Shown: positions 1-49,737 of the stretch, piece by piece
Layout of the letters: every line of letters begins with the position of its first letter
Position numbering within the stretch: the stretch's first letter is position 1
DNA from: Ramicandelaber brevisporus
Lineage: Eukaryota > Kickxellomycota > Ramicandelaberales > Ramicandelaberaceae
Direction: 5' to 3'
Length of the DNA stretch: 49,737 nt
Assembly: GCA_025201865.1 (NCBI GenBank)
Contig: MU602722.1
Coordinates: forward strand, 8,587 to 58,323
The notes under the pieces: model-generated
What the model was told of the DNA's origin: nothing
The model's database searches: none
Seen by the model: only the letters and a program-made list of their open reading frames with translations
Translations under genes and position numbers: made by a program

Positions 1-88
1 AAATCGGGCTCTCCTGCATCGAGTCAGTCACGTGGTAAGGGTACAACGCCACCCATTGGTCGATCACATGCAGACCCCGATTGCAACA
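1..88 (-). repeat. 3' LTR of the retrotransposon (partial)
   Basis: Bases 1-88 match 5999-6086 with two substitutions and end in TTGCAACA at 81-88, the plus-strand end of the LTR. About 160 bases of this LTR lie left of the window. The pol reading frame continues into it and stops at 24-26. I see no clear polypurine tract in the bases just right of 88. Confidence 0.9.
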
Positions 89-3000
89 ACCTGCCATGGT
101 GCCTTGGTGCCGGACCGGTAGTAGTTGATCCACCTTGGTAATCCTGATCTAGATTCCTAGAGTACCATGCATTAGTTCGATCCGATTGCCTTCCCAACTC
201 TGACTGGACGCGAGTGCGGCGCGGCCGGTTGGGAGCAGCTTGGGCAGCAGATTCAGTCACGGCATCTTCCGGCTCAACCTCGTCATCGTCTGGCTCATAG
301 GTCCGGTCGGCGTGCACACTCGCATCATGCACTGTCAAGTCGTTGGTGACGTCGTCCCAATCGAACTCGCCGGCGCGGCGGTCGGCCTCTCGATCTTCTA
401 CTTCTTCGGATGGATAATAAGGGAGCAATATCCTACCGGGCAAAAGACGGCGGAGAGGCACATCACCGACCGGCTGAACCTTGTAATTGGTGCCGTATCG
501 ACCCAGAACCTTGAGGCGTGGCGTTCGCTTGGCCCAGCGCTGAGCAAGATTAGTGGTAGTAGGTGGCAGCTTCGCAGTCACCCATTCGCCGACTTGGAAG
601 TATCGAGACGGAACGTGACGGTTGACGCGTGCGCAGATAGCGGCCTTCTGGGCCTCGCGGCTCTGAGTGTACGCCTCGCACAAGGCACTTTCATACTCGG
701 CGAGGCTGCCCTTGTCATCGGGATGATATACGAGCTCAGCACCGTTGCCGGGGGTCACCGGCGCGTCTCGAGGATAGAAAGCTTGCCATGGCGCTACACT
801 GGCGCGCTGAGAGAATGTCAATGCATAAGAGGCGATGATGCGTGGCAAATGCCGAGTCCAATCGGGATTCGGATCCTCAACCATCATTGAAGCTAAGCGA
901 ACCTTCACCTTCTTGACTCCACTCTCTGCCAGATTGGCCATTGGATGATAAGTGGGTATGGTGGCAACCTCGTAGCCCATTTCGCTCGCAGCCGCAGCCC
1001 AGGCATCACTGATGAATTGAGGGCCGTTGTCTGAGACGATGATCTTGGGCACTCCATGCCGCGCGATGAATGTTCGCAACGCGAGGAGCACGGTCTCGGT
1101 AGTTGTGTCGACCAGTGGAAAGGCTTCAAAGTAGCGTGAACCATCATCGAGCACAATCAAGAAGTCGCGCTCAATGCTTGTGCTGTCGCTTCCAATCGTG
1201 CCGATGTCAACGAAGTAGCGATCGTGAGGAGCATATTCCACCAACGAGCCCATTGGCGTGTAGTTGACAGACTGCAAAGCTGTCAGTTGACAAGCATTAC
1301 AAGTACGCACGATTCGCGTCACATGCTCTCGCAGCTTCGGGAACCATACTTGAGAGCGAACGACTTCGACCTGACTTGGTGCGTGTGGATGTGCCAGAGC
1401 CACGTGTTGTTGACGAACTGCCTTGTTCACATCGGCCAATGGCAGCACTGGCACCCAGAGTGCCATCGCAGTCGGATGACGTGTATCCACTGCGCGCTGC
1501 AACACACCGTCGTGAACGCGATAGAACTTGATATCTTCATACTCGGCAGCATTAGCACCTGTGCCAGCCTCATCGCGCTCGATGCAGCGACGAGTGGTCT
1601 CAGCCAGCTTCTCGTACTTCTGTTGCTGCTCGCTAGTTACTTGAATGATGGCATCTTCACCTAGCGCTTCTAAGTGCTCGTGGGTGAGAGCGGCCACTTG
1701 TTGTGAACTGGGTAACTCGTGGGCGGCATCAGGCGCAGTCGTGACGGACTCATTGGTACTTGATTCATCAATAACAGATTCAGGAGCGTCATCTACTGCA
1801 GAGTCGGTGAGCGCGGCGGCGATGAGCGGCGGTAAGTCATCTTCAGCAGTATCGGCGTTGAATAGACTGGCTGGATACAAGAACTCAGATAAATCTGGTA
1901 TCGGTGCGGTCAACTCTTCTTCAATGACGACAGTGTCGAGTACAGCTCCTATGGTAACATCGGATTGGCTGGAGTGGAGGAGCGCAGTCCGCCGCTCTGC
2001 TTCGCGTAGCTCGGACTTGACTTGGTGAACTCGCTTGTACTGAAGAGCCTCGGACGCTTGACGTGAAATGAAGTCGGCCATGTGATTCGACTGGCCAGAT
2101 CGATGGACGATGTTGTGCTGCTGATAGCCAAGTGATGATAGCGTGGCGGCAAAACGAGCTAGCTCATTTTTGTTAGCATCGCGCTCTGTTCCATAAATGC
2201 CAACTACTGTACTTGCATCAGTCTCTATGACTTTGTTCGCACGTGAACCAACGATGTGAAAGAAATGCTCGGCGGCCAACGCAGCACCGTACGACTCGAG
2301 ATATGGCGCTGGTTTCCGACCTTGCTGACCATCATACGCATGAGAGAAGAAGCCACACACTTTGACGTCTCTGTCATCATCTGGATTGTTCTGCACTAAG
2401 CACACAGCTCCCACGCCTGTATTAGATGCATCCGTTCTAATCACAATTCTATCGTCTGGTGTCGGCACATACAGATGTTTAACATTCATCAGCTCTCGCT
2501 TAATTACGGCCCATGCCTTTGATACAGTTGCCTTCTCTTCCTTGTTGAGTATTTTTCTATCGCCACAAGCACCAATTACATCAAAGAGTGGCGCCAAAAG
2601 ACACAATGCCCAAGGCATGAATTTGGAGATAAAAACAATGCCACCAGCAGCCCTGCGGACCTGCTTCAAGGTATGCAAATCACCGAGGTTGGCGACCGAA
2701 GCAACACGTCTGTCTGGAAGAGACAGAGTACGATCAGCTGACCATGAAACTCCAAGAATATCAATGTCTTTAACACCGCCAAATATAGACTTCTTTCGGT
2801 TAACCAGTAAGTTTGTCTTATTAAATGCGCTGAGTAGCTCAAGAACCAAATCCAAGTGTTCTTGTACAGTATCTCCAGGTACTCTCTTGATCCATAGATT
2901 GTCAATATATGTCAAAAGGCGTCCACTGGTAGCAAGACGTGGAGCATATGTTCTGACAACCCAATCCAAGAATTGTACTGCAATGGCTGGACTGGCACAG

Positions 3001-4601
3001 CTTCCTTGAACCAATCGAGTAGACTGAAGTATTTTACCGTCTGGAAGCTGGACGACCCAAAATTTGCGCTGATCTGGATGAAGGCGGATTGTGGTAAAGA
3101 AGCTCGCAACATCGATGGAAGTGATCATATTGGCGTTACTGAGAAAGACTGCAACATCGTCATCGCTAGGTAGAGACATTCCAGGTACATCACATTGATG
3201 GTTGTTGGGCACATCTACCAAGACCAGGCGGAACTTCGACTCATTCGGCTTCGGTACCAAGAAGTATGATATACGAGCAGATGACGTGGTCGGCTCCCAA
3301 GTGCCAAATGACTCGGCTTCTTCGAACATATCAATGACTGCTTGGCGCTGCTTTGGATCTGAGACCGGAAACTGACGCGCAATGATTAGCTTCGCATCAT
3401 CCATGAGAGGTACTCTAGCATGACAAGTGCGCGACGGCGGGGGGTTATTTGTGCTGTAGTTGCGGAATACACTCTGAATATTCATCTCTTTTACTCTACC
3501 AATGAACCAATCGAATACTCCTGGATCTAGTTGATGATTGATTGTGCCAACTAACTCTGGCCACGGCAGCAACTTGTACTTTGCATTGCATTTGTGGAAC
3601 TCTTCATCTTCAGCCAATTTAAACAAGTCAGATGGCAATGCAGTGCCCTGTGGGAGCTTTGCTTGCTTCAATCCCGTGTAGACGCGCTCACCAAGTGGAG
3701 CATATGTGTCTGCCAATTGTTGGTATGAATCTTCATGTGTACCTGCGAGTAGCTCATCTGTGGCTGCATCGGCTGCGATGCTGACATCAGATGAAATGCC
3801 GGCAACCGTGGCTACTGAACCACTATCGCCAACAGAGCTGGCAACTGCGGCCGTGCCGCTATCGCCAGAGAGAGGTGTGACAGCCGCAGCGAGAGTACTG
3901 CTACCGTCAACGGGAGGCGCAGCGTCGGCCACATTGATAGCGGCAACGCTGCTGATGGGGTGTGTCACGTGCGCCAGAGGCACTGAGGGAGGCGCGGAAG
4001 CGTCAACGGTTTTACCATTATATAACGGAACATCAATGCCCGCAATGACCATACCAAGCTTCACCATAGAGCCACGTCCAATTAGAATATCAAAACCAAT
4101 GGAAGGAGGGAAGTCAACCACATACAGCCAGAACCATTTGAAACCCCTGCCACCATCCACGCTGACCTTTGCTCTAACCTTGCCGCGTAAAGAAGTATGA
4201 GCGCCGAACAGTGACGACACCTCGCTCTGCAGTGAACCCCGCACTCTGAGCTGTCGTCGTTGAACCAGAGATGCAGCAATGAGATTGAGCGAGCTTCCGC
4301 AGTCGGCGACCGCCCTCTCCCGATTGTGGAAAAGAACAAAGTCTGCTATTGGCGGGGGCACGTCCGCACGTTGGATGTCATCGTCGTCATCTTCATCTTT
4401 GGTCTCGTCCACGGCCGCGGAAGAGTTCACTGCCACGAGAGTGTCAGGAGCCATGGATGAGATGACACCGCAGTGCGCCAATGGCATTGATGGAACAGTG
4501 CTGTCTTTAGTGCTGAGAGAGCCACCTGGATTTACTGTCGAACGAACTGTTTCAAATGAGGGACTAGTTGAAACGGTGGTGAGTTTATCCGACAGCTTCA
4601 G
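24..4601 (-). CDS. Pol polyprotein (protease, RT, RNase H, integrase), expressed by -1 frameshift
   Basis: The pol frame is open from a stop at 4641 down to 24. It overlaps the end of gag and is probably entered at 4601 after a -1 slip; the first ATG is at 4487. Numbering from that ATG: aspartic-protease-like D-C-G-S-S at 62-66; RT with first catalytic Asp459 and the box YIDN at 527-530, where the second catalytic Asp is replaced by Asn; RNase H with Asp686, Glu731, Asp757 and Asp805; an integrase HHCC finger (His1028, His1033, Cys1063, Cys1066); and a catalytic D,D(35)E triad (Asp1094, Asp1153, Glu1188). A basic C-terminal module follows. The last 20 or so codons lie in the 3' LTR. No in-frame stop interrupts the protein, so the YIDN change is the main doubt about function. 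Confidence 0.93.
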   Translation of the reverse strand: MKLSDKLTTVSTSPSFETVRSTVNPGGSLSTKDSTVPSMPLAHCGVISSMAPDTLVAVNSSAAVDETKDEDDDDDIQRADVPPPIADFVLFHNRERAVADCGSSLNLIAASLVQRRQLRVRGSLQSEVSSLFGAHTSLRGKVRAKVSVDGGRGFKWFWLYVVDFPPSIGFDILIGRGSMVKLGMVIAGIDVPLYNGKTVDASAPPSVPLAHVTHPISSVAAINVADAAPPVDGSSTLAAAVTPLSGDSGTAAVASSVGDSGSVATVAGISSDVSIAADAATDELLAGTHEDSYQQLADTYAPLGERVYTGLKQAKLPQGTALPSDLFKLAEDEEFHKCNAKYKLLPWPELVGTINHQLDPGVFDWFIGRVKEMNIQSVFRNYSTNNPPPSRTCHARVPLMDDAKLIIARQFPVSDPKQRQAVIDMFEEAESFGTWEPTTSSARISYFLVPKPNESKFRLVLVDVPNNHQCDVPGMSLPSDDDVAVFLSNANMITSIDVASFFTTIRLHPDQRKFWVVQLPDGKILQSTRLVQGSCASPAIAVQFLDWVVRTYAPRLATSGRLLTYIDNLWIKRVPGDTVQEHLDLVLELLSAFNKTNLLVNRKKSIFGGVKDIDILGVSWSADRTLSLPDRRVASVANLGDLHTLKQVRRAAGGIVFISKFMPWALCLLAPLFDVIGACGDRKILNKEEKATVSKAWAVIKRELMNVKHLYVPTPDDRIVIRTDASNTGVGAVCLVQNNPDDDRDVKVCGFFSHAYDGQQGRKPAPYLESYGAALAAEHFFHIVGSRANKVIETDASTVVGIYGTERDANKNELARFAATLSSLGYQQHNIVHRSGQSNHMADFISRQASEALQYKRVHQVKSELREAERRTALLHSSQSDVTIGAVLDTVVIEEELTAPIPDLSEFLYPASLFNADTAEDDLPPLIAAALTDSAVDDAPESVIDESSTNESVTTAPDAAHELPSSQQVAALTHEHLEALGEDAIIQVTSEQQQKYEKLAETTRRCIERDEAGTGANAAEYEDIKFYRVHDGVLQRAVDTRHPTAMALWVPVLPLADVNKAVRQQHVALAHPHAPSQVEVVRSQVWFPKLREHVTRIVRTCNACQLTALQSVNYTPMGSLVEYAPHDRYFVDIGTIGSDSTSIERDFLIVLDDGSRYFEAFPLVDTTTETVLLALRTFIARHGVPKIIVSDNGPQFISDAWAAAASEMGYEVATIPTYHPMANLAESGVKKVKVRLASMMVEDPNPDWTRHLPRIIASYALTFSQRASVAPWQAFYPRDAPVTPGNGAELVYHPDDKGSLAEYESALCEAYTQSREAQKAAICARVNRHVPSRYFQVGEWVTAKLPPTTTNLAQRWAKRTPRLKVLGRYGTNYKVQPVGDVPLRRLLPGRILLPYYPSEEVEDREADRRAGEFDWDDVTNDLTVHDASVHADRTYEPDDDEVEPEDAVTESAAQAAPNRPRRTRVQSELGRQSDRTNAWYSRNLDQDYQGGSTTTGPAPRHHGRLLQSGSACDRPMGGVVPLPRD

Positions 4602-4607
4602 TTTTTT
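4598..4607 (-). promoter_or_regulatory. -1 ribosomal frameshift site (A_AAA_AAC then UGA)
   Basis: In the gag frame the last codons read TCA AAA AAC TGA. The heptamer A_AAA_AAC at 4607-4601 fits the X_XXY_YYZ rule in the correct phase, and a -1 slip enters the open pol frame exactly. A 7-bp inverted repeat (GTTTCAA/TTGAAAC, 4574-4568 with 4555-4549) lies 26 nt downstream, further than the usual 5-9 nt spacer, so the stimulatory structure is unresolved. Confidence 0.8.
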
Positions 4608-5797
4608 GACTGAAACGCAGCAAGCTGGGCCTCCAATGCTTTATTCTTTTCTTCGACAGCCTTGAACTTCTCGCGCTCCTTCTGCCAGCGTGACTTCTTG
4701 TTGCTCTTGGGCTTGTCGGTTGGCTTCGCCGTCGTAGGTGGTGCTTGCACAGGAACAGGAGCGATGGCGGCCAGCGTGACAGAGGGAGCAGAGGCGGTGG
4801 TTGTTGAGGACTCGGCGAAGACTGGCAAAGTTGCGCCTGCCTTACGACCCTTGATGCTGAGACGAGCTGGAGCGACTTCCTTGAGCTCTTTAATTCTGCA
4901 GATGAACTCAGCTACCTTCTCGGAGAGCTTGATGCTAAGATGCTTCGTTGGAATCGCACCTACGTCGACGGCCACATTTGGGAACTCATTGGCCATGGCC
5001 TGAAGCATAGCAAGCTTCCATATCGGATCAGTCATGGTGTAGTGGAACTGCGACTGCTCCAAGTCAAGGGTCAAACGGATGGCGATTTGATCGGCTGGAA
5101 TATCCTTGTAAGCAGCACCGGATGAGAGCCGACTCGAGTAGTTGAGCGCGAAGTGTTTGCTGCAGAATTTATTCTCTAACTCAGCGATGATTGCCGGGCC
5201 ATTGATGTAGTTGGCTTTGAGGGCTTCAGCTTCTGCCGTTGGGATCAGTTCCTTGATAATAGTGACCAGCGTGCTGTCTCTGACGTGTATATCTTGCATC
5301 TCGCCAGCCAATGGCACCAACACTTGCTTCCATGCCCAGTACACGAAATCGATGTTGAGTGGATCGAATTTGTTCATTCCCTTGCAGAAGCTGTTGACGT
5401 CCTCTGGTGTCATGGACTTCTTGGTGGCCGGCCGGGTGTTCGCTTTGATGTTCTCCCACAGTGCCATGACACGTCTACCAACTGGGCATGTTATCATAAT
5501 CAGTGAGCAATCTGTAAAACGCAAGAGAACGTTGGGTTCAGCGGCGTGCCTAACGTTGGTGGAGTGCGGCGGGGCTTTGCTACTCTCAGTCTTGGGACGG
5601 ACTGACGAGAAGCCAGTGAAGTCAGGCTGATGAGGAGTTTGCAAAGGGCTGAGATTAGGAGCTCGAGTAGGTTCGCGGCGACCTGTCCAGCCGAGATTAC
5701 TGGACTCGTACTGGCCGTCGTCCCAGGGAGTGGCGTAGCCATCCGCGGTCTCGTCGTAGTCACCAGAGTACGCGCCTAGATTGGCTGCACCAAACAT
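4598..5797 (-). CDS. Gag-like structural protein of the retrotransposon
   Basis: This 399-codon ORF is the first after the 5' LTR and ends in a UGA directly after the slippery heptamer, so it is gag by position. The central part (about residues 120-300) is a helical region like retrotransposon capsids, with a Trp-Lys-rich segment and a long stretch ending before a Ser/Thr/Pro/Ala-rich linker. The C-terminus is very basic and then a short coiled coil rich in Lys, Glu, Ala and Gln. I see no CCHC zinc knuckle, which many Ty3/gypsy Gags carry; the basic tail may bind RNA instead. That last point is inference. Confidence 0.85.
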   Translation of the reverse strand: MFGAANLGAYSGDYDETADGYATPWDDGQYESSNLGWTGRREPTRAPNLSPLQTPHQPDFTGFSSVRPKTESSKAPPHSTNVRHAAEPNVLLRFTDCSLIMITCPVGRRVMALWENIKANTRPATKKSMTPEDVNSFCKGMNKFDPLNIDFVYWAWKQVLVPLAGEMQDIHVRDSTLVTIIKELIPTAEAEALKANYINGPAIIAELENKFCSKHFALNYSSRLSSGAAYKDIPADQIAIRLTLDLEQSQFHYTMTDPIWKLAMLQAMANEFPNVAVDVGAIPTKHLSIKLSEKVAEFICRIKELKEVAPARLSIKGRKAGATLPVFAESSTTTASAPSVTLAAIAPVPVQAPPTTAKPTDKPKSNKKSRWQKEREKFKAVEEKNKALEAQLAAFQSKN

Positions 5798-5816
5798 ATG
5801 CCTATACCTCGTATAA

Positions 5817-5831
5817 ACAATCTTTCAATAA
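5817..5831 (-). other. Putative self-primer binding site of the retrotransposon
   Basis: The 15 bases at 5817-5831 are a perfect reverse complement of 5909-5923 inside the adjacent LTR. No TGG start of a tRNA-type primer site is seen next to the LTR. If the element mRNA starts near 5923, its 5' end could fold back and prime minus-strand DNA synthesis, as described for Tf1 and related elements. A T/A-rich TATA-like stretch at 5934-5945 lies 11-22 nt upstream of that start. The site begins 7 bases inside the LTR edge. Confidence 0.6.
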
Positions 5832-5838
5832 GAAGGGC

Positions 5839-6086
5839 TGTTGCAAACGGCACTGATCGAGTGATGCCTACAGAGCGAGCACTGACAATAATGCTAGGAC
5901 AAACAGTATTATTGAAAGATTGTGAGGATGTGTATAGTAATAAAAGGAGGAACGAGAAAGATCAATTATGCTAGGTTCGGGACCTGGGGACCAAAGACAA
6001 ATCGGGCTCTCCTGCATCGAGTCAGTCACGTGGTAAGGGTACAACGCTATCCATTGGTCGATCACATGCAGACCCCGATTGCAACA
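5839..6086 (-). repeat. 5' LTR of the retrotransposon
   Basis: The LTR is 248 bp, bounded by the inverted repeats TGTTGCAA (5839-5846) and TTGCAACA (6079-6086). The right edge is confirmed where similarity to 1-88 ends. The left edge is inferred from the terminal inverted repeat, since the other LTR's matching edge is outside the window. It should hold the promoter and polyadenylation signal of the element. Confidence 0.85.
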
Positions 6087-6973
6087 CACGCAATGACCGA
6101 TGCGTCGACCTTTGGCGGAGGCACAAACGTCGCGCCTTTCACCACGCACACCTGCCGGATGTTGAAGATCAGCTGCGCGAGAACCGAGTAGCGCGACCGC
6201 GGATGCTTGCCTGGCGGCGCTACTATCCGGTCGCCGACTTCCTTCTGGAACATCAGCAGCATCGATGTCACCGGCAGCGAGCCTGTCTCGCTGGCTCCTG
6301 TCTGTGATACTGTTTGTGCTGCTGCATCTGCTGTTGTCGCTGCTGTTGTCACATCTGGTGCATCTGCTGATGACGACAGCGAGAGGTTCATCTTGTCGAT
6401 GCCAAAGAGCCCTTCTCTGTAGTACGCCATCCGCAGCCAGTCCATCATGAGCCGATTGCTCACTCCAAACGGCAGATTGCCCACAATGTGCACCTGCCCG
6501 AAATCCTGCGGCGTGCATCCCCGCATCTCGCACGCCTTCCGCACAATGTCGGCGTGGTCGTGCGTCAGCATGTTGCCGTAGATCGGCGCGAACCGCCCGT
6601 CCGACGCCTCGTGCAGCTGGTCCAGAATCGGCGCAAACCTGGTGTCCAGCTCGACGCCAACCACGCAGTCCGCGCCAGCCTCCAGCAGCGAGCGCGTGAG
6701 AATGCCCGGTCCCGGCCCGACCTCGACCACGAGCGTCTGCCTTCTGCGCTGCGAGAGCGGCGACGACGACGTTGACGACGACGAGAGCGAGGAAGCGGCG
6801 CCGAATGCGAAGCGAGAGCGGTCGAGAATGCTGCGAGTGACGTTTGGATTCAGCAGGAAGTTCTGGCTGAGCCGCGCCGACGCCTGCACGCCGTAGATCT
6901 TGAGCAGATCGGCAATGGTTGGCAGCTTGGGGAGAGCGGACGGCCGCCGCGAGACAGCTGTGGCGCTGAGCAT
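6087..6973 (-). pseudogene. TFB1M: Mitochondrial rRNA dimethyladenosine transferase (TFB1M type), truncated by retrotransposon
   Basis: This is a KsgA/Dim1-family SAM methyltransferase of the mitochondrial TFB1M type, which dimethylates two adenines near the 3' end of small-subunit rRNA. Near the N-terminus is the family's leucine-proline then 'QNFLLNP' motif; SAM motif I reads VGPGPGILT; the catalytic motif reads NLPFG. The frame breaks in the PPPKVDASVI region, where the LTR begins at 6086, and 7 LTR-derived residues precede a stop at 6062. Roughly the last 90 residues of a normal protein (C-terminal helical domain) are missing and should lie beyond the other LTR, left of the window. The start chosen is the ATG at 6973; an ATG at 7090 would add 39 residues, including a KQH repeat. 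The insertion may be one allele only. Confidence 0.85.
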
Positions 6974-6986
6974 CTCGAGCTGCTGG

Positions 6987-7031
6987 TTTTGTTTGTGCTG
7001 TTTGTGCTGTTTGTGTTGTTTGTGCTGTTTG
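6987..7031. repeat. Short 9-bp tandem repeat (TGTTTGTGC type)
   Basis: Four to five near-perfect copies of a 9-bp unit lie just 5' of the preferred TFB1M start. Translated from the upstream ATG they give KQH repeats, which look more like leader or untranslated sequence than a mitochondrial presequence. Confidence 0.6.
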
Positions 7032-7090
7032 AGATCAGCTCGAGTCTGTTCTGGCTGGCTTCTGCCGATTTTGGGATCCGGCTGATGCAA

Positions 7091-7447
7091 TCGAGCAGAT
7101 CGCCGCAGCTGGACGAGATGGATGGTGGACCAAGCGGGCTATGCTAGCGGGTGAGCCTGGTGCAATGACTACAGTGGCACGATGCAGCTCAGTCTATCGC
7201 TAATCTCGCCAGCGTGTGATGGTGACTATCCATCGTCAACCAGATCAAGTATTCATCAACTCGACGAATTCATCGAGTGCCATCTTCTGGCCACAAGCAA
7301 GTTATAATTTTGATGACTACTGTAACAGACTACAGCCAGATTTGCAGGAATTGCTACTGCTTACTTACAAGGCAATTTATAAGAATATCGTTGAAAGCAA
7401 ACCTTTCCTTTTCATTTTTTTTTATTTTATTGAAAAATAAGGTTATA
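7091..7447. other. Intergenic, TFB1M 5' side to NDUFS8 3' side
   Basis: No gene is supported. The right end, from about 7380, is AT-rich with a long T run and matches the 3' end of the minus-strand NDUFS8 gene. Confidence 0.6.
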
Positions 7448-8400
7448 TTAGCGGTAAAGATGGTCGGCCTGAATGTTGGCAGCAATTTCAGTCTCCCACT
7501 TGTCGCCGTTTGCCAACAGCTTCTCCTTGTTGTAGAGCAACTCCTCGTGAGTCTCGGTAGCATACTCGTAGTTTGGACCCTCGACAATGGCATCAACCGG
7601 GCATGCCTCCTGACAGAAACCGCAGTAAATGCACTTAGTCATGTCGATATCGTAGCGAGTGGTACGGCGAGATCCATCCGCACGCTCCTCAGCCTCAATT
7701 GTGATAGCCTGTGCTGGGCATACGGCTTCGCACAGTTTGCAAGCAATGCATCGCTCCTCGCCAGATGGGTAGCGACGCAGAGCGTGTTCACCGCGGAATC
7801 GTGGAGAGAGTGGACCCTTCTCGTAAGGGTAGTTGATGGTGTATGGTGGACGGAGGAATTGCTCCATCACGACCATGGAACCGCGCAACAAATCGGTGAG
7901 AAGCAGCGTCTTGGCCATAATGTCGAGAACGTTGCTATTTTGGTATTGACCCTCTGGCAGGCCGGATGTGAGAGAGCCCGGGAGCTGAGAGTACTCGGAT
8001 TTGAGAGTTGGAATGTCGGCTGCGCGACCAGTTGCGTGGTTGATGGAAGTTGGTGCTGGGGCAGCTTGCGAAGCGCGAGCAGACCACATGAATGACCGAG
8101 CTGTTTATCGTCGATACAGAATCACAGAATCAGCAATGCATGGATGCGAGCAGCGGGGAGGGAGGGGCAATGTCAGTACGGGTGTTGTTGGTTCACGCTG
8201 TCGTTCGGGTGGTCGGAAGGGCGGCGATCAGCAACCTCTCCGGTGGTGATGCGTTTGCGCGTGTGTGTGCTCGTGCGAAGCTAAATCCGAGTCGATCTCT
8301 ATTCAAACATACCGCTGGTGATCGCTGCTGGCGGGATAAGTCTGCTGCTGGCAGTGGTGAGGCCGCGCTTGACGGCAGCTGAACGCGACATGTTGATCAT
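7448..8400 (-). CDS. NDUFS8: NADH:ubiquinone oxidoreductase subunit NDUFS8 (TYKY, 23 kDa), two exons
   Basis: This is the ferredoxin-like subunit of mitochondrial complex I that carries clusters N6a and N6b on the electron path to ubiquinone. Both 4Fe-4S motifs are intact: [12 protein letters not shown] and [12 protein letters not shown]. Exon 2 (7448-8100) holds the conserved body. Exon 1 (8313 to an ATG at 8391 or 8400) begins [10 protein letters not shown], rich in Arg, Ser and Ala with no acids, a typical mitochondrial presequence. Joining across the 212-bp intron keeps phase exactly. The product is about 243-246 residues. An unspliced start at the Met of 8089 would lose the presequence, so I prefer the spliced model. 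Confidence 0.93.
8101..8312 (-). other. Intron of NDUFS8
   Basis: The donor is GTATGT (8312-8307) after a phase-1 exon end. The acceptor is AAACAG, ending at 8101. A CTGAT branch-point-like sequence lies about 30 nt before the acceptor. The splice restores the reading frame into the Trp-Ser-Ala-Arg segment of the conserved protein. Confidence 0.8.
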
Positions 8401-9297
8401 AGTTGCAATGCTGGTGGTGTTGGCGACGGGAGGTGGAGGCAGTCGGTTCCAGATAATGAAAAGAAAGAAAGAAAAAAAACACACGAGCAAATTCAGAGGT
8501 AAAAAAAAAAATTCGGAAGAACAGCTCGTGGCTGTAAGCTTGCAACCACGAGCTGGAGTTAGAAGAATCTACTATTCTTACGAATCCAACCAAGAGAACT
8601 GGAACTAGTCCTCATTTGGACCGGACGGTGTGGTTCTTTTCTTTGAATGATGATGAATACCTACTTAAGCACTGGTCTGTTTAATCGACATTCATGGGCA
8701 AAAGATGTGTGAAATCTTGCCGCCACAGTTTGATGCGAGGTTAACTGCAAGAATGGCAGCAATACACTGCGTGTCAAGTGGTAGGTCATTCGCTCCAGAG
8801 TGACTCTGGTTGGCTGAACCATGAAAAGACCATCTCTTGGCTTTGTCGTCGAGGGGCTTGCCCTACCAGATGGTACTTCATGTTCTTCAATATGCGTCAA
8901 CCCACCGTCACTATGCAGACAAGACGCAAGGATCACCAATGCTGCCTGCAAGTTCTCTAGTGGCGCTCACAGTGTATCCAAGACCACATTGACATTCCAC
9001 TCGACTGTTTATTTTTTCACTAGCGGCGATGTGTCCGCCTTTGTTTCACATTCACTTACCGGCTTGCACACAGAGTCTCCAGTGGCATGATCCACTACCC
9101 TGTACCCTCCGACTGTATTATTGTGTATGTGCGTCAGAGGTATAAATATGAACAACTCTTCATGCTCACGTCGTCCCCCTGATGTTGTGTGTCGCTGAAA
9201 TCCACACTTCTTTTGCTACTGTTGCTACAGTCTCTCTCTCTTTCTTTCTGAACCATCCAAGTTCCTACACAGACTTGAAATATAACTCTGACTCTGA
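8401..9297. other. Unresolved stretch with a possible minus-strand spliced fragment
   Basis: No complete gene is supported. On the minus strand an open frame from about 9208 to 9060 can be joined in phase across a GTAAGT...TTGCAG intron (9059-8946, 114 bp) to an open frame ending at 8661. No ATG begins it, so an upstream exon would be needed. The joined peptide is not one I recognise. Forward ORFs here are short and unconvincing. Confidence 0.25.
9141..9148 (+). promoter_or_regulatory. TATA box (TATAAATA)
   Basis: A perfect TATAAATA lies about 150 bases upstream of the small ORF at 9298, followed by a pyrimidine-rich stretch as expected around a fungal transcription start. Confidence 0.45.
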
Positions 9298-9528
9298 ATG
9301 TACTCTTTTTTCTCATCCTACTACGTCGCCACCGCGCCGCCAGCGCCAGAGCCGAGCTGGTCAAGAGTTTGGGATCAAAAAGCAGATCCTGGCTGCTATT
9401 CAGATTTCGAATCACGCTCTTATGGACGTCATGGCTCCCCTCTTGACGCTGCATTTAAAAACTCAATACCATTGCGAGGAGCTGGATATCTTACTGGCCA
9501 TCCCTACTATATACATGACCACCACTAA
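9298..9528 (+). CDS. Small hypothetical protein, 76 residues, Tyr/Ser/Pro/Gly-rich
   Basis: I do not recognise this protein. It starts at an ATG after a pyrimidine-rich leader and a TATA box at 9141, and ends at a TAA. Residues are biased to Tyr, Ser, Pro, Gly and His, with an APPAPEP stretch near residue 13 and a His/Tyr-rich C-terminus (YYIHDHH). There is no signal peptide or membrane segment. A 126-codon ORF in another frame overlaps it and looks less protein-like. It could also be a noncoding transcript. Confidence 0.4.
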   Translation: MYSFFSSYYVATAPPAPEPSWSRVWDQKADPGCYSDFESRSYGRHGSPLDAAFKNSIPLRGAGYLTGHPYYIHDHH

Positions 9529-9993
9529 CAATCACTTCAACGCTTTTCACCCAAATATATAAATCATTTCGCTACAACGTCTTAGATTTAACATCAAAGT
9601 GAATATCGCTTGGTATAATACTCGATTTCACAGGATGCTTTATAGTGATAATGTCATCTTGCGAGCAAACTAATGCTCTTGTATCGCTCGCTCGCTTTGT
9701 AACATCGTTGACAGCTTCATACAACTCAACTTCCTCAGCAGTACTTTCTACAAGCTGCCAGCCTGCCAACCTGCCAACCTACCTGCCTGCCAACCTGCAC
9801 CGCTGCTGTGGTGAGGTGAAAGATCGAGGCAGCGAAGCAAAACGACAGAGAGAAGACAAAATACACACATTCTCTCTGTGTGTGTTCGCCGTGAAGGAGT
9901 GTTTTTTTTTTTCCCTCTCAAAACAACTTCACGATTTTGTTGCAACTTTGAACAACAACATCAACAGCAACAACAGCAACAACAACAACAAAG
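9529..9993. other. SWI3 upstream region with an ATG-less minus-strand frame
   Basis: From about 9778 down to 9572 the minus strand has an open frame of about 68 codons with balanced acidic and basic residues but no ATG. It could be a last exon or a remnant. From 9755 to 9800 there are imperfect repeats of CTGCCAACC. Just before the SWI3 start is a run of CAA/CAG triplets, typical of a 5' untranslated region in this genome. Confidence 0.4.
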
Positions 9994-12900
9994 ATGAACT
10001 CGGCCACGATGCAGCAGCCAGAGGCGGACGCAGCTCTTGTTGCACCCGGAGCAGCCTTCCCAGCCGATGCAGCTGCTCGCCTTGCACCGCTGGTTCCACA
10101 GATCTGGCTCACAGTTGTTGGTATCATATCAGAGACTACACCTTCAGCTGCCACGGCTGCAGCCAATGCCAACAGCCCGACGTTTGCAGCAGAAGACATG
10201 CTGGGGTTGATGCTTGGACTTCGCATTGCTCAGGAATCATTACTTGGCGCAGCAGCTGTTGGAATGCAGCCAGGCGCACCGCGTCAGATGCCAAAGATTC
10301 CCGCACGCTTCTTTACAGTTCCTCAGGCGAATGAGTCCGAAGCATTCACTCCAATCTATAATTTGCTTACAGCAGCCGTTGCATCAATAGCAAGACGCGG
10401 ACATCTTGACATTGGAAGCTGGGTTAGAAATAACGTTTCTAATCCTCAGATGGTGATCAATGCATTGACCACAGGCGGACTGGATCCAACCTGGCAGCAG
10501 CTGATTGCCGAGGTTGAGGTTACTTTGCGCGGACAGGGATTGCTTTCATATCCGCGCATTGCACTCAGTCCAAACATTAGCGAGAATGAGCGTGCTCGGC
10601 TTGCTTCGCTGGCTGCATCAATGCACGGAATGATTGTTGAAGAATCAGCCAATCATACTCACTATATCCATCCGGTCAACGATGGAGCGGAACCGCAGCC
10701 TGCTCAAGCATCAGTATCGGGCACTAGCGGTTCAGGGGATGGAAGAGTGTTGATCCATTATTATGGAAGACCGGCTTCTTACGATCAATGGCTGGATGGA
10801 TCTGCTTCAAATGGACTTGGCCCATCTGTCAATGAGCCTCGGCCAGCTGGTGCCTGGCAAGTTACATCTCGTTGGATTACTGATTCTTTCAATTTCAACG
10901 AGTGGAATGCTGAGGCTGATTATGAATTGCATGCATCCCGCGAAGCTCGTCTTGCTCAGAATGCCCAGCACACTCAGTCTGAACAGCCGACCAGCCAGTC
11001 TAGTGGATATGGACAGAATCAGCCACAGTACGTAGGAGTTGAAGCACCAGAGAGTCTCGTCAATGACATGTACGGAGTGCGTCGCAACACAGAAGGAGGT
11101 GATTTGGCCGCAGCCAGCTCATCAGTAGTTGGAGTGGTAGATTTTGACGCATCACGCCAGCCTCCAAAATGGAAGAAGAATGAAATGGAACCAGTAAGAG
11201 GCGATAGATTGGCTAATATTGAGCCACAACCAGCCGATCAGCCTGATAAAGCAGCTGATGATGATGATGACATGGATGTGGATGAACCAGCCGGTGCTGA
11301 TAGCGATACTCAGAAGGATGACTCTTCAAGCACTGCTGCGGCCGCGGGTCCATCAACAGCAGCAGTAGCAGCAACAACAGCAACAGCAGCAACAGCAGCT
11401 ACTCAAGGAGGTGGTCCGGGTCGTCCATCTGCTGTGACAATTGCCGATGAAGCAGCAGCAGCTCATCTCAAGCAACAGCAGCTGCGCCGTTTGGAGGAGG
11501 ATGCACGTCGCAATCTTGCCAAACAAACGCATGAAATCATAATTCCCAGTTACTCAGCTTGGTTTGATTTCTCCAAAATCCATTCGAATGAGAAGGCTGC
11601 GCTGCCTGAATTCTTCTCGGGTCGCAATCGCTCAAAGACTCCAGCTGTCTACATGGAGTACCGCAACTTTATGATCAATGCCTACCGCTTATCACCCTTG
11701 GAGTACTTGACTGTTACGGCATGTCGTCGCAACTTGGTTGGAGATGTATGCGCCATTATGCGAGTCCATGCATTCCTTGAGCAATGGGGTCTCATTAACT
11801 ACCAGATTGATCCAATGAACCGTCCCTCTCTCCTTGGTCCTCCATTCACTGCTCACTTCCGTGTCACGGCTGATACTCCTCGTGGTTTGGTCCCGTTTGC
11901 TCCAAATGGCCCGCTTGGCACTGCCACTGCTGCCTCGGATGCTCACCGTGAAGCTGTCAAAGAAGCATTGAAAAAGAACCCAGATGCTCCTGCCAACCTC
12001 GACTTGCGCCAGAATGTCTTTGAGGGCACCACTGCTGCCACTTCCACCGCCATTGCTGCTGCTACTGCCCAGGATTCTGCCGCTGTTGCTGCCGGTGGTT
12101 CACCAGCTCCAGTGCCAGCCTACTCTTGTGCAACCTGCGGTGTTGATTGCACCTCCGTTCGCTATCACAGCATCCGCACTCGCACCATCGACCTGTGTCC
12201 TCCATGCTACAACGATGGTCGCTTTCCATCTACCATGAGCAGCGCTGACTTTGTCCGTCTCGAATCAATGGCGCATGGTCCATTCCGCCATGCTTCGGGC
12301 TCTGATTCTTCGTGGGAAGACAGCGAGACTCTTCTTTTGCTCGAGGGATTGGAAATGTTTGGCAATGATTGGGCAAAGATTGCAGCTCACGTTGGAACTC
12401 GTACTCGCGAGCAGTGTGTAACCCACTTTTTGCAGCTGCCCATTGAGGATCCATATGCCAGCGCTGTTTCTGCTCAGGTGGGTGTCAATGTGCCTGCCAC
12501 CGCAAATGGCACACTGAGTGAGAATGGAGCAGCGTCACTTGGACCACTTCAGTTCCACAACATTCCATTCAACCAGTTGGATAATCCCGTCATGTCTGTT
12601 GTGGCGTTTTTGGCTTCGAATGTTAGTCCAGGCGTGGCCGCCGCAGCTGCTCAATCGGCTCTGGTGGAACTGTCTCGTGAAGCCACTGCTCGTCCTGGCA
12701 CTGCTACTACCAATGGCACATCCTCGGCATCAGCATCATCATCATCATCCAATGCTGAGGCGAATACTGGTGAGGGTGCCAAGACTGGTGGAAGTGAAGG
12801 CAGTGAAATTAGCCAGGATGTTGCGACAAAGGCGGCTGCCACTGCACTGGGAGCGGCTGCAGCCAAGGCACGTGTGATTGCTGAGAATGAAGAGCGCATG

Positions 12901-13188
12901 ATGGAGAGCAAAGTTCATGAGGCAGTTGAATTGCAGATTCGTAAACTGGAATACAAGATGCAGCAGCTGGAGGAGCTTGAAAGGATGGTTGATAATGAGC
13001 GCCGTGAATTGGAGCGCCAGAGAAGAGCTGTTGTCCATGAGCGTTTGGCCATGCGTGCTAAAATGGAAGAGCTCGGTTTATTGCCCTCTCAAGTACAATC
13101 ACAGAAACAGCAGTCTCAGCAGCAGGCTCAGCAGCCACAACAGCAGCCACAACAGGCTCAACAGTCAAATGCCATGGATATTGTCTAA
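9994..13188 (+). CDS. SWI3: SWI/SNF chromatin-remodelling subunit SWI3 (SMARCC type)
   Basis: This is a core scaffold subunit of SWI/SNF-family nucleosome remodellers; subunits of this family pair through their C-terminal coiled coils. Domains in order: a SMARCC N-terminal module (about residues 25-315) with a BRCT/chromo-like part ending in an FNEWNAEADYEL segment; an acidic and Ala/Thr-rich linker; SWIRM (about 513-605, starting HEIIIPSYSAWFDF); a ZZ-type zinc finger (about 710-745, CATC ... CPPC); SANT (about 772-815, with the SSWED start and the W-K-I-A core); and a long coiled coil (about 950-1035), then a Gln-rich tail. All parts expected of the family are present. At 1064 residues it is near the size of animal SMARCC1/2 and much longer than yeast Rsc8. 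The ATG follows a CAA-rich leader. Confidence 0.95.
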   Translation: MNSATMQQPEADAALVAPGAAFPADAAARLAPLVPQIWLTVVGIISETTPSAATAAANANSPTFAAEDMLGLMLGLRIAQESLLGAAAVGMQPGAPRQMPKIPARFFTVPQANESEAFTPIYNLLTAAVASIARRGHLDIGSWVRNNVSNPQMVINALTTGGLDPTWQQLIAEVEVTLRGQGLLSYPRIALSPNISENERARLASLAASMHGMIVEESANHTHYIHPVNDGAEPQPAQASVSGTSGSGDGRVLIHYYGRPASYDQWLDGSASNGLGPSVNEPRPAGAWQVTSRWITDSFNFNEWNAEADYELHASREARLAQNAQHTQSEQPTSQSSGYGQNQPQYVGVEAPESLVNDMYGVRRNTEGGDLAAASSSVVGVVDFDASRQPPKWKKNEMEPVRGDRLANIEPQPADQPDKAADDDDDMDVDEPAGADSDTQKDDSSSTAAAAGPSTAAVAATTATAATAATQGGGPGRPSAVTIADEAAAAHLKQQQLRRLEEDARRNLAKQTHEIIIPSYSAWFDFSKIHSNEKAALPEFFSGRNRSKTPAVYMEYRNFMINAYRLSPLEYLTVTACRRNLVGDVCAIMRVHAFLEQWGLINYQIDPMNRPSLLGPPFTAHFRVTADTPRGLVPFAPNGPLGTATAASDAHREAVKEALKKNPDAPANLDLRQNVFEGTTAATSTAIAAATAQDSAAVAAGGSPAPVPAYSCATCGVDCTSVRYHSIRTRTIDLCPPCYNDGRFPSTMSSADFVRLESMAHGPFRHASGSDSSWEDSETLLLLEGLEMFGNDWAKIAAHVGTRTREQCVTHFLQLPIEDPYASAVSAQVGVNVPATANGTLSENGAASLGPLQFHNIPFNQLDNPVMSVVAFLASNVSPGVAAAAAQSALVELSREATARPGTATTNGTSSASASSSSSNAEANTGEGAKTGGSEGSEISQDVATKAAATALGAAAAKARVIAENEERMMESKVHEAVELQIRKLEYKMQQLEELERMVDNERRELERQRRAVVHERLAMRAKMEELGLLPSQVQSQKQQSQQQAQQPQQQPQQAQQSNAMDIV

Positions 13189-14032
13189 TTAGTTCCATCT
13201 TTTTTAATTATTATTATTTTCTAACTCTTTTCTTTCATCACTTTATATTCTTCTCTGTTTTAACTCTTTTATTATTATTAGTAGTACTATATTGTGAATT
13301 AATTTTGTCAACAGGTGTATTTCGTGTTTCTTGATGAGCTTTATTGTATCATACCCCATTTCCCCAATTTGGCTCAATTGGCAGTGGCCGATTATTATCT
13401 TATAGGCGGTGAAATTGAAGAAGTGTATCCAAATATCAAACTGTTTTTCATGGGAGACTTTTTACCGGGGTCTGCCTGTTGTTAAAAACAAACAAAGAAA
13501 GCTGATTACCATCCCTCCTGTAATTCATTTAGTGTAAATTGAAGTTATACTCCGAGAGTACCGAACGAGATACAAAAAAAATTTGAACACTATCTCACCG
13601 AGAGAGCCAAAGGGAAACGAACACGCTATCTATAGCCTGGCTCCCTCTTTTTCTCTCTACATTTTCATAGGAGTTCGTTCGTCCGACCACGCGAAGAGAA
13701 GCATCGTATCGCGTGACGCCGACTCTTATTTTAGCTTGAGCTTTTTTCCTGTTTTTTTTTTTTTTTTCTCCCTGTTCTTTCTTCTGCCAAGTTGCTGGAC
13801 AGGAAAGTTGATCCGCACCTGAACTTCACTTGTGCTGACACTCGCACTCACTAGCAATCACAGACTCGCTTTTTTTTTGTATTTCTACCGAGCCCTCCGT
13901 TCTATTAACTAGCCACGTCAGTTTCACAAACATCAACCAAGCAAATCAGTCAGTCAATCAGTCAGTCAGTCGGTCAGTCTGAGCATCAGTACAGTACAGC
14001 ACAGCCACGACAAAGCATAGCATAGCATAGAA
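13189..14032. other. Intergenic: SWI3 3' end and ORM promoter
   Basis: No gene is supported. AT-rich 3' sequence runs to about 13500. Two long T runs at about 13750-13770 and 13869-13880 and an imperfect CAGT tetranucleotide repeat at about 13945-13980 precede the ORM start, followed by CATAG repeats. Confidence 0.6.
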
Positions 14033-14629
14033 ATGGCTTTGAAACACAGCTCGGCAACATCAACGGCCACAACTCCAACGCTGGCGACTCTCCGCGCTGC
14101 CGCCTCTCCATCATCTTCAGGCAGATCCACCCCAAACAATTCAAAGGGCGGCTCGCTCAAGTACGTATCGTCCGAGCTCAGCATTCCCGATTCGGCATCC
14201 GGCGTCAACATTAACGCCAGCTGGGTCAACAGCCGAGGATCATGGCTCGTTCACATTGTGCTCATTGTCTTTGCCAAAATCGTCTTCTCGAGCATTCCGT
14301 TTGTCTCTTCGGAAGTTAGCTGGACCTTGACGACGCTTGTGTACAACATTGGCCAATTCATCATGTTCCATACGCTGACAGGCACGCCGTTTGAAGTCGA
14401 CCAGGGCGAGTACGCAGACTTGAATTTGTGGGAACAGATTGACGGCGGATCAGAGTTTACACCAACAAAAAAGTTTTTGACGGCCACGCCTATTGTGCTG
14501 TTCTTGATCAGCACGCATTATTCGCACTATGACATTGTTACATTTACGATTAGTTTGTCGTCGCTGATTGTATTGATGATTGCGAAGCTGCCGACTATGC
14601 ACAAGGTGAGAGTTGTCAAGAACATTTAG
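14033..14629 (+). CDS. ORM: ORM/ORMDL family sphingolipid homeostasis protein
   Basis: ORM proteins sit in the ER membrane and inhibit serine palmitoyltransferase, the first enzyme of sphingolipid synthesis. The 198-residue product has a Ser/Thr/Ala-rich N-terminus (about residues 1-60) and then the conserved ORMDL body: the NASWVNSRGSW motif, hydrophobic segments from about residue 76 on, the HTLTGTPFEVDQGEYA stretch, and a WEQID motif followed by two more hydrophobic segments. Length matches yeast Orm1/Orm2 more than the shorter animal ORMDLs, because of the N-terminal extension. In yeast that extension is phosphorylated to relieve inhibition; the serines here would allow the same, but that is inference. 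Confidence 0.96.
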   Translation: MALKHSSATSTATTPTLATLRAAASPSSSGRSTPNNSKGGSLKYVSSELSIPDSASGVNINASWVNSRGSWLVHIVLIVFAKIVFSSIPFVSSEVSWTLTTLVYNIGQFIMFHTLTGTPFEVDQGEYADLNLWEQIDGGSEFTPTKKFLTATPIVLFLISTHYSHYDIVTFTISLSSLIVLMIAKLPTMHKVRVVKNI

Positions 14630-14970
14630 ATAAACGAGCGAGCAAAGTATGGCAAAGTATGCTGTTGTAGTAAGTCAAATCTCAAATCTCAAATCTCAAA
14701 TATTCTCAAATCTTCTCTTCTTTTCTTGAGTTAATTTAAACATGGTCACTCACTCATTGATTGACAAGATTACTTTTACTTTTACACATTCTTAATTTAC
14801 ACTTTATTATCACATTGCCATCTTCTTCTTATCTTGAAACAATGCTGAGTTACAATACTATGTTAAATGGTTAAAGACAAAGACGATACAGAAGAGAGAG
14901 AGAGAGAGTGTGTGTGTGTAAGATGACAATTTCGTGAAACGGTGTAGAACAAAGAGCGAGTTGATTGTAT
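14630..14970. other. Intergenic between convergent genes
   Basis: AT-rich sequence with a repeated TCTCAAATC motif near 14675-14710, a GA run near 14897 and a short GT run. No gene is seen. Confidence 0.6.
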
Positions 14971-15180
14971 TTAAGCAGAGGAAGTGGTGGCCGTGGCTTC
15001 CTTTGCATCTGAAGTAGTAGTAGCAACAGCAGCAGTGCTCGAGGTTTCTTGCGACTTGGCTACAGTTTCAGTTGGAGCAGCGGTGATGTCAATAGCCTCG
15101 TCAGCTGGCACGGCAACCAGCTTGGTAACGATGTGAGTTTCCTTGATAGAGCGAGGAGGGAGACGACCTGGATCAACCAT
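14971..15180 (-). CDS. Small hypothetical protein, 69 residues
   Basis: I do not recognise this protein. It starts MVDPGRLPPRSIKETHIV and the first 35 residues are a mixed, protein-like sequence. The rest is low-complexity Ala/Thr/Ser/Glu and probably disordered. There is no signal peptide, membrane segment or Cys. Codon use is like the neighbours. The ATG is preceded by an AC-rich leader, and no intron is needed. It converges on ORM. It may be a small soluble regulator, but nothing here shows which. Confidence 0.6.
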   Translation of the reverse strand: MVDPGRLPPRSIKETHIVTKLVAVPADEAIDITAAPTETVAKSQETSSTAAVATTTSDAKEATATTSSA

Positions 15181-15981
15181 GTTTGTTAGATTTTAGAAGA
15201 GATTTTTTTGGCTTGCAAGTTGAAGGGTTACAGGAGCGAGAGTTGGAGGGAAGAGTGTGGATATTGATGAGGACGAGGTTGGTTAGAAGTTGCAAAACAA
15301 AACGAAACGAAACGAGAACCTGCGCCTCGCTCTTTTTATGTTTGGCACGGTTCTGTGTTGGGTCGTGTCAGAGGCTTATTTTTTTTCTTCATAGACCATG
15401 TGGTAACTCGAAGGCAGTTGGTTGCTCTCACTCTCTCGTAAGCCAAGCCCCCTTTTTGTTTTTGTTTTTGCTTTTATTTTGGGTGTTGCAAGTCGGAAAT
15501 CTCGCATGCCGACGGTAGAAACAGCGAAACGTGGATGGAGACCTCGCAGTGGTGTGGAAACTGGTCACCCCGTTCCAACTTACTCACTGCACTGTGGCAG
15601 AATGTATGACGTTGCGGGTGTTGGTAATTAACCCAACAACAACAGCAAAAAATCCAAAAGGTGTGACTTGGTTTCTGACACTCAAACTGCGCGCACGACA
15701 TATACACGTGGTGATGATGATGACGATGACACAGTTGACTCTAGTGTGAGAATAGACCACGGTACCTTTCCGAACCTGTCCCGCCATATGTCACTTGACA
15801 CGATAAGCATAGTCATAATTGTGCAAATCCGCCTGGATTCATCGTCGCCACCAAGAACTGTCCAGCTCTGGCTGCATCATACACCACTGCTTCTTCCGCT
15901 GTCACTCGTTGTTCCAACACGTTTGAAGCGAGCTTAATTTGTTTGGAGACAGGCATAAACAATGTTGATATCGCTGTTTGT
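15181..15981. other. Intergenic between divergent genes
   Basis: This is the promoter region for the 69-residue gene (minus) and the F-box-like gene (plus). It holds T-rich tracts near 15375-15480 and a GATGATGATGACGATGAC repeat near 15714. ORFs here begin at non-ATG codons and I do not support them. Confidence 0.5.
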
Positions 15982-17703
15982 ATGACTTGTCCCGTTCAGG
16001 TACCATATCTTGAGAGTTGTAGGGAGGATGGTTCGCCTGTCTCTCATATCGACTTCATGGTGTTACCATTCACCTACAGCACTAGCAAACTTAACAAGAT
16101 GATCGCTGAACCTGACCTCGTTTCGCTGCTGTTCAGTCTGCCGCGCGAACTGCAGGAGCTGATTACCGAGTTCTTTGCTCGGCAGGAAGCCGTACCTACT
16201 CTGACCGTAAACAAGGCGTTCCACGAACTCTTTGCAGAGCGCATCTGGCGTCGTCTTGACAAGAGTGTTTCGTACAACGTCAGCATGCCGCAGGAAGCGC
16301 TCAAGACATATGGACATTTGGTGCGTTGCTTCAAAAGCCAACGCAACATCCCAATATCAGACGACTTGCTGTCGACTTTCCCTAACCTCACCCATCTGTG
16401 GATTCCGTATTATCAGCTCAAGAATGTAATTGTGGCTGCACAGGGCAAGCCTCTTGAGCGGCTCCAGTGCCTTGAACTCTCTTTCTACAAGGAACACAGC
16501 GATATGCATAATACGACTGTTGATGATGATCCGGTCATCCAGTGGTTAAGCCTTCAAGTTGACAACTGTTCTGGCAAATTAACGATTGAATGGAGAATGC
16601 ATGGTGCATTTGCTTTGCAGGATTCACCCAAGCTGATGCCATGGCTCAAATCACAGAGTGAAAAGGCTCAACTGTGTTTCAAGATTGAGAACGATGTCAT
16701 TGACTTTGGCGACACCAACCAAACTGATACTAACGGTTTTCTCTTACGCCACTTGGTCGACTTTGAAGTCGGACCTGATGATGAAAAGTGTGGCACAGAA
16801 AGACTTGGCAGACTCCTGACAAGCATTCCGCTTAATAAACGCAAAACCCTCAACTTTCCGGTGCTGAAGAAGCTGAAACTCCATATTTGCTGCGATTCCA
16901 GTAGCGAGATTTGCTCACAGTTTGACTTTGGGTCGTTGTTCCCTGCTGTTCAAGAACTGAAATTGAATGCTGATGTTTACCAATGTGCTGGTGGTGCAGA
17001 TATAGTGCTTAAAAGTATTTTTGCAAGTCCGTGGCCATCTGTGCGCAAGCTTGTCGTAGAGGGCGCTCTTTTCTTGGACAAAGTTACCCCACATCTCTCG
17101 ACTTTGCCGAATGTTGAGCATCTGACTATGTATCATGACACACTCGAAGTCGATGAAGTAGATGAGTCTGATCTACGTGATATCGGGGATGCCTTGCCCA
17201 AGCTTGCTCACTTGAGTATTGCATTCTTCTACAGTAGTTCCGGATATTTGATGGAGATGCCGCATAAGAGTACTGGAGATATCGCCGCTTTGAAGCTGTC
17301 TCCGTTCCTCTGTCTGCGGTCAATTGAATTGGAAGCGGTCAAGATGACGCCGTATACGTTGATGTTACTCGTGCAAGCGCCAGTACTGACAGAGATTCAT
17401 CTCATTGACGCTACTTTTGCAGAGCGAAACAGCGAAGTTGGCATTAGTGAACAATCTTCCGATGGTACTGATTGTTTGGGCGGCATTGTAAATAGTACAG
17501 TCCACTCGTTTAAGTTTATAGTGGACAAGTACACCAAGTCAGAAGAGTATGAGGCTGCTATTGGTGCGTTGCTCAAGTGTTTCGTACGTTTGGCAGTTTG
17601 CACAGCCGTTAATGTTGACAAGGAGGTTTTGGGCAACTATCGTAAGGACTTCCCTGCCGTTAAATTCGTAAAGTCATCCAGCCGATATTCATATTGCGGC
17701 TAA
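15982..17703 (+). CDS. F-box/leucine-rich-repeat-like protein
   Basis: F-box proteins recruit targets to SCF ubiquitin ligases, and the LRR part binds the target. Here a degenerate F-box-like segment follows the Met at 16099 (SLPRELQELITEFFARQ ... FAERIWRRLD). About 450 residues then follow with repeated Leu-rich units such as FPNLTHLWIP, FPVLKKLKLHI and LPNVEHLTMY, as in LRR proteins. The target is unknown. The ATG at 15982 is the first in frame; the ATG at 16099 is a plausible alternative that starts just before the F-box. It resembles the gene at 31858 in plan, and both probably belong to an expanded family. The F-box call is weaker than the LRR call. Confidence 0.7.
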   Translation: MTCPVQVPYLESCREDGSPVSHIDFMVLPFTYSTSKLNKMIAEPDLVSLLFSLPRELQELITEFFARQEAVPTLTVNKAFHELFAERIWRRLDKSVSYNVSMPQEALKTYGHLVRCFKSQRNIPISDDLLSTFPNLTHLWIPYYQLKNVIVAAQGKPLERLQCLELSFYKEHSDMHNTTVDDDPVIQWLSLQVDNCSGKLTIEWRMHGAFALQDSPKLMPWLKSQSEKAQLCFKIENDVIDFGDTNQTDTNGFLLRHLVDFEVGPDDEKCGTERLGRLLTSIPLNKRKTLNFPVLKKLKLHICCDSSSEICSQFDFGSLFPAVQELKLNADVYQCAGGADIVLKSIFASPWPSVRKLVVEGALFLDKVTPHLSTLPNVEHLTMYHDTLEVDEVDESDLRDIGDALPKLAHLSIAFFYSSSGYLMEMPHKSTGDIAALKLSPFLCLRSIELEAVKMTPYTLMLLVQAPVLTEIHLIDATFAERNSEVGISEQSSDGTDCLGGIVNSTVHSFKFIVDKYTKSEEYEAAIGALLKCFVRLAVCTAVNVDKEVLGNYRKDFPAVKFVKSSSRYSYCG

Positions 17704-17945
17704 GTAACCAAACAAGTAGTTTTTAACATTTACTCTCCTAATGTTTGTTTGAGCCTGTTTTAAAAAGAGTTTCAACCTCTACCATCATTGATCGCTGTAT
17801 GTGCATGCATGAGAACTATGCAATGCACACAGCACAGCTTACTTATGAGATGGGAATGGGAATGGGAATAGGTATTCTATTTTACTTTTTTACTATAATC
17901 ACACGGATTTACTCAATAAAACAACTCTGTTAAAACTCATTCAAT

Positions 17946-20900
17946 TTAGAGCCATTCCTTGAAACGACGCACATAAATGTACTTGACAATTTGCGCAAGG
18001 ACCATGTACAAAAAGACGAATAGCACAAAGAAGCCGTAGAAGGTCTGTGGCGGGTGCACCATTTCCAGCCCATCCTTGCCCAGCGGCGTGTAGGGGAGTG
18101 AAATACCAATGGCCAAAATCACCAAGCTCATCACACATACCTGCCATGAGGCACGGCTCTGAACAAATGGAATCTTGGGTGTGCGAATAATGTGCACAAT
18201 GATGGTCTGTGTTACGAAACCAAGCGTGAACCAGCTCGAACGCAGAATGGGGGCATCTTGTTCGGTGCGAACACCATAGTAGAACCACATGAGCAAAAAC
18301 GTGGAGATGTCAAAGACGGAGGATGTTGGACCGAGACAGGCCATAAAGCGAACAATGGAGCCAGCGTCCCATGCACGGGGCTTGAGCAGGTACTCCTCGT
18401 CCATGTGGTCCCATGGAATGGCAAGCTGGCTAATGTCGTACAGCAGGTTCTGGGCAAGCAGTTGCATGGCGGTCATCGGGGTGAACGGCAGCCAGGCAGC
18501 GGCGACGAGCATTGAGAAGACGTTGCCAAAGTTGGACGAGGCGGTCATCTTGATGTACTTGATGGTGTTGCCGTGAGTGGTGCGACCGCGACGAATGGCC
18601 CAGGAAATGACAGCAAGCGACTTCTCAGTCAAGATGACATCGGCGGCATCTTTGGCAATAGCAGTGCCGGTCTCGACAGAAATGCCAACATCAGCGCCGC
18701 GGAGTGCCAGAGCGTCGTTGATACCATCGCCGAGGAAGCCAACCGTGCGGCCTTGAGCCTGCAACTCCTTGACAACTTCGAGCTTCTGTGTGGGAGTCAA
18801 CTTGGCCAGCACGGTGGCAGAGCGAACGGCTTCGGCAAACTCGCCACGCTTCATTGCTTCGAGCTGTGGGCCGGTGACCATGACAGTGGTATCGATGCCA
18901 ACATCACGGCAGACACGCTGGGCAATAGTCAAGCTGTCGCCAGTCAACACCTTGATGGCAACGCCGAGCTTGGCAAAGTCTTGGATAGCCGGTGCAGCAG
19001 ATTCCTTGGGCGGATCGAGGAAAGCAACCATGCCGTGGAACACCATGTCGGATTCGTCGCTAATCTTGAGGCCAGGATCAGTGGTGATTGGATCATCGAC
19101 AGCAGAATGGAGAACCTTGGTTGCAATGGCGAGCACACGCATACCGTCAGCGTTCAGGTTGTGTGAATGCTCCAGAATGGCAGCACGAGTCTCATCAGCC
19201 AGCGGCGCAGTAGGCTGAGCGGTGTCGTAGATGGTGTAGCCAGACGATGCAATAAACGAGCATTGCGCCAATGTATCCTCAAGAGCACCTTTGCACACCA
19301 GCATCAAGGATGATCCAGTACGGTTGTTGCCAGCAGATTTGTGCTTGTGTTGGAGTGCAATCGACACGCGACGGCGGGTAAAATCAAATGGGATCTCATC
19401 AACCTTGACCCACATCTGCTCCAGTGCACCGACGGTCACCATCTTGGATTCTTCGCAGCTTACGTCATTAATCTCAACATCCACCTTGTTGTATAGCAAA
19501 GCACGCTCATCAGCCGCACGAATTATGGCGTCATCCAACGCATTGCGCATGCCGGATTGCATGGCAGCATTGATGAACGCCAGGTGCAAAATATCGCCAA
19601 CCTTGCGTTCGGTCAACTGAGCGTCACGAATGGCGGCCAAGTCAACCTGGTCTTGAGTCAGCGTGCCAGTCTTGTCGGAGCAAACCACGTCCATTGCTCC
19701 AAGGTTCTGGATCGCATCCAGGCGCTTAACGATGGTCTTACGCTTGACAAGCTGCACTGCACCAAGTGCCAAATTGGCATTGAGGATCATGGGCAGCATC
19801 TCCGGAACCAGACCGACAGCAACAGCAATTCCAAAGAGAGCAGCATCACGCCAAGCCTTGGTGGTGACACCGTTGAGAACAATGACGATTGGAACCATAA
19901 CGAGCATAAAGCCAGAGAGAATCAATGAGACACGGCGAATGCCAAGCTGGAAGGCATTGACAGGCTGCTGACGAGCGAGACTGGCAGCAATGGACGACAT
20001 GTATGTCTGGTTGCCGGTGGAGATGACAATGCCGCGACCGTAGCCAGAGACGACATTGGTGCCCATGATGACGACGTTTGGATGGTCAAGCAAACCAGTC
20101 GAGGAGTCGGATGGAGCAGCGGTAGCATCACCAGTAGTAGCATCGACATCGGTATCAGTCACAACTTCAATCTCAGACGTGGATTCTGGGACTGGCTTGT
20201 CGGCATTAAAAGCGGCATCCTTCTCAACGGGAATGACTTCGCCAGTGAGTGCAGACTGCGAAATGAGCAAATCGCGAGACTCAATCAGGCGGATGTCAGC
20301 AGGCACAGAGCTACCAGCAGACAGAACAACCACATCACCAGGAACCACCTCTTCTACTGGAATCTCGACAATGTATCCCTCAGCATTGCCAGAACCCGGA
20401 CCCTCATATGGCTGAGACACATCACCTTTGCCACCACCAGTGACAACCAAGTCAGGCGTGATAGACATCATCGATTCTTCATCGGCAGCAATTGGCGAGT
20501 ATTGACGAGACACCTTACGGTGCAATCCCTGGTCCTTGAAATCGCCATCCACCTTGCTCGATGGGGTACGAGTACGAAGCACCTTTGTGGTGGCCTTGAT
20601 CATGTCACGCAAACGCGCCACCGCTACAGTCGAGCGCATTTCTTGGTAATAGCGCATGCCGGCACTCAGGGCAATCATGGCCAGCATCATTCCAAACGTC
20701 TTCTTGTCACCGGTAGCAATGCTGATAGCACCGAGCACCAACAACAAAATGTTGAATGGATGCACAATTGCCTGGAACAGGAGCATGTACCAGGATGGAG
20801 GCTTGACGGAATCGAGCTTGTTAGGGCCGTAGATGCGACGACGGCGTTCGGCCTCTTCAAGGGTGAGTCCGGTTACGGTTGAGGCGGAAAGTAAAGCGGG

Positions 20901-21179
20901 ATCAAGAGCACTGGCAGAGAGCGGGACGCCAGCTGGTGACAGGTTGGTGGAGCCGGGTGGAGTGATATGGTAGCACTCAGAGATGGTGGTAGACAGCGGC
21001 GACTGCGCGTAATGGGCAATGCGCGCAGCAATTTCCTTGGAACGGACATACTCATCATCAGTCATGCCGGATGAAGCAGCAGAGCCGGAGCCATTGCCGC
21101 CGCCACCGCCGCCATCGCGGGTCAGGCCAAAGAAGCGCTTGAAGCGAGATGAGATACCGCCGTCGTGGAACACTGGCAT
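17946..21179 (-). CDS. MgtA/MgtB-type (P3B) magnesium-translocating P-type ATPase
   Basis: P3B ATPases, best known from bacterial MgtA/MgtB, move Mg2+ into the cytoplasm using ATP. All P-type motifs are present: TGE at 312-314 in the actuator domain, the phosphorylated Asp502 in DKTGT, TGD at 747-749, and GDGIND at 817-822. The membrane motif GLVPEMLP (about 456-463) and the C-terminal segment with NLLYDISQLAIPWD are typical of the MgtA group rather than of Ca2+ or H+ pumps. At 1077 residues it is longer than bacterial MgtA (about 900). The extra length is an N-terminal extension with a Gly run, an insertion at about 200-270 before the actuator core, and another at about 320-365. It could sit in the plasma membrane or an organelle. 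It converges with the F-box-like gene, 242 bases between stops. Confidence 0.93.
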   Translation of the reverse strand: MPVFHDGGISSRFKRFFGLTRDGGGGGGNGSGSAASSGMTDDEYVRSKEIAARIAHYAQSPLSTTISECYHITPPGSTNLSPAGVPLSASALDPALLSASTVTGLTLEEAERRRRIYGPNKLDSVKPPSWYMLLFQAIVHPFNILLLVLGAISIATGDKKTFGMMLAMIALSAGMRYYQEMRSTVAVARLRDMIKATTKVLRTRTPSSKVDGDFKDQGLHRKVSRQYSPIAADEESMMSITPDLVVTGGGKGDVSQPYEGPGSGNAEGYIVEIPVEEVVPGDVVVLSAGSSVPADIRLIESRDLLISQSALTGEVIPVEKDAAFNADKPVPESTSEIEVVTDTDVDATTGDATAAPSDSSTGLLDHPNVVIMGTNVVSGYGRGIVISTGNQTYMSSIAASLARQQPVNAFQLGIRRVSLILSGFMLVMVPIVIVLNGVTTKAWRDAALFGIAVAVGLVPEMLPMILNANLALGAVQLVKRKTIVKRLDAIQNLGAMDVVCSDKTGTLTQDQVDLAAIRDAQLTERKVGDILHLAFINAAMQSGMRNALDDAIIRAADERALLYNKVDVEINDVSCEESKMVTVGALEQMWVKVDEIPFDFTRRRVSIALQHKHKSAGNNRTGSSLMLVCKGALEDTLAQCSFIASSGYTIYDTAQPTAPLADETRAAILEHSHNLNADGMRVLAIATKVLHSAVDDPITTDPGLKISDESDMVFHGMVAFLDPPKESAAPAIQDFAKLGVAIKVLTGDSLTIAQRVCRDVGIDTTVMVTGPQLEAMKRGEFAEAVRSATVLAKLTPTQKLEVVKELQAQGRTVGFLGDGINDALALRGADVGISVETGTAIAKDAADVILTEKSLAVISWAIRRGRTTHGNTIKYIKMTASSNFGNVFSMLVAAAWLPFTPMTAMQLLAQNLLYDISQLAIPWDHMDEEYLLKPRAWDAGSIVRFMACLGPTSSVFDISTFLLMWFYYGVRTEQDAPILRSSWFTLGFVTQTIIVHIIRTPKIPFVQSRASWQVCVMSLVILAIGISLPYTPLGKDGLEMVHPPQTFYGFFVLFVFLYMVLAQIVKYIYVRRFKEWL

Positions 21180-22109
21180 TTTTTAGACAACGAAGAGGGA
21201 CAGGACGAAGAGGGTGTGGAGTTGGAGTTCGGTGGATGTGTGGTGTTTAGGGGTTGAGTTCGGTAGCGCGTGCGAAGATGCCCATGAAGAAGACTGCAAG
21301 GCAGTTGACCATCAATGTATGACTTTTTTGAGGAGAAGAGGTGGGTAGGATACGTCTGTGGACGTGCGGTTGTATGAGAGTAATGGATTGCTTGGTCACA
21401 GAATATAGTAGTGAGCAAGCAATGGTTTGTGTCGCTGGAGGCAAAAGCTGAGCACTGTGTCTTTAGCTGTCAAAAAAGGTGAGAGCAAAGAACGTCTGTA
21501 GCGGGGGGGGGAGAGAAGTAATCGAAGATGGAGAGAACGACAACTCGGGAAGCATGCGGCGGCGAAGGCACTGTGGCGAGTTCTATTTAAGTTACTACAA
21601 CTCGTCACACCACTCCCCCCACTCTCAGTTAAATTGATGGAATGTCCGAGTTGATACATACGCACAACCCTGTAACTTGTTTGGTCAGCTCAGACCATGA
21701 TTATCACCGCAAATGAAACGAGACGGGAGATAGGAGGGGGCAACGTAGTAACGTGACTGCGGTAGAGTATACGAATTCGAAGGAAGATCCGTACCCACCC
21801 ACTGCATACGATTCGACCACTGTGGATGAGAATTTTAATCGATTGCACGAAAAAGTGTTGAGAGCACACAGACCAGTTTAATAATGGTCTGTGCGAGTCT
21901 ATTTAAAACAGGAATTGTGCCCAAGAGGAAGCTTGTTAAATGAGTGTTGATTCAAAAGGATATTCGAGGCTTTCTAAAAAAAAAATGTTGACTGAACAAC
22001 GAATACGAGGCTTTTTGAACAAACACTAACTGAAAAGAAAACGAATACGAGGCTTTATGGAAGTGGTGAGCTGCAGTGCGGAGTTATTTGCAACTGGGGA
22101 GGCTTTGCA
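21180..22109. other. Intergenic between ATPase and secreted-peptide genes
   Basis: This stretch holds the ATPase promoter, a G run near 21501-21510, and four copies of a GAGGCTTT-centred motif (see the repeat entry). No gene is supported. Confidence 0.55.
21963..22106 (+). repeat. GAGGCTTT motif repeated four times upstream of the peptide genes
   Basis: Copies lie at about 21965-21973, 22007-22014, 22049-22056 and 22099-22106. The second and third share a longer core, AATACGAGGCTTT, 42 bases apart. A further GAGGCTTTGCAGGT occurs near 23979 before the next gene. They may be regulatory sites or a decayed tandem repeat. Confidence 0.45.
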
Positions 22110-22170
22110 GGTGTTCACTGTTACAAGATTCTACTGGTGAGTGGTTGTGAATAGCAAAGCAAGGGAATGA

Positions 22171-22177
22171 ATATAAG
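22171..22177 (+). promoter_or_regulatory. TATA-like box of peptide gene copy 1
   Basis: ATATAAG lies about 140 bases before the peptide ATG, followed by a CT-rich leader. The identical box of copy 2 is at 23086-23092. Confidence 0.45.
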
Positions 22178-22314
22178 ACTGCGTCGATTTGCCGTTCATT
22201 CACGACCTCGTTCTCTTCTTTCCAGCTTTTGCACTCACACACACACAGTCTCTCTCTCGCTCACTCTCGCACATATCTTTTCAGCATCGGTTGCATACTC
22301 GCATATCCACAGCA

Positions 22315-22453
22315 ATGAAGTTCACTGCATTCTTCCTCCTGTTCGCTATGCTCATGATGAGCCTGTTCAACATCGATATGGTTGACGCTCGCCCAAACCC
22401 ACTTCCTGTTCCTGCTCCGGTTCCAATTCCAAAAGCCTATGCTAAGGCACGTC
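22315..22453 (+). CDS. Small secreted cationic peptide, copy 1 (cut by assembly gap)
   Basis: The first 46 codons are identical in protein sequence to copy 2 at 23230. The frame runs into the N gap at 22454, so the C-terminal third is unseen. The gene may be intact, and the break is a sequencing gap, not a mutation. Function and features are as described for copy 2. Confidence 0.75.
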
Positions 22454-23024
22454 NNNNNNNNNNNNNNNNNNNNNNNNNNNNNNNNNNNNNNNNNNNNNNN
22501 NNNNNNNNNNNNNNNNNNNNNNNNNNNNNNNNNNNNNNNNNNNNNNNNNNNNNNNNNNNNNNNNNNNNNNNNNNNNNNNNNNNNNNNNNNNNNNNNNNNN
22601 NNNNNNNNNNNNNNNNNNNNNNNNNNNNNNNNNNNNNNNNNNNNNNNNNNNNNNNNNNNNNNNNNNNNNNNNNNNNNNNNNNNNNNNNNNNNNNNNNNNN
22701 NNNNNNNNNNNNNNNNNNNNNNNNNNNNNNNNNNNNNNNNNNNNNNNNNNNNNNNNNNNNNNNNNNNNNNNNNNNNNNNNNNNNNNNNNNNNNNNNNNNN
22801 NNNNNNNNNNNNNNNNNNNNNNNNNNNNNNNNNNNNNNNNNNNNNNNNNNNNNNNNNNNNNNNNNNNNNNNNNNNNNNNNNNNNNNNNNNNNNNNNNNNN
22901 NNNNNNNNNNNNNNNNNNNNNNNNNNNNNNNNNNNNNNNNNNNNNNNNNNNNNNNNNNNNNNNNNNNNNNNNNNNNNNNNNNNNNNNNNNNNNNNNNNNN
23001 NNNNNNNNNNNNNNNNNNNNNNNN
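22454..23024. other. Assembly gap, 571 N
   Basis: A run of N. It lies inside a tandem duplication, which probably caused the assembly to fail here. Confidence 1.
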
Positions 23025-23229
23025 GGTGTTCACTGTTACAAGATTCTACTGGTGAGTGGTTGTGAATAGCAAAGCAAGGGAATGAATATAAGACTGCGTC
23101 GATTTGCCGTTCATTCACGACCTCGTTCTCTTCTTTCCAGCTTTTGCACTCACACACACACAGTCTCTCTCTCGCTCACTCTCGCACATATCTTTTCAGC
23201 ATCGTTTGCATACTCGCATATCCACAGCA

Positions 23230-23442
23230 ATGAAGTTCACTGCATTCTTCCTCCTGTTCGCTATGCTCATGATGAGCCTGTTCAACATCGATATGGTTGA
23301 CGCTCGCCCAAACCCACTTCCTGTTCCTGCTCCGGTTCCAATTCCAAAAGCCTATGCTAAGGCACGTCCTCTATTCTTCCTCGGTCCCCACATTGCCGGT
23401 GCAATTGCCGCAGCACGGATTGCTGCAATGCGTAAGCAGTAA
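23230..23442 (+). CDS. Small secreted cationic peptide, copy 2 (70 residues)
   Basis: I know no named family for it. The precursor starts MKFTAFFLLFAMLMMSLF, a clear signal peptide with a likely cut after Ala25. The remaining 45 residues hold seven Lys/Arg and no Asp/Glu. First comes a Pro-Val-Pro-rich stretch (residues 27-39), then Lys/Arg sites at 44-46, then a tail with FFLGPHIAGAIAAARIAAMRKQ-like composition rich in Ala, Gly and Ile that could form an amphipathic helix. This plan resembles secreted antimicrobial or membrane-active peptides, but that is inference. The upstream TATA box, CT-rich leader and ATG context are intact, so the gene looks expressed. Confidence 0.75.
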   Translation: MKFTAFFLLFAMLMMSLFNIDMVDARPNPLPVPAPVPIPKAYAKARPLFFLGPHIAGAIAAARIAAMRKQ

Positions 23443-24039
23443 ACAATCATCTTGTCATGCATAAAACAAAACATTTGCCATAACATTACTTTGCATTCTT
23501 TGACACTCTGCACTCACTTTCTTGCCATCTACTTTCTTTCCCCTTCACTGCATTCACTTTCTCTACATTCTGCATATTTACTTTTTTACTCTGCACTAAC
23601 TGTTTCTCACTTGTCTCTCCTCCATTCGATATGCACCAACAAGTTTAAAGTCAATGATGATGAATAAATCGACTAGTTAGAGAAAGCTCAGTGATCACAA
23701 CTGTGACCCGATCCACTTACGAACCATCAAATGGGTCATGGACACGCGTCCTAATGATGAAGGAGATCGCTCGCTTTCACCCATCTCTTTCACAGTTATT
23801 GCTGCGGAGTTTTGGAATCACGGTTGACTATTCCAATACCAGTGGAACTGTTGATGTGCAACGTGTCAAAAACAAAAACAATAATAACAAAGACTGCATC
23901 ATTCTCTCATCTCTCTCTCTCTATCTCTCTTGGATACACTCTATCGTGCCAGCAAGGCATGTCACTGTTTTGAATTTGAGGCTTTGCAGGTTGTATATCA
24001 GCCTGTCTGCTCTGCTTGCTCTCCTTCGATCTCGTATCA
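23443..24039. other. Intergenic after the secreted peptide
   Basis: The left half, to about 23660, is strongly CT-rich and reads like a 3' untranslated region with a TGATGATGAATAAA-type end near 23655. The right half leads to the next gene and includes a single GAGGCTTTGCAGG motif. No further gene is supported. Confidence 0.5.
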
Positions 24040-25017
24040 ATGCCACTAATAACAGAAATCGAACAAGAAACTAACATGACACATTCCGACGAATCCGCCG
24101 TTGAAGTTCAGCCAATGCCGTCCAAGTCGCCAAGCAATAATGATCAGAGCAGTAGCGACAGTATCAACAACAGCAACTCTACTGAACCGGTCAACACCAT
24201 ATCACTCGCTCAAAATGACTTACTGGCATTGCCTGTTACTGCCATCAATCGTCTCTGGCTATTTCTTCCAACTGTTGCTGTGGCTGTTATTGCAACTCTA
24301 CTCACATTGCGCATTGTCGATCCACTCAAGTCCCACCCTACAATTCCTCGCACCGTGCCGTGCCCCAGTGAACCATCTCTTTATCCATACTTTGGCAATT
24401 CAACTAGGGATGTCGAACTCACAGAGGCTTGGTCAATTCTCACTGAAAAGCCCTCTGACTGCTTAGCCGAAGACATCTGCGGAACAATGGCCAACCAAAA
24501 AAGAATTTTTTATGATGACTTTGCAGTGCCACAGTCTATGGGTGGTGACGTAGCGTCGCATCCAAAGTTGCTCATTCGTGCTGGTGGCCAAATGCGCTCG
24601 CGCATTCGCATCACTACAGAGCCTGTCAATACCAACAATACCATTACTCATGACAGTGACCCTCGGGCCATTACTGTCAAGTATTCGGTTATGTATGACG
24701 CACGAGAAAACGATTATATTGAACATCATACAGTCGATGATGAAGAGACTAAAATGATCTGGCTCAACAGTGGTGGTACTGGCGAGGGGCGTTACAACTT
24801 CCAGCGCCACGGAGATCCCTATTCTAAAAGAGCATCCTGGTGTGCGTATGCAAATATTAAGGTGGCTATTCCAGAGTATGATCTCAACGATGGCAAAGCG
24901 CGCTTTAGGATGTTTATCGCAGCAACCAAGCCACATATTGTAGTTGATGACAGTGCTAGACCGTACATTAACTCGATCAATGTCGTCGAGCCATTACAGC
25001 GCCTGATTACAGAATAG
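24040..25017 (+). CDS. Single-pass membrane protein of unknown function
   Basis: I do not recognise this protein. It has a Ser/Asn/Glu-rich N-terminus of about 65 residues, one hydrophobic segment (about residues 72-95, LFLPTVAVAVIATLLTL), and then about 225 residues with several Cys and possible N-glycosylation sites (such as NST, NNT). That fits a type II membrane protein with its C-terminal domain in the ER lumen or outside the cell. The start is the ATG at 24040; the ATG at 24076, with A at -3, is a good alternative. No repeats or known motifs are seen. Confidence 0.8.
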   Translation: MPLITEIEQETNMTHSDESAVEVQPMPSKSPSNNDQSSSDSINNSNSTEPVNTISLAQNDLLALPVTAINRLWLFLPTVAVAVIATLLTLRIVDPLKSHPTIPRTVPCPSEPSLYPYFGNSTRDVELTEAWSILTEKPSDCLAEDICGTMANQKRIFYDDFAVPQSMGGDVASHPKLLIRAGGQMRSRIRITTEPVNTNNTITHDSDPRAITVKYSVMYDARENDYIEHHTVDDEETKMIWLNSGGTGEGRYNFQRHGDPYSKRASWCAYANIKVAIPEYDLNDGKARFRMFIAATKPHIVVDDSARPYINSINVVEPLQRLITE

Positions 25018-25376
25018 TATCAGAATTAATTACAAACATTCGTCATAAGTCTACCATTCCCCTAATGTTTTTTGTTTGTTTTCACTTGTTCACACGGAGT
25101 CCATCTTTCGTTCCTGTGTGTGTTGACTGCCCTACCAGGTACCAGATTCCATCCATTCTATCTCCTTTCCTTCTTTCCCTTTCCATAATCTACGTTTTGT
25201 CACGCGTTGCTGAGATGTTAATGAGCAAAAATTAAACAAAGAAAAAGAAGTGATTAGAGAGGATGAAGAGAGGCTGGATTATAAACAAAAGGGAAGGTAG
25301 AGTGAAAAAAGAAAGAAAGGAACCAAAATAAAGGGAACGATATGGGAAGCCGGAGGAGGGAGAAAGGAGGTTCTGG
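25018..25376. other. Intergenic between convergent genes
   Basis: AT-rich 3' sequence for both neighbours, with an AG-rich stretch from 25235 to 25375. No gene is seen. Confidence 0.6.
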
Positions 25377-28013
25377 TTATTGCTGAGTTGGCACTGGACT
25401 TCCATGCCACGATTGAATCAGCGTTTTCACAAAGGACTGCTCGGCCGTAGTGTTCGCAAAAATGTCAGCCTTGTTCTCAGCTGGACATCTCAAGTACGAT
25501 GGTGCGAATACAACAGCCAGATTCGACACGTTCATCTTGGTTTGCACAACATTCTCAGGCCGAGCGAGTACCTGCAAGAACTGAGTCACATAATCAACAA
25601 CACGCAATCGTATGCCTTCCAGCCGTTTGATAACAGTGACTACATGCTTCGAATTGGCCGCCAATGAGATGCTGTCATTATACCACTCGGTTGGAATCAA
25701 CGGTTCAGCCATCTCACGGAACCACGCCTTGAGCAAAGAGGCGGGCACGTTTGGATCCTTGACGCCAGCCAAGTCATACTTGCCCTCGTCGATACGAGTC
25801 CGCAACGCCGTGACCAAGCTAACATCGCCAGGAATGCGGAAGATACCCTCAGTGCGGTGGCCATTGAGCATCAGCACGGCAGTTACCAAGAATGACAAGA
25901 CGCGTGGCACACCAAGTTCTTCGTCGGGAACACTGGGCATCCGCATCAACAGATCCAGCGACTCGCCAAACACGGAGAGAGCCAATGGAGAATTGAATGC
26001 ACGTTCAATCTCGCGAGTTGATGGAGATGCAGACTGTGGGCCGGTTGTGCAAATGCGCATCAATCGTGAGAAGGAAAACTGCGCACATTGATCAATCTGA
26101 TCGGTATACGTCTCAAAATGACGCTCGACAAAGTTTTTGAGATAGCACTCGAGTTCCTTTGATGGCGGGAATGCAGACGCAAACACGCACATCAATCTCC
26201 ACCCCTTGTGCGCACTCTGAGATGATGGATTGCTGCGCAGCTGTCGACAGAGCTGGCAGTACACTTCATCTCGCAGTGCAGGTGTCCTAATCGCAGTGCT
26301 CACCAACCACTCGATGCTCTGCCACAAACTCTGACCGGACCGCTGTGGTCTGTCGCCCATAACTGTCTGGATGACCACAAATGCCTTGACAGCATCCTTC
26401 TTCATTCCGCGTGGCAATGGAAGCAACGGTTGACGCATTGGCATCCACGTCCAAACCAGCAGCTTCTCAACAGGTACCTGGCGTCGGAGCAAAAACAAGC
26501 CCTGGGTGCGTCGTGCGTAATGTGATTCTGCAAACGATTCAAATGGAGTTTGACTAATGTCACGCTTCATCTCTTCCGTAACCGTGTATCGCTTCATTGC
26601 ACCGCGGGATGCCGATCGCTTGAGAGTTGATTCATCTGGAATCAAAATGTGGCGGCTTGCTGATGCCTTTCTGAGTGCCTGTTGCATCTGACCATCAGGA
26701 TTTGACGAGATTCCAGCTGATGTCATTGGTCGCTGTAGTTGAGGTGGCAGAAGTGGTGATTGTGGTGATTGTGGTAATTGCGACATAGCTGTAGCTGTAG
26801 CTGTAGCTGTGGCTGGGTTGACGTCGATATTGGCTGCTCTAACAAGTTGCATGGAAGGTCTGGAATTAACAGTCATATTTGTGGTAGTGGGACTGGCCTG
26901 TGATTGGGCTGAGTCATTAAATTGCGTCACTGAATGGCTAATAATGTTCCTGGTTGGAAGATGAGCGGCCGAGGCACTGCCAAATTTGGTTGATTTCGCA
27001 CTAATCGCTGCGGGCGTAGCTCTAGCCGGAAGACGTATATTTTCATCAGCTGTGAGAAGTTCACCGATTGTACGGGAATCTCCAAAGGCTGAATCCGACG
27101 CATTCAGCTGTGCTGTAATTAGCGGGCTGGCTGGACTCTGCGGCTCTAGCGGTGGTGTCATGAGGGCAGATGCATCAATTTGGTGACGTGCAACACCATT
27201 GCCATTTGTAACTGCAGTGAGTTGCTGCTGCTGGCCGCTGCCCGGTAAAGAAGCCGTTGAGCTGGTAATTGGGCTTAGCGGACCAGTAAATGTCGATGCT
27301 GGCGTTGTGTTAATTGCCGCAACCTTTGTATCTGGCATAGATGGAGAGTGAGATAGCTTTCGTTTTTGTTGCTGTTGTTGCTGGTATTGGTGCTGTTGTT
27401 GGTGCTGTTTTTGTTGCTGTTGGTGCTGTTGTTGGTGCTGTTGTTGTTGCTGGAATGGCTGCGGCATGGTCTCACTGGAAGATGTTGCCGTAGATGGATC
27501 ACTTGGCACTGCAACAGTTGATGAAGCCGATGCCGAAGCAGATAACGAAGGAAGAAGTGGCATCACGCTGTTGCCACCACCACCACCGCTGGCACCACCG
27601 CCGCCGCTGCCGCTGCCGCCGCCATTGCTTACACTAGTATCCAGACCAATTGAGCCGGGTACGTTTGGGAGCGATGCAAGCAACTCACCAGCCAACATGA
27701 CAGATGCTCTCGATGACACCAGCATCGACATGTGATTGCCCAGCACGGATCGCTGTAGAGCATGCAGAGGAACAATAACAACGTCTGGCGAGTCTGGCGC
27801 AACCCACGTCGTATCGCCCGTAAGAGTGTTGTAGTAGTAAGGAAGTTCGTGGGTTTCGTCAAACAGCTCCCAGTACTCGCCAGCCGGGTTGCGTGGTTTG
27901 ACGGGGCCGGTTATCGGTCGCAGCCAGCTGCACTCGCCAGTAGCCAGGTTCGCAAACACTTGCCTGCCGCTGTCGGGATCTGCAAGTTCGATCCACTCAT
28001 CTCGAAGCGACAT
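25377..28013 (-). CDS. WW-WW-MyTH4-RhoGAP protein (ARHGAP39/Vilse-like architecture)
   Basis: RhoGAPs switch off Rho/Rac/Cdc42 GTPases, and MyTH4 domains bind microtubules or cargo. Domains in order: WW1 (Trp7 and Trp30), WW2 (Trp48 and Trp70), a long disordered region with a Gly run and a Gln/His-rich tract (about residues 185-220, encoded at about 27355-27455), MyTH4 (about 495-655, with the DEVYCQLCRQL motif), and RhoGAP (about 685-870) with its arginine finger Arg726 in GIFRIPG. This order matches animal ARHGAP39 (Vilse/CrossGAP), so the role is probably in cytoskeleton control and cell polarity. At 878 residues it is slightly shorter than the animal protein. The ATG at 28013 begins just before WW1. 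Confidence 0.94.
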   Translation of the reverse strand: MSLRDEWIELADPDSGRQVFANLATGECSWLRPITGPVKPRNPAGEYWELFDETHELPYYYNTLTGDTTWVAPDSPDVVIVPLHALQRSVLGNHMSMLVSSRASVMLAGELLASLPNVPGSIGLDTSVSNGGGSGSGGGGASGGGGGNSVMPLLPSLSASASASSTVAVPSDPSTATSSSETMPQPFQQQQQHQQQHQQQQKQHQQQHQYQQQQQQKRKLSHSPSMPDTKVAAINTTPASTFTGPLSPITSSTASLPGSGQQQQLTAVTNGNGVARHQIDASALMTPPLEPQSPASPLITAQLNASDSAFGDSRTIGELLTADENIRLPARATPAAISAKSTKFGSASAAHLPTRNIISHSVTQFNDSAQSQASPTTTNMTVNSRPSMQLVRAANIDVNPATATATATAMSQLPQSPQSPLLPPQLQRPMTSAGISSNPDGQMQQALRKASASRHILIPDESTLKRSASRGAMKRYTVTEEMKRDISQTPFESFAESHYARRTQGLFLLRRQVPVEKLLVWTWMPMRQPLLPLPRGMKKDAVKAFVVIQTVMGDRPQRSGQSLWQSIEWLVSTAIRTPALRDEVYCQLCRQLRSNPSSQSAHKGWRLMCVFASAFPPSKELECYLKNFVERHFETYTDQIDQCAQFSFSRLMRICTTGPQSASPSTREIERAFNSPLALSVFGESLDLLMRMPSVPDEELGVPRVLSFLVTAVLMLNGHRTEGIFRIPGDVSLVTALRTRIDEGKYDLAGVKDPNVPASLLKAWFREMAEPLIPTEWYNDSISLAANSKHVVTVIKRLEGIRLRVVDYVTQFLQVLARPENVVQTKMNVSNLAVVFAPSYLRCPAENKADIFANTTAEQSFVKTLIQSWHGSPVPTQQ

Positions 28014-28549
28014 TGTGCAAACAATGCAAGAGCAAGGGGAGGAGTGTGGATGCTAATGTGAGAAAAGAGAGGGAGGGAGAGAGTGTGATAGTATGTGTGT
28101 GAGAATTAGAGTGAGAAAGTGAGAGTGAGGAGAAGGTAGTGGAGCAACGGAGATGCAGGAAGTGGTTGATCAGCGTCAAAGACGAAAAAACAAAAAACAA
28201 AAAGGAGTTCAAGCTGGAGAGACTTGTACAAACTGTCGTCGTCGTCGTTTGTGCCGGCTTGAAAGAATCAAAAAAAAAAGAATAAAAAAGAGAAGGAAAG
28301 AAAGGCTCAGAGGCTCAGAAAGTGTTGAGAGAGATAGATGTTGATGGCGCGGGGATTGGTGTTTGCAGATGCACCGTCATCGACTTTTGGACTCGTGGTA
28401 TCACGGCGTCGCACAAAGTCACCAGCCCCGGCCTAGCACGATGTTGCTATTGTTGCTGTTGCTGTTGCTGTTTTTGCTGCTATTGTTATTGTCGCTGTCG
28501 CTGCTCTTCGGTTTGGGTCCGATTGACAGGACAGGTGCTATAAAATTGG

Positions 28550-28575
28550 GCCAATCAGAACTGAGCCAATCAGAA
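28550..28575 (+). promoter_or_regulatory. Tandem CCAAT boxes (two GCCAATCAGAA, 15 bp apart)
   Basis: GCCAATCAGAA occurs at 28550-28560 and again at 28565-28575. The CCAATCA core fits the HAP/NF-Y consensus. A TATAAAA lies just upstream at 28539-28545. The pair sits between divergent genes, so it could serve either. Confidence 0.6.
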
Positions 28576-28980
28576 TGCACCAAAATTAGTTCCGTTCAAA
28601 CACTGCTGCTTCTGCTCTGACTGAGTTTGACACCTTCCAGGAAAAGAGCAGCAGGTTGACGACACTCTGGAGCTCGTCAAGGACATCCACGCTCACTCCT
28701 TAGCAAAGGAGGGGAAGAGGGAGGGCCATGATCGATCTGTTGTGGAGATAAGAGGCAGAAATGTGAGTTGGTTTTTTTTTCCTAATCGGCGAATGAGGAT
28801 TTCTGCCAGAGTGTGACTGTTTGGGAGTTGTCATAATTTATCGAGTCACCAACCCGCCAAACTGAAAGGTGGGAACTGCAAGATGGTAACGGTTATAACG
28901 GCTATAGCAGCGTGCTTGTTCCTGCTGGAGCTTCTCTTTACTCTACACTCCACTTCATTCCACTTCATTCCGATCTTATT

Positions 28981-29008
28981 CACTCACTCACTCACTCACT
29001 CACTCACT
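28981..29008. repeat. (CACT)n tetranucleotide repeat
   Basis: About seven perfect units of CACT in the leader region of the lyase gene. Similar CACT runs occur upstream of the cytidylyltransferase gene near 45180. Confidence 0.75.
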
Positions 29009-29121
29009 CGTTTACTCCTTCACGCACACACGCAGAAAAAACAATATCAGCAACAGCAACAAAGCAACAACAACAGCAACAAAGCAGCAGAGCAGATCTA
29101 CTCAATAACACTGTACCAGCT

Positions 29122-30555
29122 ATGACACTCGCCAACAAGACCACCTCTGCCACCGCTGCCTCCACCGGTGCCTCCAAGCTATGGGGCGGCCGCTTCTCCG
29201 GTGCAACCGACCCTTTGATGGAAAAGTTCAACGCGTCAATCTCGTTTGACAAGCGCATGCACCGCGCAGACATCACTGGCTCAAAAGCCTACGTTGCTGC
29301 CCAAGGACGCGTTGGCTTGCTCACTGCCGATGAGCAAAAGCAGCTACTTGACGGCCTCGACGCGGTATTAGCCGAGTGGGAGCACGGCGAGTTCACTTTG
29401 GAAGCCGGTGATGAAGACATCCACACTGCTAACGAGCGCCGTCTCGGCGAGCTGATCGGGCCATTGGCCGGCAAGCTGCACACTGGCCGCAGCCGTAACG
29501 ACCAAGTTGCCACTGACATGCGACTGTGGCTGCGTGAAGCCGGTGCCCAGCTGCTGGGCCATCTGCGTGCATTGGTTGGCGTCGTTGTTGAGCGCGCATC
29601 GTCCGAGATTGACGTGCTGATGCCTGGATACACTCACTTGCAGCGTGCCCAGCCAATTCGCTGGAGCCACTTCCTGCTCTGCCACGCTTGGGCCTGGCAC
29701 GCCGATGCCGAGCGCCTCGAGCAGCTTCTCGATCGCGCCAATGTATCTCCATTGGGATGCGGAGCTCTTGCTGGTAATCCGTTCGGTATTGACCGTGCTC
29801 AGTTGGCTGCCGACTTGGGTTTCGCCCGTGGACCATCTCCCAACAGCTTGCTTGGCGTCAGCGACCGCGACTTTGTCGCTGAGCTGCTGTTCTGGGCCAC
29901 GTTGACATCGACTCATTTGAGTCGCTTTGCCGAAGACCTGATCATCTACTCGTCTGCCGAATTTGGATTCGTCCAGCTTGCCGACGCCTACAGCACTGGC
30001 AGCAGTTTGATGCCACAAAAGAAGAATCCCGATTCGCTCGAATTGATTCGAGGCAAGACTGGCCGTGTCTTTGGTGGATTGACATCCATCCTGATGACTC
30101 TCAAGGGCCTGCCGAGCACCTACAACAAGGACCTGCAGGAAGACAAGGAGCCCATGTTTGATGCCGTTGACACTCTTGACGGCACTCTCCAGATTGTCGC
30201 AGCATGCATTGCCACAATGTCGATTCGTGCCGACAAGATGCGCGCCGCTCTCACTCCAGACATGCTCGCCACCGATCTGGCCGAGTATTTGGTACGCAAG
30301 AAGGTTCCATTCCGCGAAACACATCACATTTCTGGCGCAGCTGTCAGATTAGCTGAGACTCGCGGCATCCCACTGAGCGAGCTGACACTGCAGGACTTGC
30401 AAGGGCTGCATCCATCATTCAGCGAAGATGTCAAGCTGGTTTGGGACTTTGAACGCAGCGTGGAGAACCGCGCGTCCAGTGGTGGTACCAGTCGCTCGGC
30501 TGTTGAGCAGCAGCTGGCTCAGCTTCGCACCTGGCTGGCATCGTCGTCACACTAA
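29122..30555 (+). CDS. ARG4: Argininosuccinate lyase
   Basis: This enzyme splits argininosuccinate into arginine and fumarate, the last step of arginine synthesis, in the cytosol. The 477-residue protein begins near [18 protein letters not shown], the family's start, and carries the superfamily signature [20 protein letters not shown]. Other landmarks are the SRNDQV motif and the [15 protein letters not shown] motif, which holds a catalytic His. The length is standard. The ATG chosen is at 29122, after a CAA/CAG-rich leader; an open frame upstream to 28912 is low-complexity and not conserved. Confidence 0.97.
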
Positions 30556-30601
30556 TAAACAACTGATACACAAACACGAACACGGCGAACGACGGTGAAA
30601 A

Positions 30602-30628
30602 CTTTCCAGGATAACTTTTCCTGGAAAG
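30602..30628 (+). other. Perfect 10-bp hairpin in the lyase 3' region
   Basis: CTTTCCAGGA (30602-30611) pairs with TCCTGGAAAG (30619-30628) around a 7-nt loop, 47 bases after the lyase stop. It may affect mRNA 3' end formation or stability, but this is only inferred from the structure. Confidence 0.5.
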
Positions 30629-31857
30629 ACGATAACACCCTCATTTTTCAAAGCTAACCATCTTAATATATAGCTCATTGGAACCGTAGAGGACGGCTCT
30701 TTTCGATGATGCTTTTATCCTGATCTGTAGAGTTTGAAAAACTATGGTGGCTTGGTGGCAAAAACACACTCGCATATGAAGACTACTATCGTAAAGCTGG
30801 AGCGCTTTACTACTACTCGAATATATTTGATGCAATTCTGTGAGAGTTGGCAGTGTTGTGTTTTAAAAGCACAAGTACTAAACTCGATTTCAATTGGCAA
30901 TTAAGCCTTGGTTCTTTGTACCCTTTTGGTTCTTTGGTGCTTTGCATTGATCGCCTAATTGCTGCAGATCCTCTGTTTTGCGAAGGAGTTGTGCGTCGTA
31001 CTCCTTCTCATTCTTGACATGTTGGTTGTTTACACTCCTTCGCACCTTTGCAGGAGCGTGGCTGGTTGTTTCAGCTACACAGTGGAAACCCGCTATAAAC
31101 AGTCTGCCACAAGCAACCGAGTCGAACCTGTCCAAGCTTGCGTCTTTCTCTTTTCCTTACAACCACCACAGCACACCACCACAACACTGCACTACACACT
31201 CTTTTCTTCAAGACTTCTTTCAAGCACAGGCGTTGTTCCTCCCTTTGTCCCAGGTGCTGGCGTGTTTTGGCGCGGTGTTCGGTCCCCCGTGGTGGTTGTC
31301 CTCTGCCGCCAGGTTGGTGTGGCTGGCATCCGGGTTTTCCCAGCGGCGTGTTCCATCTGTTCCCCTCCTCTCTTGGTTCGTCCCTCCTCCGCTGGCTTTC
31401 TCCCCCACCTCTTGCATCGCACGTCGGTGTTCCCTGCCGTCGTCGTCCCCGTCGTTGTCAAGTGGGTGGTTGCTGTGGCTTCAGCACTTGTTCCTCCTGT
31501 TGGTGTTGTTGCCATGGCTATACTTTTTTTTCTTTTGGCTTGCTTTGGTTTGGTGGTTTAGTGCACTTTGGTTCGTTCGTTTTTGGTCCGGACCATCTGC
31601 ACGGGTATAGACTGGCCGCGCTACATGGTTTTAAATGAGACATTAGACACACTGTAGTCTTGCTGACTCTCTGTAGTCTTCCCGACTCTTTGTTGTCTTG
31701 CCGACTCTCCATAGCCCTCATCCAGCCAATGTTTGAGTCTACTGCTGTAATTGCTGTAAAAACACTCACTCATAAAAATCCCCAACGGCTCGCGATTTCA
31801 CCGTCGTTGGCTGTGCAACCCTTAAAAACAAAAAGCAAACCCCAAACTCCAAACTAG
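30629..31857. other. Long intergenic region with an A-poor block
   Basis: This runs from the lyase 3' end to the second F-box-like gene. From about 31138 to 31561 the plus strand is so poor in A that all three forward frames stay open, giving three overlapping Leu/Pro/Trp/Cys-rich ORFs, none convincing. A TATAAAC at 31094-31100 precedes the block. The minus-strand fragment ending at 30641 also lacks an ATG. A 19-bp tandem repeat follows at 31653-31709. Confidence 0.5.
31653..31709. repeat. 19-bp tandem repeat, three copies
   Basis: Three imperfect copies of TGTAGTCTTGCCGACTCTC lie about 150 bases upstream of the F-box-like start. Confidence 0.75.
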
Positions 31858-32503
31858 ATGAATAGAACAAGTCTTCCTTCACGAACAGTAATCTCGAAGA
31901 GACGCGGAGCACGCTACGAGCAGCAAGATACCCTCGTCAAGCGACTACGCAGCGCCGAGTACCAGGGCAGCCGTTCTGTAAGGTTCTGCAATCTGCCAGC
32001 GACGTTCTTCGAGCAGCTATCCCTTCATCTCGGCAAGACTGATATCAGCCACATTGCTCTCTGTAATCGATACCTGGCCACCGTGTTTGTGCCGATACTA
32101 TGGCGGAGTCTGTGGTCTTCTTCGGCACCATTCACGCGTAATCTCACACAGCAAGACGCATTGCAACGCGATATAATTCTGGACAAGAATGGATCGCTAG
32201 TTCGCATACTGGACGAGCGGTTTCTACAGCACTTGTCGAGTCAACGATTGCCGTACGTAGTCCACCATGATGGCGAGGCGCCGGAATCAGTTCAGCAGCG
32301 CCGGTCTATCAATCACAATTGGTTCCACATGATTGAAAAGTTCATCTTTCGAGGCAAACTGGCTCCAAGCATGGAGATTATGAGATGGTTTCCATACCTG
32401 AAGCGAGTGCACATCATAGCGTATCCAAGTATGATGAAGCTGGTCAGATGTGCGCCTTCATCACGTCATAATATGGCACAAATGCCAATGTCTCAACAAC
32501 AGC

Positions 32504-32573
<70 letters not shown>

Positions 32574-33741
32574 GGTTCTGCATTTGACACACACGTACCA
32601 GGCAAATGCTCTCGCCAAAGTAATTGACTCGCGGCTGCTCATATCACATATCACACTGGAGTTCCAAGAAGATTACCAGCTCAAAGTTACTAGCACGGTT
32701 ACATCGCCATGGACCGCAGCAGCTCAATTTCTATCAGAAATTCGGCCGAAACCACTTGCTGTGTTCCCTAAGAGACAGATTGGAGTTATCATGCGTGGCT
32801 GCCCTGTCACCGATAATCCTGGAACTGACATTATCAAGATGGTGTCCCTGTTCTTGGTACATTTGGAATTGGAGCACAGAGGTAGCCATTGCGTGTCTCA
32901 GCTCACTGCGCAAATCCTCTCTCCTCCAGCAGCCACGAGTCATGGTGGTTTGCTTGTGTTTCCAGCCATGCGCTCATTACACATCAATCTGTGCTCATAT
33001 CATCACTGCACAGTGTGCCGAGCATCTGGTTCGTATTCAGAGCCGAGTCCTGAAATCCTTGCTGGCTATGCTGACTGGAGTCCAGCTAAATATCCGATGC
33101 TAGAGTCACTGGAGATTGAGCCGCATAATGATTGCAAGTGTTCGACGTGTAACATGCATTCGAGTGACAAACCACTTGCAGCAGTCAAATTATCGACAAT
33201 GCTTCTGGCAAGTTGTCTTAATTCTGGAGCAAGATGGACAGCGCTTAAAGAACTGCGAGCCAGTGTGTTCTTGTCGACGTTCAAGCAGTTGATTGAAGCA
33301 TGTCCCAATCTTACTATATTGAGCCTCAATATCTACCGTGGCGACTCCACAGAGTCTGTATTTGATTTAGGTATTATCGGCAGTCTTGTACCGTGGCTTC
33401 AGACGCTTGCAGTCATATCCAACATGGTTCAGTTGCACTGCTCAACGAAGCCATCAAAATTACAGTTTGCACAGCTACGAAAAGTCAGATTTGAGTCATT
33501 TATAAACTGTCAGCCGCATGTGCTTGCACTGCTCCTCAAATGTCGCCAGATCGACAGCCTCGAGCTACGAGACTGTTGCTTTAGTGGAAACAGTAAGGAT
33601 GAAGCTGAGACAATCAAAAAGATGGTTCTTGAAGATGCTACATTTACAATCAAACAGTTTATTATAGAATGTGATGGCGCTGAGCGAGAAGTAGCAGTAT
33701 CGGCTTTAATCAAGAGACACACTCTCTATAACCTTCATTAA
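31858..33741 (+). CDS. F-box/LRR-like protein with a 26-Gln tract
   Basis: A basic N-terminus of about 40 residues leads into an F-box-like segment (FCNLPATFFEQLSLHLG ... ILWRSLW, about residues 42-82). The next 500 or so residues contain Leu-rich units that resemble LRRs, such as FPYLKRVHIIAY and CPNLTILSLNIY. A pure glutamine tract lies inside the repeat region (codons at 32494-32571, CAA-rich then CAG-rich) and would loop out of the fold. A Cys/His-rich patch sits near residues 382-438. Like the gene at 15982 it is probably a substrate adaptor of an SCF ligase, with unknown target. The F-box is degenerate, so the function is tentative. Confidence 0.72.
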
Positions 33742-33913
33742 ATGTTTTTTACTTTAAGAAAGGTTGTTTAGAAGAAAATTGGTCAATGAAAGAAGGCTGC
33801 AGATGTTGTCAAGAGAAAAAAAAATGATAAGGAGAAATAAGAGTTGGTTTATAGTGTCAATACAAGACGGTGACTGGACTAAAGAAAAGTATTTAACGAG
33901 TGAAATGCGAAAG

Positions 33914-34537
33914 CTAATTGCTGCCGTTTGGTTCTTTGGAATCTGGTGTTGTGCTAGGCTGCACCGACTCTGCTTGATCAGTGCTGTCAATTGGAGCTAA
34001 TGGCAAAGGATATGTCAAAGTGAACGTGATTGGCATAGATACCGAATACACTTGGCCAGACTGACTGGGCTCTAGCTTCTGTTGCAACAGCATTTCGCGA
34101 ACCAGTCGGTTCCCATAGACAGTCAAAGCCAGAATAATCGGAATCGGTGGCTCAGAGAGAAGCTGTGGTGCGGTGCTGGTCTTAAGGCTGTTATACAACT
34201 GCGCCTGAATAAGGCAAGGGTGGACACCGCCATCTTGTTGTATTTCCTTTTTGAAGCATTCAAAGGATGAATTTTTCTCCAAAAACAGTGAGATTACTTC
34301 CTGTGCTTCCTCTCTGATCTTTTTCAAGCGTGCTAAACCTGCATCTTCTTGTCCCTTAGATGCTACATTTTCTTGAGCAGATGTCGGACTAGTCACTTCT
34401 GATTCATCAATTGTCTGGCCCTCTTGAGTCAAACGGCTATCTTCACCATCATCGTCGATAGATTGAACAGGAGGTGTCGACACGCTCTTGGCAGGCTTTG
34501 AGTCTATCATTTCGTAGTGTTGTTGTGGTACTGTCAT
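33914..34537 (-). CDS. Hypothetical acidic protein, 207 residues
   Basis: I do not recognise this protein. Residues 1-65 and the last 25 are Ser/Thr/Glu/Pro-rich and probably disordered. The middle (about 65-185) is a compact, mixed region with a helical start (ARLKKIREEAQEVISLFLEKN) and hydrophobic strands further on. No signal peptide, membrane segment or metal site is seen. A start at the ATG of 34537 is natural. It converges with the F-box-like gene, 172 bases between stops. It could be a subunit of a larger complex, but there is no direct hint. Confidence 0.75.
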   Translation of the reverse strand: MTVPQQHYEMIDSKPAKSVSTPPVQSIDDDGEDSRLTQEGQTIDESEVTSPTSAQENVASKGQEDAGLARLKKIREEAQEVISLFLEKNSSFECFKKEIQQDGGVHPCLIQAQLYNSLKTSTAPQLLSEPPIPIILALTVYGNRLVREMLLQQKLEPSQSGQVYSVSMPITFTLTYPLPLAPIDSTDQAESVQPSTTPDSKEPNGSN

Positions 34538-35080
34538 GGGTTAAAATGTGCGATGGGAGGAATGCTTTTCTACATTGTTGGATGCGAGCTGGAGGACATG
34601 CCCTATTTATACTTTTGTCAGGCGCATACATTCACAAATAGTGCGAGACGTCGGCAACAGTTGAATACACTAAACATGCACCACAGTTACATCGGTGTTG
34701 GGGGAAAGTATGCACATACAGCAGCACGTTTCACGAGTTTCGTGCTGTTGCTGCCGATATGTGTACGCATTCTTCCTCGGCTGACCAGCTGATTAAACCC
34801 TTTCATTTTTTAGGCTTAGTATAAAATATTCTTGAGAAGACAGCACTATGTTTTAATATAAAACATAAGATTGAATACATCTTTTGAGATATAAAGTTGT
34901 CATCAGGTGGCTTTAAAAGTTAATTTAAACGTGAAAGCAAAGTAAAGTAAAGTAAATTAAAGTACATATGAGTAAATAGTCAGCAGAAAATGTATAAAAA
35001 ACAACAAAGTAAGCATGGCAACGCAAAGAGAATGAACAAAAATTGGACTTGAACGAAACAAACGAAGATGCTGGTGATAT
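34538..35080. other. Intergenic, minus-strand gene start to HSF-like gene 3' end
   Basis: AT-rich. Near 34935-34965 is a short repeat of AGTAAAGTAAAGTAAATTAAAGTA. No gene is seen. Confidence 0.55.
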
Positions 35081-36910
35081 TTAACAGCGTCGAAGACTGC
35101 TCGGAATTGGAGGTGGAAGCCGAGAATATACCTTTTGTTGCTCGTCCTGCTGGTGTGACTGTTGCTGGCGTGACTGTTGCTGGTGACCAGTTAGATGATG
35201 GGATAGCGGTGGAAGTGGTGAGAGTGGCGGCAATGGTGGTAGAGGTGATAGAGGTGACAGCGGAGGTTGAGTTTGTGTGAAAATGGTTGCTTGGTGGTCC
35301 GAGTTGCTCGTGATTGAAAATGGCTGTCTGGACATGTACTGTTGTTGCGTATGAGAAACTGCTGTGCGTGGTTGAGTGATATGAATCTGTGCAGCATCTC
35401 CATATCTATTTGGTATCAGACCACCAGCGTGACTCGATCCCCCTTGATATGTGTTTGACATGTTCGCTGGCGGTGTCTGTGGCGGAGGTTGTACGATAGC
35501 TTGGCTAGGAACATGTTCTGAGATAGAATGTGAAATCTGTACACTCTGTGATAGATGCGAGTGGCTGTAGTTGGTGTGTGCGGCTGATGGCATTGAGTTC
35601 GTCATGAACTGGTTTTGTGGGTAGTACTGCGACACGGGGGATGTCATCGGTGTAAAGGTATTGTTGTTGCTTTGGAAAGAGTATGACTGAGGCACGTTGT
35701 GAGGTGGCGGTGGTGATTGAACTAGACTCGGTGCTACTGAAAATGCTGTGATTACCGGAATTGGCGATTGTCCAGGATAAGGGACGCGTTGGTGTCGTGG
35801 AGATGATAGTTGTTCTGAGGCTATATTTATGAGGTCGCTACGATTGCTGATCGAGATAATCTGCGATTGAAGGGTGGGCTGATACCGTGGTTGATACGGC
35901 TGATATTCAATCTCAACTGGTGCCTGACTACGGTATTCTGATACCTCAGGTGTGTAGTAGTGTTCAGTTTGAAGAGCTGCCTCTGGATATCCAGGTGACT
36001 GAGTGTGTTCAACCATTTGTTGACCAGCGATCTCGTCAAAGTCTGATTGTTGTGAATACGAAGAAGACAGAGTCTCCTCAGTCAGTGATTGACTGTAATA
36101 TGATGCCGGTTGAGAAGGAAGGTCTACAACAGGCTCAATGAAAAGGTTAGCAGAATGCGGTAGCGGCAGATAGTAACGCTCGGGTGCTGTGGACGCTGAT
36201 GTCGCTTCAGATTCAGGACCAAACTCAAGACCAGTGTTGGATAGTGGTACAACAGGTGTTTGGCGCGAGAAAACTGGCGATGGAGTGGATGCGGTCGGTT
36301 GCATTGCGAGAGGAGGAAGTCCTCTAAGTGCCGGGAGGATTGTTCCAGTTGCTGTATCATCTCGTTCAGAGTCACTCGAAGCCGCTGGACTGCTCTCGGT
36401 GAGATGATCATCGGCTTGTTCAGCGTGCTGCGGCTGTGATTGAATAACAACAGTTCTTGCACTTCGTGGTCCACGTGCCCGACCAGCAATGCCAGGTCTG
36501 GTGGTTGTCATGCCTCTCGTGTTTCTTTGATCCGTAGGTGGAACACCGCCTTGACCCTCGTCACCACCCAAATACCGCTGGCAGATGTTACGAACCAGCA
36601 CTAGGCTCTCAGGTGTGCATTCGGGATGCGAGTAAACTGCCGTCACTCCACGCGGATATTGGGATCGACTGCGTACCTGTTCAAAGTCGATATGCTTCAT
36701 GCTGGTAACAAACTCATTGAAGGTTCTGAAGCCAAACCGCACTTTTACAGCTGCGGTGTCTATAGCGCATACTCGGGTGCCGTCGTCACTGTATCTCAGC
36801 GGCTTGTTAGGCTCGGTGCTCTCAAGAATGGTGTACAGTGTACGGATGAAGCCTTTGATGTCGTATCTCGGGAGATCGTACGGCTTCTTGGAAGCGCTGT
36901 TTCTGGCCAT
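35081..36910 (-). CDS. HSF-type DNA-binding-domain-like protein, Gln/Pro/Ser-rich
   Basis: The first 125 or so residues follow the heat-shock-factor DNA-binding fold: FIRTLYTILE at the start of helix 1, an LRYSDDGTRVCAID strand turn, a long middle segment with FNEFVTSMKHIDFEQV, and VYSHPECTPE with a following Leu-Val-Leu-Val helix, matching the FxHPxF and LLxxI parts of HSF. Similarity is distant, so DNA binding is inference. The rest (about 130-609) is Ser/Pro/Gln/Tyr-rich and disordered, fitting an activation region. The open frame reaches 36943 at a TTG; the first ATG is at 36910. A second HSF-like gene lies 429 bases upstream in the same direction. Confidence 0.72.
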   Translation of the reverse strand: MARNSASKKPYDLPRYDIKGFIRTLYTILESTEPNKPLRYSDDGTRVCAIDTAAVKVRFGFRTFNEFVTSMKHIDFEQVRSRSQYPRGVTAVYSHPECTPESLVLVRNICQRYLGGDEGQGGVPPTDQRNTRGMTTTRPGIAGRARGPRSARTVVIQSQPQHAEQADDHLTESSPAASSDSERDDTATGTILPALRGLPPLAMQPTASTPSPVFSRQTPVVPLSNTGLEFGPESEATSASTAPERYYLPLPHSANLFIEPVVDLPSQPASYYSQSLTEETLSSSYSQQSDFDEIAGQQMVEHTQSPGYPEAALQTEHYYTPEVSEYRSQAPVEIEYQPYQPRYQPTLQSQIISISNRSDLINIASEQLSSPRHQRVPYPGQSPIPVITAFSVAPSLVQSPPPPHNVPQSYSFQSNNNTFTPMTSPVSQYYPQNQFMTNSMPSAAHTNYSHSHLSQSVQISHSISEHVPSQAIVQPPPQTPPANMSNTYQGGSSHAGGLIPNRYGDAAQIHITQPRTAVSHTQQQYMSRQPFSITSNSDHQATIFTQTQPPLSPLSPLPPLPPLSPLPPLSHHLTGHQQQSRQQQSHQQDEQQKVYSRLPPPIPSSLRRC

Positions 36911-37339
36911 ACTTTGACAGTTGCGGATAGACTTGTATGTCAAATTGAGGGACGATGTGTGTGGGTAGTTGGATATGATGTCGAGTATCTGACTGACTAT
37001 TTCAGGAGAGGCAGACCTTTTTTCACCTCGGTGCCTCCATATATATCAATGCCAGAGCCAAAGCCGCACCATTCCACCCACGAACCCAGTGCAAAGTAGG
37101 CACCAAAAAAAAGACGAGTGTTCGCCTCCTATCCCCAATAGTTGGTTCTGAACTCGTCGACGACACGAGCACTGGCGCAATTTACAGTGCCATGTCTCAC
37201 GATTCCGCACCAAAAATCAGTGATTTAGTCCTTTCCTCTCTTTGCCTCTCATTTGGTGTTTACACTATTTTTACGAGTTGTGTTTAGCGCAGTGCAAGGT
37301 TTTTTTTAAAGTTAATGAAAAATGAAGACTCTGCGTGCT
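36911..37339. other. Spacer between the two HSF-like genes
   Basis: Contains the promoter of the first HSF-like gene; a TATATA sits near 37040 on the plus strand. No gene is supported. Confidence 0.5.
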
Positions 37340-38053
37340 TCAAACAGGAGGTATGCTGTCGTCGACAATGTCCATGTCGTTGTTGGTGCAATCATCCGAT
37401 GTTGAATTCTGTGTTGGTGTCAATTTTGACACAAGTTCCTGGAATGGAGGCAATGCTGGCCGAGCTGATGCATGAGAAAACTGTGGCATATGAACAGTAG
37501 TTGCTGTGGGAGGCTGCATCGCTATGGATCCTGAGCCCTGTTGACGAGCCATGGATTGTGGACCAGCTGTTATAGCGGAGATGGATGCCATCGCCTGACT
37601 AACTGGCATTCCGTCCACAATCTGCGAGAATATTGCCCTTGCTGCTACAGATTCCGCCATCGCTCTCATCCTCTCCCTGTGTTCATTCAGCAATCGTTCA
37701 CCGTCAGTGTGGATCAATAGAAACCTCTCGGATTCTGCCAGCACACAGTTCCGATGCTGGATCCACAGTTTAGAGCGTGCAGCTATTGAGTGCTCGATTG
37801 TAAAGTTGTACTGCCTGAGCAGCTCGTATATAACCTCAGGCTGGTTCATGCTGAATATTGGCACGACAATGTGGTTGCGAAAGTCTTTGCGTACTGGAAT
37901 GTAGATTCTTGTATTGTTGTCGATCCACTCAAAATAGGGAGATGGAATGTCGATAAACAGGACCTTGAAAAGCTTGGCCAGGAACTCATCTGCTGCGCTG
38001 CCAGTGCTGAGCAGGCTGTATATACTTGCAAGCGTGTCCTGGTTTGGTTTCAT
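37340..38053 (-). CDS. HSF-type DNA-binding-domain-like protein, 237 residues
   Basis: The N-terminal 110 or so residues again follow the heat-shock-factor plan: FLAKLFKVLF at helix 1, FEWIDNNTRIYIP for the W-x-D/N-N and strand region, FRNHIVVPIF for the xxVLPxxF turn, a YELLRQYNF helix in the place of HSF's FVRQLNxYGF, and W-I-Q-H followed by SERFLLIHTDGE. It is clearer than its neighbour but still divergent. The tail is Ala/Pro/Gln-rich and acidic at the end. The longer open frame begins at a TTG; the first ATG is 38053, with a good AxxATG context. Confidence 0.75.
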   Translation of the reverse strand: MKPNQDTLASIYSLLSTGSAADEFLAKLFKVLFIDIPSPYFEWIDNNTRIYIPVRKDFRNHIVVPIFSMNQPEVIYELLRQYNFTIEHSIAARSKLWIQHRNCVLAESERFLLIHTDGERLLNEHRERMRAMAESVAARAIFSQIVDGMPVSQAMASISAITAGPQSMARQQGSGSIAMQPPTATTVHMPQFSHASARPALPPFQELVSKLTPTQNSTSDDCTNNDMDIVDDSIPPV

Positions 38054-38319
38054 TGGTGAGCGAGCTGTACAAGTAACAAAGAAGATGAGCAAAGGTCCTT
38101 TCGTTTCCTAATCAAAGATGAGTTTTCTTCCACTTCTTCAATCGCGAGGTATGGGTTTATGTTTGTGTTTAGAGTGGTACATAGACAGTTGCTAGACACA
38201 TCAACTTGCATTGTTTTCTTTCTTTCTTTCCTTTTGTCTGTTTGCTTGTCTGCCTGTCTGCTTGTTTGTTTGTTTTGTTCGTTCGTTTGATTGTTTACTT
38301 GAGGTCACAAGAGCCTGCA
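38054..38319. other. Intergenic between minus-strand genes
   Basis: A T-rich, TTCTTTC-repeated stretch at about 38218-38290 precedes the SF3B4 3' end. No gene is seen. Confidence 0.5.
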
Positions 38320-39027
38320 TTACCTTGCTGATTCCGCAGCAGCCTTTGCCAATGATCTCTCAGCCGCCGATCCATGTCTAGTTCCACTACCATCATTCTT
38401 TAATGCGTACTGCACTTTGATCTGCTTTCCTGCCAGGTACTGTCCATTCATTGCCCTGATTGCCGCGTCTGCCACTTCAAAATCACCAAATGATATTAAT
38501 GCGTATCCGTTTGAGTTGCCAAAGTTATCGCGTGGGATTCTAGGCGGCCGTAGCAGTGGTCCAAATGTAGAGAATGTATCAAAGATGAGCTTTTCATCAA
38601 CTGTGTAGTCCAGTCCGCTAATGTGGAGATTAGCTCCCACATCCATTGCTGCCCTCGTGCCGTGACCACCAGTGCCATCAAGCGCTGCTGAGGAGGCTGT
38701 GACTGATGAACGAGATGCGCGGATTGGAGTGTCGTAAAGCCGAACCAGGTTCATGACATTGGCTGCATATTCTGCATCTCTTGGTGTCTCAAACGTGATG
38801 AATGCATATCCACTGTGCTGCCGCGATAACCTGTCAATAGGAAGAGAAACCGCCTCAACTCGGCCAACCTGAAGGAAGAGCTCGTACAGCAGAGCTTCTG
38901 TAACCCGCGGATCAAGACCATTGACGCGAATCGTAGTGTCCGTATTGATACTGGTCACAGTGGCGGCAGTAGCTGAAGTAGCTGAAGTAGCTAAAGTAGC
39001 TGAAGTAGTCGACGTTGCTGGTCTCAT
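38320..39027 (-). CDS. HSH49: Splicing factor 3b subunit 4 (SF3B4/Hsh49)
   Basis: SF3B4 is a U2 snRNP subunit that binds SF3B2 and contacts pre-mRNA near the branch site. Two RRM domains are present. RRM1 (about residues 33-104) has VNGLDPRVTEALLYELFLQVG and YAFITF; RRM2 (about 132-205) has HISGLDYTVDEKLIFDTF and GYALISF. The C-terminus has the RHGSAAERSLA segment that is conserved in SF3B4. At 235 residues it lacks the long Pro-rich tail of the animal protein and is close to yeast Hsh49. The N-terminus is a Ser/Thr/Ala repeat encoded by a 9-bp tandem repeat. Confidence 0.95.
   Translation of the reverse strand: MRPATSTTSATLATSATSATAATVTSINTDTTIRVNGLDPRVTEALLYELFLQVGRVEAVSLPIDRLSRQHSGYAFITFETPRDAEYAANVMNLVRLYDTPIRASRSSVTASSAALDGTGGHGTRAAMDVGANLHISGLDYTVDEKLIFDTFSTFGPLLRPPRIPRDNFGNSNGYALISFGDFEVADAAIRAMNGQYLAGKQIKVQYALKNDGSGTRHGSAAERSLAKAAAESAR
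38963..39008. repeat. 9-bp tandem repeat in the SF3B4 N-terminus
   Basis: Imperfect AGTAGCTGA units encode a Thr-Ser-Ala repeat in the disordered N-terminal leader. Confidence 0.65.
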
Positions 39028-39134
39028 CTGAGCTGATCCTGAGCGTGTCTTCTACCTTTTTCCTGGAGTGTTTTTTTTATTTTAATCTTGCAACTGCAGA
39101 TCGAACTGAAAACAAACAAGCAGCATAACTAGAA

Positions 39135-40349
39135 ATGAATACACAACGTCGCAAGCGTACTGCGGACTACGCTGATGGTGCCGGCGGTGACAGCGTTATT
39201 ACCACAGGTGCAGGCGGCTTTCTTATTGAGGACGACGATCTTGCCACCCACAGAACTGGCATGGCCATAATCCACTCGGAGGAAGAGGACAACAATCAGC
39301 ACGATTTCCCGCTCGAGACACCTCGCAAACAGCAGCTCAAGTACGGCGAAGCAGGCAATCAGTCAGTGTACAGCCCAGATGTAGGACTTGATAGCGAGTT
39401 TATGGATATTGGGCATCAGTCACCACCGGTTCACATGGCGCCGCAGTTTGCACCCATCGGCTCAAGAGCCAATACTGGTAGACGCGCGGCTCCAAGACCA
39501 CAATCAGCACTGCGTCAGCAGGCCATGTACAATGATGACGATGGAGACAATGAAGAGGCAGAGTTTGAGACGGGACGTGGATTGCCAGCAGCAACTCCAA
39601 TCAACAACGTGAGAGTTCAGCAGCAGAAATCAGCAAGCCGCACAAACACTCGTATGACAGCTACAACAGCAGCAGCAGCAGCAGCAACCACAACAACCAC
39701 AGCAACAGCAACAGCCATCAAGCCAAAGAGACATATTGAAGTTGAAGACTACCCCGTCTCTCAGCCACGGCAGCAGAACCAAGGACGCCAGCCAAAGCAA
39801 GCCATTGCGGCTGATTTCCCAGGTGCAGCAGAGTACATTGCACAGGTGGAATCGGCGTTTGACAAGTTTGACTCACTTACCAATGGCAATATGCCCAAAG
39901 CAGATATAAAGAAAGTTCTGCATGCACTACGTGTTCCTGGATTAGGTACAGAATCATCAATTAGCGATTTTGTTAACAACCAGATAAAGGCAATTAGTGG
40001 CAAAGTTAGTAGACACAACTTTGTAAAGGCAATCTTGCCATTCTATGAAGAAATTGAGCGTCAAAAGAGAATGGAAAATGCATTTGACTTGTTTGTTAAA
40101 ACCGCCGCCAGACGTGATTTGGTTGATGATTCGCCTCCAAGAGGAGGAGCAAATGACACTCGCTCAGCAGTGTCTAACAGCCGAAATGGAATAACTGTGG
40201 ACTCATTGAGAAGAGTTGCACGGATATTGAGAGAAGAGATATCAGAGGAGGAGTTGCGTGAAATGATGGATTTGGCTGATGTCGATGGCGATGGAGTTGT
40301 TAATATGAACGATTTTAAAATGATTATGGAGCGTGCAAACATATTTTAA
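39135..40349 (+). CDS. Centrin-like EF-hand protein with long disordered N-terminus
   Basis: The C-terminal half (about residues 230-404) has the plan of centrins. A first lobe at about 232-300 has degenerate loops and a VESAFDKFDS start, and the last EF-hand (loop 382-393, DVDGDGVVNMND) keeps its Ca2+ ligands. The helix before it (LRRVARILREEISEEELREMMDLA) strongly resembles centrin/Cdc31. The first 230 residues are Gln/Ala/Thr-rich, with a CAG/CAA repeat at about 39655-39725, and are absent from normal centrins of about 170 residues. A spindle-pole-body or mRNA-export role like Cdc31 is possible, as is a novel EF-hand protein. Confidence 0.75.
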   Translation: MNTQRRKRTADYADGAGGDSVITTGAGGFLIEDDDLATHRTGMAIIHSEEEDNNQHDFPLETPRKQQLKYGEAGNQSVYSPDVGLDSEFMDIGHQSPPVHMAPQFAPIGSRANTGRRAAPRPQSALRQQAMYNDDDGDNEEAEFETGRGLPAATPINNVRVQQQKSASRTNTRMTATTAAAAAATTTTTATATAIKPKRHIEVEDYPVSQPRQQNQGRQPKQAIAADFPGAAEYIAQVESAFDKFDSLTNGNMPKADIKKVLHALRVPGLGTESSISDFVNNQIKAISGKVSRHNFVKAILPFYEEIERQKRMENAFDLFVKTAARRDLVDDSPPRGGANDTRSAVSNSRNGITVDSLRRVARILREEISEEELREMMDLADVDGDGVVNMNDFKMIMERANIF

Positions 40350-40360
40350 AACAATCGCAG

Positions 40361-40590
40361 TCACAGTTATAATCTCAATCATCCTTCCATTAGAAACATG
40401 CTTCCTTTTCTTTTATTTTGTAAAACGTCTTTCCATCATAATCTTCTCTTTCTTTTCTCTTTCCTCTTTTCTCTTTCACAATTATAATCTCAATCATCCT
40501 TCCATTAGAAACATGCTTCCTTTTCTTTTATTTTGTAAAACGTCTTTCCATCATAATCTTCTCTTTCTTTTCTCTTTCCTCTTTTCTCTT
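40361..40590. repeat. 115-bp direct tandem duplication in a 3' region
   Basis: 40361-40475 and 40476-40590 match almost perfectly; the one difference I see is G to A near the start. It lies between the EF-hand stop and the Nudix gene start, so it doubles part of the 3' untranslated region. Confidence 0.92.
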
Positions 40591-40659
40591 TTCCATTCCA
40601 TTTAATTTTATAATTTTCCCTTTATTTTTCGTGGATTATTTTTGTTTCGAGAGGAGGAG

Positions 40660-41706
40660 ATGAAGCTGCTGAGTCGCGTGTGCAGTCGTCATCAGCTTCT
40701 ACTGTTTGCCTCATCTTCACTGTGTCACGCTCCTTTTTCTTATTTAAACCCAGCGCTTCGGACACGATCTACAGTTCACAGTATAGCACGAACCATGGCG
40801 TCCCATTCTCTCAAAGTCAACGGGATATCTGTTCCAGTCACTCTCTCGGGCATTGCAAACACTAGCAAGTCTTCCAAAGAGATTCTGGACGATGTTCTTG
40901 CATTCCCTCCGTTCAGTGCGTGGGCCGCACGACTCGATCGTCAGATTACTGCGCAGCATCAAACACAGCAGCAGCAGTCTCAAGGCAAAGATGCTGTACC
41001 AAAGCCACCAGCCGAGATACTTGAAGTGCGCGGCGTTGACATCCAGGGAGTTGATTATTTCCGGTCAAACAAGATTGGTTTCTTGAAATTTAATGCCCAC
41101 GTTGTTGATGTTGCATCAGGTGCGCGCATTCCAGGGATTGTGTTTATGCGAGGTGGATCATGCGCAGTGTTGATTGTACTTCGTATTTCAGATGTCGGTG
41201 AAAGCGATAATGGTGGTGATGAGACTGAATATGTAGTGTTAGTTAAGCAGCCACGCATGCCAGTTCCAGACTTGGGATTTTGGTGCATTCCAGCAGGCAT
41301 GTTGGACGGAAGCGGCCAATTTGCATCAAAGGCGGCTGAAGAGGTTGAAGAGGAAACCGGAATAACAATCAATCAAGAGGACTTGACTGACTTGGTATCT
41401 CTCATCCAGAATCACACTCTAAAGTCAAACAATCAAGAAAAGAATCCAGATTTACATGGACACGGAGTATGGGTGTCGCCTGGTGGAACCGATGAAACGA
41501 TGCAGTTGTTTGTAACACAGCGCACGGTGTCTCAAAAGGAGATTGACGAATTGAAGGGACGACTGGCGGGACTGAGAGATCACGGAGAGAACATTACAGT
41601 TGATGTGGTCAAGTTGGATGAAGTGTGGACTCGCGTTGCAGATGCAAACGCACTCTTTGCATTGAGTTTATATGAAAAGGCAAAGAACCTGAGACTGCTC
41701 AAATGA
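40660..41706 (+). CDS. Nudix hydrolase, ADP-sugar diphosphatase type (NUDT14-like)
   Basis: Proteins of this type hydrolyse ADP-sugars and similar nucleotide sugars. Landmarks are the ISVPVTLSGI segment, the N-terminal KIGFLKFNAHVVD strand, the PGIVFMRGGSCAVLIVL segment, and the Nudix box around GMLDGSGQFASKAAEEVEEETGI. The box keeps the metal-binding EVEEE but has Glu where the consensus has the Arg of REUXEE. The downstream SPGGTDETMQLFV and LRDHGENITV segments match plant-type NUDT14. The ATG at 40660 gives a 348-residue protein with an Arg/Ser-rich leader that could target mitochondria. The ATG at 40795 sits in a perfect ACCATGG context and gives a cytosolic form. Confidence 0.85.
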   Translation: MKLLSRVCSRHQLLLFASSSLCHAPFSYLNPALRTRSTVHSIARTMASHSLKVNGISVPVTLSGIANTSKSSKEILDDVLAFPPFSAWAARLDRQITAQHQTQQQQSQGKDAVPKPPAEILEVRGVDIQGVDYFRSNKIGFLKFNAHVVDVASGARIPGIVFMRGGSCAVLIVLRISDVGESDNGGDETEYVVLVKQPRMPVPDLGFWCIPAGMLDGSGQFASKAAEEVEEETGITINQEDLTDLVSLIQNHTLKSNNQEKNPDLHGHGVWVSPGGTDETMQLFVTQRTVSQKEIDELKGRLAGLRDHGENITVDVVKLDEVWTRVADANALFALSLYEKAKNLRLLK

Positions 41707-41742
41707 GAACAATGGTGCGAGAGAGAAAGAGCGAGAGAAGGA

Positions 41743-41802
<60 letters not shown>

Positions 41803-42139
41803 TGGATGCGATGAATGCATCCTTCTTAGGCAACTGTCTCCCTCTCCCTCCTCCCCAACAATAACATCAATAACAACATGATTTGATTTTTGAGAAGAAG
41901 AAAAAACAAACAAATAAAGGCTATCTCACACACACATATAAAAGCACAAACAACACTTACTCCACTCACCTGTCTGCACTCGTCCGCAACACACACACTT
42001 CTTTTTCTCACCGTCTTCATTTGTGCCACGCACTCTCCATCCCTCGCAGTTTTTAACTTTTGAAAAAAGCAACCCTTATACGCTGATCGAGACCAAGTAA
42101 CAATAAAAAGAAGAGAGAGCGAGAGAATAGGCAGAAGAG
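41707..42139. other. Intergenic with a (GA)n run
   Basis: A (GA)n tract runs at 41747-41800 after AG-rich sequence. The remainder is the promoter of the Brl1-like gene with CT- and CA-rich parts. No gene is seen. Confidence 0.6.
41747..41800. repeat. (GA)27 microsatellite
   Basis: A pure GA dinucleotide run of 54 bases. Confidence 0.95.
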
Positions 42140-43924
42140 ATGAACAGCAACAGTGGCAGTAACGACCAAGAGCCGATGAATCTCGTCGACTCTCGCGGGA
42201 TTGACTTTGACAGAGTGTTCCCAGAAGCCGCTATTAGCACAAGCAACGTTAATGCCAGTGCCGGTGTCAATGCCAGCAACAATGCAGCTGCCCAGAACGG
42301 TAGCAACGCTGCTACTACCACCACATTGTTCCAATTTGGACATCCAGCTCACAAGCGATCATGGAATGAAATTGCCAGAGAACACAGTTCATTCAACTCA
42401 TGGCCAGCGTCACAACCTGATAACATTGCGGCAACAACAACGGCAGCTGAAGCGACGGGCAACCATCAGCCGCGATTTGGAGTGCCGTTCCTGTTTTCTA
42501 AACCCAAGCCGCAGACATCTGGCTCGACTTTTGGACAGGAATTGCTGGATAGTGTAAAGAGCATGTCAACCCGTGAAACCGACACTGCTTACGGCGATAC
42601 CAATCCAATTTCTACCAAGGCTGCCCAGCGTGTGCTCCGTCGCCATGTTGAGAATCCAGAGTCGATTGTAAGTGGCTACGGTTTTGGTGCCAACACTAAC
42701 ACCAACAGTGGAGTTGCTCAGCGTCGTGGATTTGGCGCGCGCAATGCATTTGAACCAACTCCTCGCAAAGTGCGTCGCACTGATCGCATGGAGATTGATG
42801 GTGAATCCGACATGGAATTTGACGACGATGACGACTACAATGTCCAAGAACAATCTCCAGCCACGTCCCCAATGATGTCGCCCGCTCAGCAGCGTGGCAA
42901 CAGCAACAACAGCAGCAATGCTTTGGTTCGCCACAACCCTCAGACTGGTACTCCAGCTCCTCCAATGGCAATGCAGTCAAATCACTACTACCTGATGAAT
43001 AACAATCAGCCACAGCAGCCAAGAGACAAGGCGAGTGAGATTATGCGTTATATTCACGTGGCATTTAATTTGATTATGGTCAGCATTGCTGTGTTTGGTG
43101 TGTTATACTTTGGAACAATGATCATAAATGACATTAAAATCAAAACAGAGTCTCAATCCAGCAATATTCTGGCTGAAATCTCGATTTGTCGCCAGGAATA
43201 CTCTAAGAACCGCTGTGATCCACCCAATCTGCGTCTTCCTGCATTGGAGCCCAAGTGCATCGAATGGGAGATTTGCATGAATCGTGACCATAACGACGTT
43301 ACGAGAGCTCGCCTGTCTGCCGAGACTTTTGCTGAGATTCTCAATAGCTTTGTTGATCCCATTTCAACCAAGTCAATGGCTTTCATCTTTGCATTCTACT
43401 TTGGTGTCACAATCCTGGGCAATTTGGTGCTAAATTGGAACACTGGTAGAAGCCACCCCAACAATGGTCCACAGCAACAGCCTGTGCCTCATCCACCAGT
43501 AAACCCATACAATGGCGGTGGCGGTGGTAGCAGTGGTGTGACTTCAAACGATGGTAGCATGCCTACCCCGTACTATCAGCAGCCACCTCCACAGTATCAG
43601 TACCAGCACCCGGAGCCACCTCCACTCACCCCGTTCCACATGCCAGTATACAGAGGCCCAGTTTCAGCCGCTGCAACACCAATGACTACAGCCACCGCCA
43701 ATCGCCCAAATCCGTTTATGCGACGAAACGATTTCTCTGCAAAGACTCCCATCCCACCCCCGCGCTTTGGTGCAACTGCTAACAATGCAGGCGGTGGCAA
43801 CGGCAACGGAGGTGGTGCCATGTTTGGAGGCGATATCCAAAGAAGCGAATCGCCCGTTCCTGGCTCGTTCATGAGCTCAACAAACTCACTCTTTGGAGTA
43901 AAGTCTGCCAAGAAACTGCGTTAA
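42140..43924 (+). CDS. BRL1: Brl1/Brr6 nuclear-envelope protein
   Basis: Brl1/Brr6 proteins span the nuclear envelope and ER, control membrane lipid state and help build nuclear pores. The conserved Brr6 domain lies at about residues 296-440. TM1 (about 306-328) leads into a luminal loop with four cysteines (350, 359, 373, 380) that form disulfides in the family, then TM2 (about 413-433). The first 295 residues are Asn/Ser/Thr-rich and disordered, with an acidic stretch near 225-232. The C-terminus is Pro/Gln/Gly-rich. At 594 residues it is longer than yeast Brr6/Brl1 because of these tails. It converges with the SWIM-domain gene, only 68 bases between stops. Confidence 0.93.
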   Translation: MNSNSGSNDQEPMNLVDSRGIDFDRVFPEAAISTSNVNASAGVNASNNAAAQNGSNAATTTTLFQFGHPAHKRSWNEIAREHSSFNSWPASQPDNIAATTTAAEATGNHQPRFGVPFLFSKPKPQTSGSTFGQELLDSVKSMSTRETDTAYGDTNPISTKAAQRVLRRHVENPESIVSGYGFGANTNTNSGVAQRRGFGARNAFEPTPRKVRRTDRMEIDGESDMEFDDDDDYNVQEQSPATSPMMSPAQQRGNSNNSSNALVRHNPQTGTPAPPMAMQSNHYYLMNNNQPQQPRDKASEIMRYIHVAFNLIMVSIAVFGVLYFGTMIINDIKIKTESQSSNILAEISICRQEYSKNRCDPPNLRLPALEPKCIEWEICMNRDHNDVTRARLSAETFAEILNSFVDPISTKSMAFIFAFYFGVTILGNLVLNWNTGRSHPNNGPQQQPVPHPPVNPYNGGGGGSSGVTSNDGSMPTPYYQQPPPQYQYQHPEPPPLTPFHMPVYRGPVSAAATPMTTATANRPNPFMRRNDFSAKTPIPPPRFGATANNAGGGNGNGGGAMFGGDIQRSESPVPGSFMSSTNSLFGVKSAKKLR

Positions 43925-43992
43925 CCTATTTATTAGTATTAGTTTAATAACAACAACACAATTGATCCATTTAATTATTATTATTATTATGA

Positions 43993-44790
43993 CTACACTA
44001 TATACATAAAGATGTCTTCAGCCAAATTATTGGATTCTATCGTTTGATGCGACTCTAGTGCTTTCGCAATCAAAGCGGCTAGGACGTGCGGACACATTAT
44101 TCCAACATCACTCATAACTACATTCGAGCTGTAGACTGCACATTGGCATGCTGATGTTGTGTTTGGCCAGCAAGTGTAATGTAACTGCTTTGTAGAGTCT
44201 GTGGGATCTCTTACTAGCCACAATACAACTTCACATCCGTCGTTGTTACTATTTGATGTTGCAGTAGTAGTGGCAGCAGTAGCAGTAGCAGCAGCAGGTT
44301 GATGAATGACAGCATGGACGCATCTCTTATCCACTAATTTCAGCGCATGGCCGACAGTCTCTTCACCATGAATACACGCCAGTCTAAAAAACAATTTGCC
44401 AAGCTCACTCTGTAGTCGGCTCAGTCTATTAGTGGCATCATCGTGATGGCCAACTGATGCCTTTGTTGCTAATGCTGCTGTCGATTCTGCTGTTGCTACT
44501 GGCGGAAAGTTGAATGGATCACTACTGTCAAAGTCAAATGCACCTGTCGAACTTTCCACTCTAGAAGGATAAGTAGAAGAAGAAGAAGAAAAAGAAAAGG
44601 CTGCAATACTGGCTTCAATGTTACGCTTTTGAACTTCAATGTCGCTTATCAGTGCGACTATAGCTTGGGTTTCTAAATAGAGAGCTTTACGGACCGCGTT
44701 CAAGTCTGCCTCGGTCGCGGAAGATACTGCCGGCTGTGCTGCTGATGCTGCTGCTGCTTCTTTCTCCACTGGTGTTGGCACAGCTGACAT
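43993..44790 (-). CDS. SWS1: SWIM zinc-finger protein, ZSWIM7/Sws1-like
   Basis: Sws1/ZSWIM7 works with Rad51 paralogues (Shu complex) to help Rad51 filaments in homologous recombination. The C-terminal SWIM motif is CxC-x15-CxH (Cys215, Cys217, Cys233, His235 from the ATG at 44790). Just before it is a YTCWPN segment, and about 60 residues earlier an HALKLVDKRCVHAV segment, matching ZSWIM7's ALxLVD motif. The N-terminal half is Ala/Thr/Ser-rich. The open frame continues to 45075 with a Gln/His-rich stretch but has no ATG there, so 44790 is the start unless an upstream exon exists. It could be a general SWIM protein, but the match is good. Confidence 0.78.
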   Translation of the reverse strand: MSAVPTPVEKEAAAASAAQPAVSSATEADLNAVRKALYLETQAIVALISDIEVQKRNIEASIAAFSFSSSSSTYPSRVESSTGAFDFDSSDPFNFPPVATAESTAALATKASVGHHDDATNRLSRLQSELGKLFFRLACIHGEETVGHALKLVDKRCVHAVIHQPAAATATAATTTATSNSNNDGCEVVLWLVRDPTDSTKQLHYTCWPNTTSACQCAVYSSNVVMSDVGIMCPHVLAALIAKALESHQTIESNNLAEDIFMYIV

Positions 44791-45238
44791 GTGTTGCGGC
44801 TGTTGTCGTTGACGTGGCGGCTGTTTACGCGGCTGTTGTTGCTGGTGGTGCTGCTGTTGGTGTTGGTGTTGGCGTTGGCGTTGTTGGGTCGCCGTCGCCG
44901 GTGTATTGGCAGCTGAATAGGATGTCACTCGCACGTGGCCAGCCGTTCGAACTATCGAACCAGATCTGAACTGAAGCGCAGCACAGCAGGACCAAAAAAA
45001 AGCTTGAAAGGCTTGAACGTCGTTTGACAAACAGCCAAGCAAGTTGTTCTCAATCTGTTGCTGCCACCGCCGCACTGCCCACTCTCCGTATTCCCCCTCG
45101 ATCAGCCAGCCAGCCAGCCAGCACGAAACTCACCACTTCAGACTATTCTGCACTCCTCTACTTCCACCTCCCTCCTACTCACTCACACACTCACTCGCAC
45201 ACCGACTCACTCCCATCTCGCCTGCACGCTGCACCGTA
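44791..45238. other. Divergent promoter, SWIM gene and cytidylyltransferase
   Basis: The left half is an open minus-strand frame rich in Gln/His from CAG/CAC-type repeats. The right half holds the CCAGCCAGCCAGCCAG repeat (about 45106-45121) and CACT runs at about 45175-45205. No separate gene is supported. Confidence 0.5.
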
Positions 45239-46576
45239 ATGTCGTTCTCGCGGCCAACCTCGCCACGCCCCGACGGCGTCTCTCCACCAGGCAGCCCGAA
45301 CCTGTTTGCCAACAGTGGTGTGCCAGTGTCACGCTCGCCCTCGCCCATTGCGCCAACCTTCCACTTTGAGCTCCCGGCGGGCACAGCCACAGCCACCGGC
45401 TTCGTTAACAAAGAAGACCCGGCCGTTGCGCAAAACAACCCTGACTACATTGTGCCAGACTGGACCACATACCCCATCAATACACCACCTCGCGACCGTC
45501 CAGTCCGCATCTATTGCGACGGCATCTACGATTTGAGCCATTACGGCCATTTCCGAGCACTCGAGCAAGCCAAAAAGTCCTTCCCAAATGTGTACTTGAT
45601 TGTTGGATGCTGCAATGATCATGAGACGCATACCCGCAAGGGCAAGACGGTGTTCACCGAGGAGGAGCGGTATGAATCTCTGCGCCATTGCCGATGGGTT
45701 GACGAGGTAGTTCGCGATGCTCCATGGGTCATCACTCAAGAGTTTATCGATTACCATCAAATTGACTATGTGTCCCATGACGACATCCCGTATGCTTCTG
45801 GCGATTCTGATGATGTGTATGGATTTGTGAAACAGCAGGGCCGATTCTTGCCAACGCAGCGCACGGTTGGTGTATCGACGTCTGATTTGATCACGAGAAT
45901 TGTGCGTGATTACGACAAGTATGTGTATCGTAACCTCGAGCGTGGTGTGTCTGCCAAGGAGCTGAACATTTCATTCTTCAAGGAGCAAGAGCTGCGCGCA
46001 AAGAAGCGTGTGTCTGAAGTCAAGGACCAGCTGCAAAAGAACTGGCATGGAACAAAGGATGAGATTTTGGGAGAGTTTGAGGATTTGAAGTATGAGCTCA
46101 AGAGCACATTCTCACTGTGGAGCGAACGTCGTAACGAATTGATTCGTGATTTCACCGGACTGTTTGGTGCTGATAATGCGCTCTCCAAGCTGTTTAGCCG
46201 CAAGCGTAAGCAGTATCCCGACGGCACCTCATCAAGCACAGCCTCCAGCACTTTGGATGTATCGCGTCGCCCGGATAGCTTTAACCTCAAGACATTTGCT
46301 GCTGGCAGTGGCAGCTCGACCATGACATCTGCAAAGGCGGCTGCTATTGCGGCGGCTGTTGCCAATGTCCAGCAATCTGCATCGTCAACTGGCGCATCCT
46401 CCCCTGACGTGTTTGCGACTCCAGCCATGTCCGCTTCTCGCAACCAGTCCTCCGCCAACTTTGACGGAGACGTCGGCAAGAACGGGCTGTCCATCAACAC
46501 CAGCGCCCCAATGGATGTTGATGTCAGCCACTCGGTGTTTGATGTGCCGGATATGAGTGGTCCATACACTCCATAA
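45239..46576 (+). CDS. PCT1: Choline-phosphate cytidylyltransferase
   Basis: This enzyme makes CDP-choline from CTP and phosphocholine, the rate-limiting step of the Kennedy pathway to phosphatidylcholine. The catalytic domain (about residues 88-235) has the nucleotidyltransferase motif HYGH at 101-104 (HxGH), the [13 protein letters not shown] segment, the [13 protein letters not shown] segment, [13 protein letters not shown], and RTVGVSTSD at 208-216 (RTxGxSTS). A helical region after about 240 resembles the membrane-sensing domain. The Ser/Pro-rich ends are probably phosphorylated. The 445-residue length is usual for fungi. The ATG at 45239 follows a CT-rich leader. Confidence 0.96.
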
Positions 46577-46790
46577 ACTCCCGTAGTGTTTGCATGCGCG
46601 ACATCAACTTTGCAATTTAGCCTTTAGTGGCGCATGATACTTGTTGCAGCAGCATCCTCTTCATAACCATCACTCAAGACCCTTAACTTTCTTTTTCCTT
46701 TCTCTTTTATTACTCTTTTAACATTAACGACTTGGACGTTTACCTCTAATATTTTTTCTAGCAGTTTACTTTACACTGTAATACAGCAAG

Positions 46791-49022
46791 ATGCTCATGC
46801 GCTTGACACGGACTCCCGCCACCATCAGGATGACAACAGCGCCAGCTGCAGTCAGGGCAGCTCGACTGTTCTCTTCGTCTCGAATTGGGCTGGCACTGCG
46901 TTCACCAGCTCCTCTTCCTCGCTTCAATCTGACGCCTGCTGAGATTTCCGCCACTGCAGAGCGCGTTGTCCAGCATGGAAAGCGCGTGTACGATTCTGCC
47001 GGTGCACTGTCCTCAAACGAGGCGACATTTACATCGGCTGTACATCCGCTCGGTATGCTTGATAACAAGCTCTACGAAGATGTGCAGGTTGTCGGATTCT
47101 TGAAATACGTCAGCACCGACAAGGATGTTCGCGAGGCATCGACAAGGGCCAGCCAGCAGATTGAAAGCGCACAGATTGAGCTTGGCATGCGCGAAGATGT
47201 ATTCAAAGCGACATCGGCTGTTGCCCACAAGCTGGCTGCTGATCCATCCAAGCTCGAAAAGTTGAGCTCAGAGGAGAAGCGCCTGTTAGAGAAGATTAAC
47301 TTGGGCTTCAAGCGCAACGGTCTTGGATTGCCAGTTGAGAAGCGCAAGGAATTGGAAGCGATCCAGAAGCGTCTGTCTGAGCTGAGCATCCAGTACTCGA
47401 AACGATTAGCCGAGGTGGACATCAAGCTGCAGTTCACCAAGGACGAGCTCGAGGGTATGCCAGAGTCGTTCCTGGAGGGTTTGGAGACTGCCACTGCTGA
47501 GGATGGCTCTACCAAGTTTGTGGTTACCACCAAGTATCCGCACTTGTTCCCAATCTTAAAGTCGGCACGCCGTGAAGAGACTCGCAAGACTCTGCTGACT
47601 GCCAACGACACCAAATGCCCTGAGAACTCTGCACTGATGGCAGAGGCTGTCGAGCTGCGTCGCAAGCATGCCAGCATCTTGGGCTATGCTCACCACGCCG
47701 CCTACAGGCTCGAAGAGAAGATGGCCAAGAATTCTGACCGCGTCAAGGAGTTTTTGCGTGATCTGCACCAGAAATTGGTAGCCCTGGGTCACAAGGACCT
47801 CGAGACATTAGTTGACATCAAGAACAGTGAGCTTGCCGAGCGCGGATTGAAGTCAGATGGCAAGATCAATGCATGGGATTTGCGATACTACATCAATCAG
47901 CTGACCAAGCGTGATTATGCCGTGGATGAGCACAAGGTCAAGCAGTATTACACGATGGAGAATGTCACCAACGGCATGCTCGACATTTACCAGACTGTTC
48001 TTGGCCTGCGCTTTGTCGAGGTTTCCAAACCAAACGCGTGGCACCAGGATGTGCGCCTCTTTGAGGTCTGGGATAAAACGACAGCCGACGCTGAGGTAAC
48101 AGGCGCTGGCGGTGGATTCATCGGCCACTTCTACCTGGATCTGCATCCACGCGACAACAAGTACAACCACGCCGCAGTCTTCCCGCTGCGCACTGATGTT
48201 GATCTCCCAGACTCTCCAACTGGCGATGGTCTCCAGTATCCTGTGGCCGCCATGGTTGCCAACTTCACCAAGCCCACTGCCTCCTCTCCGTCGCTGCTCG
48301 ACCACACTGAGATTGTGACATATTTCCACGAACTCGGTCACGTCATGCACCACCTGTGCTCTCGCACCAAGTACGGCCGCTTCCACGGCTTCGGTGTCCA
48401 AGACGATTTCGTTGAGGCTCCATCTCAGATGCTCGAGAACTGGTGCTGGGACCCAGTCATTCTCACCAAGCTCTCGGGCCACTTCCAGCGTCCAAACGAG
48501 AAGATTCCACGCGAGCTGGTTGATGCCCTGGTCCGCACCAAGAATGTCTGCGCAGGTCTCTTGAACCTGCGCCAGTTGCATTTCGGTGTCTTCGACATGA
48601 CTGTCCACCTAGCCTCTGACCAGCAATCCAAGCAGCGCAATGACAACGATGAGCTGTTCAAGGTAACGGAGCCAATTGGTGATTTGGACGCATTATGGTC
48701 AAGTCTTCGCAAGAGTGTAGCCCTTGTTCCAGATGTCGAGAATGCCAAAGGTGCTGCCGGTTTTGGTCACATTATGGGTGGCTACGATGCTGGTTACTAC
48801 GGATATCTGTGGGCTCAGGTATTCAGCGCCGACATGTTCTACGCACGCTTCAAGGCTGATGTGATGAACAAGGAGAGCGGTCTGGATTATCGTCGCTACA
48901 TCTTGCAGCCAGGTGGCAGTAAAGACGCAAACGAACTGCTCGTGGATTTCTTGGGCCGCGAACCAACCTCGGACGCATTCTTGGACTCCATTGGGCTTAA
49001 TGAACAATCTTCAAAGCTTTAA
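46791..49022 (+). CDS. PRD1: M3-family oligopeptidase (saccharolysin/thimet type), likely mitochondrial
   Basis: These zinc metallopeptidases cut short peptides. In yeast Prd1 acts in the cytosol and mitochondrial intermembrane space. The zinc motif HELGH lies at 513-517, followed by the conserved FGVQDDFVEAPSQMLENWCW segment of the thimet/neurolysin/saccharolysin group. The mitochondrial intermediate peptidase of the same family differs in that region, so I prefer saccharolysin. The first 40 residues are rich in Arg, Ser, Ala and Thr with no acids, which fits a mitochondrial presequence. The length (743) is slightly above yeast Prd1 (712) because of that leader. Confidence 0.93.
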   Translation: MLMRLTRTPATIRMTTAPAAVRAARLFSSSRIGLALRSPAPLPRFNLTPAEISATAERVVQHGKRVYDSAGALSSNEATFTSAVHPLGMLDNKLYEDVQVVGFLKYVSTDKDVREASTRASQQIESAQIELGMREDVFKATSAVAHKLAADPSKLEKLSSEEKRLLEKINLGFKRNGLGLPVEKRKELEAIQKRLSELSIQYSKRLAEVDIKLQFTKDELEGMPESFLEGLETATAEDGSTKFVVTTKYPHLFPILKSARREETRKTLLTANDTKCPENSALMAEAVELRRKHASILGYAHHAAYRLEEKMAKNSDRVKEFLRDLHQKLVALGHKDLETLVDIKNSELAERGLKSDGKINAWDLRYYINQLTKRDYAVDEHKVKQYYTMENVTNGMLDIYQTVLGLRFVEVSKPNAWHQDVRLFEVWDKTTADAEVTGAGGGFIGHFYLDLHPRDNKYNHAAVFPLRTDVDLPDSPTGDGLQYPVAAMVANFTKPTASSPSLLDHTEIVTYFHELGHVMHHLCSRTKYGRFHGFGVQDDFVEAPSQMLENWCWDPVILTKLSGHFQRPNEKIPRELVDALVRTKNVCAGLLNLRQLHFGVFDMTVHLASDQQSKQRNDNDELFKVTEPIGDLDALWSSLRKSVALVPDVENAKGAAGFGHIMGGYDAGYYGYLWAQVFSADMFYARFKADVMNKESGLDYRRYILQPGGSKDANELLVDFLGREPTSDAFLDSIGLNEQSSKL

Positions 49023-49475
49023 AAAGTGTTCAAAAAGTGTTTTTCTTCATGAACTTGCTTGCAGTTAGTGTGTTGCACAATCGAAGAAACATAGTCAAGA
49101 AAAGTGATATACTAGCAGCGACCAATGCAATAAATGCTGTTGACTCTTTTTCTTTCTGCTTGCAATGATTGCCTTCGACAATCTCTGAGTGTTTGTTCCC
49201 ATGTAAGTGTAACCAACTAACTAATCAAATACACGTCTTCTCTTCCTTTCCTTCAGCAATTTTCCCGTCCTGTTGATTTAATTGGCTCCATTGATAGCAG
49301 CCGCTGCCCCTTTTTAACACCTGCCTCATTTTCTGTATTAAATGCAGTGTTATTTTTGGTTGCAGAAAGTCGATGTGAAATTATTCTTTGTGTGTGTTGT
49401 GTGCATGTTTTGAGGTTTGAGTTTGCACTTCCCACTTGCACTTGACTCTGCAGACTAACTCCAACCCACAACTTT
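49023..49475. other. Intergenic upstream of the last gene
   Basis: AT-rich promoter sequence with GT-rich parts. No gene is seen. Confidence 0.55.
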
Positions 49476-49577
49476 ATGACGCACTCGCAGGACGCTGATG
49501 AACTCGACTTTGATCTCTACGCGGACGATATAACGTCGCCTGCAGTCACCAAACCGGACTCTGATCCACAGACTCGA

Positions 49578-49609
<32 letters not shown>

Positions 49610-49737
49610 GCAGACAGCTGATGAGGTATGTACAGACTCAAAGATCGGACAGCTTCGCGCTGTGGATGGATACCGATGATGAACAAAATCATTTCTATCA
49701 AGCTCAACAGTCTGATCGCCCGGCCCGCCATGCTTCC
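49476..49737 (+). CDS. 5' end of an unknown gene with an intron (runs off the window)
   Basis: Exon 1 (49476-49625) encodes 50 residues starting MTHSQDADELDFDLYADDI, acidic then Pro/Thr-rich, with a 12-Gln tract, and ends in phase 0 at a GTATGT donor. An acceptor ending CTCAACAG at 49710 would add an open in-frame stretch to the window edge. The acidic, Asp/Tyr-rich opening is like the starts of some RNA-processing factors (for example CFIm68), but the seen part is too short to name. The frame without splicing stops at 49679, which also supports an intron. Confidence 0.6.
49626..49710 (+). other. Probable intron of the last gene (85 bp)
   Basis: Donor GTATGT after a phase-0 codon; acceptor ACAG at 49707-49710. 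Both flanks stay in frame. The donor matches that of the NDUFS8 intron. Confidence 0.6.

Follow-up and report, generated by a model that had tools for sequence, protein, structure and literature searches.

The complete gene in a 49,737-nucleotide stretch of Ramicandelaber brevisporus DNA (hereafter the window) belongs to a gene family in which a signal-like leader is followed by a run of X-Pro and X-Ala dipeptides in unbroken phase, here termed the ladder, and by a mature part that changes faster than the regions preceding it. Comparison of the sequences puts at least 11 distinct genes of R. brevisporus in this family. We propose, with somewhat more confidence than doubt, that they constitute a prepro-peptide family that has expanded in this species, and that the ladder is trimmed by a dipeptidyl aminopeptidase, which would free a cationic peptide likely to act on membranes. 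Secretion, trimming and the nature of the trimming enzyme are inferred, and the membrane or antimicrobial action is the least certain step of the proposal. The coordinates of the features are collected in Table 1.

Table 1. Features of the window and of related loci in the same genome (positions without a locus prefix are those of the window).
Feature	Position	Strand	Basis or remark
Four copies of GAGGCTTT (21966, 22007, 22049, 22099), possible regulatory element	21966..22106	+	Motif count over the whole window
Left repeat copy: promoter, 5' leader, signal peptide and most of the pro-region	22110..22453	+	343/344 against 23025-23368; cut by the gap
TATA-like TATAAGA of the left copy	22172..22178	+	Motif position; right-copy counterpart 23087-23093 at the same offset
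Left-copy coding sequence, truncated, residues 1-46	22315..22453	+	Frame enters the gap
Assembly gap, 571 N	22454..23024		N run
Right copy: upstream region and 5' leader, from the gap edge	23025..23229	+	Aligned to C65, C149 and C229
25-codon signal-like peptide; cut predicted after VDA	23230..23304	+	(-3,-1) rule by eye; pooled pN 0.02
Pro-region, 11 dipeptides RP NP LP VP AP VP IP KA YA KA RP	23305..23370	+	Ladders in 12 other genes too
Mature peptide (predicted) of 23 residues, LFFLGPHIAGAIAAARIAAMRKQ; charge +3, neither acid nor Cys	23371..23439	+	Fastest-changing part, pooled pN 0.23
Stop codon and 3' region common to paralogues	23440..23667	+	Exact matches up to 47 nt, C65 and C149, within 23492-23667
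C174 tandem array	L062 955-3937 = G000:C174:17454-20436		Mature parts of 96-97 residues, +21 to +24, no acidic residue
C212 protein, 975 aa	L064 196-3123 (G000:C212)		Signal-like leader, ladder and amphipathic Lys-rich start
C2 protein, 374 aa	L066 1501-2625 (G000:C2)		Signal-like leader, ladder and amphipathic Lys-rich start

The gene family in Ramicandelaber brevisporus

The window gene (C56) is carried in full by the right-hand one of two near-identical blocks, where a complete reading frame of 70 residues at positions 23230-23442 encodes the protein MKFTAFFLLFAMLMMSLFNIDMVDARPNPLPVPAPVPIPKAYAKARPLFFLGPHIAGAIAAARIAAMRKQ. The sequence supports the original prediction of a gene for a cationic, acid-free and putatively secreted peptide, including its count of 7 Lys/Arg and no acidic residue over the 45 residues 26-70. 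The product envisaged there, a mature peptide of 45 residues with a charge of +7, is revised here: because the Pro-rich stretch is taken as a removable ladder, the predicted mature peptide shrinks to 23 residues with a charge of +3. The "Pro-rich linker" of that prediction is indeed rich in Pro, but is better understood as a removable X-Pro/X-Ala ladder in strict dipeptide phase. An AlphaFold model of the window protein (six sequences) places helices at residues 2-24, 40-43 and 51-68, with a mean pLDDT of 66.1 and a pTM of 0.28.

A DNA search of the genome to which the window belongs (G000, 17.9 Mb in 510 contigs) returned five places, namely the two copies in the window and the paralogues C65, C149 and C229, which are 85, 82 and 79% identical to the window gene, respectively. 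Protein searches of G000 add C98, C397 and three genes on C174; the latter form a tandem array with no N, their starts lying 1208 and 1364 bases apart. Two further members, P0005 and P0006, were added by the protein-database search; they are absent among the G000 matches, so that this assembly seems incomplete. The original prediction, made from the sequence alone, did not include three dispersed close paralogues, two database members and five more distant ones in the same genome. The 11 counted genes are C56, C65, C149, C229, C98, C397, the three on C174, P0005 and P0006; the truncated left copy in the window, P0007 (a shorter C229 record), P0008 (a C65 record with five residues fewer) and P0013 (a longer C98 record) were left out of the count.

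The family appears confined to this Kickxellomycete in the databases searched. The search of 5.8 billion proteins (E <= 1) returned six entries, the query and five others, all from R. brevisporus, and a profile search of the protein database (E <= 10), which scored 7994 candidates and covered only proteins with common short words and similar length, returned seven, the query and six from the same species. Neither search yielded a homologue outside R. brevisporus; both are word-based, and distant relatives can escape them. A protein search with P0012 retrieved nothing at E <= 1, not even the query, and is therefore uninformative. The 8 of the 11 family proteins that were scanned have no Pfam match, and the best PDB match (E 0.034) is a reaction-centre subunit. 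As to the statement of the original prediction that no fungal family is known to be like this one, no homologue outside the species came up in the protein searches, but the X-A/X-P signature is already known in fungal alpha-pheromone and KEP precursors. A pattern search allowing two mismatches gave 9 matches against 2 for the control; ladder scans revealed no ladder gene at its matches on C60, C72 and C118, nor at the weak matches on C127, C228, C75 and C245 (L016, L024, L048, L070, L060).

The dipeptide ladder and the mature part

In all 11 family genes, the signal-like leader ends in Ala and is followed by unbroken X-Pro/X-Ala dipeptides up to a hydrophobic start, and in each of them the run stops exactly at the conserved start [LAVIF][FI][FH]. 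This start reads [LAVI]FF in 9 of the 11 genes, LFH in P0005 and FIF in P0006. For instance, the ladder of C98 (RA DP EP NP IP IP KA FA KA RP QP) is followed by LFFLHPTIMAALARARNKN, that of C397 (RP IP HP EP TA KA AA RP) by IFFL..., and that of the first C174 gene (RP IP SP RP EP EP) by LFFL...; the first two of these are no simple repeats. Pro occupies none of the 110 first positions in the family. When the two long ladder proteins described below are included, the first positions of the 13 genes hold 15 residue types and never Pro (which the scan barred for C212 and C2), and the 132 second positions hold 105 Pro and 27 Ala. Ladder length ranges from 6 to 14 pairs in all 13 genes; as the ladder is defined as a run of X-[PA] pairs, its even length and its fitting second positions follow by definition. 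Permutation figures for the ladder phase range from 1.4e-6 to 1.5e-2 per family gene, and are optimistic because of this same definition and because related genes are no independent trials.

When 120,283 bases were scanned mechanically for ladders (1059 ATG-start readings), ten genes emerged, nine of them known and the tenth being C212, and the reversed-DNA control gave none; the sample, comprising the window and 21 partly overlapping loci picked for earlier matches, is non-random. Against the ladder stands the public record of C65 (P0008, 61 aa), in which five ladder residues are missing and the dipeptide phase is broken. The corresponding genomic frame (L003 1689-1889, 66 aa) is open with the phase intact and was used for the analysis; P0008 is probably a faulty gene model.

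Inspection by eye of the 13 ladders revealed no dibasic pair (KR, RR or KK). Among the eight short mature parts, three (C149, P0005 and C397) have KR near the C-terminus, and the long mature parts contain KK and other dibasic pairs within the core. Each of the 11 family precursors has, by eye, a single core and a single ladder, and none has Cys in the mature part, the length of which varies between 19 and 97 residues across the family.

One alternative explanation regards the ladder as a permanent Pro-rich spacer and the entire 45-residue, +7 peptide as the product, as had been assumed in the original prediction. X-Pro repeats are common spacers, the trimming enzyme was not located (see below), and VP/AP repeats can slip by 6-nt steps, which keeps the phase without any enzyme and accounts for the even lengths in the VP/AP part of the ladder. 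However, the phase is also kept in the non-repetitive ladders of C98 and C397, the second positions are filled by Pro or Ala, both of which are taken by DPP4/STE13-type enzymes, and no residue interrupts the ladder between the predicted signal cut and the hydrophobic start. On this evidence a fixed spacer appears unlikely, and we retain the removable ladder as the preferred interpretation.

The ladder plan extends to two much longer proteins, encoded on C212 and C2, the latter of which was found by a search with the C212 protein. Their ladders read AP IP EP EP EA SP EP RP and VP SP EP SP EP SP HP SP AP AP AP AP AP RP, respectively, and are followed by mature parts of 937 and 324 residues (by subtraction), in which Lys, Ala and Gly abound; these start with FKKLKKKLKKVGKVVGK in C212 and FIKKLGRGLKNKFKKIGRG in C2. 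Both mature parts open with a strongly amphipathic stretch of 24 residues, matched by 1 of 5000 shuffles in each case. In the C212 protein, a collagen-like stretch scores below the Pfam cut-off and the C-terminal part is rich in Pro and Glu; the C2 protein has no Pfam match. Cross-matches of these two proteins to the short genes have E-values of 0.09, 4.8 and 9.2. Judged from their sequences, C212 and C2 share the plan of the 11 family genes, and they are counted apart from them.

The possible amphipathic helix of the original prediction found no support in the window peptide, since shuffling its 23 residues gave an equal or higher hydrophobic moment in 4628 of 5000 trials. The same holds for the other members: none of ten family peptides (the 8 short ones and two from C174, C174c being left out) beat its shuffles at the 5% level, and an amphipathic helix of the short peptides is not supported by this comparison. 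Residues 10-33 of C174b were equalled or exceeded by 746 of 5000 shuffles. Basic residues are concentrated toward the C-terminal end, a bias matched by no more than 192 of 5000 shuffles in seven of the eight short members and by 483 in C397. Rough estimates from a gapped alignment of four paralogues (6 pairs) gave pooled pN values of 0.02 for the signal, 0.07 for the ladder and 0.23 for the mature part, and pooled pS values of 0.20, 0.30 and 0.51, respectively. This pN pattern agrees with a leader that stays fixed while the payload changes; with pN/pS below 1 in the mature part, it does not demonstrate positive selection.

Predicted processing, known precursors and possible function

In the proposed pathway, signal peptidase would cut the window precursor after the Ala at residue 25 and expose RP, whereupon a dipeptidyl aminopeptidase of the STE13/DPP4 type would strip the X-Pro/X-Ala pairs stepwise from the new N-terminus. 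Trimming would halt at the first pair whose second residue is neither Pro nor Ala, at [LAVIF][FI]; in the window protein the stop would be the Phe of LFFL. The predicted product is a short cationic peptide, 23 residues long in this case, with a hydrophobic start and a basic C-terminal end. The ladder may hold the peptide inactive or safe during export, as in melittin, and the free peptide would most likely act on the membranes of competitors.

X-Pro and X-Ala pairs at a free N-terminus are the substrates of DPP4/STE13-type enzymes: hymenopteran toxins are matured by DPP4 (PMC10591384), activation of cecropin and melittin needs dipeptide removal (PMC12882233), and STE13 removes XA/XP in fungal alpha-pheromones and KEPs (PMC9769878, PMC6339444). 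Membrane action is the least certain step, because the short peptides are not amphipathic and because IbinA and IbinB, members of a fly family with X-Pro leaders, are described as not killing bacteria (PMC12882233); an X-Pro leader alone is therefore no proof of an antimicrobial.

An exon-by-exon search for a luminal enzyme of the STE13/DPP4 type in G000, which, as noted, seems incomplete, found none. The single DPPIV_N match in this genome, on C30 (L006), is closest to DPP9/DPP8. DPP8 and DPP9 are cytosolic enzymes, and the L006 protein was set aside as the trimming enzyme because it is probably cytosolic as well. The remaining candidates were also rejected: C410 and C83 have a Peptidase_S9 match with no DPPIV_N and presumably represent other S9 branches, visual inspection assigns C167 and C431 to other alpha/beta hydrolases, and the match on C339 comes from a stray copy of the 3' portion of the DPP8/9-like gene on C30. 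This stray copy (L063, about 21805-22008) encodes the same C-terminal residues as the C30 gene. A search for S28 enzymes gave no signal in any control genome and is therefore uninformative. In a survey of 250 protein catalogues, at least one of KEX1, KEX2 and STE13 was missing in only 15 (Le Marquer et al., PMC6339444).

Among fungal systems, the closest likeness is to the precursors of alpha-pheromones and KEPs, which are secreted and from which X-Ala/X-Pro pairs are removed by a STE13-type dipeptidyl aminopeptidase, as is predicted for R. brevisporus. KEPs with the STE13 motif are known from Ascomycota, Basidiomycota and Glomeromycotina, and the X-A/X-P motif itself is accordingly not new in fungi (PMC7329392). 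In contrast to these precursors, the R. brevisporus ladder adjoins the signal peptide, no dibasic KEX2 site precedes the core, the short genes hold a single core, the cores are cationic and diverging, and the host is a Kickxellomycete. The short genes are not KEPs, because their cores are not repeated and are not preceded by a KEX2 site.

The first positions of hymenopteran toxin ladders are mainly Glu, whereas those of R. brevisporus are rich in Arg, Val, Ala and Lys, and the short cores are not amphipathic by hydrophobic moment. Word-based protein searches found no sequence homology to hymenopteran or dipteran families. The likeness lies in the plan: melittin, mastoparan and other hymenopteran toxins combine a signal peptide, a Pro-rich pro-region processed by DPP4 and a single short core (PMC10591384), and comparable processing is predicted here. 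Insect immune peptides such as cecropin, drosocin and Mibin also have X-Pro pairs after the signal cut, although Mibin is described with one to three pairs (PMC12882233), compared with 6 to 14 in R. brevisporus. By analogy, the R. brevisporus genes would work in plan like the DPP4-activated insect precursors.

Candidalysin and copsin have membrane or antimicrobial action. Candidalysin and the copsin of Coprinopsis, the latter explicitly called antimicrobial, resemble the R. brevisporus products in being secreted fungal peptides; they are, however, cut by KEX2 (PMC9769878), whereas in the R. brevisporus precursors no KEX2 site precedes the core, and all 11 mature parts lack Cys. In the open-licence literature, we found no description of a ladder placed directly after the signal peptide in a large, diverging family of cationic single cores.

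The peptides could also be self-signals, that is, hormones resembling alpha-pheromones, instead of weapons. Within a species, pheromones are as a rule few and conserved, which speaks against this possibility, as do the presence of at least 11 diverging paralogues in one species, the spread of mature parts from 19 to 97 residues and the lack of a KEX2 site before the core. In its favor, fungal leaders of the STE13 type have mostly been linked to pheromones, and KEPs with a STE13 signature have been called good peptide-hormone candidates (Le Marquer et al. 2019, PMC6339444). On balance we regard a signaling role as improbable, and the release of cationic peptides directed at other organisms as the preferred reading.

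If the ladder is trimmed as predicted, then dipeptide "ticketing" of secreted cationic peptides would operate without KEX2 in a fungus, much as it does in insects. A bolder interpretation, which we put forward only tentatively and consider more doubtful than the processing scheme itself, is that an arsenal of cationic peptides and proteins activated by a dipeptidyl aminopeptidase (with mature parts of 19 to about 940 residues) arose without KEX2, and independently of insects, in an early-diverging fungus; a fixed leader would carry a fast-changing payload, and one enzyme would activate the entire set during or after secretion. Surveys that require KEX2 sites and repeats, as in the definition given in PMC6339444, are not expected to detect this ladder class. 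A signal cut, an unbroken X-P/X-A run and a hydrophobic core start together form a searchable signature for secreted bioactive peptides in early-diverging fungi.

The repeated block, upstream elements and neighbouring genes

The near-identity that had been reported for the promoter, leader and signal-peptide block of the window (99.7% over 344 bases) was confirmed, 343 of the 344 bases being identical between 22110-22453 and 23025-23368 within the window. The sole mismatch is G at 22290 against T at 23205, and the three aligned paralogues C65, C149 and C229 have T at the matching position. The starts of the two blocks are 915 bases apart, and the N run between them is the only one in the window. 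The match opens with the base at which the right contig starts and closes with the one at which the left contig stops, so that its edges are the gap edges; the upstream region lies on the left contig and the downstream region on the right one. The reading frame of the left copy meets the gap after codon 46, the left contig ending 2 nt before the pro/mature junction. The blocks of the proposed recent tandem duplication are thus present in a pair, but a real duplication is not established, the mature part of the left copy being unseen; because the match edges coincide with the gap edges, as in unmerged overlapping contig ends, a duplication is not callable from this assembly.

Two readings of the repeat appear equally credible, and for each of them we stop a little short of calling it probable. 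According to the first, the repeat is an assembly artefact, in which the two contig ends overlap because they carry a single gene (e.g., two alleles with one SNP) and were scaffolded next to each other. The exact span of the match between the two contig ends and the division of upstream and downstream regions between the contigs are as expected for such an event, and for three out of four vertebrate assemblies Kelley and Salzberg (PMC2864568) considered most overlaps between neighbouring contigs to be false (5,698 of 5,947 in chicken, 13,159 of 13,571 in chimpanzee and 1,094 of 1,366 in cow, against 8 of 22 in dog). On the other hand, false duplications above 99.5% identity are described in the same study as few, compared with 99.7% here. 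The gap size of 571 is positive and no round filler value, the left contig stops just short of the junction at which family members diverge, and the C174 array shows that related genes do occur in a gap-free tandem of three.

According to the second reading, the left block belongs to a real neighbour copy that has the promoter, signal and pro-region in common with the right one and encodes a different mature peptide, concealed by the gap. The next column after the left contig end that varies among C56, C65, C149 and C229 is 23370, 2 nt further on, and the C174 array provides a precedent for tandem copies; yet no part of a second mature sequence is visible, and the coincidence of contig end and junction was spotted post hoc. 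The mature part of any second copy must sit inside the gap, and the further copies suggested in the original prediction may still lie there too. The gap at 22454-23024 is also a caution against gene-copy counts taken from contig ends.

Upstream of the genes, two candidate elements recur in part of the family. The motif GAGGCTTT has 5 sites on the plus strand of the window and none on the minus strand; four of them, spaced by 41-50 bases, fall within about 140 bases upstream of the left copy, and the fifth is at 23978. A single gene-strand site precedes the ATG of C65 (-298), C149 (-299), C229 (-291) and C98 (-321), and none was present in the 790-1000 upstream bases of C397 and of all three C174 genes; one site on the opposite strand was found in each of C149 (-412) and C174b (-399). 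The TATA-like TATAAGA is located at -143, -127, -129 and -121 from the ATG in C56, C65, C149 and C229, respectively, and was not found in the upstream stretches of C98, C397 and C174. No 7-mer is common to the upstream regions of all subgroups. Among the close paralogues, the region 23025..23229 of the right copy is conserved at 159 of 189 aligned bases in C65, 158 of 191 in C149 and 153 of 183 in C229.

The neighbours of the gene in the window are ordinary and include a P-type cation ATPase (17946-21179), a 325-aa protein with no Pfam match (24040-25017) and a WW-MyTH4-RhoGAP protein (25377-28013). Near the C397 gene (L015 2384+) lies another small frame, MKIVHFVAAVTVLFAAAVSA..., which looks secreted and is rich in Cys (six, counted by eye).
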